This document shows positions 1-64,000 of a DNA stretch of 64,000 bases, piece by piece (position 1 is the stretch's first letter; the number at the start of each line of letters is the position of its first letter). The stretch is taken from assembly GCF_005577435.1 (NCBI RefSeq), contig NZ_CP040396.1:3910001-3974000 (forward strand). Direction: 5' to 3'. Made by a program: the position numbers and the translations under genes. A model generated the notes under the pieces. The model saw nothing but the letters and a program-made list of their open reading frames with translations. It was not told where the DNA came from and made no database searches. The DNA is from Paenibacillus algicola (GTDB lineage: Bacteria; Bacillota; Bacilli; Paenibacillales; Paenibacillaceae).

Positions 1-107
1 TCCAATCGCTGGTCACTCAAATCCAGCAGCATTTCATCCAGCTCTTTTCGCAGTACGTAATCCAGCTCTTTGCATTCTTTCTCGTTAAATAGCATTCCGA
101 GCATCAT
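1..107 (-). CDS. Hypothetical protein, N-terminal part (cut by window edge)
   Basis: An open reading frame starts at 107 behind a strong AGGAGG (113-118) and runs off the left end of the window. The visible product (about 35 residues) begins MMLGMLFNEKECKELDYVL and is rich in Glu, Lys and Leu, so it looks helical and soluble. A second ATG at 104 is an alternative start. The family is not recognised. It lies downstream of the SpoIIM-like gene on the same strand, separated by 174 bp in which I see no clear sigma-A promoter. Confidence 0.6.
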   Translation of the reverse strand, partial: MMLGMLFNEKECKELDYVLRKELDEMLLDLSDQRL

Positions 108-281
108 CCTGACCTCCTCTGGATTCCGGTGCGGTTATTCTGCTCTCCCGCTTCCGTTCTCCTATGTATGTGTATGAACTGTCGAACTTCCACTCTTCTT
201 GCTTGCCATCCATAATGTTCAATAAACAAAATTCGATAGGTCGTAAACTGCTTTATTAGGTATGCTCATATTCCGGGAAAA

Positions 282-893
282 TTATGACATCAGCCACAGG
301 GTAATTGTACTTTCAATTATTGCGGCAACGAAGAGCAGTATTAGGATCCAAAGAGAGGCCGTGCCCGTTTTTTTCCATGCTGTTCTCCACTTCAAGCCAA
401 GAGCCTCCCCTTTTTCCTGACCGGGAAGAATGCTACGAATGACCAGAGCACCCAGCATGAGTCCGTAAGCTCCTGCAATGATGAGCACCGGTATTTCAAT
501 AATGCCGTGCGGCAGTAAGCCTTTAAAGATAAGCTCATTGAGATCTCCACCGTTTGCACGAACCAGCTCCATGAGAAAACCAAGCACCATCCCGTTCATA
601 GCCAGAAACACGAAAGGAATAATTCCGAGCAGCAGGCCTGCAAACATGACTATTAAACTTTTGATCGCATTGTTCAGAAAAATAAACACAAAAAAGCTCA
701 GCTCCGGATTGTCCGACGCGCTCAAATTCTGGCTTGTTTCTGCTAAGGCCTGAATTTCTCCAGCTAAGATTTCCTGGATCTCCTGGCTGGCGTTCCAGCC
801 CGCTGCGACCGCGAGCACAAACAGTACAGCAGATACAATCAGAGCACCACGAATCGTGCCCAGGTCTTTAAGAAAAGTAGTAAATCGATACAT
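282..893 (-). CDS. SpoIIM-like (DUF95) membrane protein
   Basis: A 203-residue membrane protein with hydrophobic segments near residues 17-34, 65-105 (two spans) and 128-152, and a C-terminal span at 177-200. The layout and the NNAIKSLIVMFAGLLLGI region fit the stage II sporulation protein M / DUF95 family. SpoIIM itself acts with SpoIID and SpoIIP in engulfment, but many family members are general membrane proteins, so a sporulation role is inferred only from the neighbours pdaB, kbaA and gerD. The start at 893 has a clear AAAGGAGG 5 bases upstream. It is divergent from pdaB. Confidence 0.75.
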   Translation of the reverse strand: MYRFTTFLKDLGTIRGALIVSAVLFVLAVAAGWNASQEIQEILAGEIQALAETSQNLSASDNPELSFFVFIFLNNAIKSLIVMFAGLLLGIIPFVFLAMNGMVLGFLMELVRANGGDLNELIFKGLLPHGIIEIPVLIIAGAYGLMLGALVIRSILPGQEKGEALGLKWRTAWKKTGTASLWILILLFVAAIIESTITLWLMS

Positions 894-986
894 ACGCTGC
901 CTCCTTTACAGTAATAAGTTATCGGTACGAGCATAGATTTTAGTAAACAAGCTTTTTGCAGTATGAAGGGAGAGGAGCCTGCCGGT

Positions 987-1790
987 ATGAGTTTCTTTTA
1001 TGTTTTGAATGGGCAGAAAATTAAGCGGTTCAGTTTTGTTCTTGCTGCTGCCGTCTTTGCGGTCGGAGTCATTTATGTGGAAAGTGATCATATTTCCGTA
1101 TTCTCGGAGAACACGCCTGCGGCCGTGTACAGTGTCCCGACGGAGAAGAAGCAGATTGCTTTGACATTTGACATTAGCTGGGGAGAGAAGCGCGCCGAGC
1201 CGATTTTACAGGTGTTGAAAGACAAGGGGGTGTCCAAGGCTTCCTTCTTCCTGTCCGCACCCTGGAGCAAAAGCCATCCTGATATCGTGAGCAAGATCAA
1301 GGAAGGCGGTTTTGAGATCGGTAGCCACGGATTCAAGCATGATAATTATAGTACGCTGTCAGATGAGGAAATACGCAAGCAGATTACAACGGCTCACTCT
1401 ATTTTAACCACTGTGACGGGACAAGAACCGAGGCTAATCCGGCTTCCGAACGGCGATTTCGACAAAAGAGTGCTGAGCATCGCCGACAGCTTGAACTATA
1501 CGGTCATTCAGTGGGACACCGATTCTCAGGACTGGAAAAACATTGGCACCGACCAGATTGTAGATCGCGTTGTAAGTAAGGCGCACCCGGGAGACATTGT
1601 TCTGCTTCATGCCAGCGACTCCGTGAAACAGACTCACGAAGCGCTTCCGGACATTATTGATGAGCTGCGCCGCAAGGGCTATGAATTCGTCACCGTAACC
1701 GATTTGCTGCAGCAAAGCAGCACCAAAGGCTCACCCGTTCAGGATCAATCTACAATGCAAAAGCATATAGAGGATGCAGTGAATCGTTAA
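987..1790 (+). CDS. pdaB: Polysaccharide deacetylase-family sporulation protein PdaB
   Basis: A NodB-fold protein of 267 residues needed in bacilli to keep spores intact late in sporulation. I choose the ATG at 987 because GGAGAGGAG lies just upstream and the product then begins MSFFYVLNGQKIKRF, followed by an N-terminal membrane anchor (residues about 12-30). An in-frame ATG at 963 lacks a comparable ribosome site. NodB motifs are visible: TFDISWG, SHGFKH (metal histidines), RLPNG, QWDTDSQDW and LLHAS. The second Asp of the usual TFDDG is Ile, as in PdaB proteins, so ordinary deacetylase activity is uncertain. It is on the plus strand, followed by a hairpin with T-tract at 2024-2083. Confidence 0.88.
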   Translation: MSFFYVLNGQKIKRFSFVLAAAVFAVGVIYVESDHISVFSENTPAAVYSVPTEKKQIALTFDISWGEKRAEPILQVLKDKGVSKASFFLSAPWSKSHPDIVSKIKEGGFEIGSHGFKHDNYSTLSDEEIRKQITTAHSILTTVTGQEPRLIRLPNGDFDKRVLSIADSLNYTVIQWDTDSQDWKNIGTDQIVDRVVSKAHPGDIVLLHASDSVKQTHEALPDIIDELRRKGYEFVTVTDLLQQSSTKGSPVQDQSTMQKHIEDAVNR

Positions 1791-2012
1791 ATGCTCACTG
1801 TGATGTAGCTTTTAAGTTCATGTTAGCACAGCAGGCGAATTCCTTTCCACGGTGGGTTGCCTATGAGTTTGTACTTCGGATGAAGAAATGATGGAAGAGG
1901 ATGTTCTTTTATACAAGGAGACTGAAGAAGAAATCAATACGACGGGGATAAAATGATGAATTTGAATACATGACGATCAAAGCTTCGGTCAGTAATGTAA
2001 CAGTGATTAAAT
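1789..2012 (+). pseudogene. Decayed coding fragment, family unknown
   Basis: Three consecutive plus-strand segments read like protein but lie in different frames. The first, from about 1789, includes FPRWVAYEFVLRMKK before a stop. The second reads EMMEEDVLLYKETEEEIN. The third, DEFEYMTIKASVSNVTVIK, ends at a TAG near 2012. Removing one T near the second junction joins segments two and three cleanly. No start codon with a ribosome site is present, so this looks like the tail of a lost gene. I do not recognise the family. Confidence 0.35.
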
Positions 2013-2023
2013 AGCCCTGTATC

Positions 2024-2083
2024 CCCGTTTCCAGGCTATGCAATGGTTCTTCGGCTTGGCCGTGGACTGGAAACGGGTTTTTA
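2024..2083 (+). terminator. Probable terminator after pdaB
   Basis: Eleven-base arms CCCGTTTCCAG (2024-2034) and CTGGAAACGGG (2067-2077) are perfectly complementary and followed by TTTTTA. The loop is long (32 bases), which lowers certainty. Confidence 0.5.
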
Positions 2084-2617
2084 AAAGAGTGAATTGGCAG
2101 GGTGACTCATTGTAGTCAATATGATCGGACCGTCTGCAGTAATAGCGATGGTGTGTTCATACTGTGCCGAAAGCGAGCCGTCAGCCGTTCTCGCGGTCCA
2201 TCCATCAGCATCTACCGTCATGACCGCTGTTCCAGCGTTGATCATCGGCTCGATCGTCATAACCATTCCTTCTTTTAAACGAAAGCCTCTGCCAGGCCTG
2301 CCCACATGAGGGTAATTGGGTTCCTCGTGCATTTCCCGTCCTATACCATGTCCAAGCAGATCACGAACCACGGAGAATCCATGCTGCTCAGCATGAGATT
2401 GCACCGCGTGCATCACATCCCCTATACGGTTCCCGACTATAGCTGCTTTAGCGCCTTTCTCCTTCAGAAACCGAAGCGCGAACGCCTCGATATCAAGGGT
2501 CGTAACACCAGGCACGATTAAATCAGACACGGCCTGATGAAAAGCAGCGACAATTCGACCGGCTTTTCTCGTTTCTTCAATTTCTGCTCTTGATTTCAGA
2601 GTAACCATTGTATTCAT
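2081..2617 (-). pseudogene. Second methionine aminopeptidase with internal deletion
   Basis: The product (about 178 residues) is plainly type I methionine aminopeptidase: it starts with the RKAGRIVAAFHQ region and retains GHGIG (His90), the TIEPMINAG segment (Glu123) and QYEHTIAI (Glu154). Against the intact Map at 16318-17070 it lacks about 68 residues, from the FKGYNGFP region through the part carrying substrate His77 and metal ligands Asp94 and Asp105. The reading frame stays open across the junction near residue 59. With two of five metal ligands gone it cannot be a normal peptidase. The start at 2617 overlaps the stop of the upstream TetR relic (ATGA); a second ATG at 2608 is better spaced from GGAGAG. 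Confidence 0.8.
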
Positions 2618-2808
2618 CTCTCCTTCGACTGTATGCCCCAAAAAATCGTATCCACAATCCTTTCAATATCCATCTCAGTCAGTCAGCATATGGTGATGGA
2701 TGTTCAGCATGGCATAGCCGATAAGCGAACCATATATAATGGCAGCTGTGGATTCCGGTGACTTGGAATCGATCTCTTCACGAATCATAGGAATCAACCC
2801 GCTTCCCC
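2614..2808 (-). pseudogene. Relic of a TetR-type regulator (C-terminal end only)
   Basis: The minus strand encodes IPMIREEIDSKSPESTAA, then IIYGSLIGYAMLN, then after a frame change EMDIERIVDTIFWGIQSKER and a stop. This matches the C-terminal ligand-domain style of TetR/AcrR regulators; no DNA-binding domain remains. The frame change sits in a threefold CTGA repeat (2675-2686), and deleting one unit restores a single frame reading MLTEMDIERIV. Its TGA overlaps the ATG of the truncated aminopeptidase gene, so the two were probably one operon. Confidence 0.5.
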
Positions 2809-2860
2809 TTCACACCTGCCCGGATAGAAAATGCTTGTCTAACCAGACACGCTGCAACAA

Positions 2861-2888
2861 AAAAAGAGCTAAGTAAATTAGCTCTTTT
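2861..2888 (-). terminator. Terminator of kbaA
   Basis: AAAAGAGCTAA and TTAGCTCTTTT form a stem overlapping the kbaA stop codon, followed on the minus strand by further T residues. Confidence 0.7.
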
Positions 2889-3471
2889 CTACGTTCTGAG
2901 TCACTTTATGCAGCGTCAGAATCTGATAGGCATTACATGCCAGTAAAGGAATAATTAAAAATACAGTGGCATTGTTCTCGCCAATCTTTAATACGCCGAT
3001 GATTTCCAGAATGGTCACTGCCAGCATGAAAAACATGGTTGGGATCAGCGCTTTGCTGTTTGTCATGTTTACTTTGAAGTAAGTAACGACAACGGCGGTC
3101 AGCAGAATCCCGATCGCAATGATTAAATCCCAAGTGAAATTTTGTTCGTTCCCCACAAATGTCCGCAGAAAAATAAGCTCCATCAGAGCCAGTACGGACA
3201 AGACGAGCTGAACGTATCCCCAGGTTTTTGGCCGAAATACACCAATTCCGATATAATTCAGCGTTAGATAAGCAAAAAAACCTAATTGCGAGTACACACT
3301 GACCAGTGCACCGTATCCCAGCAGGATTAACGGATAGATGGTCAGGTCGACCGCTCCCTTAAACTCAATATTGCCCGTCGCCAGCTGCAGCGCCACACCT
3401 GCGATCACTGCGGCAATCGCGCCGACCAGCATCGTTTTCCAAAATAATCTTGCCCACTTCCGTAAGCTCAA
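2878..3471 (-). CDS. kbaA: KinB-signalling activation protein KbaA
   Basis: An integral membrane protein of 197 residues with about six hydrophobic spans. In Bacillus, KbaA is needed for activity of the sporulation kinase KinB, which feeds phosphate into the Spo0A relay. The TTG at 3471 (product beginning LSLRKWARLFW) follows GGGGGTGGAG and gives a length almost equal to the family norm; an upstream ATG at 3495 would place the ribosome site inside the gene. The gene sits between gerD and pdaB as in Bacillus and ends in a terminator overlapping its stop codon. Confidence 0.85.
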   Translation of the reverse strand: MSLRKWARLFWKTMLVGAIAAVIAGVALQLATGNIEFKGAVDLTIYPLILLGYGALVSVYSQLGFFAYLTLNYIGIGVFRPKTWGYVQLVLSVLALMELIFLRTFVGNEQNFTWDLIIAIGILLTAVVVTYFKVNMTNSKALIPTMFFMLAVTILEIIGVLKIGENNATVFLIIPLLACNAYQILTLHKVTQNVEKS

Positions 3472-3536
3472 GTGATCTCCACCCCCACAAGTCATTATTT
3501 TACCAACCTTCTCAATAAAAAACCATGATCACTTCG

Positions 3537-3565
3537 ACATATTTCTTACATTCCATCACATACTA
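3537..3565 (+). promoter_or_regulatory. Possible sigma-G promoter of gerD
   Basis: ACATA (3537-3541) and CATACTA (3559-3565), separated by 17 bases, resemble the forespore sigma-G -35 and -10 elements. gerD is a forespore gene in Bacillus. The site lies 33 bases before the gerD ATG. Confidence 0.5.
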
Positions 3566-3598
3566 TGGACAGCACCCACACAAAGGAGGACTACGGGC

Positions 3599-4318
3599 AT
3601 GAAGCGGCCTTTATTTTGTTTATTCAGCGGTCTGGGACTCACCTTGATATTAGTAACGGGGTGCGGCTCCGATCAAGGCTATACTGCCCAGCAGATGGGC
3701 TATAAAGAGATGAAATCCATGGTGGTTGATATCCTCAAAACAGACGAGGGCAAAAAAGCGGTCGAGGAGGCTCTGGGCGGCGGCTCATTGTCCGGCGAAA
3801 GCGGCGGAGCTTCTGGCGCTAAAATTTTGTCGGCCCAGTCGGGCGACGATATTCGTCTGGCCGTCAAGGATACACTCGTGTCTGAGGATTATAAAAAAGA
3901 AATTGAGAAGATCATGACCGACCCCCAGTTTGCAGGTGAATTTGCTAAAGCGATCAACGCTGAAAGTAAGCAGCTTCATCTCCAGCTCATTAAGGACCCT
4001 ACGTATCAAAAGTCCGTGGAGGAAATTATGAAGTCACCTGAAATCATGAAATCCTTCTTAGAGCTGACGAAAACGCCGGATTACCGTAAGCAGACGATGA
4101 CAATTATGCAAGAGGCCATGCAAAACCCGCTCTTCCGGATGGAAGTCCTGCAACTGCTGAAGACGGTTGTGAAGGATGAGCTGCAGCCAGCCGTTGAAAA
4201 GGAGCAGGGCGGCGAGAGCGGCGGCGGCAGTGAAAATGGCGGAGAGGCCGGCGGTGAAGGCGGCAGTGAAGGGGAAAGCGGCGGTGGCGGCGGTGAAGGC
4301 AGTGGTGGTGGCAGCTAA
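3599..4318 (+). CDS. gerD: Spore germination lipoprotein GerD
   Basis: A 239-residue lipoprotein with an N-terminal signal sequence ending in the lipobox LVTGC (Cys about residue 22). GerD sits in the spore inner membrane and is needed to cluster germinant receptors into the germinosome. The central region (residues 40-195) is helical. The last 40 residues are almost only Gly, Glu and Ser, giving a flexible tail. The start follows AAAGGAGG with 10 bases spacing. It is on the plus strand, convergent with salA, and ends at a bidirectional terminator. A sigma-G-like promoter lies upstream. Confidence 0.88.
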   Translation: MKRPLFCLFSGLGLTLILVTGCGSDQGYTAQQMGYKEMKSMVVDILKTDEGKKAVEEALGGGSLSGESGGASGAKILSAQSGDDIRLAVKDTLVSEDYKKEIEKIMTDPQFAGEFAKAINAESKQLHLQLIKDPTYQKSVEEIMKSPEIMKSFLELTKTPDYRKQTMTIMQEAMQNPLFRMEVLQLLKTVVKDELQPAVEKEQGGESGGGSENGGEAGGEGGSEGESGGGGGEGSGGGS

Positions 4319-4340
4319 CGCAGTGCTGATCTGGCCATAC

Positions 4341-4377
4341 AATAAACTCCCTGATTATGGAAATCAGGGAGTTTATT
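4341..4377. terminator. Bidirectional terminator between gerD and salA
   Basis: Sixteen-base perfect arms (4341-4356 and 4362-4377) around a 5-base loop, with A/T-rich ends on both sides, serve the convergent genes gerD and salA. Confidence 0.85.
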
Positions 4378-4412
4378 GTTAGTCTATGGACATTTCATGC
4401 ATTAAGGTTGTC

Positions 4413-5492
4413 TTAACGGGGTGCACACTTTGAAATTACAGCCTTTGCAATCTCCTCATAAATCTGGCCGCTCTCAGTGTCTTCTTTATATACCGATGGG
4501 GAGAAGTCTGGATCTGTCGGAAGGTTGTCCGGTGCGCTTAATGGAAGCTGTCCCAGCAGTTCGGTATGAAGATTGTCTGCCAGCATTCCTCCGCCTCCGC
4601 GGCCGAAAATATAATCCTTCTCGCCGCAGTGCTGACAGTTCCGATAGGCCATGTTTTCGATAACGCCCAGCACCTCATGGTTCGTCTGAAGCGCCATAGC
4701 TCCCGCTCTAGCAGCTACGAACGCCGCCGTGGCATGGGGTGTGGTAACAATAATCTCTTTGCTCTGCGGGATCATCTGGTGCACGTCCAGCGCTACATCA
4801 CCGGTACCGGGAGGTAAATCCAGCAGCATGTAATCCAGGTCACCCCAAGCTACATCATCAAAAAACTGACGGAGCATTTTGCCCAGCATCGGCCCTCTCC
4901 ACACGACCGGGCTGTTCTCCCGAATGAAGAAGCCCATCGACATCACCTTGACGCCAAACCGCTCCACTGGAATGATGACGCCGTCATCCGTAACGACGGG
5001 GCCTTCCTCCATCCCCATCATGTCCGGAACGCTAAAGCCGTAAATATCTGCATCGATCAAGCCGACTTTCTTGCCTTGGCGGACAAGCGCGGTCGCCAGG
5101 TTAACGGTCACGGTAGATTTCCCCACCCCGCCTTTCCCGCTCGCAATCGCAATAAACTGAACGCCCGATTCCGGGGCCAGCAGCTCATGCTTCATCCCGG
5201 CTGCGTGTCCTTTGGTCAGCTTCTCGCGGTCCAGCTCTTCTTCCTTCGACTTGTCCTCCAGCGGCCGCATCCGGATATGAATATCCTCTGCTCCCAGTGC
5301 CTGCAGCAGCTCTCGAATCTGCGCATTCAGCAGCGTCCGCGTCTCTTCGGTTGTGTACGTGACGGATAAACGCACAGTGTTATCTTTAACTACAATGTCA
5401 CGAATGCGTTGCAGCTCCATTAGACTCTGTCCAGTCTCCGGGTCCTGCAGCGGCTGTAAAATCTCCTGTACCTGCTCTCTGCTTATCAGCAT
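4413..5492 (-). CDS. salA: Mrp/NBP35-family ATPase SalA
   Basis: A protein of 359 residues with an N-terminal MIP18/DUF59 domain (about residues 5-75), a charged linker, and a P-loop ATPase domain carrying the deviant Walker A ASGKGGVGKS. A CxxC-type pair (NCQHC) lies near residue 305. Mrp proteins act as Fe-S carriers; in Bacillus subtilis SalA also derepresses exoprotease genes by lowering scoC expression. The ATG at 5492 is chosen because GAGGTG is correctly spaced before it; the upstream GTG at 5504 overlaps that site. The order cwlD-salA-gerD is that of Bacillus. Confidence 0.87.
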   Translation of the reverse strand: MLISREQVQEILQPLQDPETGQSLMELQRIRDIVVKDNTVRLSVTYTTEETRTLLNAQIRELLQALGAEDIHIRMRPLEDKSKEEELDREKLTKGHAAGMKHELLAPESGVQFIAIASGKGGVGKSTVTVNLATALVRQGKKVGLIDADIYGFSVPDMMGMEEGPVVTDDGVIIPVERFGVKVMSMGFFIRENSPVVWRGPMLGKMLRQFFDDVAWGDLDYMLLDLPPGTGDVALDVHQMIPQSKEIIVTTPHATAAFVAARAGAMALQTNHEVLGVIENMAYRNCQHCGEKDYIFGRGGGGMLADNLHTELLGQLPLSAPDNLPTDPDFSPSVYKEDTESGQIYEEIAKAVISKCAPR

Positions 5493-5581
5493 ATCGAATC
5501 GCACCTCAACTTTGGTTAGTGGCTCAATCTCTGGAATGTTATTCAGCCTACATTATACCACTACTTCACCCGTGCTGCCGA

Positions 5582-6334
5582 TTAGTTGGAGCGCTCTCCT
5601 GCACTATATCTCAGAACGCCATTATATATAGAGGCTGCCACCTTTCGCTGGTACTTCTCATCCCTCAGCATTTCGGACTCCTGCGGATGAGACAGAAAGC
5701 CGACCTCTACGAGTGCGGACGGGATTTTGAGCGCTTGCAGCAAAAAGATTTTGTCATCCGTCTTGGCCAGCCGCTGCGTATTCTCGAGCTGGTGACGAAT
5801 TTCACTCTGGATCAGCTCCGCTAAACGTCTGCTTTCTTCTTTTCCCGGTGGGTAAAAGGTTTGGGCACCACTCCAGCGGTTAGAAGGAATGCTATTCAGA
5901 TGAATGCTGATAAACAGGTCAGCCTGCTTATTTTCAATCAGCCGCACCCGATTGTTTAGATCCTCGGTTTTTCGCTTGGAGTATCCCGCGGTTTCCGGAG
6001 AGGCCAGATCATAATCCCCTTCTCGCGTTAAGATCACCAAGGCTCCTGCCTGCTGAAGATAATCCCGCAAATACAGCGTGACCGCCAGATTAATATCCTT
6101 CTCAATCACGCCCTGGCGGCTGACAGCTCCCCCATCCGGGCCACCGTGACCCGCATCCAATGCGATTACCTTTCCTGCCAGCGGCAGGCTCCAATATTGA
6201 ACGGTTTTGTTCGTTGGAATTTCGTAGGTCACTACGGCAAGCAGTAAAAGCAGCAGTCCAAGCCCTATCAGGCTTTGCTTTATCTTTTTCCAGGAGATCC
6301 ATATGGTTACCTTATCGCGTTCCGGCCTGGACAT
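5582..6334 (-). CDS. cwlD: N-acetylmuramoyl-L-alanine amidase CwlD
   Basis: A type 3 amidase of 250 residues with a membrane anchor at residues 19-36. It cleaves the peptide side chain from muramic acid so that muramic-delta-lactam can form in spore cortex, marking cortex for germination enzymes. Zinc ligands are visible: His63 in DAGHGGPDGG, Glu78 and His145 (SIHLNS), with catalytic Glu210 in LVEVGFLSH. The start follows GAGGTG with 8 bases spacing. It lies 89 bp upstream of salA. Confidence 0.92.
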   Translation of the reverse strand: MSRPERDKVTIWISWKKIKQSLIGLGLLLLLLAVVTYEIPTNKTVQYWSLPLAGKVIALDAGHGGPDGGAVSRQGVIEKDINLAVTLYLRDYLQQAGALVILTREGDYDLASPETAGYSKRKTEDLNNRVRLIENKQADLFISIHLNSIPSNRWSGAQTFYPPGKEESRRLAELIQSEIRHQLENTQRLAKTDDKIFLLQALKIPSALVEVGFLSHPQESEMLRDEKYQRKVAASIYNGVLRYSAGERSN

Positions 6335-6408
6335 AAAAAATCCACCTCGTCCCTATAAGTGTTGTACTTATATGTATGGGACAAGATGGATAAATATGTT
6401 GCGGCGTT

Positions 6409-7578
6409 CTAGACGCTGACCTGCTCTTTCATGCCTTCAATGAGGATCGCTGCAACCTCAGGCCGTGTGAACTCCGGCGGCGGGCACTTGCCCTCTCTCA
6501 GCAGTCCGCGCACTTTCGTGCCGGATAAGGTCAGGTGCTGCTCCTTATCGTGCGGGCAAGTCTTGCTGGATGCCATATTGCCGCATTGGATACAGAAGAA
6601 GCTGTGCTCAAAGAACAGCGGGGTAATGCCAAGCTCTTCTGCTGAAAAGTGGCGGAAAATTTCCTGGGCTTCATATGTACCGTAGTAATCGCCCACCCCC
6701 GCATGGTCCCGGCCGACGATGAAATGGGTGCAGCCGTAATTTTTGCGGACCATCGCATGGAAAATGGCTTCCCTTGGTCCTGCATACCTCATTGCCGCCG
6801 GGAATACGCCCAGAAATGTGCGGTCCTGTGGGTAATAGTGCTCCAGCAAAGCGAGATAGCTTCTCATACGTACATCAGCCGGCACATCATCCGACTTGGT
6901 TTCACCGACGAGCGGGTTCAGAAACAGCGCATCCACAATTTCCATAGCACTCTTCTGAATGTATTCATGAGCCCGATGCACCGGGTTGCGGGTCTGAAAG
7001 CCCACTACGGTCTTCCACCCACGCTCTTCGAATAAAGCACGTGTCTGCGCCGGATCGAAGTAAAACTCCTGGAAACGGGCAGGCTGAGGCCGATTGAGAA
7101 TCTCTACAGAGCCTCCCACATATACATTAGGGCGCTCAAACAGCTTCTTGACCCCTGGATGCTCCGGGTCCTCGGTTTTGAACACCTTTAGCGCTTCTTC
7201 GCGCTGATCTACGCTATAGACGTCTTCAACGGTCAGAATGGCGTAGATCACGCCATCCTCTTCTCCTATCAATGCGGCCTGCTCACCGGCACTCAAAGTA
7301 ACGGCTGTAGCATCAGGCACGGCTAGTGTCACGGGAATGCTCCAAACGGTTCCGTCTGCCAAACGCATCGTGTCCAGGACAGCACGATAATCTTTTTTAC
7401 TCATAAAGCCTTGTAGAGGTGAAAACGCACCGACTCCGATCAGATCCAGATCTGAAATGGCCCATGTATTGATAGGGATGGCAGGCAGGTTGCCTGCAGA
7501 CTCCAATAAAGCCTGACGTCGTTCCGGTTCTGCAATACGGTTAATAAGCGCACCACCGTGCGGCTGCATGGTTGTCAT
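6409..7578 (-). CDS. sat: Sulfate adenylyltransferase (ATP sulfurylase)
   Basis: A homodimer-type ATP sulfurylase of 389 residues that makes adenylyl sulfate (APS) and pyrophosphate from sulfate and ATP. Signature segments are [10 protein letters not shown] (195-204) for nucleotide and sulfate binding and [12 protein letters not shown] (289-300). A probable zinc knuckle has Cys329, Cys332, Cys341 and His343. AGGAGG precedes the ATG at 7578. It lies 51 bp behind cysH on the same strand, so the two probably form one transcript. No APS kinase gene (cysC) is present, consistent with direct APS reduction. Confidence 0.95.
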
Positions 7579-7629
7579 GAAGTGAGCCTCCTGTTCTTTG
7601 TTCTTGTACTTCTTCAGGTATGAATTGAT

Positions 7630-8322
7630 TTATTTATGAAGTCCGCACTCCGTTTTCTCATTCCCGGACCAGCGTCCAGCACGCGGATCCTCACCCGGCA
7701 TCACCTGACGAGTGCAATAGTGGCAGCCGATACTCGGATAATTCTGATCATGAAGCGGATTATAAATAACGTCATGCTCCCGGATATATGCCCATACCTC
7801 ATCCTGAGTCCAATCTGCGATCGGATTAAACTTCACCAGGCCAAACTTATGGTCATACTCGATCTTTTTGGCATTGGCGCGTGTGGGCGCCTGATCGCGT
7901 CGGATCCCTGTAATCCAGGCATCATACTGAGACAAAATTCGTGTGAGCGGCTCTACCTTGCGGATATTGCAGCATTGGTTCGGGTTCACCTGCCATAACG
8001 TATCTCCATGCTGTGCCGCCTGCTCTTCCGGCGAGAGGACTGGTGCAACGCGTACAAATTCCATATTATATTTCGCTACTAACCGATCCCGGGTATGGTA
8101 CGTCTCTTCAAAGTGAAAGTCGGTATCCAAATAAAAGATATCCGTTCCCGGGCTGATCTTCTGAACCATATCCACCAGCACTACATCCTCTGCACCAAAG
8201 CTGCAGGCAAACGTAATGTTGGGAAAGGTTTGAACAGCGTATCGAATGATTTCTTCAGCAGAAGCCGTCTCTAATGCAATAGCCTGCTCTTGGATTAACT
8301 GCTCTTTCTCTAATAAGTTCAT
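7630..8322 (-). CDS. cysH: Adenylyl-sulfate (APS) reductase, CysH family
   Basis: A 230-residue assimilatory reductase of the PAPS/APS reductase family. It has the nucleotide P-loop-like SFGAEDVV (41-48), the pair Cys117-Cys118, Cys200-x2-Cys203, and the catalytic Cys226 in the C-terminal ECGLHK. The CC...CxxC set binds a 4Fe-4S cluster and marks enzymes that accept APS rather than requiring PAPS. Together with Sat it converts sulfate to sulfite. It is driven by a near-consensus sigma-A promoter. The leader is only about 50 nt, so there is no room for an S-box riboswitch. Confidence 0.94.
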   Translation of the reverse strand: MNLLEKEQLIQEQAIALETASAEEIIRYAVQTFPNITFACSFGAEDVVLVDMVQKISPGTDIFYLDTDFHFEETYHTRDRLVAKYNMEFVRVAPVLSPEEQAAQHGDTLWQVNPNQCCNIRKVEPLTRILSQYDAWITGIRRDQAPTRANAKKIEYDHKFGLVKFNPIADWTQDEVWAYIREHDVIYNPLHDQNYPSIGCHYCTRQVMPGEDPRAGRWSGNEKTECGLHK

Positions 8323-8380
8323 GTCTTTGACCTCCAGTGCTTATTAATCCCACATAATCCTACGTAATTAGTATGAATTA

Positions 8381-8408
8381 AGTATAGACCATTCCTATAT
8401 ATTGTCAA
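8381..8408 (-). promoter_or_regulatory. Sigma-A promoter of cysH-sat
   Basis: The minus strand reads TTGACA (8408-8403), 16 bases, TATACT (8386-8381). The -35 box ends about 11 bases from the left end of the insertion sequence. Confidence 0.8.
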
Positions 8409-8419
8409 CACCTTAAATA

Positions 8420-10194
8420 GGCTTGCTGAACGATTCTTTATCCAGCCTTCAGAGCTAGGCGTCCACGAGACTGCATCGTGAAAATGAGGAAAAAAAGAAC
8501 GCGGAGCCTACGTTCCAAGTTCATCACCAGAAGCTGTAGCGTAATCACCGATTCACTTGTCTTTGCAAGGCGTGCGCGAATACAGCCAAGCCCATACTTG
8601 CGCTTGCCTTCTCCAAACTTGCCTTCAATCGCGTTTCGTTCGCCGGTGTCCTGTTTGAGAACTTGCTTTTCTTCGCTTGTCGGTCCATTTTTCGGCTTGC
8701 GCCCCAATGCTGGTCCACTTAGTCGGATTCCATGTTGCTTGCAGAAGCTCCGGTTTTCGCGCGTGCGATAGATTTGATCGGCTTGGACGACAGCCGGATA
8801 GAATCCCATACGCTTGCGTTACTTCTCGATCACGTCAATAAGCGTCGTGCTCTCGTTGAAGTTATCCCAGGACAGCCGATCCAGGAACGCATAGCCTTTG
8901 GTCATGCTTACTGCGATCTTGGCTCCGAACTCGACGCGTGCCTTGGCTTTCCCTCGTACAATCGGCCGGATATGCGGCTGATGAATGCTGACGATCCGAT
9001 CTTCCATCTGGTGAGAACGTGCATTGTACATGTGTAACTGCTGACGGTAAAGTTCATGAATGACCAGCAAGTCTCGGTAGGCTTTGCGGCTAAGCAGCGT
9101 GAGCTCCTGCACCTCGGCTTGTTCGGCGATGATGGCAAGGTTCCGTCCAACGTAACCGAGCTGAAGTCTGATGGCTTTGCGAATCACTTTGGGTCCCGGC
9201 CTGCGTTCCTTGGAGACGGCAAGAAATGGTTTGCGCGCCTTTTCCCGGTACGTACGTGGTTTCACCGTTTGTCCGATGAACGGTTCATGCAACGTATCGA
9301 TGATCGCTTCGAGCTTCTCCCGCGCTTCATTCAGCAGGTTCAGATCTGTGGGATATGATACATCCGCTGGCGCGCAAGTGGCATCTACCAGCATGGTCCC
9401 TTGATTTTGCAAAGCTGTCGCTTCTGATACTGTCGATACCAGATGCGCTTCAGAAACAGACGTTGTCGCTTCAGGACTCTCTGGCATTGCGGCCGTCTGG
9501 GGTGGTCCTGCTTTTGACGATTCATCCGACGCCTCCACAAACATCGTTTGCTGTTCGGCTTGAACGGCAGGGACTTCCTTCTTCGAGCGCTTTACTTTTC
9601 CTTGACCACCGCCGCTTGCGTCATTGCTGTCATCATCGTCTTTTGTTTCCTTCGCGCCCGTGGAGGCGACGAGCTCGTTCAGTTCAGCCAGCACTTCCGT
9701 CAAGCGCTTTCGGAAATGCGTCATCATGGAATGATGGAACGGCTGCTTCATCGCGAATCCGGGCAGACCGATGAAGTATTGCATATAGGGATTTTCACGA
9801 ATCGATTCCATGGTTTCTCTGTCCGTCAACTGCATACGCTCTTGAATGATTAATGCACCAAGCCCCATCCGCAAACGGATCGTTTGTTGACCGCGGAGCG
9901 TGTCTTTGAAAAACTGTCCGTACTTTTTCTCGGCTTCCACCCAAGGCACCAACCGCGCCAACTGAACCCAGCGATTTTCTTCGTTCAGTTTCCCTCCGAA
10001 AGGGAGAAAGAAATCGCCTGGCATGATCCATTGATTTTCGAGATACGCGGTCGGTTTGAACACTTCCATCATTCCATCTGCAAAGTTTTTGCTGTACTTT
10101 CGATGCATTCCTTTGCATATGAATTCGACACAAAGCACCAAAAGCCCTTGTTGTTATGCGGTTTTTAGCGATTTTATGAGCGTTCAGCAAGCCC
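8420..10194. mobile_element. Insertion sequence (IS5/IS1182-like), inactivated
   Basis: About 1.78 kb bounded by inverted ends that share 13 perfect bases: GGCTTGCTGAACG at 8420-8432 and its complement at 10182-10194. It contains one transposase gene broken by an in-frame stop. No convincing target duplication is visible; the outer bases differ (ATAGG left, TAGGG right when read inward), so the exact ends are uncertain by a few bases. It sits between the stop of the ASRT gene and the cysH promoter. Confidence 0.8.
8438..10141 (-). pseudogene. DDE transposase interrupted by an in-frame stop
   Basis: One reading frame from about 10141 to 8438 is split by a single TAA at 8819-8821 (context VIEK-stop-RKRMGFYPAVV); the frame is identical on both sides. 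The N-terminal part has a DUF772-type domain (GDFFLPFGGKLNEENRW) and the first catalytic Asp in VDATCAPADVSYPTD, followed by a low-complexity insert. The second Asp (VQADQIYRTREN) and the Glu (RNAIEGKFGEGKRKYG) lie after the stop, so the truncated product lacks two of three DDE residues. The true start may be an internal ATG near 10072; no strong ribosome site is seen. Confidence 0.82.
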
Positions 10195-10214
10195 TACATA
10201 AGACTCTTGTATTA

Positions 10215-10589
10215 TCAGTCTTTATCTACGGAATATGCCATAACACTCATTAGTGCATTTTCTGCTTGTGTAGAGTCAAGTCGGCTATACTGCACAAACG
10301 CAGGTTTACTAGCAATGACCTCCATAGCATATGGCACTCCAGCAGGAATTGAAACACCACTACTTGACTCGATGTGCGCAGTTCGGATATGTCTGGTGCG
10401 CTGCCCAGGCACTTGAGTATTCATCCCCAAAATCGGTTCCCGATCCTCAAAATATGCATTAATCGTAACGGTAATCTCATCCGCATTTAAATTTAGAACA
10501 CATACGGATTCATGACTTACCAGTTCCCCTGAGCTAGTTGGGGGAATATACCCGTCCGGAATAATCCAATGAGTCTTGCCTTTACACAT
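10215..10589 (-). CDS. Sensory rhodopsin transducer (ASRT) family protein
   Basis: A 124-residue beta-rich protein resembling the Anabaena sensory rhodopsin transducer family: near its start KGKTHWIIPDGYIPP, then SHESVCVLNLN, then RTRHIRT, and a C-terminal VQYSRLDSTQAENALMS. The founding member is a soluble tetramer that interacts with a rhodopsin; most bacterial homologues occur without a rhodopsin and have no settled function, with sugar binding suggested. The ATG at 10589 follows AAGGAGG with 8 bases spacing; an upstream ATG at 10619 lies before that site. No rhodopsin gene is visible in the window. Confidence 0.8.
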   Translation of the reverse strand: MCKGKTHWIIPDGYIPPTSSGELVSHESVCVLNLNADEITVTINAYFEDREPILGMNTQVPGQRTRHIRTAHIESSSGVSIPAGVPYAMEVIASKPAFVQYSRLDSTQAENALMSVMAYSVDKD

Positions 10590-10619
10590 TTTTAAGTCCT
10601 CCTTATGATGAATTTCCAA

Positions 10620-10960
10620 TATAATTCAAGTTTAAGTTTATCATAAAGTGATCTGTAAAATGACTACTTACATAGAAGGGTTCCGCAATAAAATCTCGGT
10701 CTCTATATGATTTATTGTGCAAGTTAAAAAATGATAAAGCTGCAGGTATTAATAGAAAAAAAATTTACCCTTACAGATTTAATAAGAAGTTGGATGAACG
10801 TTAACACGTTGTTCAAACTGGTGGCTCCTATTCGCTTAGTGAAGCCCTTGATTGAGTTCACGTAATACTTCGCATTTGACTACACATAATCCTTCTACAT
10901 ATGACAGATTGTAATAGAAGTGCGACACCCAGAAAAACAAAAGACCCATGCTGGGCGTAC
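10620..10960. other. AT-rich gap without a gene
   Basis: About 340 bp between the ASRT gene and the rpsI terminator. I find only short open frames without ribosome sites and no strong hairpin. It presumably carries the ASRT promoter, but no convincing sigma-A pair was found. Confidence 0.4.
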
Positions 10961-10962
10961 CA

Positions 10963-10995
10963 CAAAAAAAGCCCTTGGCCGGATGGCCAAGAGCT
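10963..10995 (-). terminator. Terminator of rplM-rpsI
   Basis: AGCTCTTGGCC and GGCCAAGGGCT pair around ATCC, and the minus strand continues with seven T residues. Confidence 0.9.
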
Positions 10996-11016
10996 TTCGT
11001 AAGAACAAAAATAATA

Positions 11017-11409
11017 TTAACGCTTGGAGAACTGAGGAGCGCGACGAGCCGCTTTAAGACCGTATTTCTTACGTTCTTTCATACGAGGGTCACGAGTCAG
11101 GAATCCAGCTTTCTTCAGGGAACCACGGAATTCAGGGTCAGCCTTCAGCAATGCACGGGAAATACCGTGACGGATTGCGCCAGCTTGACCGGAAATGCCG
11201 CCGCCATGAGCAATGACAAGAACATCGTATTTGCCCAATGTTTCAGTCAGTGTCAGAGGTTGCTTAACGATCAGCTTGAGAGTTTCCAAACCGAAATATT
11301 CGTTGATATCGCGTTTATTGATGACAATTCGTCCTTCACCCGGTACAAGGCGAACACGTGCTACCGAATGCTTACGACGACCTGTCCCATAGTATTGTAC
11401 TTGTGCCAT
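11017..11409 (-). CDS. rpsI: 30S ribosomal protein S9
   Basis: A 130-residue protein with the family signatures [19 protein letters not shown] and the basic C-terminal tail ending PQFSKR, which reaches the P-site tRNA. It is the last gene of the rplM-rpsI transcript, 19 bp after rplM, and is followed by a strong terminator. In Bacillus the cwlD region follows directly; here a sulfur and insertion-sequence insert intervenes. Confidence 0.97.
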
Positions 11410-11428
11410 GAAACTGTCCTCCTTTTAA

Positions 11429-11866
11429 TTAACCTTGAAGTTCGTAAACTTCTGGTTTTTGAGCTTCGTGTGGATGTGCTGTGCCTGCATATGCTTTCAG
11501 TCTCAGCTTCATTTTCTCGCCCATGCGAGTTTTAGGAAGCATGCCGTGAACGGCGCTTTCGATCACGCGCTCAGGGAATTTCTTGATCAGGTCTTCAGCA
11601 ACAGTCACTTTCAATCCACCTGGATGCATGGAGTGACGGTAGTATTTCTTGTTGGACATCTTCTTCCCGGTCAGTACAATCTTCTCCGAGTTGATTACGA
11701 CTACGAAGTCGCCAGTATCCACATGTGGAGTAAATTGTGGCTTGTGCTTGCCGCGGATCAGAGCCGCAACTTCACTTGCCAAACGGCCAAGCGTTTTGCC
11801 TTCGGCATCAACGATGTACCAGTTACGCTCAACTTCATTTGGCTTCGCCATATAGGTGGTACGCAT
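11429..11866 (-). CDS. rplM: 50S ribosomal protein L13
   Basis: A 145-residue early-assembly protein of the large subunit ([28 protein letters not shown]). The ATG at 11866 (product [11 protein letters not shown]) follows AAGGAGG with 9 bases spacing. The frame is open further upstream to 11905 without a ribosome site there. It is preceded by a sigma-A promoter and an L13-type leader, so L13 probably controls its own synthesis. Confidence 0.97.
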
Positions 11867-11964
11867 GTTAAGTTTCCTCCTTGTATTCATCCGAAAAAGT
11901 TTCAAATGTTCATCATTTATCTTCGTTCATGTGTGAAGCAAATTTAAGTGTTAAATGGATCGTA

Positions 11965-12013
11965 TTACGGCATTTTCTCAACCGGGGCTGTGGGAGAGCC
12001 GTTAAGAAAACAC
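11965..12013 (-). ncRNA. L13 leader RNA (autoregulatory element)
   Basis: Directly after the rplM promoter the minus strand reads TTTTCTTAACGG, then CTCCCACAG, then CCGGTTGAGAAAATGC. This forms the stem of the known Firmicute L13 leader, a presumed binding site through which ribosomal protein L13 represses rplM-rpsI. Confidence 0.75.
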
Positions 12014-12020
12014 AACTTAT

Positions 12021-12049
12021 ATAATACAGGATACACGCATAAACTGCAA
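12021..12049 (-). promoter_or_regulatory. Sigma-A promoter of rplM-rpsI
   Basis: TTGCAG (12049-12044), 17 bases, TATTAT (12026-12021) on the minus strand, just upstream of the L13 leader. Confidence 0.75.
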
Positions 12050-12144
12050 GTGTTTTTTAAGGTAATGACCTTGAAAACAGCGCTGCTGCCAGGACGTTTA
12101 CACCGTCTCCAAAAACAGCGATCTCAGCATTAGCCCAGTGCCTG

Positions 12145-12936
12145 TTAAGTCCTGATTATATAAGAGGCTGCATCCAGCTCAACGTCCCACAGCATCAAGC
12201 CATGGCTGACCGCTGTTGGCCCTGCCGCTGCACGATTCTGCGCGATTAACGCAGTCCTAACGCTTTCAGGCGTACGTTTGCCCTCACCGACCTCAATCAG
12301 CGTACCCATAATAATCCGCACCATATGCTGTAAAAATCCACTGCCCGTGATATAGGTGTGTACGACACCCTGATCTCGTGGGTGATCCCGGCTCATGCTG
12401 GTGTCAACCTCCATCCATGCATCATAAATCGTCCGAACATGAGATGGCTTGGTGGAGCGGCGGGAAGCAAAGCTGGTGTAATCGTGCGTGCCCAGTAAAT
12501 GCTTCAAGCCTTCCTCCATTGCGCTCACATTCAGCCGTCCATAATGGTGAAATTGATAACGGAGATGAAAAGGATCCGGAAACTGGTTGGCGTTGATCGT
12601 ATATCGGTAGGTTTTGCGCTTCGCCTCCCGGCGGGAATGAAAATCAAGCGAAACCTCCTGTGCATCAGTTACGACAATGTCCGAAGGCAGCCTGGAGTTC
12701 AGAGCCGAACACCACCGCTCCGGAGGAATCATGGCAACGGAGCAGAAATTAAAAATCTGTCCCCGAGCATGAACGCCGGCATCGGTTCGGCCTGAGGCCG
12801 TGATTTTCAACGATTCCCCCGTCAAGCCGTAGATGGCCTGCTCAATCACATCCTGAACGGTGTTGCCGTCCGGCTGTGTCTGAAAGCCATTATAGTTCGT
12901 ACCGTCGTAGCTTACTCTCATCAGAAGATTGCGCAT
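12145..12936 (-). CDS. truA: tRNA pseudouridine(38-40) synthase TruA
   Basis: A 263-residue enzyme that isomerises uridines 38-40 of the anticodon arm. Catalytic Asp52 lies in SGRTDAGVHARGQ; YTSFASRRSTK and GSGFLQHMVRIIMG are further family segments. The ATG at 12936 follows AGGAGGG with 4-6 bases spacing; the open frame extends upstream to 13044 but without a matching ribosome site. It lies after the terminator of the rplQ transcript, and no clear promoter of its own is visible, so it may depend on read-through. Confidence 0.93.
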   Translation of the reverse strand: MRNLLMRVSYDGTNYNGFQTQPDGNTVQDVIEQAIYGLTGESLKITASGRTDAGVHARGQIFNFCSVAMIPPERWCSALNSRLPSDIVVTDAQEVSLDFHSRREAKRKTYRYTINANQFPDPFHLRYQFHHYGRLNVSAMEEGLKHLLGTHDYTSFASRRSTKPSHVRTIYDAWMEVDTSMSRDHPRDQGVVHTYITGSGFLQHMVRIIMGTLIEVGEGKRTPESVRTALIAQNRAAAGPTAVSHGLMLWDVELDAASYIIRT

Positions 12937-13008
12937 AATTTCCCTCCTGCCTGGTGCCTGATGTCGTTCTCCCCGGTTAGGTGAGTGCAGCCTGGTCCAA
13001 AAACACCT

Positions 13009-13037
13009 AAAAAAAGAGCCCACCAAGGAGCTCCTTT
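13009..13037 (-). terminator. Terminator after the hairpin-rich region downstream of rplQ
   Basis: GAGCTC and GGGCTC (minus strand) pair around CTTGGT, followed by seven T residues and flanked by an extra AAAA/TTTT stretch. It closes the S10-spc-alpha transcript. Confidence 0.75.
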
Positions 13038-13316
13038 TCATCATGCCAGCCGATCCTTCACAGTCAGCTGCATGACTAGAAGGCCTACCTTACGATGCCA
13101 CAGGTGTAGCCGAGAGGAGCCGAACAAGTACGGCATGTTCCATCTCGAACCACGTCCCTGATCTAGGCTCTGAACGATTATCACAGGGGATAAATCGGTA
13201 ACGAGCCGGGCATACATAACTACAGTCACTTCGGATGCAAAGCTCACTGTCGTTATTGAAACCTTTCGGCTGCAGCCACAAGATTTCAATAGTGATCTAA
13301 CAGGTTAGATTGTAAT
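13038..13316 (-). ncRNA. Candidate structured RNA between rplQ and truA
   Basis: This 280-bp interval is made of consecutive stem-loops. In transcription order: 13310-13295 (6 bp, 4-base loop); 13291-13254 (8 bp, then a wobble pair, CTT/AAG and GGC/GCC, TGCA loop); 13254-13218 (AAC/GTT, ACAGT/ACTGT, CTT/AAG); 13207-13166 (GGCTC/GAGCC outside, then 8 pairs with one bulge); 13150-13137 (GTTC/GAAC); 13136-13095 (ATGCC/GGCAT); 13091-13080 (AAGG/CCTT); 13074-13042 (CATGC/GCATG, AGC/GCT); then the terminator. I recognise no known RNA family. An 82-codon frame crosses it (13041-13289, TTG start) but has no ribosome site and no recognisable product. Confidence 0.5.
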
Positions 13317-13318
13317 GA

Positions 13319-13684
13319 TTAAGCGCGGTCTACCAGTTCCAGATAGACCATAGGAGCTGCGTCACCACGACGAGGTCCCAGCTTCAGGATACGAGTGTAT
13401 CCGCCGGCACGCTCGGAGTAACGAGGTGCAATCTCAGCAAACAGCTTTTGAATTGCATCCTGCTCACCATCAACCGTTTCACGACGAACAAATGCAGCTA
13501 CCTGACGACGTGCATGCAGGTCATTGCGCTTTGCCTTGGTGATCAGCTTTTCAGCGATGGAACGCACTTCCTTGGCTTTCGCCTCGGTTGTTTGAATACG
13601 CTCGTACAAGAACAGATCAGTTACCAGGTCACGAAACAACGCTTTACGCGCGCTGGAATCGCGGCCCAACTTTTGGTATGCCAT
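13319..13684 (-). CDS. rplQ: 50S ribosomal protein L17
   Basis: A 121-residue protein ([20 protein letters not shown], then [17 protein letters not shown]), located near the polypeptide exit tunnel. It is the last gene of the alpha operon, 34 bp after rpoA. In relatives the ECF transporter genes ecfA1, ecfA2 and ecfT usually follow; here a hairpin-rich non-coding stretch does. Confidence 0.97.
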
Positions 13685-13718
13685 GTGTTTTCCCTCCTTT
13701 GCTAAAGCAATCGCGAGA

Positions 13719-14663
13719 CTATTCTTCCGAACGGAGTCCCAAACCTAGCTCTTCAAGCTTCTCTTGAACTTCCTCCAAGGATTTGCGGCCCAGGTTACGG
13801 ACCTTCATCATATCCTCTTCAGTTTTCGTCGTCAGCTCTTGTACCGTATTGATGCCGGCACGTTTGAGGCAGTTATAGGAACGTACGGAGAGATCCAGCT
13901 CTTCGATCGTCATTTCAAGCACTTTTTCTTTCTTGTCTTCTTCTTTTTCGACCATGATCTCGGCATCCTTCGCTTCGTCGGTCAGACCGACGAACAGGAA
14001 GAGGTGCTCGGTCAGGATTTTGGCGCCAAGGCTGACGGCTTCCTCCGGGCGAATGCTGCCATCCGTCCAGATTTCCATAGTCAGCTTGTCATAGTTGGTC
14101 ACTTGACCTACGCGGGTGTTTTCAACGCTGTAGTTGACACGGCTGATCGGCGTATAGATCGAATCGACGGGAATGACGCCGATAGGCTGGTCATCGTGCT
14201 TGTTCCGATCCGCCTGGACATAGCCACGACCGCGATTGGCGAAAACACGCATATGAAGTCTTGCACCCGGGCCAAGCGTCGCAATATGCAGATCCGGATT
14301 AAGAATCTCCACATCGCTGTCTGCACGGATGTCTCCGGCAGTCACGACACCTTCGCCTTCCGCATCAATTTCGAACACTTTCTCTTCGTCGGAATGAATC
14401 TTCAGCGACAAAGCCTTCAGGTTCAAAATGATTTCAGTCACGTCTTCCATGACACCCGGAACCGTAGAGAACTCATGCAGAACGCCGTCAATCTGAATAG
14501 ATGTGACAGCTGCACCAGGCAGCGAGGACAGCAAAATGCGGCGGAGAGAATTCCCCAGCGTTGTGCCGTAGCCACGCTCCAGCGGTTCAACTATGAATTT
14601 TCCATAGGTTCCTTCCTCATTGACATCAACGGTCTCAATTTTCGGCTTTTCGATTTCAATCAC
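13719..14663 (-). CDS. rpoA: RNA polymerase alpha subunit
   Basis: A 314-residue subunit. The N-terminal domain (about 1-230) dimerises and holds beta and beta-prime; a charged linker rich in Glu and Lys follows; the C-terminal domain (about 245-314, [20 protein letters not shown]) binds UP elements and activators. It lies between rpsK and rplQ as in other Firmicutes, with 131 bp before it in which no clear promoter was found. Confidence 0.98.
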
Positions 14664-14794
14664 GCAAGTACCCCTCCTTCAAACGTCGCTCCTATATGAA
14701 ACTGTCATCTTATCCAGTAATCCATGTAGTATGCCTAAACAACCATTCTTAGCAGATTGCACCGGATTTATACCACATTAACAGGATGACTTCA

Positions 14795-15190
14795 TTATAC
14801 GCGACGACGTTTTGGCGGACGGCATCCGTTATGCGGAATTGGTGTTACGTCCTTGATCAGGTTAACTTCAAGACCTGCAGCCTGGAGGGAACGGATAGCT
14901 GCCTCACGGCCAGCGCCCGGACCTTTAACCATAACCTCTACAGCCTTCATGCCATGTTCCATTGCTGCTTTAGCCGCTGTTTCAGCAGCCATCTGTGCAG
15001 CAAACGGAGTGGACTTACGGGAACCTTTGAAACCCATGCCGCCGGAGCTCGCCCAAGAAATAGCATTTCCGTGGGGATCCGTAATGGTAACAATCGTATT
15101 GTTGAACGTGGAACGGATGTGAGCCACGCCAGATTCAATATTTTTGCGGTCACGACGTTTAGTACGTACGACTTTTTTTGGTTTAGCCAT
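14795..15190 (-). CDS. rpsK: 30S ribosomal protein S11
   Basis: A 131-residue platform protein ([19 protein letters not shown], then the C-terminal [11 protein letters not shown]). It lies 19 bp after rpsM and is followed by rpoA. Confidence 0.97.
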
Positions 15191-15209
15191 TGTCTGTTAT
15201 CCCCCTTTC

Positions 15210-15578
15210 TTATTTCTTTTTGTTCGCTACCGTACGACGAGGACCTTTACGTGTACGAGCATTGGTTTTAGTACGTTGACCACGGACAGGCAGACCACGA
15301 CGGTGACGAATACCGCGGTAGCAGCCAATCTCCGAGAGACGTTTAATATTCAAAGAAATTTCACGACGCAGGTCACCTTCAACCTTCACATTACCGTCGA
15401 TCGTTTCGCGCAATTTGTTTACTTCGTCTTCTGTCAGATCACGGACACGAGTGTCCGGATTGATGCCTGCTTCATTGATAATTTTCTGGGAAGTCGTTTT
15501 GCCGACTCCGAAAATGTAAGTCAAGGCGATCTCAACGCGTTTGTCACGTGGCAAATCCACACCAGCTATACGAGCCAT
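15210..15578 (-). CDS. rpsM: 30S ribosomal protein S13
   Basis: A 122-residue head protein ([21 protein letters not shown]) with helix-hairpin-helix region ([13 protein letters not shown]) and a basic tail ([14 protein letters not shown]) that contacts tRNA and the intersubunit bridge. It follows rpmJ by 18 bp. Confidence 0.97.
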
Positions 15579-15596
15579 TACGCTACACCCCCTTCT

Positions 15597-15731
<135 letters not shown>

Positions 15732-15785
15732 TTACATCAGTAAAACCGCTTCGCAGCTTTTGTTGTTTCCAGACGGAAACGACAT

Positions 15786-16001
15786 CTATTTACGGTAAGT
15801 GATACGACCTTTAGTTAAATCGTATGGTGAAAGTTGGACAACCACTTTGTCACCTGTAAGGATACGGATAAAGTGCATCCGCAGCTTCCCGGAGACGTGA
15901 GCTAAAATCTGATGACCATTTTCCAGCTCGACCTTGAATGTTGCATTCGGCAACGGCTCGATGACCGTGCCTTCGACTTCAATGACATCTTCTTTGGCCA
16001 C
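15786..16001 (-). CDS. infA: Translation initiation factor IF-1
   Basis: A 71-residue OB-fold protein that occupies the A site during initiation. I use the GTG at 16001 (product [12 protein letters not shown] after Met) because GGAG is 7 bases before it; the ATG at 16007 lies only 1 base after that site. It starts 2 bp after the upstream KOW gene, implying translational coupling. Confidence 0.95.
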
Positions 16002-16003
16002 AA

Positions 16004-16309
16004 TCATTCTCCTTTCTGATCAGCATTCGGATTCTCGGATAAAAATCGGCTGACGGCGAACCGCAGCTTTCCATTTGTTACCCGACCGCTTTCTTGCAAA
16101 CTGTTTACAACTTCGCTGCTAATAAAGGATTGAGGCATCAGATGAAGAATGTTCTTTTTCTTCGCCTGATCGAATTTAATGCTGTGCCCATCCGCTATCT
16201 TAACATACTTGCTGTCCTCAATAGAAACGATAACGGCATGCTGATCGGCACCTTTGCCTCTCAAGATCCTAACGACCTGACCCAAGCTCAATGTGACTGG
16301 TTTATTCAA
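16004..16309 (-). CDS. KOW-domain RNA-binding protein (L14e-like)
   Basis: A 101-residue protein whose first half ([22 protein letters not shown]) is a KOW/L14e-like RNA-binding fold. Such a gene is regularly found between map and infA in Bacillus and Paenibacillus, but its function is not established; a ribosome-linked role is inferred from position. The TTG at 16309 is the likely start, preceded by GGAG and AGGTG and 8 bp after map. The frame is open to 16390 but that part is the map gene in another frame. Confidence 0.75.
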
Positions 16310-16317
16310 CGTATCAC

Positions 16318-17744
<1,427 letters not shown>

Positions 17745-17756
17745 TTAGAACAGCAT

Positions 17757-17799
17757 AATAGGTGCCGGAAGGGGACAAGCCACTACCCGGAACCTATTA
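17757..17799. repeat. Inverted repeat between secY and adk
   Basis: TAATAGGTGCCGG (17757-17769) and its near complement (17787-17799, one mismatch) can form a 13-bp stem around a 17-base loop. No T tract follows, so it is more likely an RNA-processing or stability hairpin than a terminator. Confidence 0.5.
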
Positions 17800-17800
17800 C

Positions 17801-19099
17801 TTATTTATTGATAAATCCTTTATAGTGACGCTTGATCAGCTGGCTCTCAATCTGCTTCATCGTATCGAGCGCAACGCCCACCACGATCAGCAAGGATGTA
17901 CCACCGATTTGGACGGTACGAGGCAAGTCGGCCAAAGCGCCAAAGAAGACAGGAAGTACAGAAATTACGGCCAGGAACAGCGCTCCTGTCATCGTCAACC
18001 GTGTCATAACACGGGTCAAGTACTTCTCGGTAGCTTTACCAGGACGGATGCCCGGAATGTAGCCGCCGTTTTTCTTCATATTATCAGCCATCTGGTTCGG
18101 ATTCATCTGCACGAAGGTGTAGAAGAACGTGAAACCGATGATCATCAATACATAAAGGACCATGCCCAGCGGCGCGTCATAAGCCAGATAAGCGGTAATC
18201 CACTTCGCCCAGTCCGTTGTGGACCAGAAGCTGGCCAGAATGACGGGGAATTGAAGCAGCGACATCGCGAAGATGACCGGAATGACGCCAGCGCCATTGA
18301 CCTTCAGCGGGATGTGCGTGTTCTGTCCGCCAAACATTTTGTTGCCTACAACACGCTTCGCGTATTGTACTGGAATCTTGCGGATCCCCTGCTGGATAAA
18401 CACAACGCCCGTTACAATCAAAATCAGGATCAGTACGATCACAATTGCCTTCAGACTGTTCAGGAAAATCTGATTGTCTTGAATGAAATTGGATTCGATT
18501 GTAGAGCGGATATGCATTGGAATACCAGCTGCGATACCTGCGAAGATAATAATCGAAATACCGTTGCCGATACCCTTTTCTGTAATCTGCTCACCGAGCC
18601 ACATCAAGAAGGATGTACCTGCGGTCAACACGATCGCAATGACCAGATAATCGACAAAGCCTGCATTAGGAATCATCTCGGTGCCGTATAGACGGTTAAA
18701 GCCGATCGACATCCCGAATGCTTGGATCAGACCCAGTATTACCGTACCATAACGAGTAATCTGAGCCAACTGCTTTTTACCGTGTTCCCCTTGTTTGGCC
18801 CATTCCGCAAACTTCGGAATGACGTCCATCGACAGAAGCTGTACGATAATGGACGATGTAATATATGGAAAGATCGAGAGAGCGAAGATCGAAAACTGCG
18901 ATAACGCGCCCCCCGAAAACGTGTTAAGGAGACCAAACAGCTCATTGCCCGCCTCGTTGCTTTGCGTAAAGACATCCTTGTTCACACCGGGAACCGGTAC
19001 GAAGGAGCCGATACGAAACACAATGAGGACTAACAGGGTAAATATGATCCGATTGCGAAGATCCTCGACACGCCATATATTTTGCAGGGTCTTAAACAT
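17801..19099 (-). CDS. secY: Preprotein translocase subunit SecY
   Basis: A 432-residue channel protein with ten predicted membrane spans; it forms the translocon with SecE (45230-45421) and SecG. The N-terminus [20 protein letters not shown] and the plug region near residue 65 are typical. Its ATG overlaps the stop of rplO by 1 base. Confidence 0.98.
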   Translation of the reverse strand: MFKTLQNIWRVEDLRNRIIFTLLVLIVFRIGSFVPVPGVNKDVFTQSNEAGNELFGLLNTFSGGALSQFSIFALSIFPYITSSIIVQLLSMDVIPKFAEWAKQGEHGKKQLAQITRYGTVILGLIQAFGMSIGFNRLYGTEMIPNAGFVDYLVIAIVLTAGTSFLMWLGEQITEKGIGNGISIIIFAGIAAGIPMHIRSTIESNFIQDNQIFLNSLKAIVIVLILILIVTGVVFIQQGIRKIPVQYAKRVVGNKMFGGQNTHIPLKVNGAGVIPVIFAMSLLQFPVILASFWSTTDWAKWITAYLAYDAPLGMVLYVLMIIGFTFFYTFVQMNPNQMADNMKKNGGYIPGIRPGKATEKYLTRVMTRLTMTGALFLAVISVLPVFFGALADLPRTVQIGGTSLLIVVGVALDTMKQIESQLIKRHYKGFINK

Positions 19100-19539
19100 T
19101 AGATCACCTCGGTTTTACCGCCGGCAGCCTCGATCTTTTCTACCGCAGTTTGAGAGAACTTATTCGCTTTTACAGTCAGCTTTACGGACACTTCGCCGTT
19201 ACCAAGAATTTTGATGCCGCTCTTCGTATTTTTTACGATGCCGCTCTCAACCAAAACTTCTGGAGTCACTTCAGTACCCTCTGCAAAGCTGTTCAGTTCT
19301 TCGATGTTCACAACCGCGTATTCTTTCCGGGTCGGGTTCACGAAACCACGTTTCGGAAGACGACGATACAGCGGATTTTGACCGCCCTCGAAGCCTGGAC
19401 GCACGCCACCGCCGGAGCGGGAGTTTTGTCCTTTGTGACCTCGACCTGATGTTTTACCCGTACCACTGCTTGTTCCGCGTCCAACGCGCTTACGCTCTTT
19501 GCGGGATCCTGCAGCTGGGCTCAGCTCATGTAACTTCAT
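19099..19539 (-). CDS. rplO: 50S ribosomal protein L15
   Basis: A 146-residue protein ([20 protein letters not shown]; the glycine- and arginine-rich [17 protein letters not shown] segment threads into 23S rRNA). The ATG at 19539 follows AAGGAGG with 10 bases spacing; the frame continues to 19551 without a better site. Confidence 0.97.
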
Positions 19540-19583
19540 CTGTCGTTGCACCTCCTTAATGTATCCGGGTTGAGTACCCGGGA

Positions 19584-19769
19584 TTAACCTTCGATTTCTT
19601 TAACAGAAACCAGGTGATTAACCTTCTTGACCATACCGCGAATAGCTGGATTGTCGTTATGAACCACGGAGTGGTTGATTTTACGCAAGCCCAGTGTTTT
19701 CACAGTCACACGCTGATCTTCCGGACGGCCGATCACGCTGCGCACGAGGGTGATTTCAAGTTTACTCAT
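19584..19769 (-). CDS. rpmD: 50S ribosomal protein L30
   Basis: A 61-residue protein ([32 protein letters not shown]) of the large subunit, between rpsE and rplO. Confidence 0.97.
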
Positions 19770-19781
19770 GAGATTCCCTCC

Positions 19782-20279
19782 TTAACCCATTAGCTCTTCG
19801 ACAGATTTGCCGCGAAGCTTCGCAACTTCTTCAATACGCTTCAGGCGGGACAAGCCTTCCAAAGCTGCATTGACCATGTTCATGGAGTTCGAAGAACCTA
19901 ATGATTTTGTCAAAATGTCGCCTACGCCAGCCAGTTCCAATACAGCACGAACCGGTCCGCCAGCGATTACTCCAGTACCTTCAGATGCAGGCTTCATGAA
20001 TACGCGGCCAGCACCGAAGTGACCTGTTACTTGGTGAGGAATTGTGGTTCCCACGAGTGGAATGTGGATCAGGTTTTTCTTCGCATCTTCAATAGCTTTG
20101 CGAATGGCATCTGGAACCTCGCCAGCTTTACCGATACCTGCTCCAACCCAACCCTTGCCATCACCGACAACAACGAGAGCGCTAAAGCTGAAACGGCGAC
20201 CGCCTTTTACAACCTTAGCAACGCGGTTAATATTTACAACTCTTTCAGTCAGTTCTAAAGTGTTAGGATCTACACGCAA
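19782..20279 (-). CDS. rpsE: 30S ribosomal protein S5
   Basis: A 165-residue protein with the dsRNA-binding-like N-terminal domain ([21 protein letters not shown]) and the C-terminal domain ([18 protein letters not shown]). It contributes to decoding accuracy and mRNA entry. It lies between rplR and rpmD. Confidence 0.97.
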
Positions 20280-20306
20280 GTCGTTTACCTCCTTTTGAAA
20301 ATTTTC

Positions 20307-20675
20307 TTAAAATTCAAGGCCTGCTTCGCGAGCTGCTTCAGCCAGCGCTTGAATACGTCCGTGATACAGATATCCGCCGCGGTCGAACACGACTGCTTTG
20401 TAGCCTTTATCTGCTGCACGCTTTGCAACCAGCTCACCGACTTTACGCGCGGATTCCACGCTGCCGCCGTTGGAGATGTCGCTGCTCAATTCTTTATCCA
20501 ATGTAGAAGCCGAAGCCAGTGTTACGCCAGCTACGTCATCGATCAGTTGAGCATAGATATGTTTTGAAGAACGGAACACGTTCAAACGTGGACGCTCTGC
20601 AGTTCCTTGAATTTTCTTCCGAACACGCAGATGTCTTTTCAAACGAGCCTTGTTCTTATCCTGTTTGGTGATCAT
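20307..20675 (-). CDS. rplR: 50S ribosomal protein L18
   Basis: A 122-residue 5S rRNA-binding protein ([20 protein letters not shown], ending [10 protein letters not shown]). A 113-bp gap without an evident element separates it from rplF. Confidence 0.97.
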
Positions 20676-20788
20676 GCTTCCCTTTCACTCCTTTCAGTTA
20701 TGCCTTTACAGCTTCACTTTAAGACGCAAGGGGTAAGTAAAAGCTAACACTAGACCAAGCCAGCGGGCTGACCCGCAGGTGATCAGTC

Positions 20789-21331
20789 TTACTTCTTCTT
20801 ACCAGCCTTACCTTCTTTACGGATGATGCGCTCACCTTCGTACTTGATACCTTTGCCTTTATACGGCTCAGGTTCACGAACGGAACGGATCTTAGCAGCG
20901 TAAGCACCTACGCGCTCTTTATCGATACCACGAACCGTAATCTTGGTGTTGGATGGAACCTCAAACTCGATTCCTGGCTCCGGTGTAATTTCAACCGGAT
21001 GGGAGTAACCCACGTTCAGAACGATTTTGTCACCGGACTTTGTTGCACGGTAACCGACACCCACGAGCTCAAGGTTCTTAGAGAAGCCTTCAGTAACACC
21101 GCTGACCATATTTGAGACAACGCTGCGGGTTGTGCCGTGTAAAGAACGATGAGTCTTTTGATCGGAAGGACGAACGACGTTGATCTCGTTGTTCTCTACC
21201 GAAACCTGCATATCTTTATGCAATGCACGAGTCAGGGTACCTTTAGGTCCTTTAACTGTGATTACAGAGTTATCGAGTGTGACTTCCACACCGCCTGGGA
21301 TTGCAATTGGTTTACGACCAATACGGGACAT
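20789..21331 (-). CDS. rplF: 50S ribosomal protein L6
   Basis: A 180-residue two-domain protein ([33 protein letters not shown] near the C-terminus) at the factor-binding region next to the sarcin-ricin loop. Confidence 0.97.
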
Positions 21332-21360
21332 TCATTGCACCTCCTATCTTGTGACGTTAA

Positions 21361-21759
21361 TTACCAAACGTAGCAGAGAACTTCTCCGCCGGCTTTGCTT
21401 TGACGAGCTTCTTTGTCGGTCATTACTCCCTTGGAAGTAGAGATGATCGCGATACCGAGACCGCCGAGTACACGAGGAACTTCGTTGCTCTTCGTATAAA
21501 CACGCAGACCAGGCTTACTGATTCTCTTCAGACCTGTAATAACACGTTCGTTATTGGAACCGTATTTCAGGAATACGCGGATGATCCCTTGTTTGTTATC
21601 TTCCACGAATTCTGCATCACGGATGAAACCTTCACGCTTCAGAATGTCAGCGATTTGCTTCTTAATGGTCGATGCAGGCATTTCTACTGTCTCGTGACGC
21701 ACAGTGTTGGCGTTACGGATACGAGTAAGCATATCTGCAATTGGATCGGACATAGTCAT
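21361..21759 (-). CDS. rpsH: 30S ribosomal protein S8
   Basis: A 132-residue protein ([15 protein letters not shown]-terminal GGEVLCYVW) that organises the central domain of 16S rRNA. Two in-frame ATGs at 21759 and 21753 both follow GGAGG; the second matches the usual family N-terminus more closely. Confidence 0.97.
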
Positions 21760-21792
21760 GTAGGGTGTACCTCCTTCCCGGTTATAAACTTC

Positions 21793-21978
21793 TTACCAGC
21801 TTGCTTTTTTCACGCCAGGAATCTGGCCTTTATAAGCTAATTCACGGAAACAAATTCTGCAAATTTTAAACTTCTGCAGTACCGAATGTGGACGACCGCA
21901 ACGCTCACAGCGGGTATAAGCCCGCACTTTGAACTTTGGTGTGCGTTGTTGTTTAACTTTCATCGAAGTTTTTGCCAC
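21793..21978 (-). CDS. rpsN: 30S ribosomal protein S14, zinc-binding type Z
   Basis: A 61-residue protein ([20 protein letters not shown]) with CERC and CRIC motifs (Cys24, Cys27, Cys40, Cys43) binding zinc. The short zinc form is the standard copy in the spc operon of Firmicutes. Confidence 0.97.
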
Positions 21979-22023
21979 TTAGCCTGACACCTCCTAAATA
22001 GTTTCGGAGAAAGAACGACGGTG

Positions 22024-22566
22024 TTACTTCGCGAAAGGCATGCCCAGTTGAGCCAGCAGTTCACGGGACTCTTCGTCCGACTTAGCCGTCGTAACGATAA
22101 CGATATCCATACCACGAACCTTATCTACTTGATCATACTCAACCTCTGGGAAGATGAGCTGCTCTTTCAAGCCAAGCGTGTAGTTGCCACGGCCATCAAA
22201 AGCTTTAGTGGATACGCCGCGGAAGTCACGTACGCGTGGAAGCGTAACGTTGAACAGCTTGTCGAGGAAGTAGTACATGCGCTCGCCGCGCAGAGTAACC
22301 TTCACACCGATTGGCATGTTCTCACGCAGTTTGAATCCGGCGATGGATTTCTTAGCGCGAGTGATAACCGGCTTCTGGCCAGCGATCAGCTGCATGTCGT
22401 TCACCGCGGAATCCAGCACCTTCGAGTTAGCAACAGCGTCACCTACACCCATGTTGATGACTACCTTCTCGATTTTCGGAACCTGCATAACTGTTTTGTA
22501 GCTGAACTTCTGCATCAGAGCAGGAGTTACTTCATTCAGAAAACGTTCTTTCATTCTTGCTGCCAT
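22024..22566 (-). CDS. rplE: 50S ribosomal protein L5
   Basis: A 180-residue 5S rRNA-binding protein of the central protuberance ([25 protein letters not shown]-type [14 protein letters not shown]). It lies between rplX and rpsN. Confidence 0.97.
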
Positions 22567-22593
22567 GATTCAAGGACCTCCTTTCTTAACGTC

Positions 22594-22950
22594 TTATTTA
22601 TCGATTGCTTCTCCGGATTTCTTAGCGACGCGAACCTTTTTGCCGTTGTCCAGCACTTTGTAACCGATACGGGTTACGCCTCCGCTCTTCGGATCAATAT
22701 GCATTACGTTCGAAACGTGGATTGGAGCTTCCTTCTCGATGATACCACCTTGCGGGTTTTGCTGGCTTGGCTTCTGATGCTTCTTGATCATGTTTACGCC
22801 TTCCACCAAAACGCGGTTCTCACGAGGGTAAGCTGCGATGACGCGGCCTTTTTTGCCTTTGTCCTTACCGCTGATCACAATCACGTTATCGTCTTTCTTC
22901 ACGTGAAGCTTATTGTTATGGGATTCCAGAACTTTTTTCACTCTAGGCAT
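22594..22950 (-). CDS. rplX: 50S ribosomal protein L24
   Basis: A 118-residue assembly-initiating protein with a KOW motif ([20 protein letters not shown]). It lies between rplN and rplE. Confidence 0.97.
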
Positions 22951-23006
22951 TCGTTACACCTCCTGGGGCCTGTGATTCACAAGCATTACTTAACTGATCC
23001 GTCCAA

Positions 23007-23375
23007 TTAGATAACTTCCGGAGCCAAGGAAACGATCTTCATGTAGTCTCTTTCGCGAAGTTCGCGAGCGACTGGTCCGAAAATACGAGTTCCGCGCGGG
23101 CTTCTGTCCTCTTTCACAACGACCGCTGCATTCTCATCAAAAGAGATGTAAGATCCGTCCTTCCGGCGTACAGAACGCTTAGTGCGTACGACAACCGCTT
23201 TGACTACATCACCTTTTTTGACAACGCCGCCTGGTGTTGCTTGTTTGACGGAGCACACGATCAAATCACCGATTTGAGCTGTACGGCGACCAGTACCACC
23301 CAATACGCGGATACACATCAGTTCCTTCGCACCAGAGTTGTCGGCAACAGCCAAACGTGTAAATGGTTGAATCAT
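23007..23375 (-). CDS. rplN: 50S ribosomal protein L14
   Basis: A 122-residue protein ([35 protein letters not shown]) at the subunit interface. Confidence 0.98.
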
Positions 23376-23413
23376 TGATATTTCCTCCTTTCAACAAAAG
23401 CTGCTTGCTATAT

Positions 23414-23680
23414 TTAGATGATGACCGCTTTCTCTACAACTTCAACCAGTCTCCAGCGCTTGTCTTTGGAGAGAGGGCGAGTTTCCATGATCTTAACGGT
23501 ATCTCCGATTTGAGCTGTGTTGTTCTCATCATGCGCTTTAAATTTTTTGGTGTATTTAATGCGCTTGTGATACAGGTCATGCTTTTTATAAGTTTCAACA
23601 GCTACCACGATGGTTTTATCCATTTTGTCGCTGACTACTTTACCGATTTGCACCTTACGAGCATTGCGTTCTTCGCTCAT
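23414..23680 (-). CDS. rpsQ: 30S ribosomal protein S17
   Basis: An 88-residue OB-fold primary binding protein ([20 protein letters not shown]). It lies between rpmC and rplN. Confidence 0.97.
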
Positions 23681-23722
23681 TGTTGGCCTCCTTTCTGAAT
23701 ACAGACAACAGGGTCTGTTTCA

Positions 23723-23920
23723 TTAACTAATCCCAAGTTCTCTTTCACGGATCACGGTTTTAGCACGAGCTATTTCTTTGCGTACGTCACGAATCCGGGT
23801 CGGATTGTCAAGCTGACCAGTAGCCAATTGAAAACGGAGGTTAAAGAGTTCCTCTTTAAATCCGGCGATTTTTTGCTCGATTTCTGCAGTGGTCAAGTTA
23901 CGCAGTTCATTAGCTTTCAT
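23723..23920 (-). CDS. rpmC: 50S ribosomal protein L29
   Basis: A 65-residue helical protein ([20 protein letters not shown]) at the exit tunnel that docks trigger factor and SRP. The ATG at 23920 matches the family N-terminus and lies inside the last codons of rplP (11-base overlap), implying translational coupling; a longer frame to 23944 is part of rplP. Confidence 0.96.
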
Positions 23921-24344
23921 TTGCTTCACCACCCACTTCTTCACGTTTCACAAACTTTGTTTTTACAGGCAGCTTGTGAGCGGCAAGACGCATCGCTTCG
24001 CGGGCGATTTCCTCAGAGACGCCTCCAAGTTCAAACATGATCTTGCCTGGCTTCACAACGGCAACCCATTTCTCAACGTTACCTTTACCGCTACCCATCC
24101 GCACTTCGAGAGGCTTTTGAGTAATCGGCTTGTCAGGGAAAATCTTGATCCATACTTTACCGCCACGGCGGATATAACGAGTCATCGCAATACGCGCAGC
24201 TTCGATCTGACGGTTCGTGATCCAGCCCGGCTCCATAGCCTGCAGACCGAATTCACCGAAGTTCAGTTCAGTACCGCCTTTAGCTTGGCCTCTCATATGG
24301 CCGCGCTGTTGCTTGCGGTGTTTTACACGTTTTGGTACCAACAT
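23910..24344 (-). CDS. rplP: 50S ribosomal protein L16
   Basis: A 144-residue protein ([20 protein letters not shown]) near the A-site tRNA. It starts 2 bp after rpsC and overlaps rpmC. Confidence 0.98.
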
Positions 24345-24346
24345 GA

Positions 24347-25012
24347 TTAGTTGCCTCCTTCCTGAGCAGCTTGTTTCTTAGCCGTAGGAAGAACCTCTCC
24401 ACGATAGATCCATACTTTCACGCCGATACGGCCGTAAGTCGTATGCGCTTCTGCTGTACCGTAGTCAATGTCTGCACGAAGCGTATGAAGTGGAACAGTT
24501 CCTTCACTGTAGCCTTCCGTACGAGCGATCTCGGCGCCGCCAAGACGTCCGCTGACCGATGTTTTGATCCCTTTAGCTCCGGCACGCATAGTTCTTTGGA
24601 TTGCTTGCTTCAAAGCACGACGGAACGATACACGACGCTCCAGCTGTTGTGCAATGCTCTCCGCAACAAGAATTGCGTCGATCTCAGGGTTTTTGATTTC
24701 GGAAATGTTGATGTGGACTTTTTTGCCGCCAGCGATTTTGGTCACTTGACCGCGCAGTACTTCAACTTCCGAACCACCTTTACCGATAACCATACCTGGT
24801 TTCGCAGTATGGATGGTTACGTTCACGCGATTCGCTGCTCTCTCGATCTCGATACGGGATACAGCGGAATCTTTCAGCTTGTTCTTCAGGTATTCACGGA
24901 TTTTCACGTCTTCCAGCAAAAGATCACCGAAATCTTTGCCTGCATACCATTTAGATTCCCAGTCACGGATAATTCCGATACGGAGTCCTACTGGATTTAC
25001 CTTTTGACCCAC
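24347..25012 (-). CDS. rpsC: 30S ribosomal protein S3
   Basis: A 221-residue protein ([20 protein letters not shown]) with a KH domain carrying [11 protein letters not shown]; it forms part of the mRNA entry channel. Confidence 0.98.
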
Positions 25013-25025
25013 ACGTTTTCCCTCC

Positions 25026-25358
25026 TTATTTTTCAGCTACCACCAAAGTAATATGGCTGGTGCGTTTGTTAATCCGGCTTGCACGTCCCATCGCGCGAGG
25101 GCGGAAACGTTTCATTGTCGGACCTTGGTTGACGTAAGCTTGAGTTACGACCAGCTTGCTAACGTCCAAAGAATAGTTATGCTCAGCGTTTGCGATCGCC
25201 GAGTTCAGCAGCTTCTCTACAACCGGTGAAGCAGCTTTCGGAGTGTGACGAAGAATTGCAATTGCTTCGCCGACCTGCTTGCCGCGGATCAAGTCAACTA
25301 CCAGTTGAGCTTTACGAGGAGCGATCCGAATCGATTTTACATGTGCTTTTGCTTCCAT
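25026..25358 (-). CDS. rplV: 50S ribosomal protein L22
   Basis: A 110-residue protein ([20 protein letters not shown]) whose beta-hairpin (residues about 80-100) lines the exit tunnel near the macrolide site. No unusual insertion in the hairpin is visible. Confidence 0.97.
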
Positions 25359-25394
25359 GGGTTTAACCTCCTCTCAAACAAAGAGCTATCAAAA

Positions 25395-25670
25395 TTATCT
25401 TCTGGTTTTCTTATCGTCTTCATGACCTTTGTAGGTACGGGTTGGCGCGAACTCGCCCAACTTGTGTCCTACCATGTCTTCCGTTACGTATACTGGCACG
25501 TGCTTACGGCCATCGTATACTCCGAATGTGTGACCGATAAATTGCGGGAAAATCGTGGAGCGGCGGGACCAGGTTTTAATTACAACCTTTTTCTCCGTGC
25601 TGTTCAGCTCCTCCACTTTTTTGAGCAGATATCCGTCAATGAAAGGTCCTTTTTTCAAACTACGGCTCAT
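25395..25670 (-). CDS. rpsS: 30S ribosomal protein S19
   Basis: A 91-residue head protein ([20 protein letters not shown]) that forms bridges with the large subunit. It lies between rplB and rplV. Confidence 0.98.
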
Positions 25671-25738
25671 ATGGTAATCCTCCCTTCACCAAATTGTCTC
25701 GTCACTCGCACGTGACACGAAGTTATGCACAATGTGTA

Positions 25739-26569
25739 TTACTTCGTGCGGCGGCGAACGATATATTTGTCAGAAGCTTTTCCTTTTTTACGAGTCTTCG
25801 CACCCAGGGTTGGTTTACCCCATGGAGACATTGGAGACTTACGTCCGATTGGAGCGCGGCCTTCACCACCACCGTGAGGGTGATCGTTAGGGTTCATTAC
25901 AACACCGCGAACTTCTGGACGTTGACCCAGCCAGCGGCTACGGCCTGCTTTACCGATCTTGATCAGCTCATGATCGCCGTTACCAACGGAGCCGATTGTC
26001 GCGCGGCAGGTTTTCAGGATGTGACGCACTTCACCGGAAGTCAGACGAATCGTAACATACTTTTCTTCCTTACCGAGAAGCTGTGCTTCAGTACCGGCTG
26101 CACGAACCAGCTGTCCGCCTTTACCTGGTTGAAGCTCGATATTGTGGATAACGGTACCGACCGGAATGTTCTCCAGTGGAAGTGCGTTACCGATCTTGAT
26201 GTCAGCACCAGCGCCGGAAACGACCTGGTCTCCAACCTTCAAGCCTTTAGGAGCGATGATATAACGCTTCTCACCGTCTGCATAATGGATCAGAGCGATG
26301 TTGGAAGTACGGTTTGGATCGTATTCGATAGTAGCAACGCGACCTGGAATGCCGTCCTTCGTACGCTTAAAGTCGATGATACGGTATTTACGCTTGTGTC
26401 CGCCGCCATGGTGACGAACTGTAATTTTACCTTGGTTGTTGCGGCCTGCTGTTTTGCTCAGAGGCGCCAGCAACGATTTCTCCGGCTGGTTTGTTGTGAT
26501 TTCTTCAAACGTCGACACGGACATGTTGCGTCGAGCCGGGGATGTCGGTTTATACTTTTTAATAGGCAC
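25739..26569 (-). CDS. rplB: 50S ribosomal protein L2
   Basis: A 276-residue primary rRNA-binding protein close to the peptidyl transferase centre. The conserved [20 protein letters not shown] segment with its essential His region ([10 protein letters not shown]) is intact. Confidence 0.98.
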
Positions 26570-26597
26570 TGTGTTTCCCTCCTAACTTTACAGATTC

Positions 26598-26891
26598 TTA
26601 TTCAACTGCTTCAAAAAACTCAAGCGGCTTGCTGTCAGCAGTAAGAGTTACGATAGCTTTCTTCCATTCCGATGTGTAACCGGAGTGACGGCCATAACGC
26701 TTCGGCTTCGCAGGAACACGCATGGTGTTAACGTTCGAAACTTTTACGTTGAAAATGGATTCAACAGCTTTCTTGATCTCCGTCTTGTTCGCACGAATGT
26801 CTACTTCAAAAGCATATTTCAGCTCAGCCATGTAGTCAGCCGTACGTTCCGTGATCACTGGGCGCTTAATGATATCGCGAGGATCCTTCAT
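26598..26891 (-). CDS. rplW: 50S ribosomal protein L23
   Basis: A 97-residue protein ([20 protein letters not shown]) at the exit tunnel where trigger factor binds. Its ATG shares one base with the rplD stop. Confidence 0.97.
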
Positions 26892-27514
26892 TACGCGAGC
26901 ACCTCCTCTACCTTCTGGACTGCTTCTTTCGTAATGATCAGTTGATCGTACGTCAGTACGTCAAGAACATTAATGCCATCAGCCGCTACAAACTTCACAC
27001 CTGGGATGTTACGAGCGGACAAGGCTACATTGTCATCATAGCTAGGAGCCACGATCAGAGCTTTGCTTCCCACTTTCAGGTTGCTGAGAATGTTAGCAAA
27101 CTCTTTGGTCTTTGGAGCGTTCATTGTCAGCTGATCCAGCACGATGATGCTGTTATCCTGTACTTTCGAGGAAAGCGCGGATTTGATCGCTAGACGGCGA
27201 ACCTTCTTCGGCAATTTAAAGGAATAGCTGCGTGGAGTCGGTCCAAATACGACGCCGCCGCCTTTCCATTGCGGTGAACGGATCGAACCTTGACGGGCAC
27301 GACCAGTACCTTTCTGTTTCCACGGCTTGCGTCCGCCGCCGCGTACTTCAGAACGTCCTTTAACTTTGTGTGTACCACGGCGCAGGGAAGCACGCTGCAG
27401 CAATACTGCGCTGTGCAGAACATGAGCGTTAGGCTCGATTCCGAAGACGGAATCATTCAGTTCCACTTCACCCACTTGGCTGCCGTCGATACTAAAAAGT
27501 GCTACTTTAGGCAT
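26891..27514 (-). CDS. rplD: 50S ribosomal protein L4
   Basis: A 207-residue protein with the long tunnel loop ([20 protein letters not shown], about residues 55-80). In enterobacteria L4 represses the S10 operon; no such leader can be asserted here. Confidence 0.97.
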
Positions 27515-27542
27515 TGTTTGTTCCTCCTTTCTTCAGGCGAGA

Positions 27543-28166
27543 TTACTTCTTCACCGTTTCTTTAATTTGTACATAGCCTTTCTTAGGTCCTGGAATGGAA
27601 CCTTTCACGAGCAGTACGTTGCGCTCTGTATCTACACGAACGACTTCAAGCTTCTGGATTGTTACAGTGTTATGGCCCATGTGACCTGGCAGGCGCTTGC
27701 CTTTAGGAACACGGTTCGCTTGAATGGAACCCATGGAGCCTGGACGGCGGTGATAACGGGAACCGTGGGACATAGGTCCGCGGCTTTGGCCCCAGCGCTT
27801 GATAACACCTTGGAATCCTTTACCTTTAGAAATGCCGGTTACGTCAACAAACTCGCCTTCAGCGAAGACATCAGCCTTCAGCTCTTGGCCAACCTCGACA
27901 GACGCGAGGTCAACACCGCGAATTTCGCGAACGTAGCGCTTAGGTGCAGTGTTAGCTTTTTTCGCATGTCCTGCCTCTGGCTTGTTGGCGTTCTTTTCTT
28001 TCTTGTCAGAGAATCCGACCTGAATCGCTTCGTAGCCGTCGTTCTCGAGATCTTTCTTTTGCAAAACAACACAAGGACCTGCTTCGATAACAGTAACAGG
28101 AATTACATTACCTTCAGCGGTAAATACTTGAGTCATTCCGAGCTTTCTCCCTAAGATACCTTTCAT
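27543..28166 (-). CDS. rplC: 50S ribosomal protein L3
   Basis: A 207-residue protein ([20 protein letters not shown]) whose extended loop ([20 protein letters not shown]) approaches the peptidyl transferase centre. Confidence 0.98.
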
Positions 28167-28204
28167 GTTGACACCTCTTTTCTCTTCTCAATAAATTTCG
28201 TATA

Positions 28205-28618
<414 letters not shown>

Positions 28619-28653
28619 TCACATCATCGCAACGTCGCAGAACAACATTCATT

Positions 28654-28682
28654 ATTATATAGAATAGCTAGGCTCAATGCAA
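28654..28682 (-). promoter_or_regulatory. Sigma-A promoter of the S10 operon
   Basis: TTGCAT (28682-28677), 17 bases, TATAAT (28659-28654) on the minus strand, about 140 bp before rpsJ. Confidence 0.8.
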
Positions 28683-28765
28683 GCTTTTCTTTATAATTTA
28701 TCTTTACCGTTTTATCTGGCAGGAATACCCTTCCAAACAAAGCTAAAGATCTCAGCAGATCTTCA

Positions 28766-28799
28766 TTAAAAAAGAGTCTGGCTGCTAAGCCAGACTCTT
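28766..28799 (-). terminator. Terminator of the str operon (after tuf)
   Basis: AAGAGTCTGGC and GCCAGACTCTT form an 11-bp stem with a 6-base loop and a T run on the minus strand. Confidence 0.9.
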
Positions 28800-28868
28800 C
28801 TACGGGACATCACATTGTTGCTCGTTCCAGTACACTGTTGCTTTATAATCAGACGTTAAGTCTTTATA

Positions 28869-30059
<1,191 letters not shown>

Positions 30060-30158
30060 TTGAACAATTCCTCCTTAAGGGGATATATATGTTTGGGCCG
30101 GTTGGGAGCTGCGGCAACGATGAAGTTTCCGCCCTCCGCTCCGACAGGTAAAACGTTA

Positions 30159-32237
30159 TTATTCTCCGCCTTTGTTCTTGGACACGATTTCTTCGGAGAT
30201 GTTCTTCGGAACTTCTTCATAATGAGAGAGTTCCATGGAGAACACACCGCGTCCTTGTGTACCGGAACGCAGGGTTGTGGAGTAACCGAACATTTCGGAC
30301 AGAGGCACCTTCGCACGGATAATTTGAGCGCCACCGCGAGCATCCATACCTTCGATGCGTCCACGACGGGAGTTCAGCATACCCATTACGTCGCCCATGT
30401 ATTCCTCAGGGACGGTAACTTCCACTTTCATGATTGGCTCAAGCAGGACAGGCTTACACTTGTCTTTAGCTGCTTTCAATGCCATGGAGCCGGCGATTTT
30501 AAACGCCATTTCGTTGGAATCGACATCATGGTAGGAACCGTCAACAATCGTTGCCTTAACGTCAACGAGAGGGAAGCCGGCGAGTACACCGTTCTTCATT
30601 TGCTCCTCAATCCCTTGCTGTGCAGGACCAACATATTCTCTAGGTACGGAACCGCCGACAATCTTGCTCTCGAACTGGTTGCCAGTACCTGGCTCCAGAG
30701 GTTCGAACTCAACCCAAACGTGACCGTATTGACCACGACCACCGGACTGACGAACGAATTTACCCTCAACGCGACCTGGGGTGCGGAAGGTTTCACGGTA
30801 AGCAACCTGTGGTTTACCCACATTGGTCTCTACCTTGAACTCACGACGCATACGGTCGATGATGATATCCAAGTGAAGCTCACCCATACCTGCAAGAATC
30901 GTTTGACCGGTTTCTTCATCAGTATGAGCACGGAGAGTTGGATCCTCTTCCGTCAATTTACCAAGAGCGACACCCATCTTGTCCTGGTCCGCTTTGGTCT
31001 TTGGCTCCACAGCGATCTCGATTACTGGATCCGGGAAGTTCATGGATTCCAGAATAACCGGATTCTTCTCATCACACAGTGTATCACCTGTGCCTGTATC
31101 TTTCAAACCTACAGCTGCTGCGATATCTCCGGAGTATACTTCAGAGATTTCTTGACGGCTGTTCGCGTGCATTTGAAGGATACGTCCGATCCGCTCGCGC
31201 TTGCCTTTAGTAGCATTCAATACGTATGAACCGGATTGCAGAATACCGGAGTATACGCGGAAGAATGTCAGTTTACCCACATAAGGGTCCGTCATAATCT
31301 TGAACGCCAGAGCCGAGAACGGCTGGTCGTCACCAGACTTACGGATTGCTTCTGTTCCGTCTTCCAGTGTACCTTTAATGTCTGGTACGTCAACTGGAGC
31401 CGGCAGATAGTCAATAACTGCATCCAGCATCAGCTGAACACCTTTGTTGCGGTAAGATGAGCCGCAAATCACTGGGAAGATCTTAACCTCTACTACACCT
31501 CTACGAAGAGCACCTTTCAGCTCAGCTATGGAGATTTCTTCTCCTTCGAGGTATTTCATGGTCAGCTCTTCATCCAGTTCTGCAACCTTCTCGATCAGCT
31601 CATTGCGGAGCTCTTCTACCTGATCCTTGTAGTCCGCTGGAATTTCAGCTTCTTCGATATTTTGGCCGAGGTCATCCTTATACATATAAGCTTTTTCCTC
31701 AACGATATCGATGATTCCTACAAAGTCAGACTCAGCGCCGATTGGCAACTGAATAGCTACCGCATTCGCTTGCAGACGGTCTCTCATGTCTTTCACAACA
31801 TTCAGGTAGTCCGCGCCGATGATGTCCATCTTGTTCACGTATGCGATCCGCGGAACGCCGTAGCGGTCTGCTTGTCTCCATACGGTCTCGGACTGAGGCT
31901 CTACGCCCTCTTTCGCACTGAATACACCTACTGCCCCATCCAATACACGAAGGGAACGTTCAACTTCTACTGTGAAGTCAACGTGTCCCGGGGTGTCGAT
32001 AATATTAACGCGATGACCTTTCCATTGAGCGGTAGTCGCAGCGGAAGTAATCGTGATCCCGCGCTCCTGTTCCTGCTCCATCCAGTCCATTGTAGCCGCA
32101 CCCTCGTGAACTTCACCGATTTTGTGCGTACGGCCTGTGTAGAACAAGATCCGCTCTGTGGTGGTCGTCTTACCAGCGTCAATATGCGCCATGATCCCGA
32201 TATTACGTGTATTTTTCAAGGAGAACTCTCTTGCCAT
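30159..32237 (-). CDS. fusA: Elongation factor G
   Basis: A 692-residue five-domain GTPase that translocates tRNA and mRNA and acts in ribosome recycling. G1 is AHIDAGKT (about residues 17-24), with [13 protein letters not shown] and NKMD. It lies between rpsG and tuf. Confidence 0.99.
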
Positions 32238-32283
32238 GACAATAGTCTCCCTTCAAAATTGAAGTTTTATGAACGGCTTAATC

Positions 32284-32754
32284 CTACCAACGGTAGTGAG
32301 CAAACGCTTTGTTCGCTTCAGCCATTTTGTGCGTGTCTTCGCGTTTCTTAACAGAAGCGCCTGTGTTGTTGGAAGCATCGATAATCTCAGCCGCCAAACG
32401 CTCTTCCATTGTCTTCTCGCCGCGGTTGCGGGAGTAGTTTACGAGCCAACGTAATCCCAGGGATGTACGTCTTTCAGGTTTAACTTCGATCGGCACCTGG
32501 TAGTTTGCACCGCCGACACGGCGTGCTTTAACTTCCAATACTGGCATGATGTTCTTGATGGCTGCTTCAAACACTTCCATCGGATCATTGCCGGTACGCT
32601 GCTGGATCAGGTTGAATGCGTTGTAAAGGATGCTTTGTGCTACACCTCTTTTACCATCCAGCATAATGCGGTTGATCAGACGAGTAACCAGCTTGCTGTT
32701 ATAAACCGGATCTGGCAGCACGTCTCTTTTAGTAACTGGACCTTTGCGTGGCAT
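32284..32754 (-). CDS. rpsG: 30S ribosomal protein S7
   Basis: A 156-residue head-organising protein ([20 protein letters not shown]) that contacts E-site tRNA. It lies between rpsL and fusA. Confidence 0.98.
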
Positions 32755-32804
32755 GGATATCCCCCTTTCTTTATGTTAAGCTAGCTTGTTGATGGTTGTA
32801 TGAA

Positions 32805-33224
32805 TTAGCTCTTCGCTTTAGGACGCTTCGCGCCGTACTTGGAACGAGCCTGCATCCGGTTGTTCACACCAGCGGTATCAAGTGCGCCGCGAACGATGTG
32901 GTAACGTACACCCGGAAGGTCTTTTACTTTACCGCCACGAACCAGTACTACACTGTGCTCCTGCAGGTTATGACCGATACCCGGAATGTAAGCTGTAACC
33001 TCGATACGGTTAGTCAAGCGTACACGCGCGTATTTACGAAGCGCGGAGTTCGGCTTCTTCGGTGTCATTGTACCTACACGAGTACAAACACCGCGTTTTT
33101 GCGGAGCGCTCAAATCGGTTTCCTCACGTTTCAAAGCGTTGAAGCCTTTTTGCAGAGCCGGAGATTTCGATTTGTAAACTTTAGCTTGACGGCCTTTACG
33201 GACCAGTTGGTTAATTGTTGGCAT
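32805..33224 (-). CDS. rpsL: 30S ribosomal protein S12
   Basis: A 139-residue decoding-centre protein. Segments [11 protein letters not shown] and [20 protein letters not shown] carry the lysines whose substitution gives streptomycin resistance elsewhere; both look wild type here. Confidence 0.98.
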
Positions 33225-33361
33225 GCTGCCACCCCCTTCCTCAATTTATCATTCTGTTACAAACCTGATTTAAGTCCACAGACCCAGGCGGTTCATAAAA
33301 GAACAAATGAAAAGTTTTTGCCGACAGAAGTGACCTCCTGCAACAAAAACAGTTTCTTAAC

Positions 33362-33613
33362 CTAAGATTTCAAGACTGCTGACATCGCAGCACCGACTTC
33401 GATTCCGCACGCCTCGCCGAGTTGCCTCGTTGTTGGCACATACGTTATATCCACACCATGCTTCTGACACAGGGATACAATCTTCGTTATCAAACGCTTG
33501 TCGCAATCTTCGGCTACATATACCTCAGCAGCCTGACCGTTCTCCACGGCCTTCATGGTTTGCTTCGTACCGATCTTCAGTTGAGCGTCCTGCCATTTCT
33601 TATCACCAGACAC
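33362..33613 (-). CDS. L7Ae-family K-turn RNA-binding protein
   Basis: An 83-residue protein of the L7Ae/L30e family (LKIGTKQTMKAVENG, LGEACGIEVGAAMSAV), comparable to Bacillus YbxF, which binds kink-turn RNA. The GTG at 33613 (SGDKKWQDAQ after Met) fits the family length and lies 7 bases after GGAGGG; ATG at 33619 is too close to that site. It is the first gene of the str operon and has a strong promoter just upstream. Confidence 0.85.
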   Translation of the reverse strand: MSGDKKWQDAQLKIGTKQTMKAVENGQAAEVYVAEDCDKRLITKIVSLCQKHGVDITYVPTTRQLGEACGIEVGAAMSAVLKS

Positions 33614-33666
33614 GAACATACCCTCCAAAAGAACAGGAATAGAGCTGATGCTCAAGCACCTTTGCT

Positions 33667-33695
33667 ATATTAGCATCTGCATATAGCGATGTCAA
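33667..33695 (-). promoter_or_regulatory. Sigma-A promoter of the str operon
   Basis: TTGACA (33695-33690), 17 bases, TAATAT (33672-33667) on the minus strand, between the rpoC hairpin and the L7Ae gene. Confidence 0.85.
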
Positions 33696-33723
33696 GCATT
33701 TATATAATTACAGTTAGAATTTA

Positions 33724-33771
33724 AGAGGCAGGGCTGCAGCTGCCGGATTTCGTGCCGCTGCAGCCGCCTCT
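33724..33771 (-). terminator. Strong hairpin after rpoC
   Basis: AGAGGC/GCCTCT and GGCTGCAGC/GCTGCAGCC stack into a long stem. The following TTAAATTCT is only a weak T tract, so it may end the rpoBC transcript or act as a 3-prime barrier. Confidence 0.6.
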
Positions 33772-33792
33772 TTGGATTCTATTCAGTGCAGA

Positions 33793-36700
33793 TTACTCCG
33801 CGTTTACACTTTCCAGCTCTTGGTTGTCCGAGACTTCGTCCTGGCCTTCAAACTTCACACTGCGGTAACGGTTCATACCTGTTCCTGCAGGGATCAGCTT
33901 ACCAATGATTACATTCTCTTTCAGACCGAGCAGCTGGTCAACTTTACCCTTGATTGCGGCATCTGTCAGTACGCGGGTTGTCTCCTGGAAGGAGGCCGCG
34001 GACAGGAATGAATCTGTCTCCAGAGATGCCTTGGTAATACCGAGCAGCACCGGCTTCGCCACTGCCGGCTCTTTACCCGACAGGATCGCCACCTTGTTTG
34101 CAGACTCATATTCGTGCAGATCCACGAAGGAGCCTGGAAGCAGGCTGGTATCTCCCGCGTCAACAATGCGGAATTTACGCAGCATCTGGCGGATCATGAC
34201 TTCCACGTGCTTATCGTTAATTTCTACGCCCTGGTTCCGGTATACGCGCTGAACTTCCTGAAGGATATAGTTCTGCACGCCTCGGATTCCTTTAATGCGC
34301 AGCATTTCTTTAGGGTCAATCGAGCCCTCGGTCAATTCATCCCCGGCTTCGATTTGTTTGCCTTCGCTTACGCGCAGACGAGAACCGTAGGTGACAGAAT
34401 ACACCTTGGTCTCCGCTTCACCCTGGATCTCAATCTCGCGGCGGTCCTTGGTTTCACGGATTTCTTTCACGACACCGTCAATCTCACTGATGGTAGCCTG
34501 ACCTTTCGGATTCCGGGCCTCAAACAGCTCCTGAATACGCGGAAGACCCTGCGTGATATCATCACCCGCTACGCCCCCGGTATGGAACGTACGCATCGTG
34601 AGCTGGGTTCCCGGCTCCCCGATGGATTGGGCTGCGATAATACCGACAGCTTCGCCAATTTCCACAAATTTGCCGGTAGCCAGGTTACGGCCGTAGCATT
34701 TTTTGCAGACGCCGTGACGGGCACGACAGCTTAGAATAGACCGGATTTGAAGCTTCTCGACACCAGCTTTTACGATAGCATCTGCCTTATCGGAGTCAAT
34801 AAGCTCATTACGGTGCACGAGAATTTCTCCGGTTTCCGGATGACGAACCGTTTCAAAGGAGTAACGTCCTTCAATCCGATCATACAGATCCTCGATTACT
34901 TCCTTACCGTCCTGAATCCGGCTCACAGTGAAGCCTTTATCCGTGCTGCACTCGTCTTCACGTACAATGACATCCTGGGCCACGTCAACCAGACGACGGG
35001 TAAGGTAACCGGAATCCGCTGTACGCAGCGCCGTATCAGCAAGACCTTTACGCGCACCGTGCGTGGACAGGAAGTACTCGAGTACCGTCAGACCTTCACG
35101 GAAGTTCGATTTGATCGGCAATTCAATGATTCGTCCGGACGGGTTCGCCATCAGACCGCGCATACCGCCGAGCTGTGTGATCTGGGATTTGTTACCCCGT
35201 GCCTTGGAATCTACCATGAGCATGATGGAGTTGAAGCGGTCCATCGACTTCATGAGCACTTCGGTAATATCATCCTTCGCCTTGGACCAGATATCAATAA
35301 CGCGGTCATAGCGCTCTTCATTCGTAATCAGACCACGGCGGTACTGATTCATAACGACGCTGACCTTACCATCAGATTCCTTCAGAATCTCGTTCTTCTC
35401 ATCCGGTACAATAACGTCGGATACTGCGACAGTGACGCCTGCACGTGTGGAATACGTAAAGCCGAGCTGTTTGATTTTATCCAAAATCACAGAGGTCTCG
35501 GTTGTATGATACGTCTCGAAGCAGCGTGCAATGATTTGACCCAGGTATTCTTTGCCGACCGCCCCGCTGATTGGCAGGCTCTGAATAACCTCCTGGATGT
35601 CAGCGCCTTTTTCATATACAAAGAACTTCTCCGGAGTGCCCTGGAACAGGTTCTCACGAGTCGGTTCGTTGATATAAGGGAAGGTTGCCGGGTAAATTTC
35701 GTTAAAAATAATCTTCCCGACCGTTGTCACGAGCATAGCCTGCTGCTGCTTGTCGGTAAAGCTGGTTTTGCCCAATGCCTTCACCGGAATGGCTACGCGT
35801 GCATGCAGTCCTGCAGCACCACGCTGATAAGCGGACACTGCTTCGTTGACACTACCCAGAATCATGCCGGTGCCTTTTTCCTCTTTGTTGTCCATCGTGA
35901 GGTAGAAGGAGCCGAGAACCATATCCTGGGACGGAGTCACGACTGGCTTGCCGTCTTTCGGGTTCAAAATGTTACCGGAGGCCAGCATCAGCAAACGTGC
36001 CTCTGCTTGAGCTTCCGCCGAAAGCGGTACGTGCACCGCCATCTGGTCACCGTCAAAGTCGGCGTTGTAGGCCGTACATACGAGCGGATGCAGACGGATT
36101 GCATGACCTTCTACCAGAATCGGCTCGAACGCCTGGATTCCGAGTCTATGCAGAGTTGGGGCACGGTTCAGCAGAACCGGATGCTCCTTAATAACTTCTT
36201 CAAGAACGTCCCATACCTCAGGGCTTACGCGTTCTACCTTGCGTTTAGCACTCTTGATATTGTGGGCAAGACCCTTGTTCACGAGCTCTTTCATCACAAA
36301 AGGCTTGAACAGCTCCAGTGCCATCTTCTTCGGCAGGCCGCACTGATACATTTTGAGGTAAGGACCGACTACGATAACCGAACGGCCGGAGTAGTCTACC
36401 CGCTTACCCAGCAGGTTCTGACGGAAACGGCCCTGCTTACCCTTCAGCATATGGCTGAGAGATTTCAAAGGACGGTTGCCGGGACCAGTTACCGGACGGC
36501 CACGGCGTCCGTTGTCAATAAGGGCGTCTACCGCTTCCTGCAGCATCCGCTTCTCATTCTGAACGATAATATCCGGCGCACCCAGGTCCAAAAGACGCTT
36601 CAGACGGTTGTTCCGGTTAATGACGCGGCGATACAAATCATTCAGGTCCGATGTCGCAAAACGTCCACCGTCCAGCTGAACCATCGGGCGCAGCTCCGGC

Positions 36701-37404
36701 GGAATGACCGGAAGCACATCCATAACCATCCACTCCGGATTGTTACCGGAGTTACGGAAGGCCTCAATAACCTCCAGCCGCTTGATCGCACGGTTGCGGC
36801 GCTGCCCTTGAGCGGTACGCAGCTCTTCTTTCAAGAACTCCAGCTCTTTATCGATGTCCAAGTCCTGAAGAAGCTTCTTCACAGCCTCGGCACCCATACC
36901 AGCCTGGAATCCGTACCCGTACTTCTCACGGTAGCTGCGGTATTCCTTCTCGGACAGCAGCTGTTTTCTTTCAAGAGGTGTATCACCCGGGTCAGTCACG
37001 ACATACGAAGCGAAATAAATAATTTCCTCCAGGGATCGTGGAGACATATCCAGCGCAAGGCCCATCCGGCTCGGAATGCCTTTAAAGTACCAGATATGAG
37101 ATACAGGAGCAGCGAGCTCGATATGGCCCATGCGTTCGCGGCGAACCTTCGCGCGAGTAACCTCAACGCCGCAGCGATCGCACACAACGCCTTTATAACG
37201 GACGCGCTTATACTTGCCGCAATGACATTCCCAGTCCTTCTGAGGACCAAAAATACGTTCGCAGAACAAGCCTTCCTTCTCCGGCTTCAATGTACGGTAG
37301 TTAATCGTTTCCGGCTTCTTGACTTCACCTCGGGACCAAGAACGAATCTTCTCCGGGGAAGCCAGGCCGATTTTCATGTACTCAAAATTGTTAACATCCA
37401 ACAA
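33793..37404 (-). CDS. rpoC: RNA polymerase beta-prime subunit
   Basis: A 1203-residue catalytic subunit. The N-terminal zinc site (CHCG...CDRCG near residues 60-78), the active-site [12 protein letters not shown] near residue 450 with its three Asp, and the second cysteine cluster ([13 protein letters not shown]) are present. Nothing suggests truncation. It starts 89 bp after rpoB; the gap holds a GC-rich hairpin. Confidence 0.99.
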
Positions 37405-37455
37405 GGAGCAACCCTCCTCAACCTAGTCCTAGTTATATGGCTTTCACTCACAACA

Positions 37456-37482
37456 CCACCGCCGGCTGTTCACCGGCGGGGT
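37456..37482 (-). other. GC-rich hairpin between rpoB and rpoC
   Basis: CCGCCGG and CCGGCGG pair around a short loop, extended by CAC/GTG. No T run follows, so it is a candidate processing or pausing hairpin in the rpoBC transcript. Confidence 0.5.
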
Positions 37483-37492
37483 GGCATGACAA

Positions 37493-40400
37493 TTATTCTA
37501 CTCCGACTTCCGCACCTTCCAGGTTGAGGCTCAGCTTATCGTTGCCGCCCTCATCCTCGTCGTCCAGCTCTTTCATTTCGATCTCCTGCTCGTCCTCGCT
37601 CAGGATTTTGACATCCATACCGAGGGACTGAAGCTCCTTGATCAATACTTTGAACGACTCCGGAACTCCTGGCTCCGGTACATTCTCGCCCTTGACGATA
37701 GACTCGTAAGTCTTCACACGACCAACCACATCATCGGACTTGACGGTGAGGATTTCCTGAAGGGTATATGCAGCACCATAGGCTTCCAGTGCCCATACCT
37801 CCATCTCCCCGAAACGCTGACCGCCGAACTGAGCTTTACCACCCAGCGGCTGCTGTGTAACGAGAGAGTAAGGACCCGTGGAACGGGCGTGAATCTTATC
37901 GTCAACCATGTGCGCGAGCTTGATCATGTGCATGACGCCAACGGTAACCTCGCGCTCAAAGCGCTCTCCCGTACGTCCGTCATACAGCACGGTCTTACCA
38001 TTGCGCTGCATGCCTGCTTCTTCCATCGTATCAAACACGTCGTACTCGCTGGCACCGTCAAATACCGGGGTCGCGACATGGATTCCCAGCTGCAGCGCAG
38101 CCATACCCAAGTGAACCTCCAGCACCTGTCCGATGTTCATCCGGGAAGGTACCCCCAGCGGGTTAAGAACAACCTGTACCGGCGTGCCGTCTGGAAGGAA
38201 AGGCATATCCTCTTCCGGCAAAATCCGCGCCACGACACCCTTGTTACCATGGCGTCCGGCCATCTTATCGCCTTCCGAGATCTTCCGCTTCTGAGCAATA
38301 TACACGCGCACCAGCTGATTCACGCCCGGAGGCAGCTCATCGCCGTTCTCGCGAGTAAACACCTTAACATCCACGATAATCCCGTCACTACCATGCGGTA
38401 CGCGGAGCGAGGTATCACGGACTTCACGAGCCTTCTCACCAAAGATTGCGTGCAGGAGGCGTTCCTCTGCTGTCAGCTCAGTAACACCCTTAGGCGTTAC
38501 TTTACCAACGAGAATGTCGCCCGCGCTGATTTCTGCTCCGATGCGAATAATACCGCGCTCATCCAGGTTCTTCAGTGCTTCTTCCCCGACGTTCGGAATA
38601 TCCCGTGTGATCTCTTCCGGACCGAGCTTCGTATCCCGTGCTTCAGACTCATATTCTTCAATATGAATGGATGTGTAAACATCCTCTTTCACGAGTTTCT
38701 CGGAGAGCAGGATTGCATCCTCATAGTTGTAGCCTTCCCAGGTCATGAAAGCAACGACTACGTTACGTCCCAGTGCCAGTTCACCCATCTCCGTGGATGG
38801 ACCGTCCGCCAGGATGTCACCCTTCTGGATCACATCACCGCGTTGTACGATCGGGCGCTGGTTAATGCAGGTACCTTGGTTCGAACGCATAAATTTGTGT
38901 AATTTATACTTAACGATATCGCCTTTGACCTCTTGACCGTCTACCGATTCAACTCGGCGCAGCCAGATCTCGTTCGCAGACGAACGCTCAATAATTCCAT
39001 CGTATTTGGATACAATACATACACCGGAATCCTTCGCGGATTTATGTTCCATTCCCGTTCCAACCAGCGGAGCTTTAGGAATCAACAGAGGTACAGCCTG
39101 ACGCTGCATGTTCGATCCCATCAGTGCGCGGTTGGAGTCATCGTTCTCCAGGAACGGAATAAGCGCGGTCGCAACAGATACAACCTGCTTCGGTGAAACG
39201 TCCATGTAGTCTACACGTTCACTTGGCATTGGCAAAATGTTATCCGACTGCTTATTGTAACGGACAATAACCATATCGTCCCTAAACTTGCTCTCTTCTG
39301 TCAATTCCGCATTAGCCTGGGCCACCACATAGTTATCCTCTTCGTCCGCGGTCAAGTAATCAATCTGCGTGGTCACTTGTCCGGTCTTCGGATCTACCCA
39401 GCGATACGGCGCTTCAATAAAGCCGTACTCGTTAATGCGGGCAAAGGTCGAAAGGGAGTTGATCAGACCAATGTTCGGTCCCTCCGGTGTTTCAATCGGA
39501 CACATCCGGCCGTAGTGACTGTGATGGACGTCCCGCACTTCAAAGCCGGCACGTTCCCGAGTCAAACCGCCCGGTCCGAGTGCAGACAGACGACGCTTAT
39601 GCGTCAGCTCTGCCAGCGGATTCGTCTGGTCCATAAACTGTGACAGCTGAGAGCTTCCGAAGAATTCCTTAATCGATGCGATAACCGGGCGAATGTTGAT
39701 CAGCGCCTGAGGCGTAATCACACTAGCGTCCTGAATGGACATTCTCTCCCGTACTACGCGCTCCATACGGGATAAACCGATACGGAATTGATTCTGCAGC
39801 AGCTCACCCACAGAACGAAGACGACGGTTGCCCAGATGGTCAATATCATCCGTATCGCCGATGCCATGCAGCAGGTTAATGAAATAGCTGATCGAAGAAA
39901 TGATGTCCGCTTGAGTAATGTGCTTTACGGATTTGTCGATAATTCCGTTCGCAATAACCTTAACGACCTTGCCGTCCTCAAACGGAGAGAACACATCAAT
40001 AGTCTGAAGCGGAATATCATCGCTTTCCATAACGCCACCGGCAACATGATAGGTTTTGAAGCCTACATTGTTCTCCAGGTACGGAATGATTTCATCCAGC
40101 AGACGGCGATCCACGGTTTGACCCGCTTCAGCGATAATTTCACCCGTCTCTGTATCAACCAGACTTTCAGCCAAACGCTGGTTAAACAGCCGGTTCTTGA
40201 TATGGAGCTTCTTGTTAATCTTATAGCGGCCTACATTCGCCAGGTCATAACGCTTCGGATCGAAGAAACGTGCGACGAGCAGGCTCTTTGCATTCTCCAG
40301 CGTCGGCGGTTCGCCTGGACGGAGACGTTCATAGATCTCAATGAGCGCCTTCTCTGTAGAATCTGTATTATCTTTATCCAGGGTATTGCGAATGTACTCG

Positions 40401-41038
40401 TCATTGCCGAGCAGGTCCAGAATTTCGGCATCCGTGCCAAAACCCAGAGCGCGAAGCAGCACCGTCACTGGAATTTTGCGTGTACGGTCGATCCGGACAT
40501 AAACGATGTCCTTCGCATCCGTTTCAAGCTCCAGCCAGGCACCACGGTTCGGAATAACGGTAGCAGTGTATGTTTTCTTTCCGTTTTTGTCCACTTTAGT
40601 GCTGAAATAGACGCTGGGAGAGCGAACCAACTGGCTGACAATGACCCGTTCGGCACCGTTAATGATGAATGTTCCGGTTTCCGTCATCAGCGGGAAATCT
40701 CCCATGAACACTTCCTGCTCCTTGACTTCTCCTGTCTCCTTGTTGATGAGACGAACCTTTACGCGGAGCGGCGCCGCATAAGTAACGTCGCGTTCTTTCG
40801 CGTCATCGACGGTATATTTCGGTTCTCCGAGGCTGTAGTCAATAAACTCCAGCACCAAGTTTCCTGTAAAGTCCTGAATTGGCGAGATGTCCTGAAACAT
40901 TTCGCGAAGTCCTTCCTCCAAAAACCATTCGTAGGATTTTTGTTGGATCTCAATCAGGTTCGGAACTTCGAGTACCTCGTTAATACGTGCATAACTTCGC
41001 CGAGTGCGTCGACCATATTGAACAAGATGTCCTGCCAA
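37493..41038 (-). CDS. rpoB: RNA polymerase beta subunit
   Basis: An 1181-residue catalytic subunit. The rifampicin region ([23 protein letters not shown]) has the sensitive residues Asp, His and Ser at the usual positions. The C-terminal part includes [17 protein letters not shown] use TTG at 41038 ([18 protein letters not shown] after Met), because GAGGGGTGA is well spaced and the family begins there; ATG at 41056 would place that site inside the gene. It has its own promoter and a leader of about 290 nt. Confidence 0.97.
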
Positions 41039-41384
41039 CTTAAACTCACCCCTCATGTCTACTCACTTTTAAAAATACATTGCGAACCTCTGTTTGTAAC
41101 ACTATAATGGAACATACAGAGGATACTCCCATAAATAGAGAAAAGCCCTTATCGAAGACGTTTCGAAAAAAGAGCAGCTTATCCATGGTTATGATAATCA
41201 TCTCATATCCAGTAGATTTGCCCAAAATGTACATATTATACGTCAACACGACTGACTTTATTCAGCCTTAGCCATGTCAAGGCTTGACATTTCAGCAAAC
41301 TACAGATAAAGAGACCATCCTAATACTGACATTTTATAATAATACCACAATGAACAAGCCGGGTCAATGCCCAGTTTGTTGCAT
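41039..41384 (-). promoter_or_regulatory. rpoB leader with promoter and 17-bp palindrome
   Basis: TTGACC (41367-41362), 17 bases, TATTAT (41344-41339) form a sigma-A promoter, leaving about 290 nt of leader before rpoB. Within it, 41274-41290 is a perfect palindrome (ATGTCAAG, one central base, CTTGACAT), better suited to a DNA-binding dimer than to an RNA hairpin because only one base separates the arms. A 67-codon frame (41046-41249) has no ribosome site and I do not call it a gene. Confidence 0.65.
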
Positions 41385-41993
41385 TTATGTTGTCGTTTTA
41401 ACGGCCTTGAGGATACGGTATCCCTTATCCTTGGTCACTTCCTCTACTTGCTGAAACAGACTTTCAAGCTTGGCTCTCGCAGATGGAGCGCCCTGCTTCT
41501 TCTGAATGACGATCCACAGCGCCCCGCCGTCCCGAAGATGGCGATACGCTTCTTCAAAAATAGTGTGCACTGTTTCTTTGCCTGCACGGATCGGCGGATT
41601 GGTCAGCACGACATCAAAGGCTTCGCCTTGAATAGACGAAAACAAATCACTCTCCAGGATGGTGACATTGCCAATCCCGTTCAGAGCAGCATTCTCCTTC
41701 GCCAGTTCAACAGCCCGGCTGTTCACATCTATCATCGTGACATGCCCGGCAGAGGCGAGCTTTGCTGCAGACAAGCCGATAGGCCCGTAGCCGCAGCCCA
41801 CATCCAGCACCTTAGCCTGTGCCGGAAATTCCATGGCTTCAATCAAGACCTTACTGCCGTAATCGATTCCCCCTTTGGAGAACACCCCCGCGTCACTGAT
41901 GAAGCTCAGCTTCGTACCGCGAAGAACAACATCCAGCTTTCGCCGATCATGACCCGACTCCGGATTGTTAGAATAGTAATGCTGATTCGGCAT
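41385..41993 (-). CDS. 16S rRNA methyltransferase-like protein (RsmC/YbxB type)
   Basis: A 202-residue SAM-dependent methyltransferase with motif I VLDVGCGYGPIGL and the catalytic NPPI (TNPPIRAGKET), typical of enzymes methylating guanine N2 in rRNA. Bacillus carries the same gene (ybxB) between rplL and rpoB. The substrate, probably 16S G1207, is inferred from the RsmC family. It follows the rplL terminator by about 140 bp. Confidence 0.85.
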   Translation of the reverse strand: MPNQHYYSNNPESGHDRRKLDVVLRGTKLSFISDAGVFSKGGIDYGSKVLIEAMEFPAQAKVLDVGCGYGPIGLSAAKLASAGHVTMIDVNSRAVELAKENAALNGIGNVTILESDLFSSIQGEAFDVVLTNPPIRAGKETVHTIFEEAYRHLRDGGALWIVIQKKQGAPSARAKLESLFQQVEEVTKDKGYRILKAVKTTT

Positions 41994-42138
41994 AATCTCT
42001 CCTTCTCACACCTTCCGAAATCATCCTATCAACCTCTTAGCACCCTCGGGCCGAAAAATGCCTGCATAGTTTCAGTATACCCGAATGCAGCAAGCCATAT
42101 TCTAGCTGGATCAGCTTCCCGTGGCTGCCTATAATAAC

Positions 42139-42168
42139 AAACCCCTTGAACCGAAATTCAAGGGGTTT
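42139..42168 (-). terminator. Terminator of rplJ-rplL
   Basis: AAACCCCTTGAA and TTCAAGGGGTTT form a 12-bp stem around a 6-base loop, followed on the minus strand by TTTGTTATTAT-type sequence. Confidence 0.75.
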
Positions 42169-42201
42169 GGTCATTTCAATCACAAGCTTTGGAGAAATGA
42201 A

Positions 42202-42564
42202 TTACTTCACTTCTACTGCAGCGCCTGCTTCTTCCAGCTTCGCTTTAACAGCTTCAGCGTCTTCTTTGGATACTTTTTCTTTCAGTGGCTTCGGTGCGTT
42301 GTCAACCAGTTCTTTCGCTTCTTTCAGGCCAAGACCTGTGATTTCGCGAACAACTTTGATTACGTTGATTTTGGACGCGCCTGCGGAGTTCAGGATTACG
42401 TCGAACTCAGTTTGCTCAGCTTCAGCTGCTGCTGCGCCGCCACCAGCTACTGCAACTGGAGCTGCAGCAGTTACGCCGAATTCTTCTTCGATTGCTTTAA
42501 CCAGATCGTTCAGTTCCAGAACGGACATACCTTTAATTGCTTCCAAGATTTGCTCTTTGCTCAT
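42202..42564 (-). CDS. rplL: 50S ribosomal protein L7/L12
   Basis: A 120-residue stalk protein: N-terminal dimerisation region, Ala/Gly hinge (about 37-50) and C-terminal factor-binding domain ([20 protein letters not shown]). It lies 62 bp after rplJ. Confidence 0.98.
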
Positions 42565-42626
42565 TTGGGTTGAACCTCCATTTATATTAGGTTTATTGGT
42601 TTTATACTGCTAGGTGAACAGGAAGC

Positions 42627-43130
42627 TTACGCTCCTTGCTCTTCTTTCTCGGCCACAGCTTTAACTGCAAGCGCGAAGTTGCGAACTGGCGCTTGAAGCA
42701 CGCTGAGGAGCATGGAGAGGAGACCTTCGCGAGAAGGAAGCTCTGCCAGTGCCTTGATCTCTTCCGTGCTGATCACACGGCCTTCAACAACGGCACCCTT
42801 CAATTTCAATGCGTCGTTCTTCTTGGCGAAATCATTCAGGATTTTAGCCGCAGCAACAGCATCATCTTTGCTGAATGCAATCGCGGTAGGTCCTGTCAGC
42901 GCTTCGTCCAGCTCAGTCAGCTCTGCAGCTGCTGTCGCACGACGAAGCAGTGTGTTCTTCAATACTTGAAATTCGATGCCGGCTTCACGAAGCTGCTTAC
43001 GCAGTTCAGTTACCTGGGCAACGTTCAGTCCACGATAGTCCGCTACAACGGTCGATACGCTTTCGCGCAGCTTGGAAGTAACCGCGTCCACCGCTTCCTG
43101 CTTGGATTGAATCACTTTTGCGTTTGCCAA
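42627..43130 (-). CDS. rplJ: 50S ribosomal protein L10
   Basis: A 167-residue stalk-base protein that binds 23S rRNA and carries L7/L12 dimers on its C-terminal helix. It is preceded by an L10 leader through which the L10-L12 complex represses the operon. Confidence 0.98.
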
Positions 43131-43191
43131 TATTTACACCTCCTGATTGTATGGTTAGCTGGAAAGTCACACTTCCCATCCTACGGGCATC

Positions 43192-43219
43192 AAAAAAGCC
43201 TCCGTAGAATCACGAAGGC
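43192..43219 (-). terminator. Attenuator in the rplJ leader
   Basis: GCCTTCGT and ACGGAGGC pair and are followed by six T residues on the minus strand, 60 bases before rplJ. This is a terminator inside the L10 leader and probably explains the L10:RNA polymerase balance. Confidence 0.75.
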
Positions 43220-43224
43220 CTGAT

Positions 43225-43328
43225 GAATCATCCCTATACCGAATCATCGGCATAGCTGTTGACGTTCTATCATAACACCTCGGTAGGAGATTAAGCCTGC
43301 TAACGGCACCTACTGTCTACGGTAAGCA
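43225..43328 (-). ncRNA. L10 leader RNA (autoregulatory element)
   Basis: The minus strand contains ACCGTAGACAGTAGGTGC, a central AGGCTTAATCTCCTACCGAG and GTTGACGTTCTATC-complement segments, the conserved core of the Firmicute L10 leader. It is bound by L10-L12 and controls rplJ-rplL by termination at 43192-43219. Confidence 0.8.
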
Positions 43329-43334
43329 TATTCG

Positions 43335-43399
43335 AATGTAATAACAAGTCATCTTCATGACAACTGTTACAGCATATCAATGTCCATGACAAAAGTCAA
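43335..43399 (-). promoter_or_regulatory. Two candidate sigma-A promoters of rplJ-rplL
   Basis: First: TTGACT (43399-43394), 17 bases, TATGCT (43376-43371). Second: TTGTCA (43363-43358), 17 bases, TACATT (43340-43335). The second would start transcription right at the L10 leader core. Confidence 0.6.
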
Positions 43400-43408
43400 T
43401 GGCAATTA

Positions 43409-44101
43409 TTATCTGTAACTAGCTGTGCTCACGCGTGCGCTAGGTCCCATCGTCGAAGAGATCGCGATGTTCTTCAGGTATACACCTTTAGCAGCCGCTG
43501 GCTTCGCGCGGTTCAGAGCGTCAACCAAAGCTTTCAGGTTGTCGTTCAGTTGAGCCGCATCAAAGGACACTTTGCCGATTGGCGCGTGGATTTGACCTGC
43601 TTTGTCCAGACGATACTCGATTTTACCGGCTTTAATTTCTTGAACAGCCTTGGCAACATCAAAAGTAACCGTTCCGGCTTTAGGGTTAGGCATCAGACCT
43701 TTACCGCCGAGCAGACGGCCCAATTTACCTACTTCACTCATCATATCAGGTGTAGCTACGCAGACGTCGAATTCGAACCAGCCCTGTTGGATTTTGTTGA
43801 TCATGTCCTGATCGCCAACAAAATCAGCGCCAGCCGCTTCGGCTTCCTTCGCTTTTTCACCTTTTGCAAATACCAGTACGCGCTGTGTTTTACCCGTGCC
43901 GTGAGGCAGGACTACAACACCGCGGACAGCCTGGTCTTGTTTACGCGGGTCAACGCCCAAACGTACAGCCGCTTCGACCGTCTCGTCGAATTTGGCAGTT
44001 GCAGCCTTCTTCACCAGTTCAACGGCTTCCAAAGGCTCGTAAGTTGCTTCGCTGTTAATCAGCTTGGCAGCTTCGGCATATTTCTTACCATGTTTAGCCA
44101 T
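43409..44101 (-). CDS. rplA: 50S ribosomal protein L1
   Basis: A 230-residue L1-stalk protein ([39 protein letters not shown]). In many bacteria L1 represses the L11 operon. It lies 82 bp after rplK. Confidence 0.98.
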
Positions 44102-44183
44102 GTTAAATGTTCCTCCTTTGTGGTATTAGCGGAATGTCCTCCCACATATTCCGGACCAAGTCCGGGGTAAAGATCAATAGAAC

Positions 44184-44609
44184 CTAGTCTTCAACTGTAA
44201 TACCCATACTGCGGGCAGTACCTTCAACCATCAGCATTGCAGCTTCAACAGATGCAGCGTTCAGGTCTTCCATCTTTTGCTCCGCGATTTGACGCACTGC
44301 GTCACGCTTTACCGTTGCAACCTTCTTCTTGTTCGGTTCGCCGGATCCTTTTTCGATCTTAGCAGCAACCTTCAGCAGAACAGCAGCCGGTGGAGTTTTG
44401 GTGATGAATGTAAAGGAACGATCCTCGAATACCGAGATTTCGACCGGGATAATGAGGCCAGCCTGATCAGCAGTACGAGCGTTGAATTCTTTACAGAATG
44501 CCATGATGTTGACACCCGCTTGACCCAATGCCGGACCTACTGGAGGAGCTGGATTCGCTTTACCTGCAGGAATTTGCAGTTTAACAACCTTGATTACCTT
44601 TTTAGCCAT
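44184..44609 (-). CDS. rplK: 50S ribosomal protein L11
   Basis: A 141-residue protein of the GTPase-associated centre. The proline-rich [18 protein letters not shown] segment is intact. The ATG at 44609 follows AAGGAGG with 10 bases spacing. Confidence 0.98.
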
Positions 44610-44674
44610 GTGAGACACCTCCTTGCATCAATAGTGGTACTCGGACGCCTTGTAGCGCCCTCCCACAAGAAACC

Positions 44675-45208
44675 TTATATCTTCTCCACTTGAGTATAAT
44701 CCAACTCCAGCGGGGTTTCCCGTCCAAACATGTTGACGTGCACCTTCAGCTTACTCTTCTCAACCAAGATTTCTTCCACGGAGCCCACAAAATTCGCAAA
44801 AGGACCTACCTTGATCCGAACGGATTCCTTGATGTCGAACTCGATCTTCGGCTTCGGTTCTGCCATGCCCATATGCTTCAGAATCTGTTCTACCTCTTCT
44901 GGAAGCAAAGCTGTGGGTTTGGAGCCCGAACCTGTCGATCCGACAAATCCCGTTACCCCAGGCGTGTTGCGAACAACATACCAGGAGTCATCCGTTTGAA
45001 TCATTTCGACCAAGACATATCCCGGGTAAACTTTACGCATGACGGTCTTCTTCTTACCGTCCTTGTCTACCACTTCTTCTTCCATCGGAACAAGAACGCG
45101 GAATATTTTGTCCTCCATGCCCATGGACTCGACGCGTTTTTCCAAATTGGCTTTGACCTTATTCTCATACCCAGAGTAGGTATGAACTACGTACCATCTT
45201 TTTTCCAT
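44675..45208 (-). CDS. nusG: Transcription elongation/antitermination factor NusG
   Basis: A 177-residue factor with the NGN domain (MEKRWYVVHTYSGYENKVKA) and a C-terminal KOW domain (KVGPFANFVGSVEEI) that contacts S10 or Rho. It lies 21 bp after secE. Confidence 0.98.
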   Translation of the reverse strand: MEKRWYVVHTYSGYENKVKANLEKRVESMGMEDKIFRVLVPMEEEVVDKDGKKKTVMRKVYPGYVLVEMIQTDDSWYVVRNTPGVTGFVGSTGSGSKPTALLPEEVEQILKHMGMAEPKPKIEFDIKESVRIKVGPFANFVGSVEEILVEKSKLKVHVNMFGRETPLELDYTQVEKI

Positions 45209-45229
45209 ATCAAGCCACCTGGGACCCTT

Positions 45230-45421
45230 CTAAATTATCGCTTCGATCACAGCGGAGATGCCGATGTCTAGAACCCAAAAATAAACAGTGACAAACGCAA
45301 TGGTGCCGATAACGATCAACGTGTAGTTTGTCAATTCTTTACGATTGGGCCAGCGAACTTTTTTAAGTTCACCCCAGCTTTCAGAGAAAAAGGAAAACAG
45401 AGACTTGAAACCACGTTTCAC
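45230..45421 (-). CDS. secE: Preprotein translocase subunit SecE
   Basis: A 63-residue single-span translocon subunit (WGELKKVRWPNRKELTNYTL, then the membrane span about 32-55). The start is GTG at 45421, preceded by GGAGGTG with 8 bases spacing. It lies 21 bp after rpmG. Confidence 0.95.
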   Translation of the reverse strand: MKRGFKSLFSFFSESWGELKKVRWPNRKELTNYTLIVIGTIAFVTVYFWVLDIGISAVIEAII

Positions 45422-45442
45422 GCCGACTACACCTCCAAAAAA

Positions 45443-45592
45443 CTATCTGGTTTCGCGATGAGGAGTTTGCTCGTTACAGAACTTGCAAAATTTCTTCATC
45501 TCCATGCGGTCGGGGTGATTTCGCTTGTTTTTGGTGGTTGTGTAGTTTCTTTGTTTGCAGCTTGTACAAGCCAAAGTGATAATTACCCGCAT
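45443..45592 (-). CDS. rpmG: 50S ribosomal protein L33 (zinc type)
   Basis: A 49-residue protein beginning [20 protein letters not shown] and ending TPHRETR. Cys9, Cys12 and the CKFC pair near residue 37 form the zinc site of the C+ form. GGGAGGTG precedes the ATG. It opens the rpmG-secE-nusG transcript. Confidence 0.95.
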
Positions 45593-45933
45593 GATGTACA
45601 CCTCCCGAAGACGTCCTTCTTCATCAGAAGAACCGATATTAATCCTAGTAGAAATACCGGCTATCCGAATAAAGACGGATCACCAATATTCCCGCGGAAC
45701 ATAAGCCTGCACAAATAAAAAAAATCCGTACCTGCTCATATTCTGAATAAACCGCTAGAGCTTTAGGTGCTCCTGCGATCATTCATGAAAACGCGAATTT
45801 AGGCCTACCTGAAACACTTTATCACATGGAACTCGCCATTTCAAGCCTTTTTCTCTCTGATCCCAAGGATGCATTACTTTCCATTATGGTCAATCTCGCT
45901 CCAGACGAAACCTTTGCAAGAGCCCACACTAAC
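45593..45933. other. Gap between sigH terminator and rpmG
   Basis: No gene is visible in these 341 bp. TTGAAA (45844-45839), 17 bases, TAAAGT (45821-45816) on the minus strand is a moderate promoter candidate for rpmG-secE-nusG, leaving a leader of about 220 nt. Confidence 0.45.
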
Positions 45934-45958
45934 AAAAAAAGGCCCGAATCCGAGCCTT
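45934..45958 (-). terminator. Terminator of sigH
   Basis: AAGGCTCG and CGGGCCTT pair around GATT, followed by seven T residues on the minus strand. Confidence 0.85.
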
Positions 45959-45969
45959 CCCTTCCACAA

Positions 45970-46617
45970 TCAATGATCCCGCACCTCTAAATATCGCTCC
46001 AGCTTCCGCTTTACACGCTGAAGGGCGTTATCAATCGACTTAACATGACGACTTAAATCCACGGCAATTTCCTGATAAGAGCGGCCGTCCAAATAGAGCA
46101 TGAGTACTTTGCGTTCAAGGTCGCTCAGAATTTCTGACATCTTGTCTTCCAGCCCGACAAACTCTTCCTGGTTAATAATTAACTCTTCCGGATCACACAC
46201 CGCCGTGCCGCAAATGACATCCAGCAGCGTCCGGTCCGAATCCTCATCATAAATCGGCTTGTCCAAGGATACATAGGAGTTCAGGGGAATATGCTTCTGA
46301 CGCGTAGCCGTCTTGATGGCCGTAATGATCTGCCGTGTAATGCACAGCTCCGCAAACGCTTTAAATGAGGACAGCTTGTCTCCCTTGAAATCCCGAATAG
46401 CCTTGTACAGGCCGATCATGCCTTCCTGAACGATGTCCTCCCGGTCGGCGCCGATAAGAAAGTAAGAGCGCGCCTTGGCACGAACAAAATTCCGGTACTT
46501 ATTGATCAGATATTCCAACGCCCCGATTTCACCTTCACGGACCGCCTCGACAATGTCTTCATCACTAGCAACATCATACCTCGACAATAATATGACTTCC
46601 TTGAGGTCGACACTCAA
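45970..46617 (-). CDS. sigH: RNA polymerase sigma-H factor
   Basis: A 215-residue sigma-70-type factor that drives early sporulation and transition-state genes. Region 2 (ALEYLINKYRNFVRAKARSY) and region 4 (LERKVLMLYLDGRSYQEIAV) are clear. The TTG at 46617 follows GGAGGG with 6 bases spacing and gives the usual length; upstream frame to 46656 lacks a site. It follows the rae1 gene, as in Bacillus, and has a good sigma-A promoter. Confidence 0.93.
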   Translation of the reverse strand: MSVDLKEVILLSRYDVASDEDIVEAVREGEIGALEYLINKYRNFVRAKARSYFLIGADREDIVQEGMIGLYKAIRDFKGDKLSSFKAFAELCITRQIITAIKTATRQKHIPLNSYVSLDKPIYDEDSDRTLLDVICGTAVCDPEELIINQEEFVGLEDKMSEILSDLERKVLMLYLDGRSYQEIAVDLSRHVKSIDNALQRVKRKLERYLEVRDH

Positions 46618-46675
46618 TAGAATCCCTCCGGCCCGGAACGCACGGTAGCCCGTCACTCGCTTGAAATATATGACA

Positions 46676-46704
46676 AGTATATATGATGCCTTTCAGACCG
46701 TCAA
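46676..46704 (-). promoter_or_regulatory. Sigma-A promoter of sigH
   Basis: TTGACG (46704-46699), 17 bases, TATACT (46681-46676) on the minus strand, about 60 bp before the TTG start. Confidence 0.8.
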
Positions 46705-46774
46705 CCACAGTATCCCTGTTTTAGAACATTAATAACATAACTGTAAAGTGCTGCTTGATGTCTTTAAACGGTCT

Positions 46775-47299
46775 TTATTTCTCACGCCGCCAGCGCTCCA
46801 GCTGTTGAAGAATGTTATCGGAAACCTTGCCTTCCAGGGTGTTTCGCTGTGAACGCTCCCGGTCCTCTCTGATCCGGCGCTTTACCTCCTGCTCGCTTTG
46901 CTCGATCTGGCTTAGCAGCTCCCGTGCCGGAATCCGCAGCGCGCCCAGCGCAAAAATAACATGCTGCTCCATGAGATCGCTGGTCGCGACATAGATCTTG
47001 CGGCGACGATGGCTGAACTCCACTACCAGGCGCTCGATGCACTCATCAGCGGTTTCTTTTTCCTTGGTGAAATACACCTGCACCTTCCCCTGCGTAAACG
47101 ACTTGCCGATCCCCGGCACCAGATAAGCATCAAAAATCGCAATAACGCGCAGTCCCGAAAAAGCCTGATAGTCCGCCAGCCTCTCCAACAGGCCATCCCG
47201 CGCCTCCTGCATGCTGATCTTCGCAAGCTTCGCCAGAAAGGGCCAGCCGCCGATCATATTATAGCCGTCGACCAGCAGTACATCCCGCCAATCGGCCAT
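46775..47299 (-). CDS. rae1: Ribosome-associated endoribonuclease Rae1 (YacP, NYN domain)
   Basis: A 174-residue PIN-like NYN domain protein (LLVDGYNMIGGW with the first acidic residue, IAIFDAYLVPG). Bacillus Rae1 enters the ribosomal A site and cleaves certain mRNAs. The C-terminus is highly charged. It lies 7 bp after rlmB. Confidence 0.88.
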   Translation of the reverse strand: MADWRDVLLVDGYNMIGGWPFLAKLAKISMQEARDGLLERLADYQAFSGLRVIAIFDAYLVPGIGKSFTQGKVQVYFTKEKETADECIERLVVEFSHRRRKIYVATSDLMEQHVIFALGALRIPARELLSQIEQSEQEVKRRIREDRERSQRNTLEGKVSDNILQQLERWRREK

Positions 47300-47306
47300 C
47301 TTCCCG

Positions 47307-48056
47307 TTACCCCTTGGCGCGGCGGCGGCGGAGCACCTCGTACATAATGACTCCTGCCGCTACGGAAGCGTTGAGGGAGTTGATCTGTCCGGACATTGGA
47401 AGCTTGACCAGCACGTCACATTTCTCCCGGATCAGCCGCCCCATGCCTTTGCCTTCGTTGCCAATAACAATAGCAACCGGTCCGTCGAATACCGTCGATT
47501 CAAAAAGTTCCTCCGCTGCATCCACGGCCGTGCCTACGATCCATACGCCCATTTCCTTAAGCTGCTCAATCGTCTGCGCAAGATTCGTCACGCGGGCGAC
47601 AGGAACGTACTCTACTGCTCCGGCCGAGGTTTTGGATACCGTGGCTGTCACTTGGGCAGACCGGCGCTTGGGCAGAACGACGCCATGAACGCCCGTGCAG
47701 TCTGCGGTTCTCAGGATGGAGCCCAGATTGTGAGGATCCTCGATCTCATCGAGAAGCAAAAGGAAGGGAGCTTCCCCCTTCTCTTCAGCACGCTTGAGCA
47801 GGTCGTCCAGCTCTGCGTATGCGTATGGGGCTGCCTGGGCTACAACACCCTGGTGCTGTACGCCGGGCACCATCTGGTCCAGCTTGCGCTTGTCCACATT
47901 TTGAATGACGATCCCCGCTTTTCTGGCTTCAGCAATGATGGGCTGCGTCAGATGCTTTTGTGCATTTTCAGCAATCCATATTTTATTGATGGTGCGTCCC
48001 GAACGGAGCGCCTCTGTTACCGAGTGCTTCCCGGCAATGATTTCTTCTTCCTGCAT
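47307..48056 (-). CDS. rlmB: 23S rRNA (guanosine-2251-2'-O)-methyltransferase RlmB
   Basis: A 249-residue SPOUT enzyme: N-terminal L30e-like substrate domain (IIAGKHSVTEALRSGRTINK) and C-terminal knot (VIGNEGKGMGRLIREKCD; LPMSGQINSLNASVAAG). The ATG at 48056 follows GGAGG; the frame runs upstream to 48131 without a better start. Confidence 0.92.
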   Translation of the reverse strand: MQEEEIIAGKHSVTEALRSGRTINKIWIAENAQKHLTQPIIAEARKAGIVIQNVDKRKLDQMVPGVQHQGVVAQAAPYAYAELDDLLKRAEEKGEAPFLLLLDEIEDPHNLGSILRTADCTGVHGVVLPKRRSAQVTATVSKTSAGAVEYVPVARVTNLAQTIEQLKEMGVWIVGTAVDAAEELFESTVFDGPVAIVIGNEGKGMGRLIREKCDVLVKLPMSGQINSLNASVAAGVIMYEVLRRRRAKG

Positions 48057-48131
48057 AACAGCTTCCTCCTGATGCCTGCCAATGCTGCGAGTGCTGCAGG
48101 TCGGCGGCTGGGTTATTTCATGATTCGACAT

Positions 48132-48575
48132 TTATGATTCGACATGATTTTCTTTGTATTCAATACCTTGGCCGATCAGCTCCCGAAGCCGGTCATGCTG
48201 ATTGGCGTAATACAGATAGCCTACCAGACATTCAAACGCCGTAGCATGCCTGTACTCCAGTACATCGGCATTCTTGGGTACGCTGCCGGACTTGGCATTC
48301 CGTCCCTGGCGGACCACATCTCTCTCCTCTTCCGTTAACCGGGACTCCAGAAAGCTTAGAATTGCGCTTTGGGCCCGGGCGGAGACCAGGCTGGTTGCAG
48401 CCCGGTGCAAATGATTCGGCCGCAAGCCCGGCTTGGAAATCAAATACTGGCGAACTGCCATCTCATATATAGCATCTCCTATATACGCCAGTACAATCGG
48501 CGGTATTAAGCGGAGAGGGCGGGAGGACGGATAAGGAAACCATCCGTCCTGTCCCTGCATAGGACCGCCGCTCAT
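48132..48575 (-). CDS. mrnC: Mini-ribonuclease III MrnC
   Basis: A 147-residue RNase III catalytic domain without the dsRNA-binding domain (VLAYIGDAIYEMAVRQYL; ATAFECLVGYLYY with catalytic Glu). It matures 23S rRNA in Bacillus. Its ATG overlaps the cysS stop by 4 bases. Confidence 0.93.
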   Translation of the reverse strand: MSGGPMQGQDGWFPYPSSRPLRLIPPIVLAYIGDAIYEMAVRQYLISKPGLRPNHLHRAATSLVSARAQSAILSFLESRLTEEERDVVRQGRNAKSGSVPKNADVLEYRHATAFECLVGYLYYANQHDRLRELIGQGIEYKENHVES

Positions 48576-49978
48576 TTACGCCGCCAGCGCATCCCCTGCG
48601 CCGTATCCTCCAGCAGGATGCCCCGAGCTGCCAGCAAATCGCGAATTTCATCGGCTCTCGCCCAATTCTTGCTGCTGCGGGCCTCTACACGTTCGCGGAT
48701 GAGCTGCTCAACCTCTTCATCCAGCAGCTCTTCTGCCGGTGTGTCCACGATGCGAAGCACCCCGTTCATCTCTTCATAGGCAGCCAGCACAAGCTTCAGG
48801 TCCTCTGACGGGATGGAGGGCTGCTGCAGCAGCTGATTGGCTTCTGCTGCCCATTGGAACATCGCTGTAATGGCGTCCGGTGTATTGAAGTCATCCTGCA
48901 TTTTGTGATGGAACTCCGCCAGCACAGCGGCCATACTCTTAGTAACCGTCTCGCTGGGATGTCCATCCGGTGAAGACACAGCCAGCTCCAGACGGTGACG
49001 GATGTTGCCGGCTGCATTGCTGATCCGATCAATGCTGCTCTGTGCCTGATCCATCACCTCATCACTGAAATTCAGCGGGTTGCGGTAGTGTGTCGAGAGC
49101 ATGAAATAGCGAATCGCTTCCTTCGTATATTGATTCCGCAGCTCCCGCACCAGCACACCGTTACCGAGTGATTTCGACATTTTCTCATTGTTGATTCGAA
49201 TGTAGCCGTTATGCATCCAATAGTTCGCCAGCGGCTTGCCCGTCAAGGCTTCCGACTGAGCCACCTCGCACTCGTGGTGCGGGAACTGGAGATCCTGGCC
49301 GCCGCCGTGAATATCCAGCGTATCCCCCAAGTACCGGCGGGCCATGGCCGAGCATTCAATATGCCAGCCCGGGCGGCCGCTTCCCCATGGGCTATCCCAG
49401 GAAATTTCACCGGGCTTGGCTGCTTTCCACAGCACGAAGTCTTCCGGATTCTCCTTGCGCCGGTCCACCTCGATCCGGATGCCGAACTGCAGCTCATCCA
49501 GGTTCTGCTGAGAGAGCTTTCCATAGTCCTGAAACTTGCGCGTCCGGTAGAATACGTCTCCACCATTCTCATAAGCGAAATCCTTGTCGATCAGCTCCGA
49601 GATGAACCCGATGATCGGTTCCATGTTCTCTGTCACACGCGGGTTCAGCGTTGCCCGCGGAATGCCCAGGCCGTCCAGATCCTCGTAATAAGCAGAAATA
49701 AACTTTTCTGCCACTTCCGGCACGGTCGTTCCGGTCTGCTCCGCCTTGCGGATCATTTTGTCATCCACATCGGTAAAGTTAACGAGATAATTCACAGCAT
49801 AGCCCTGCTGCTCCAAATAACCGCGCACCACATCAAAAAAGATCATCGGGCGCGCATTGCCGATATGAATATAGTCGTATACGGTCGGGCCGCACACATA
49901 CATGCTGACCTTGCCAGGTTCATTGGACTGAAAAGCTTCCTTCTTGCGGGTTAGTGTATTATACAGGTGAAGTGCCAT
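48572..49978 (-). CDS. cysS: Cysteinyl-tRNA synthetase
   Basis: A 468-residue class I synthetase: YIHIGNARPMIFF (HIGH motif), KMSKSLGN (KMSKS), and the zinc Cys in VCGPTVYDY. The ATG at 49978 follows AAAGGA and fits the family N-terminus; GTG at 49990 lies inside that site. It lies 24 bp after cysE and is under the same T-box. Confidence 0.96.
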   Translation of the reverse strand: MALHLYNTLTRKKEAFQSNEPGKVSMYVCGPTVYDYIHIGNARPMIFFDVVRGYLEQQGYAVNYLVNFTDVDDKMIRKAEQTGTTVPEVAEKFISAYYEDLDGLGIPRATLNPRVTENMEPIIGFISELIDKDFAYENGGDVFYRTRKFQDYGKLSQQNLDELQFGIRIEVDRRKENPEDFVLWKAAKPGEISWDSPWGSGRPGWHIECSAMARRYLGDTLDIHGGGQDLQFPHHECEVAQSEALTGKPLANYWMHNGYIRINNEKMSKSLGNGVLVRELRNQYTKEAIRYFMLSTHYRNPLNFSDEVMDQAQSSIDRISNAAGNIRHRLELAVSSPDGHPSETVTKSMAAVLAEFHHKMQDDFNTPDAITAMFQWAAEANQLLQQPSIPSEDLKLVLAAYEEMNGVLRIVDTPAEELLDEEVEQLIRERVEARSSKNWARADEIRDLLAARGILLEDTAQGMRWRRK

Positions 49979-50002
49979 GGTTAGGGTCACATTCCTTTCG
50001 TC

Positions 50003-50710
50003 CTATCGCTTTTGTAAATCTTTATGCACCGCTGCCTCCAGAGGTTCACGAGCGGGATCACCGGACCCAGACCCCGTCTCCTGACGGCGGCTCAGCTCCT
50101 CGCGCAGCTCATCAATTTCCTTTTGCATCGTTCGCAGCATATCCACCACCGGATCCGGCAGCCGGGTATGATCCAGCCGATCCCGCACCCGCTCTCCGTT
50201 CTGCTTCACGACCTTGCCCGGGTTGCCCACCACCGTGCTGTTCGCCGGCACCTCCCGGAGCACGACGGCATTGGAGCCGATATTGGAATTATCCCCAATG
50301 GAGAAGGAGCCCAGTACCTTGGCGCCAGAGCCGACAACCACGTTGCTGCCGATGGTCGGATGCCGTTTCCCCTTTTCCTTGCCCGTGCCCCCCAGGGTAA
50401 CTCCCTGATAAATGACAACATCATCGCCGATCTCACAGGTCTCCCCAATCACTACACCCATTCCATGGTCGATAAACAGCCGCTGGCCGATGCGCGCACC
50501 AGGGTGAATCTCAATGCCGGTCATAAACCGGCTGATCTGTGAAATGACGCGGGCCAGCGTGTACCATCGTCTTTTGAACAACGCATGAGCCACCCGGTGC
50601 GCCCACAGGGCATGAAGTCCGGAGTACGTGAATACTACCTCAAACCACCCACGGGCGGCCGGATCGTTCTCGAACACCGTGCGAATATCCGACTTCATCT
50701 GCTTGAACAT
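50003..50710 (-). CDS. cysE: Serine O-acetyltransferase
   Basis: A 235-residue enzyme making O-acetylserine for cysteine synthesis. The N-terminal helices are followed by the left-handed beta-helix ([20 protein letters not shown]) with catalytic His in this segment and [15 protein letters not shown] loop. A disordered charged C-terminus follows residue 195. It is the first gene after the cysteine T-box. Confidence 0.95.
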
Positions 50711-50765
50711 GGTCCTCCCCCTCTCTCTTTACCACTACCGTCCCGCTGTCTGCAAAATATAAAAC

Positions 50766-50800
50766 AAAAAACGCCCCTGCAGCTCTCGCTGCAGAGACGT
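50766..50800 (-). terminator. Regulated terminator of the T-box
   Basis: ACGTCTCTGCAGC and GCTGCAGGGGCGT pair around a GAGA-type loop and are followed by six T residues on the minus strand. Confidence 0.9.
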
Positions 50801-50802
50801 CG

Positions 50803-51085
50803 ATTACGCGGTCCCACTCTGCTTGAATCCTGGCACGCCCTGATCAGCTGCCGTCTTGACAGCTCCAACAAGGGTAAACCCCGGATTCCACTCCAGTCCG
50901 TAACGGGGACGACCGGCATTGTCTAACGTAAAAACCGCTTCAACAATGCAGCTCCCAGGCGCATTTCCGCTCTCGGCAGTGGATCGCTTTCAGCCTGGAG
51001 GAGCCATGCCTGGCATGACCATCACTCCCGCAATCCTCTCTGTAATCCGCCTTCATTCACGCGTACTTCTCCTGATCATTGCTGT
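50803..51085 (-). ncRNA. T-box riboswitch, probably tRNA(Cys)
   Basis: The minus strand contains the T-box sequence AGAGTGGGACCGCGTAAT (50820-50803) directly before the terminator, and a long 5-prime stem with AGTA and GGGAG elements. A TGC triplet follows GAAA in the expected specifier position (about 50970), pointing to cysteine. Uncharged tRNA(Cys) would stabilise the antiterminator and allow cysE-cysS expression. The same arrangement exists between gltX and cysE in Bacillus. Confidence 0.85.
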
Positions 51086-51119
51086 TTCATTATGACTTCG
51101 TACCTTGATACTGCTCTAT

Positions 51120-51148
51120 ATTCTACTCAAAAGAAGACGCTGTGGCAA
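51120..51148 (-). promoter_or_regulatory. Sigma-A promoter of the T-box/cysE transcript
   Basis: TTGCCA (51148-51143), 17 bases, TAGAAT (51125-51120) on the minus strand, just after gltX. Confidence 0.6.
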
Positions 51149-51174
51149 GAGGTCTCCATGCCCAGGCTGCAAGC

Positions 51175-52635
51175 CTAGCCCTTGATCTGGGATTCAAGGC
51201 GCTCCAGCACCCGATCTCTGCCCAGCAGCCAGATGGTCTGATTCAAATCCCGGCCATGCGTCTGCCCGGTCAATGCTACCCGGATCGGCATGAACAGCTG
51301 CTTGCCCTTAAAGCCGGTCTCCTTCTGCACTTCCTTAATCAGGGCAGCGACGTGCTGAGCGGTAAATGTCTCGCTTGCCTCCAGCTTCTGGCGAAGTGCG
51401 GACAGCACAGCAGGCACCTGCTCTCCTGCCATAATCTCTGCCGCCTCTTCATCCATTTCCAGATGAGTGCGGAAAAATACGCTGGATAATTCAACAATTT
51501 CTGAAGCGGATGTCAGCTGCTCCTGATACAGGGCAACCAAAGCGCGTGCCCAAGACTCTTCCTGTGCATCCAGCTCCTGAGGAAGACGGCCGGCCTTCTG
51601 GAGGTGAGGAATCGCCAGATTCGCCACCACATCCGGGTCCGCCTGCTTGATATAAGCATTGTTCAGATGCTCCAGCTTCTTCGTATCGAATACAGCCGGG
51701 CTCTTGGACAGACGGTTTGCATCAAACATCTCGATCAGCTGCTCCCGGGAGAGGATTTCCTCCTCGCCTTCCGGGGACCAGCCCAGCAGCGCGATGAAGT
51801 TGAACAGCGCCTCCGGCAAATAGCCCAGCTGGTCATACTGCTCGATAAACTGGATGATCGACTCATCCCGCTTGCTCAGCTTCTTGTGATGCTCATTCGT
51901 AATCAAGGTCATATGACCGAACTGCGGCGGAGTCAGGCCCAGCGCTTCGTAGATCATCAGCTGACGCGGCGTATTGGAGATGTGATCCTCGCCGCGAAGC
52001 ACGTGGCTGATCTTCATCAGCGAATCATCCAGCGCTACAGCAAAGTTGTACGTAGGGATGCCGTCTTTTTTCACAATGACAAAGTCGCCGGTTTCCTTGC
52101 TGTTGAAGGAGATCGTGCCCTTCACCATGTCATCCCAGGTATAAATGCGTTCGTCCGGAACACGGAAGCGAATGCTCGGTACCCGCCCCTCGGCCTCAAA
52201 GCCTGCGCGCTGCTCTTCTGTCAGATTCCGATGCTTACCGGAGTAGCGCGGCGTTTCACCGCGGGCCATCTGCTCCTCCCGCTCCTGCTCCAGCTCTTCC
52301 TCTGTGCAGTAGCAGTAGTATGCCAGGCCGCGGTCAAGCAGGTCCTGCCAGTAGGTGCGGTACAGGTCCAGACGCTCGGTCTGGCGGTAAGGGCCGTAGG
52401 CACCGCCTACGTCCACGCTTTCATCCCATTGCACGCCGAGCCATTTCAAATATTTCAGCTGGCTCTCCTCGCCGCCGGCCACGTTGCGCTTCACGTCTGT
52501 GTCTTCGATCCGGATAATGAATTTCCCGCCATGCTTGCGGGCAAACAAATAATTAAACAGCGCCGTTCTGGCATTGCCGATATGTAGATGTCCGGTTGGA
52601 CTCGGCGCATAACGGACGCGGACTTCTTCAGTCAT
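51175..52635 (-). CDS. gltX: Glutamyl-tRNA synthetase
   Basis: A 486-residue class I synthetase ([20 protein letters not shown] with HIGH motif; KLSKRDESI as the KMSKS equivalent). In organisms lacking glutaminyl-tRNA synthetase it also charges tRNA(Gln); this is inferred, not visible. The ATG at 52635 follows CGGAGGA and matches the family N-terminus; the frame is open to 52743 without a better start. Confidence 0.97.
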
Positions 52636-52693
52636 GGATGATTCCTCCGTAGGCATATTCTTTTTTTGGTAAAATATTGAATGATTTCTTTGC

Positions 52694-53182
52694 TCAAGAT
52701 GATAGCATATCTGAAACGAGACAGACAACCGCCTGCGCGGCAATGCCTTCGCCCCGTCCCGTAAAGCCCAGCTGCTCGGTCGTCGTCGCCTTCACATTGA
52801 TCTGCTCCGGCTCGGCATTCATGGCCTTGGCCATAATTTCGGCCATCTGCGGGATGTACGGCGCCATCTTCGGCTTTTGTGCAATAATGGTACAGTCCGC
52901 ATTCCCCAGCGAATAGCCCTTCTCCTTGGCCATGCTCCACACCTCTTCCAGCAGCTTCAGACTGTCGGCATCCTTAAAAGCGGGATCAGTGTCCGGAAAA
53001 TGTCTGCCAATATCGCCCAGACCTAATGCGCCGAGAATCGCATCACTCAAAGCATGCAGCAGCACATCGGCATCGGAATGCCCCAGCAGTCCCTTCTCGT
53101 ACGGAATATGCACCCCGCCGATAATGCAGGGTCTGCCCTCCGTCAGCTGATGCACATCAAATCCCTGGCCTACGCGAATCAT
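52694..53182 (-). CDS. ispF: 2-C-methyl-D-erythritol 2,4-cyclodiphosphate synthase
   Basis: A 162-residue MEP-pathway enzyme. Zinc ligands are visible in GFDVHQL (Asp and His) and [16 protein letters not shown]. It follows ispD with a 4-base overlap, so the two successive isoprenoid steps are coupled. Confidence 0.97.
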
Positions 53183-53877
53183 GAATCCGACTCCTCCTTG
53201 TTTCGTGTCATCAACGCCGCCAGCACCAGATCATCCGGCGTCGTAATTTTGATATTGCTGTATTTGCCCTCTGTAATCGCCACCGGCAGCCCGAGATGCT
53301 CCAGCAGCATCGCATCATCCGTTGCCGTAAAGCCGTCCTGCTGTGCCGTCTCGTGGGCTCGCAGCAAATCAGCAAGACGAAAAGCCTGCGGCGTATGCAC
53401 AGCCCACAGACTTTGACGGGCCGGTGTGCCCGTAATCAGGCCCTGCCCGTTGACCTGCTTGATCGTATCCTTCACAGGCACGGCCAGCACAGCCGCTCCC
53501 TCCCGGATCGCGGTATCCCTGCAGGCTGCGATCTCCTCGTGCGTCACGAAGGGACGTACCCCGTCATGGATCATCACCCATTCACTGTGCAGCTGCAGGA
53601 TCCCGAGATACACGGACTCCTGACGCTCCCGGCCGCCGGGGACGACAGCCTTGACCTTGTCCAATCCGTACTCCGAGATCCAGTCCTGACAGCGCGGCAC
53701 ATCGTCTTCCCCCGTCACCAGCACGATTTCTTCCATCCATGGCAGGCGGTTAAATATATCCAGGGTCTGGACCACAATTGGCCTGCCGCCAATGTCCAGA
53801 AACTGCTTGCTTTCCCGGGTGCCCATTCTTGAACCTTTTCCTGCCGCTACAATCACGGCTCCGAAGCCCGTAAACAT
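53179..53877 (-). CDS. ispD: 2-C-methyl-D-erythritol 4-phosphate cytidylyltransferase
   Basis: A 232-residue nucleotidyltransferase ([12 protein letters not shown] binding [24 protein letters not shown]). It lies 96 bp after the PIN/TRAM gene, as in Bacillus. Confidence 0.97.
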
Positions 53878-53973
53878 ATCAAAACCCCTGTTCCAAAATG
53901 CCCCGCTTTAGAGAAGCTTGCCTGTCATCCCTGCTGCGGCGCGCAGTATAGGTACATGTTCCATCATACCTGT

Positions 53974-55062
53974 TTACTGCGCTTTTTCCAACAGTTTCGG
54001 TTTCGCAAAAATCATCCGTCCCGCCGAGGTCTGAAGGACACTTGTGACCAGCACCTCCATCATGTTGCCGATATAATCCCGTCCGCCTTCCACGACGATC
54101 ATCGTCCCGTCATCCAGATAAGCCACGCCCTGACCGTGCTCCTTGCCATCCTTGATGATCTGCACGAGAATTTCCTCGCCTGGCAGCACGACCGGCTTCA
54201 CCGCATTCGCCAGATCATTGATGTTCAGCACCGACACGCCCTGCAGCTCACATACCTTGTTGAGATTGAAATCGTTGGTTACCACCTTGCCCTGAAGCAC
54301 CTTTGCCAGCTTGACCAGCTTGCTGTCCACCTCGGAGATGTCTTCAAAGTCTCCTTCATAGATGAGTACCTTGACGTCCAGCTCCTTCTGGATCTTGTTC
54401 AAAATATCCAGTCCCCGCCGTCCCCGATTGCGCTTCAGCAGGTCAGATGAATCCGCGATATGCTGCAGCTCCTCCAGCACAAACTCAGGAATGACAATTG
54501 TCCCCTCAATAAACCCGGTCTTGCAAATATCAGCGATCCTGCCGTCAATAATGACACTGGTATCCAGAATCTTATGCTCCTCGAACCAGCTCGGCTCCGG
54601 TTCGGCGCTCTGACTCCAGCGGCCGCTCATCCAGAAGGATGCCAGCTCGTCCTTCTTCTCCAGGCCGATCCGGTAGCCCGCATAGCCTCCCAGCAGCGTC
54701 AGGCCGACCTGAAGCAGGCGTCCTCCCTGGCCCAGCCAGGCAAGGCCTGGGGAGAGGAGCAGCGACAGCAGCAGGCCTCCCAATAGACCCGCCATACCGG
54801 CAGCCAGCTCGTTCATAGGCACTCTTGCGCAGGCAGCAATCACTCCCTGCAGCCTTCCGGCGAATCGGTCGGCCAGAAGCGTCCCGCTCATCCCGAACAG
54901 CAGCGCACCCAAGAGAGCAAACACCCCGCTTCCCCCTCCCAGCATGCCTTGACCAAATACGAGCCCCAGCTCGGGAAACGATGGCTCCAGCCACTCATAT
55001 AACGAATTTCCGCACCATGCCCCGCACAGTAAGGTGAATACTAAGATAGCTTTTTTTAACAT
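53974..55062 (-). CDS. PIN/TRAM domain membrane protein (YacL type)
   Basis: A 362-residue protein with four membrane spans in the first 140 residues, a PIN nuclease-like domain (about 165-285, [20 protein letters not shown] with conserved Asp) and a C-terminal TRAM domain (about 290-350). The gene lies between radA/disA and ispD in most Bacilli; its function is unknown but RNA cleavage is plausible. A RBS AAGGAGG precedes the ATG. Confidence 0.87.
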
Positions 55063-55263
55063 AGGTCCGGCGCACCTCCTTTAACAAAATAGTGTCAACT
55101 TATAGCACTCAGTATGGTCTGATTTTCCAATGGATAATCGTATAGAAATGTAAAATTTTATTGGAAGAGGAAAATGCGCGGTCATGTGGCTGACTTTCAG
55201 GGCATATCAGGGCATGACGGAGAGAATCCCCGGTTCAAGCCGATTCCCGGCAAGCTGGCCAGG

Positions 55264-55292
55264 TTGAATCCCTAGATGGGGTGGACTATAAT
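55264..55292 (+). promoter_or_regulatory. Sigma-A promoter of the plus-strand gene at 55333
   Basis: TTGAAT (55264-55269), 17 bases, TATAAT (55287-55292), about 40 bp before the ATG. Confidence 0.75.
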
Positions 55293-55332
55293 GAATGCAA
55301 CTATATCAACAAATCGAGGTGGATGTTAAACG

Positions 55333-55728
55333 ATGAACGCTCCTAATTTACAGGCCTTTCAGGATCAGGTCTCCGAATTGCTGCTCCGCCACCGCAGTCT
55401 GCTGGACGTCCTCTCCAAGAATGGCCAAAGCAGTGCTTCCGTTAACCGGGCTGTCACCAAAGCGATCACGGAATGCGGTTGTATTGAGCTGCATGCCACC
55501 AAACAAAGCTTTGACGCCGGGACCGATCTTGAATCGGCCAGAGCGCATGCCGGCACTCATATCGAGGGAAGCTTGTGCGAGAATTGCCGGGAGGCTGTAA
55601 GCTCTGAGCTGGGGCGCAATTTGTTTTATATGTCTGCTATGGCCAACCTGCTCGATATTCAGCTGGAGGAAGTACTCAACAAGGAATCCAAGAAATGCTC
55701 GACGCTGGGATTGTTCAATCTATCGTAA
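55333..55728 (+). CDS. Small conserved cysteine-containing protein
   Basis: A 131-residue soluble protein (MNAPNLQAFQDQVSELLLRH), mostly helical. It has a Cys-Gly-Cys (TECGCIELHA, about residue 50) and a C-x2-C (GSLCENC, about residue 85), which could hold a metal or redox site. I recall similar proteins in Paenibacillus and Bacillus carrying only a DUF-type name; I cannot assign a function. It has a good sigma-A promoter, AGGTGG before the ATG, and a bidirectional terminator shared with pssA. Confidence 0.75.
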   Translation: MNAPNLQAFQDQVSELLLRHRSLLDVLSKNGQSSASVNRAVTKAITECGCIELHATKQSFDAGTDLESARAHAGTHIEGSLCENCREAVSSELGRNLFYMSAMANLLDIQLEEVLNKESKKCSTLGLFNLS

Positions 55729-55741
55729 AGATGTTCTAAGC

Positions 55742-55799
55742 AAAAAAAGCATTTATTTCTCTGCCCTTACGTTCAAGGACAGGAAATAAATGCTTTTTA
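55742..55799. terminator. Bidirectional terminator
   Basis: GCATTTATTTC (55749-55759) and GAAATAAATGC (55783-55793) pair; an A run before and a T run after serve the convergent gene at 55333 and pssA. Confidence 0.85.
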
Positions 55800-55858
55800 T
55801 TCATTCGTGGATATGTCGGTATGGATCCGAGTAACGCTATACATGGTCACAGATGGCA

Positions 55859-56587
55859 TTACCGGTCCGAAGAACGATACGCCTCTTCCTCAGAATTCCG
55901 CTTCATACGGCGGCCGCGAATGAGACGCTGCACACTCTGCTTCAGGCCAAAGCCTGCATACAGCACCAAGGGTACAAAGATCAGCATAGAGGTCTGCTCC
56001 GGAAAGAACACCGCTACAGCGACCGCAGCAATAACGACCAGCGGCGTAAACTTGATCGCCTTCTTCGGAAGGCCGATCTTCTTGAAGTTCGGGTATTTCA
56101 CACGGCTAATCATCAGATAAGAGAGCAGCAGCATGGCAATCATCATATAGGGCGCTGAAATTTCTTCGTGGAACAGAGCCAGTGTAGCCAGTACACCGCC
56201 CGCCGCCGGAATCGGCAGCCCGATGAAATATCCCGGAATACCCGGGCGGACATTGAATCGTGCCAGTCGGAGCGCTCCGCACATCGGAAAGACCGCGGTT
56301 ACAGTCCAGGCCAGCGCACTGTTCATATCCATAAAAGCTACGGAATACATAATGAGCGCCGGTGCTACGCCAAACGATACGATGTCAGACAGGGAATCCA
56401 GCTCTTTGCCAAAATCACTCTGCGCATTGAGGGCGCGAGCCACTCTGCCATCCAGTCCGTCAAGCAGCATAGCGACGATAATCATAATAGCCGCTGTGCT
56501 GGTGTTACCGTTTACCGCAAGAATTATGCCAATCATTCCGAGAAACAGATTACCTAAAGTAAACATGTTCGGAATTGATTTCGTCAT
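55859..56587 (-). CDS. pssA: CDP-diacylglycerol-serine O-phosphatidyltransferase
   Basis: A 242-residue membrane enzyme making phosphatidylserine. The CDP-alcohol phosphotransferase motif DGLDGRVARALNAQSDFGKE continuing to LDSLSD (residues about 43-67) has all the conserved Asp, Gly and Arg residues. About six membrane spans follow. No psd gene is visible next to it. A strong promoter overlaps the end of disA. Confidence 0.92.
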   Translation of the reverse strand: MTKSIPNMFTLGNLFLGMIGIILAVNGNTSTAAIMIIVAMLLDGLDGRVARALNAQSDFGKELDSLSDIVSFGVAPALIMYSVAFMDMNSALAWTVTAVFPMCGALRLARFNVRPGIPGYFIGLPIPAAGGVLATLALFHEEISAPYMMIAMLLLSYLMISRVKYPNFKKIGLPKKAIKFTPLVVIAAVAVAVFFPEQTSMLIFVPLVLYAGFGLKQSVQRLIRGRRMKRNSEEEAYRSSDR

Positions 56588-56626
56588 GGGTTGTTCACCT
56601 CGTTAGATTTTACATCACGTTAATAG

Positions 56627-56655
56627 ATTGTATGATATTTACATTTGTCTGTCAA
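56627..56655 (-). promoter_or_regulatory. Sigma-A promoter of pssA
   Basis: TTGACA (56655-56650), 17 bases, TACAAT (56632-56627) on the minus strand, overlapping the last codons of disA. Confidence 0.8.
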
Positions 56656-57715
56656 TAAATACTTGATCCTGCAGACGCTTCAGACCTTCTTTAATCGTGC
56701 GCGCCCGCACCTCTCCGATGCCGTCCACTTCATCGAGCTCATCAATGCTCGCCGCCATAATGCTCGGCAAATCCTCAAATGTATCCACCAGATTACGAAT
56801 AATGACATTCGGCAGCCGCGGGATTTTATTCAGGATGCGGTAGCCCCGGGGAAGCACTTCCTCATCGGCGGTAGCTGTGGAGGAGGGATAGCCCAACAGC
56901 CGAAGAATGAGATTAATATCGAGAAGCTCCTCGTCATCCAGCCGCTTCAATGCATGAATAATCTCTCTGACGTTCTCCTCGCTGTACTCCTTGGCATAAT
57001 CGGCATACAGGAACCAGGCTTCCTCTTCAATGTTGCTGACGAGCTCTTCCATCTGCATACTGATCAAACGGCCTTCGTTACCCAACTCATTGATATACCG
57101 TTTAATCTCCTTCTTAATCCTTAACACCATTTCGACCCGTTGAATAACATTTACGACTTCGTGGATTGTAACCAGCTCTTCAAATTCCGAGGCGGACAGG
57201 TTCGTCAGCGACTGGTTCAGCACCACCCGGTAACGCTCCAGTGTCTGAATAGCCTGATTCGCTTTGGTCAGGATGACGCCAATTTCCTTCAGAGAATAAC
57301 GGATCGAGCCCTGATACAGCGTAATAATGTTCCGGCGCTGGGAGATGGACACCACCAGCTTCCCCGTCTGCTTCGCCACCCGTTCTGCAGTACGGTGCCG
57401 AATTCCGGTTTCGATGGAGGAGATCGAGGAGTCCGGAATGAGCTGGGTATTGGCATACAGTATCCGCCTTAAATCCTCACTCAGAATAATCGCACCGTCC
57501 ATCTTGGCCAGCTCATACAAGTAGTTCGGCGAGAAGTCACAATTGATGGAGAAGCCTCCGTCTACAACCTCCATCACCTCTGGACTGTAGCCGACCACGA
57601 GCAGGGCCCCGGTTTTGGCGCGCAGCACGTTCTCCAGTCCGTCACGGAAAGCTGTCCCCGGTGCCACCAGCTTCAGCAGTTCATTCATTTTGTCCAGTTG
57701 AACCGATTCTTTCAC
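56639..57715 (-). CDS. disA: Diadenylate cyclase / DNA integrity scanning protein DisA
   Basis: A 358-residue protein making c-di-AMP. The DAC domain (about 5-145) carries DGA (73-75) and RHRTA (106-110), both essential. The linker is helical and the C-terminal HhH domain (near 290-350, [20 protein letters not shown]) binds branched DNA. It lies 13 bp after radA. Confidence 0.97.
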
Positions 57716-57728
57716 CTTAGTATGCCCC

Positions 57729-59096
57729 CTAATTTAACGCAACCGCTAACGCATCTGCTACCGTATTAACTCCAATAATTTCTATGCCCTTGGGATGCTT
57801 CCATCCCTTCAGGCTCTTCTCGGGCAGGATAACCCGTTTAAAGCCCAGCTTCTGCGCTTCCTTCACCCGCTGCTCCGCACGGGACACTGCCCGCACTTCA
57901 CCGGTCAGGCCGACTTCTCCGAAGATGACGTCATACGGCTTCGTCGGTACATCGCGGAAGCTGGATGCAATGCTGACTGCGATCGCAAGATCCACAGCCG
58001 GCTCATCCAGCTTCACGCCCCCGGCTACATTAAGGTAAGCGTCCTGATTCTGCAGGAACATGCCCATCCTTTTCTCCAGCACCGCAATAATGAGATTCAT
58101 CCGGTGATGATCTACCCCGGTGCCCATCCGCCTTGGAGACGGAAAATGAGTCGATGAGATCAAAGCCTGCAGCTCCACAAGTACGGGCCGTGTGCCTTCC
58201 ATGCTCGCTACCACCGTAGAGCCGGCTACCCCCAGCGGACGCTCGGAGAGAAACAGCTCGGATGGATTGCCAACCTCCCGCAGCCCCTCCTCACCCATTT
58301 CAAAAATCCCCATCTCGTTCGTGGAGCCGAAGCGGTTCTTCACGGCGCGCAGCAGCCGGTACGTATGATGGCGTTCCCCTTCAAAATAAAGCACGCAATC
58401 CACCATATGCTCCAGCATCCGCGGTCCCGCGATGGCTCCTTCCTTCGTCACGTGGCCCACGAGCACTGTAGCGATGCCCTTGACCTTCGCAATCCGCATA
58501 AACCGGGCGGTACATTCCCGCACCTGCGATACGCTTCCCGGAGCACTTGAAATATCCGGCTGATACACCGTCTGAATGGAGTCAATGACCACAAACTGCG
58601 GCTGCACGCTTTCAATCGCTTCCTCCACACTCTCCAGATTCGTCTCGCAAAGCACAAACAGCTCCGGGGATAAGGCCCCTAGGCGGTCAGCACGAAGCTT
58701 GGTCTGGCGAACCGATTCCTCTCCCGAGATATACAGCACCCGCAGCCCGCGATTAGCCAGCTGATTCGAGGTTTGGAGAAGCAGGGTTGATTTGCCGATG
58801 CCCGGATCACCGCCGACAAGCACAAGTGAACCCGGGACGAGTCCGCCGCCGAGTACTCTGTTCAGCTCTATAATGCCGGTCTCGATCCGGGGCTCCTTGC
58901 CGCTCTCCACATTCAGGATGGATACGGGCTTCTCTTTACTATGAAATACGGGCGAATTCATGCCCTGTGTCTTGATTACCGTCTCGGTTTCTTCCACCAT
59001 GGAGTTCCAGGCCTGACAGCCTGGGCATTTGCCGTACCATTTCGGCGATTCATAGCCGCAGTCGGTACAATAAAACTTGGTTTTGGATTTAGCCAT
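57729..59096 (-). CDS. radA: DNA repair/branch migration protein RadA
   Basis: A 455-residue RecA-like ATPase: zinc finger Cys10, Cys13, Cys24, Cys27; Walker [10 protein letters not shown] (96-104); KNRFG near residue 255; and a C-terminal Lon-like domain. It acts in recombination with RecA. It begins about 165 bp after the clpC terminator and may have its own weak promoter, not clearly resolved. Confidence 0.97.
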
Positions 59097-59258
59097 GTTC
59101 TCTCCTTTATGATGACCATCCTTTACAAAAAACCATAAGTCTTTTGCGAATTAGGCATTACTCAAAGTTTACCATTGATCACAAACCAACGTAAAGGCAA
59201 ATCGGGAATCCTCTCCTTGATTATCGGTCTGTTTTTCCTAAAGCCTTACTGTATATAC
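59097..59258. other. radA upstream region
   Basis: No gene. TTTACG, 18 bases, TAAACT on the minus strand (about 59172-59201) is the only promoter-like pair I find for radA; it is weak. Confidence 0.35.
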
Positions 59259-59298
59259 AAAAAAAGCAGGCCTTCGCGCATCATGCATCGGCCTGCTT
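59259..59298 (-). terminator. Terminator of the clpC operon
   Basis: AAGCAGGCC and GGCCTGCTT form a 9-bp stem around a 17-base loop, followed by six T residues on the minus strand. It separates clpC from radA. Confidence 0.85.
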
Positions 59299-59396
59299 CT
59301 TCAATCGCGATCACAGCAGAGGAGCATGCTGCCGGCTGTCGCCGGCAACTTTTACTCTCCTGCCTGATGAGATCCTGTATCTTATTATGACTTGGG

Positions 59397-61844
59397 TTAC
59401 TCCTGCTGCGCCGGGGCAGCCTGCGTTTTGGTTACGGTCAACGCGCCTTCGCTCTCGTCGATCAGCAGCTGATCTCCTTTGGAGATATTGCCCTTCAGCA
59501 GCTCCTCGGACAAACGATCCTCTATATGCTTCTGAATCGCTCTGCGGAGCGGACGGGCACCGAATGCCGGATCATAGCCTTCCTTCGCCAGGAATGCCTT
59601 TGCTTGATCGGTCAGCTCGAACTCCACATTGAAGTCACGCAGCCGCTTCTTCAGCTCATCCGACATCAGCGTCACAATCTCGCCGATGTGCTTCTCTTCC
59701 AGGGAGTGGAACACGATGATTTCATCAATCCGGTTCAGGAATTCAGGACGGAAGCTCTTCTTCAGCTCATCCATGACCTTGCCCTTCATGTTGTTATAAT
59801 CATGGCCCGCATCCAGCGATGCCGTGAAGCCGAGGGTAGAGTTACGCTTGATCGCTTCCGCTCCAACGTTAGAGGTCAGAATGATCAGCGTGTTGCGGAA
59901 GTCAACAACCCGGCCCTTGGAATCGGTCAAGCGTCCATCCTCCAGCACTTGCAGCAGGATGTTAAACACTTCCGGATGAGCCTTCTCAATCTCATCAAGC
60001 AGGACGACGGAATAAGGCTTGCGGCGAACCTTCTCGGTCAGCTGGCCGCCCTCATCATAGCCGACATATCCTGGAGGCGCTCCAACGAGCCTCGAAGTCG
60101 AGTGCTTCTCCATGTACTCGGACATGTCGATCCGCACCACGGCGTTCTCATCGCCGAACATGGCTTCTGCCAATGCACGGGCAAGCTCAGTCTTACCTAC
60201 ACCGGTTGGACCGAGGAAGATGAAGGAGCCCATTGGGCGCTTCGGATCCTTCAGGCCAGCGCGGGAGCGGCGTACGGCACGGCTGACTGCCTTGACGGCT
60301 TCCTCCTGGCCAATGACCCGGCTGTGAAGCAGCTGCTCCATGTTCAGCAGGCGCTCGGTCTCTTCTTCCTTCAGCTTGTTCACAGGAATACCGGTCCAGA
60401 TGGCTACCACATCCGCAATATCCTCCGGAGTTACCTCGGAATCTGTACGTCCCTGCTTCTCTTTCCACTGGTTCTTCGTCACTTCCAGCTCTTCACGCAG
60501 CTTCTGCTCCGTATCACGGAGCGCCGCAGCCTTCTCAAACTCCTGGCTCTGTACAGCAGCATCCTTCTCCTTGCGGATATCCTCCAGACGAGATTCCTGA
60601 TCCTTCAGGTTCGGTGGAATGGTGTACGTATGCAGCCTTACCTTCGAGCCTGCTTCATCAATCAGATCGATCGCTTTATCTGGCAGGAAGCGGTCTGTAA
60701 TATAACGGTCGGACAAGCGTACCGCCTGTTCAATCGCTTCATCGGTAATTTTGACACGGTGATGCGCTTCATACCGGTCACGCAGACCGTACAGAATCTG
60801 GATGGCCTCTTCCGGAGACGGCTGATCCACCGTAATCGGCTGGAAGCGGCGCTCCAGTGCAGCATCCTTCTCGATGTACTTGCGGTACTCATCCAGGGTA
60901 GTTGCCCCGATGCACTGCAGCTCGCCCCGAGCCAGAGAAGGCTTCAGAATGTTGGAGGCATCAATAGCTCCTTCTGCGCCGCCCGCACCAATCAGCGTAT
61001 GCAATTCGTCGATAAACAGAACAATATTGCCTGCCTGGCGAATCTCGTCCATGATTTTCTTCAGGCGGTCCTCGAACTCACCGCGATATTTCGTACCGGC
61101 CACCACGGAGCCCATATCGAGCGTCATCACTCGCTTGTCACGCAGCGTTTCCGGAATTTCATTATTAATAATTTTCTGGGCCAGGCCTTCGGCGATTGCC
61201 GTCTTACCTACCCCTGGCTCACCAATCAGCACCGGATTGTTCTTCGTCCGGCGGCTCAGCACCTGAATAACGCGCTCAATTTCCTTGCTGCGCCCGATTA
61301 CCGGGTCCAGATTGCCTTCCTTCGCAATCGCTGTAAGATCACGCGCCAGGCTGTCCAGCGTTGGCGTATTGACATTTTGCGGCTGGCCGTGATGGCTCGA
61401 AACCGCTTCGCTGCTGCCAAGCAGCTGCAGCACCTGCTGACGCGCTTTGTTCAGGCTGATGCCCAGATTGTTCAGCACCCGTGCAGCCACACCTTCGCCT
61501 TCGCGAATGAGTCCCAGCAGAATATGCTCGGTGCCCACATACGTGTGGCCCAGCTTCCGCGCCTCATCCATCGAGAGCTCAATGACCTTCTTCGCTCTTG
61601 GGGTGTAGGCAATATTCGTCGGCTGTTCCTGACCGCGTCCGATCAAGGTCTCTACCTCATCCTGAATCTTCTCAAGACCCAGTCCAAGACCGATCAATGC
61701 TTTGGCGGCAATACCGTCGCCTTCCCGGATTAATCCGAGCAAAATATGTTCTGTACCGATATTATTATGGCCAAGCCGTACTGCTTCTTCCTGAGCCAGT
61801 GCGAGCACCTTCTGTGCACGTTCCGTAAATCTGCCAAACATCAT
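59397..61844 (-). CDS. clpC: ATP-dependent Clp protease ATP-binding subunit ClpC
   Basis: An 815-residue HSP100 unfoldase partnering ClpP. Two Clp-N repeats (about 5-145), first AAA domain ([15 protein letters not shown]), a UVR-containing middle domain bound by MecA or McsB, second AAA domain ([15 protein letters not shown]). The ATG at 61844 follows GGAGG with 10 bases spacing and opens [11 protein letters not shown]; the frame to 61907 is not part of the gene. It ends the ctsR-mcsA-mcsB-clpC operon. Confidence 0.97.
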
Positions 61845-61913
61845 AAGTATTGCACCTCCATGATTGATGGTTGTATTGATTTTAAACGCAGCGCCGTCAT
61901 TTTGCAAAATGGT

Positions 61914-62996
61914 TTAGCAAGGCTCCTGCTGCTGCCCGCTTAGCGTCTGCCGAATCAGCTTCGCCCGGCAAGAGTCCCGGTCGCCCAGATGGATGCTCTC
62001 CCCGAATTTCTTTTGCAGAAATCCGGGCTGGGTCATCACGTTCAGCTCATTCATCACGGAGCTGGACGGACCGTCCAGCAGACCCAAATCCACGCCAAGA
62101 CGAACGTCGGACAGGCGCTGCGCAGCTTCCTTAGACTCCATCACAGCTGCATAGGACAAAATGCCATATGATCTCATAACCCGGTCCGTAATCCGCAGCC
62201 GGGAGTCGTTCAGCAGCTTCGCGCGCGCATTTTTCTCATGTTCGATAATTTGCAGCACGACGCTGTGCAGGTTATCTATAATTTCATGCTCGGTCTGTCC
62301 GAGCGTAATTTGATTCGATATTTGAAAAAGATTGCCGAGTGCTTCACTGCCCTCGCCATAAATTCCGCGCACCGTCAAGCCAACCTGGGATACCGCCGAC
62401 AGAATCCGATTAATCTGCTGGGTCATGACCAGCGCGGGCAGATGCATCATAACTGACGCTCGAAGGCCGGTGCCGACATTGGTAGGGCAGCTCGTCATAT
62501 AGCCGCGCTTGTCGTCAAACGCATAATCGAGCTTCTCTTCAAAAGCATCATCAAGCTCTGTGGCCTTCTCCCAAGCCTCCATGACCTGAAAGCCAGGATA
62601 CAGGCACTGGATGCGTAAATGATCCTCTTCATTAATCATAATACTGATAGATTCATCGTCGTTTAACACGACTGCCCCGTTTCTCGACTCATTGGCAAGG
62701 TTCGGGCTGATCAGATGCTTCTCGACAAGCACCTTCTTATCCAGGTCGTCCAGCTCATCCAGATGGATGATGTGAAAGGCAGGAGTCCCCTCCTCGCACA
62801 GCCCTTCCTGGATCACCCCGGTCAGGATGCTCAGCACCTCACCGGACTGCTGGTTGGTCGCTAGCAGCGGGAACGGAAGCTGACGCAGATTGCGTGCTAC
62901 CCGCACCCGGGTACTGATGACAATATCAGAATCCTGACCGCTTCCGCGCATCCACTCGCTGAGTGCGTGTTCGGTGAACCGGAGATTCGACATCAC
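61914..62996 (-). CDS. mcsB: Protein-arginine kinase McsB
   Basis: A 360-residue phosphagen-kinase-like enzyme that phosphorylates arginine and marks proteins for ClpCP. The N-terminal kinase domain shows ISTRVRVARNLR and SCPTNVGTGLRASVMMHLP, with the nucleotide-binding arginines. Its activator McsA is encoded 52 bp upstream. RBS GGAGG precedes the ATG at 62996. Confidence 0.95.
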   Translation of the reverse strand: MMSNLRFTEHALSEWMRGSGQDSDIVISTRVRVARNLRQLPFPLLATNQQSGEVLSILTGVIQEGLCEEGTPAFHIIHLDELDDLDKKVLVEKHLISPNLANESRNGAVVLNDDESISIMINEEDHLRIQCLYPGFQVMEAWEKATELDDAFEEKLDYAFDDKRGYMTSCPTNVGTGLRASVMMHLPALVMTQQINRILSAVSQVGLTVRGIYGEGSEALGNLFQISNQITLGQTEHEIIDNLHSVVLQIIEHEKNARAKLLNDSRLRITDRVMRSYGILSYAAVMESKEAAQRLSDVRLGVDLGLLDGPSSSVMNELNVMTQPGFLQKKFGESIHLGDRDSCRAKLIRQTLSGQQQEPC

Positions 62997-63048
62997 GCAT
63001 TCCTCCTACTAAAATAAATGCAGCTTGTAAGCAAAGAGACCGACTAAA

Positions 63049-63576
63049 CTACGGGGTCAGCCCCTTCTCTAACTCCCGGATCTGGTCGCGGATTTGCGCG
63101 GCCGTTTCGAATTCTTCCTGAACAATGTGTTCATGCAGCTCTTTTTTCAGCTCGGCGATCTTCCGCTTTGTCTGAATGCGTCCACCGCTTCGCTTCGGCA
63201 CCTTGCCGACATGCGTGGTGCTGCCGTGCACCCTTTTGAACAAGGGATCCAGGCGATCCGAGAAATAGCTGTAGCAGGAGCTGCAGCCGAAGCGGCCCAG
63301 CTTGCTGAACTGGGTATAGGTCATCCCGCATTCCTCACACCTTGGAACCTGAGGTGCTTTGGCGCCGGACAGCTGCCCTTTACCCGATGGATCCAGATCC
63401 AGCAGGCCGGAGAGCAGGCTGTGGATCGAGAAGCCATTCGCCGTTCCGGGGATCATCTCCCCCTTCTCCCTCGCACAGGTCTCGCAAAAATGGAATTCCG
63501 TCTTCTCGCCATTCACAATCTTCGTAAAATGAAGCGTCGCCGGACGGATTCCGCATTCCTGGCACACCATACTCAT
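63049..63576 (-). CDS. mcsA: McsB activator McsA
   Basis: A 175-residue zinc protein: Cys5, Cys8, Cys31 and Cys34, a second CxxC set (CEECGMTYTQF, FGCSSCYSYF), and a C-terminal UVR domain (about 135-170, AELKKELHEHIVQEEFETAA). It activates McsB kinase. It lies between ctsR and mcsB. Confidence 0.94.
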   Translation of the reverse strand: MSMVCQECGIRPATLHFTKIVNGEKTEFHFCETCAREKGEMIPGTANGFSIHSLLSGLLDLDPSGKGQLSGAKAPQVPRCEECGMTYTQFSKLGRFGCSSCYSYFSDRLDPLFKRVHGSTTHVGKVPKRSGGRIQTKRKIAELKKELHEHIVQEEFETAAQIRDQIRELEKGLTP

Positions 63577-63604
63577 TCACTCTCCCCTCTACAATAGACC
63601 GTGT

Positions 63605-64000
63605 TTACTTGCCCAGCAGCGACAGCAGCATCGCCTTCATGACCCGGGAACGGAGCTCATCGCGATAAGGAAGCTTCAGATTCAGACACTCCCTGGATAT
63701 CGCACCCCGCATCAGACAGGCCTCCCGCTTGCTCAGAAATCCGGATTCCTCCAGCTGGTAGATCAGCCCTTCCGCTGCAGTCTGGTCTATATGGCTGCCG
63801 ATACTGTGATGTAGATGATGGTGCAGCTCCGTGTGCTGAGGCAGCTCGATCCGCTGAATGCGAATGTAGCCGCCGCCGCCTCGCTTGCTCTCCACCAAAT
63901 ACCCTTTCTCCAAGGTGAAACGGGTCTGGATGACATAATTAATCTGGGAAGGGACGCACGAAAATTGCTCGGCTAGATCATTCCGCTGAATTTCGATCGT
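63605..64000 (-). CDS. ctsR: Class III heat-shock repressor CtsR (start outside window)
   Basis: The visible 131 codons run off the right edge. The winged-helix domain (NDLAEQFSCVPSQINYVIQT, RGGGGYIRI with the DNA-contact glycines) and the C-terminal dimerisation domain are clear. CtsR represses this operon and clpP; heat or McsB-dependent degradation lifts repression. The N-terminus and operators lie outside the window. Confidence 0.93.
   Translation of the reverse strand, partial: TIEIQRNDLAEQFSCVPSQINYVIQTRFTLEKGYLVESKRGGGGYIRIQRIELPQHTELHHHLHHSIGSHIDQTAAEGLIYQLEESGFLSKREACLMRGAISRECLNLKLPYRDELRSRVMKAMLLSLLGK

Follow-up and report, generated by a model that had tools for sequence, protein, structure and literature searches.

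The interval between rplQ and truA in Paenibacillus algicola (13009-13321, minus strand) holds a structured RNA that ends in an intrinsic terminator (13009-13232, minus strand) and is absent from Rfam 15, and on balance we think that it probably acts as a cis-regulatory, intercistronic transcription attenuator of truA. All positions refer to the window, the whole 64,000-nucleotide stretch of P. algicola DNA that was analysed. An earlier note on this stretch had proposed a candidate unnamed structured RNA here; its observation is confirmed in part and its interpretation supported in part, the candidate itself being upheld by the lack of an Rfam match, by a fixed place in the genome and by compensatory changes in one stem of the RNA (P2v) and in a second class of homologues (class C). 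The genes and parts of the RNA are listed below, where class A is the class of homologues that includes P. algicola.

12145-12936, minus strand: truA (tRNA pseudouridine(38-40) synthase), the downstream gene; it scores 198.9 bits with NCBIfam TIGR00071 (cut-off 142.85).
12942-12952, minus strand: ribosome-binding-site region of truA, AGGCAGGAGGG, read off the sequence.
13009-13039, minus strand: intrinsic terminator, GAAAAGGAGCTCC...GGGCTCTTTTTTT, from a pattern scan.
13040-13076, minus strand: hairpin P4, the putative antiterminator base; 100% of cells paired, near invariant.
13079-13232, minus strand: class A domain 1, a closed multi-branched domain (P0, P1, P2v, P3) on whose outline the consensus fold and the MFE structure agree.
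13080-13083, minus strand: CCUU, the strand shared by P0 or an antiterminator with AAGG at 13033-13036; CCUU and AAGG are both present in 17/17 genomes.
13101-13159, minus strand: P3, a long stem with a GUGGU-CGAGAU core and an apical part, P3c; 97.9% of cells paired, mostly invariant.
13166-13207, minus strand: P2v, a variable stem-loop with a conserved UUAUYC; the 17 genomes have 15 distinct sequences of it, all of which fold.
13208-13213, minus strand: 5' strand of P1, AUGCCC (AUGCC with GGCAU at 13095-13099); 89.1% of cells paired in 11 sequences, and present in the MFE structure.
13229-13232, minus strand: 5' strand of P0, GAAG, with its partner CUUC at 13079-13082; the pair is kept in 11/11 aligned sequences.
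13254-13291, minus strand: accessory 5' hairpin, lineage specific, present in the P. algicola fold.
13319-13684, minus strand: rplQ (ribosomal protein L17), the upstream gene; it scores 155.8 bits with NCBIfam TIGR00059 (cut-off 70.05).

Folding of 13000-13330 gave z = -4.25 on the minus strand against -2.79 on the plus strand, with 0/100 shuffles equal on either; the predicted structure is that of the minus, or transcript, strand. Hairpins had been reported at 13254-13291 and 13166-13207, and both lie there in the P. algicola fold, while a third, put at 13042-13074, exists with true bounds of 13040-13076, and the terminator, put at 13009-13037, is present but extends to 13039. A further hairpin at 13218-13254 does occur in the P. 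algicola MFE structure, but its 5' arm is missing from 11 of the 17 class A genomes; the 3' arm, GAAGUGACUGUAGUU, persists there, paired in the consensus fold with distal partners (P0, P1). The 5' extension with the 13254-13291 hairpin is present in only 6/17 class A genomes, P. algicola's subgroup, with differing sequences, and the other 11 have 15-21 nt in its place, stop codon included. Conserved blocks of domain 1 are matched in all 17 class A genomes, as are the P2v and P4 hairpins, and P4 has a mean probability of 0.99 in class A prefix folds and 0.97 in full folds, a prefix fold running up to the terminator 5' arm and a full fold covering the whole RNA.

A DNA search of 100 relatives gave matches in 12 genomes, P. 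algicola included. One of these (L012), a 33-nt match to the terminator only and without rplQ or truA, was dropped before alignment; the remaining 11 all lie between rplQ and truA, and their alignment contains blocks that are unchanged in 11/11. Searches with a class A covariance model (R1) recovered at least 17 strong matches in the 100 genus genomes, each in a different genome, and at least 12 among 392 genomes of the order, all of them in the genus Paenibacillus; misses are possible at this depth, as the best 25 candidates per genome were scored in the genus and 6-8 in the order. Three weak R1 matches in the genus (L030-L032) and four in genus g24 (L033-L036) were set aside as chance because rplQ was not found at those loci; L030 and L033-L036 also look coding, a judgement by eye that covers these five and not L031 or L032. 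A pattern scan of named genomes returned 11 class A records, including P. lautus, P. lactis, P. glucanolyticus and P. campinasensis as well as P. solani, P. dakarensis, P. faecalis and P. lemnae.

Within the genus, rplQ was found in 99 of the 100 genomes searched, and truA is the next gene in all 99. By motif, 51 of these intervals belong to class C, 17 to class A, 17 to class D (defined by eye reading) and 11 to class B, leaving three unclassed (L057, L107 and L115). A class C model (R2) places L057 in C, and L115 groups with D on a tree of rplQ and truA, so that the totals after placement are 17 for A, 52 for C, 11 for B, 18 for D or D-like and one with a terminator only. In the order, R2 matches at least 48/392 genomes, all in the genus Paenibacillus. 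Rooted at its midpoint, the rplQ and truA tree has class A as a single clade (100/96) and A and D apart from B and C, and the class labels need 6 changes against a mean of 43.3 when shuffled. The interval of L107 (genome G003), in the class C clade, is 79 nt long with the terminator alone left, and is perhaps a natural deletion of the sensor.

Relationships between the classes are uneven. R2 matches 6/11 class B sequences at E values from 4e-6 to 2e-3, four of them ahead of any match that the palindromic P2 gives on the opposite strand (these begin at 3e-4), and it matches no A or D sequence. B therefore resembles a class C RNA into which a domain was inserted. Matches between A and B by blastn are short only (best E 0.002), and homology of their 5' domains is therefore not claimed. 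The terminator string GGAGCTCC is conserved in the alignments of classes A, B and C and occurs in just 4/18 class D genomes; as A groups with D, which is mostly without this layout, the evidence does not establish that the A and C platforms share an origin. A and C not being sister clades, their common layout is either an old one that D lost or one that evolved twice.

The gap between terminator and truA also holds, in 11/99 genomes by pattern, a dispersed two-hairpin repeat about 99 bp long (reference L087:539-637; also L039, L078, L086, L088, L093, L099, L111, L112, L113 and L121), with at least 24, 30 and 33 copies in the three relatives searched.

The class A RNA is more conserved than its surroundings. 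Across 91 pairs of 14 class A genomes (three near-copies left out), identity is 0.76 in the RNA against 0.28 in the spacer after the terminator, with the RNA higher in 91/91 pairs, and against 0.73 at four-fold sites of rplQ, with the RNA higher in 68/91. A protein-coding reading was rejected: the longest sense frames differ in length, place and sequence, and no sense-strand frame is common to the class A intervals (14/17 examined), in keeping with the statement in the earlier note that no family-like protein is present. The sequence upstream of the terminator has mean fold z scores against shuffles of -3.75 in A, -3.31 in B and -4.24 in C, and folds better than its own complement in 12/17, 11/11 and 44/44 cases, respectively.

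Covariation, which the earlier note had named as the check, is present in places but missing from the main class A helices, which carry no two-sided change. Compensatory changes are seen in P2v, where pair 5 is C-G in 13 of the 17 class A genomes, G-C in one, A-U in one and unpaired in two, and where swapping strands equals the observed pairing in 4/1000 trials, or in 17/2000 on the 13 distinct strand pairs. One P3c pair varies between U-A (12), C-G (3) and U-G (2), and its strand swap is not significant (1189/2000). The other class A helices are almost invariant, with 96.7% of cells paired against 32-49% when slid, 0 two-sided changes and no covariation above shuffles. In class C, five pairs show two-sided changes against 1.0 in shuffles (0/500), on an alignment fitted to the structure.

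The layout around the terminator is where classes A and C meet. In prefix folds of all 17 class A sequences the CCUU/AAGG antiterminator has a mean probability of 0.81 (range 0.54-0.96) and P0 one of 0.01, and in full folds P0 reaches 0.96 and the antiterminator 0.00. Class C, folded for 47/52 genomes (L046, L053 and L057 were missed by the patterns, and L106 and L108 are duplicates), behaves similarly: P1 has 0.20, GCGGGA/UCCCGC 0.68 and CCUU/AAGG 0.83 in prefix folds, against 0.86 for P1 and 0.00 for GCGGGA/UCCCGC in full folds. The class C antiterminator exceeds P1 in 45/47 prefixes and 0.5 in 39/47, and P1 exceeds 0.5 in 42/47 full folds; eight prefixes have an antiterminator at or below 0.5, two of them (L058, L090) with P1 formed. 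Because a prefix lacks the terminator 3' arm, these folds show an available alternative and not its use in the cell. Class B differs (10/11): no such competition is found, P1 persists in prefix folds (0.79-0.98), and a local GCUUGUU occupies the arm AAGGAGC, with L059 folding differently.

Whether the terminator arm finds the same upstream partner from genome to genome was scored against controls in which the upstream columns were permuted identically in all rows. Partner consistency is 8.58 against 2.76 in class C (14/41 sequences; 0/100 controls as high) and 5.23 against 2.23 in class A (11 sequences; 2/60), and summed pairing of the arm with upstream sequence, ignoring columns, is not above shuffles (fraction as high 0.37 in A, 0.51 in C and 0.85 in B). 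Antiterminator cells are paired at 96.6% in A (11 sequences) against 47.7-71.6% when slid, and at 99.0% in C (41 sequences) against 49.3-60.7%. The closing and antiterminator helices show 0 two-sided changes in A and one in C (68/500 shuffles as high), and, being near invariant, they are neither supported nor contradicted by covariation. A terminator thus stands ahead of the downstream gene (13009-13039), and a conserved, mutually exclusive antiterminator is predicted by computation in A and C, and not in the same form in B.

How closely the terminator is tied to truA varies with class. The U-run lies 72 nt before the truA start in P. algicola, and the class A median is 112 nt (17 genomes). 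Among the 89 genus genomes matched by the terminator pattern (10 class D genomes went unmatched), the U-run ends at most 35 nt before truA in 20, with a minimum of 14 nt; by class these are 1/17 in A, 6/11 in B, 12/51 in C, 0/7 in D and 1/3 unclassed. In other genera, the U-run ends at most 36 nt before truA in 10/41 measured. With the terminator near truA in just one class A genome, and 72 nt away in P. algicola, an unseen truA promoter is possible, and a pattern scan of the minus strand from rplQ to truA in P. algicola found no sigma-70-like site. A promoter-like TTGAGC-16-TATAAT was observed at 12155-12182 (minus strand), near the end of truA and before rplM, and may possibly be a separate rplM-rpsI promoter; the scan gave three promoter-like sites against 3.4 in shuffles.

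Of 46 genomes sampled elsewhere in the order, from other genera and families, 45 have truA no more than 700 nt after rplQ, 22 have a short interval (74-136 nt), and 29 have an interval that fits one of two simple terminator patterns. Given this order-wide gene order and these terminators, read-through into truA may be old, and the class A-C RNAs may be elaborations on it. A hairpin of approximate form AAAGGGTGGACRGAATC-N4-GATTCTG-n-CCCTTTTTTT, with a similar internal-loop sequence, was seen at the rplQ-truA terminator in 18/46 of these genomes (L183, L185-L187, L195, L201, L202, L204-L210 and L212-L215); such an internal loop is unusual for a plain terminator. The same pattern was found in 0/299 genomes sampled at class level with up to two mismatches, a sample with few of those genera, and a kink-turn or T-box link, sought by eye, was not established.

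Scanning 12000-14500 against Rfam 15 (4227 families) gave no match at E up to 5, and nine class A loci and 10 loci of classes B, C and D were likewise without a match at E up to 1, so that the Rfam scan suggested earlier returned nothing at the locus or in the homologues scanned. The sole match at gathering in the whole window is an ordinary L10_leader (RF00557; 43183-43340, minus strand, 79.2 bits). In a T-box riboswitch, the antiterminator pairs with the terminator 5' arm and carries a UGGN bulge. Class A and C RNAs resemble this in having an antiterminator on the terminator 5' arm and a downstream gene that deals with tRNA, but differ in having no Rfam T-box match, no UGGN bulge (the antiterminator 5' strand has AUCA between its helices in C and nothing in A) and no specifier stem identified. 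Metabolite riboswitches have a multi-branched domain whose closing helix competes with an antiterminator, and conserved unpaired letters. Both of these features recur here, but no known class matches, the class A and C matches fall within one genus of the order searched, and the 5' domains differ by clade. No Rfam ribosomal protein leader family matches at the locus, where the RNA sits upstream of truA. Transcription-attenuation leaders of ribosomal protein operons, such as the L10_leader and the rplJL attenuator of Bacillus subtilis (PMC4538822), resemble the rplQ-truA RNA in placing a structured RNA and a terminator before a gene in a ribosomal protein cluster; the rplQ-truA RNA is unlike them in lying outside the 5' leader of a ribosomal gene and in giving no covariance match. 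In the open-licence literature searched, no paper among the matches listed describes a Paenibacillus RNA between rplQ and truA; PMC5670726 has no mention of rplQ or truA, and PMC2965389 has none of truA, rplQ or Paenibacillus.

Under the attenuator reading, polymerase leaving rplQ would make the sensor domain (13232-13079), then P4 and then the terminator, and CCUUC, the 3' strand of the helix that closes the domain, would have two alternative partners. With the domain closed (GAAG with CUUC, P0), the terminator 5' arm would be free, the terminator would form and truA would be off; with CCUU taken by AAGG of the terminator arm, as an extension of P4, termination would be delayed or prevented and truA read, and read-through may extend to rplM-rpsI. 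The RNA is conserved, its location is fixed, and its pairings, mutually exclusive in the folding computations, are laid out like the class C antiterminator; we infer an action on truA in the cell, and a balance set by something that binds the domain, perhaps a small molecule, a tRNA or a protein such as TruA or one of the ribosomal proteins. As the full RNA at equilibrium prefers the terminator, antitermination would need to be kinetic or ligand-driven, and because the 5' domain differs between clades a protein partner seems somewhat likelier than a metabolite. We also raise, tentatively, a broader reading: an attenuator with an exchangeable sensor, in which two clades of one genus would place different sensors, class C a simple hairpin and class A a multi-branched domain, in front of one platform (a G-rich strand, CCUU // AAGG-AGC-UCC and the terminator) to sense TruA, tRNA or a ribosomal protein.

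The chief rival, rather less probable than the attenuator but a serious reading, is a small RNA derived from the 3' UTR, in which the terminator would end the ribosomal-protein transcript and the structured part would be cut free to act in trans through conserved unpaired blocks. The earlier note had offered a 3' UTR regulator or processed small RNA as an interpretation, and that proposal keeps its place as a rival. It gains from the start of the structured domain 12-18 nt past the rplQ stop codon in 11/17 class A genomes, from the room that most class A genomes have for a separate truA promoter, and from conserved blocks such as GAAGUGACUGWAGUUAURUAUGCCCGGC (14/14 class A genomes), but P0 and P1 take up much of that block in the consensus fold. 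A staphylococcal RNA-seq table lists small RNAs that neighbour rplQ, under the locus prefixes SERP and SCA (PMC5343137); the likeness is one of position, in that the transcript likewise adjoins rplQ, but the other neighbouring genes differ. Complementarity of AAGG and CCUU, kept in A and C, and a terminator near truA in many B and C genomes argue against this reading, and we favour a cis-acting attenuator because the choice between antiterminator and terminator is shared by classes and the terminator is close to truA in many genomes.

Two further explanations dispense with regulation of this kind. A constitutive partial terminator with stabilising stems, which would lower truA relative to rplQ and protect the 3' end of the ribosomal mRNA with no sensing, fits the short intervals and simple terminators of other genera, the advantage of the terminator at equilibrium and the terminator kept alone in L107; we consider it unlikely, in that it accounts neither for the conserved sequence of a 150-nt domain nor for an antiterminator that finds its partner in consistent columns from genome to genome. 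A mobile element in decay, or a repeat with inverted arms, the other possibility raised in the note, might be suspected from the many hairpins and from the dispersed 99-bp repeat in the same interval of 11/99 genomes, but it is hardly credible: the RNA has one copy in the P. algicola genome at E <= 0.001 and, at the sensitivities used, matches nothing in collections of phages, plasmids or viruses, class A forms a single clade on the tree of the neighbouring proteins, and the 99-bp repeat was not found in P. algicola among the best 40 candidates scored.

If the attenuator reading is true, a cis-regulatory RNA that Rfam does not list separates the genes for a ribosomal protein and a tRNA-modifying enzyme, and its switch strands give direct predictions for a reporter assay. 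As class A, B or C occupies the same place in 80/99 genomes of the genus, Paenibacillus offers a natural series for the study of sensor change before a terminator switch, and an exchangeable sensor, if the broader reading holds, would tie tRNA pseudouridylation to ribosome production.
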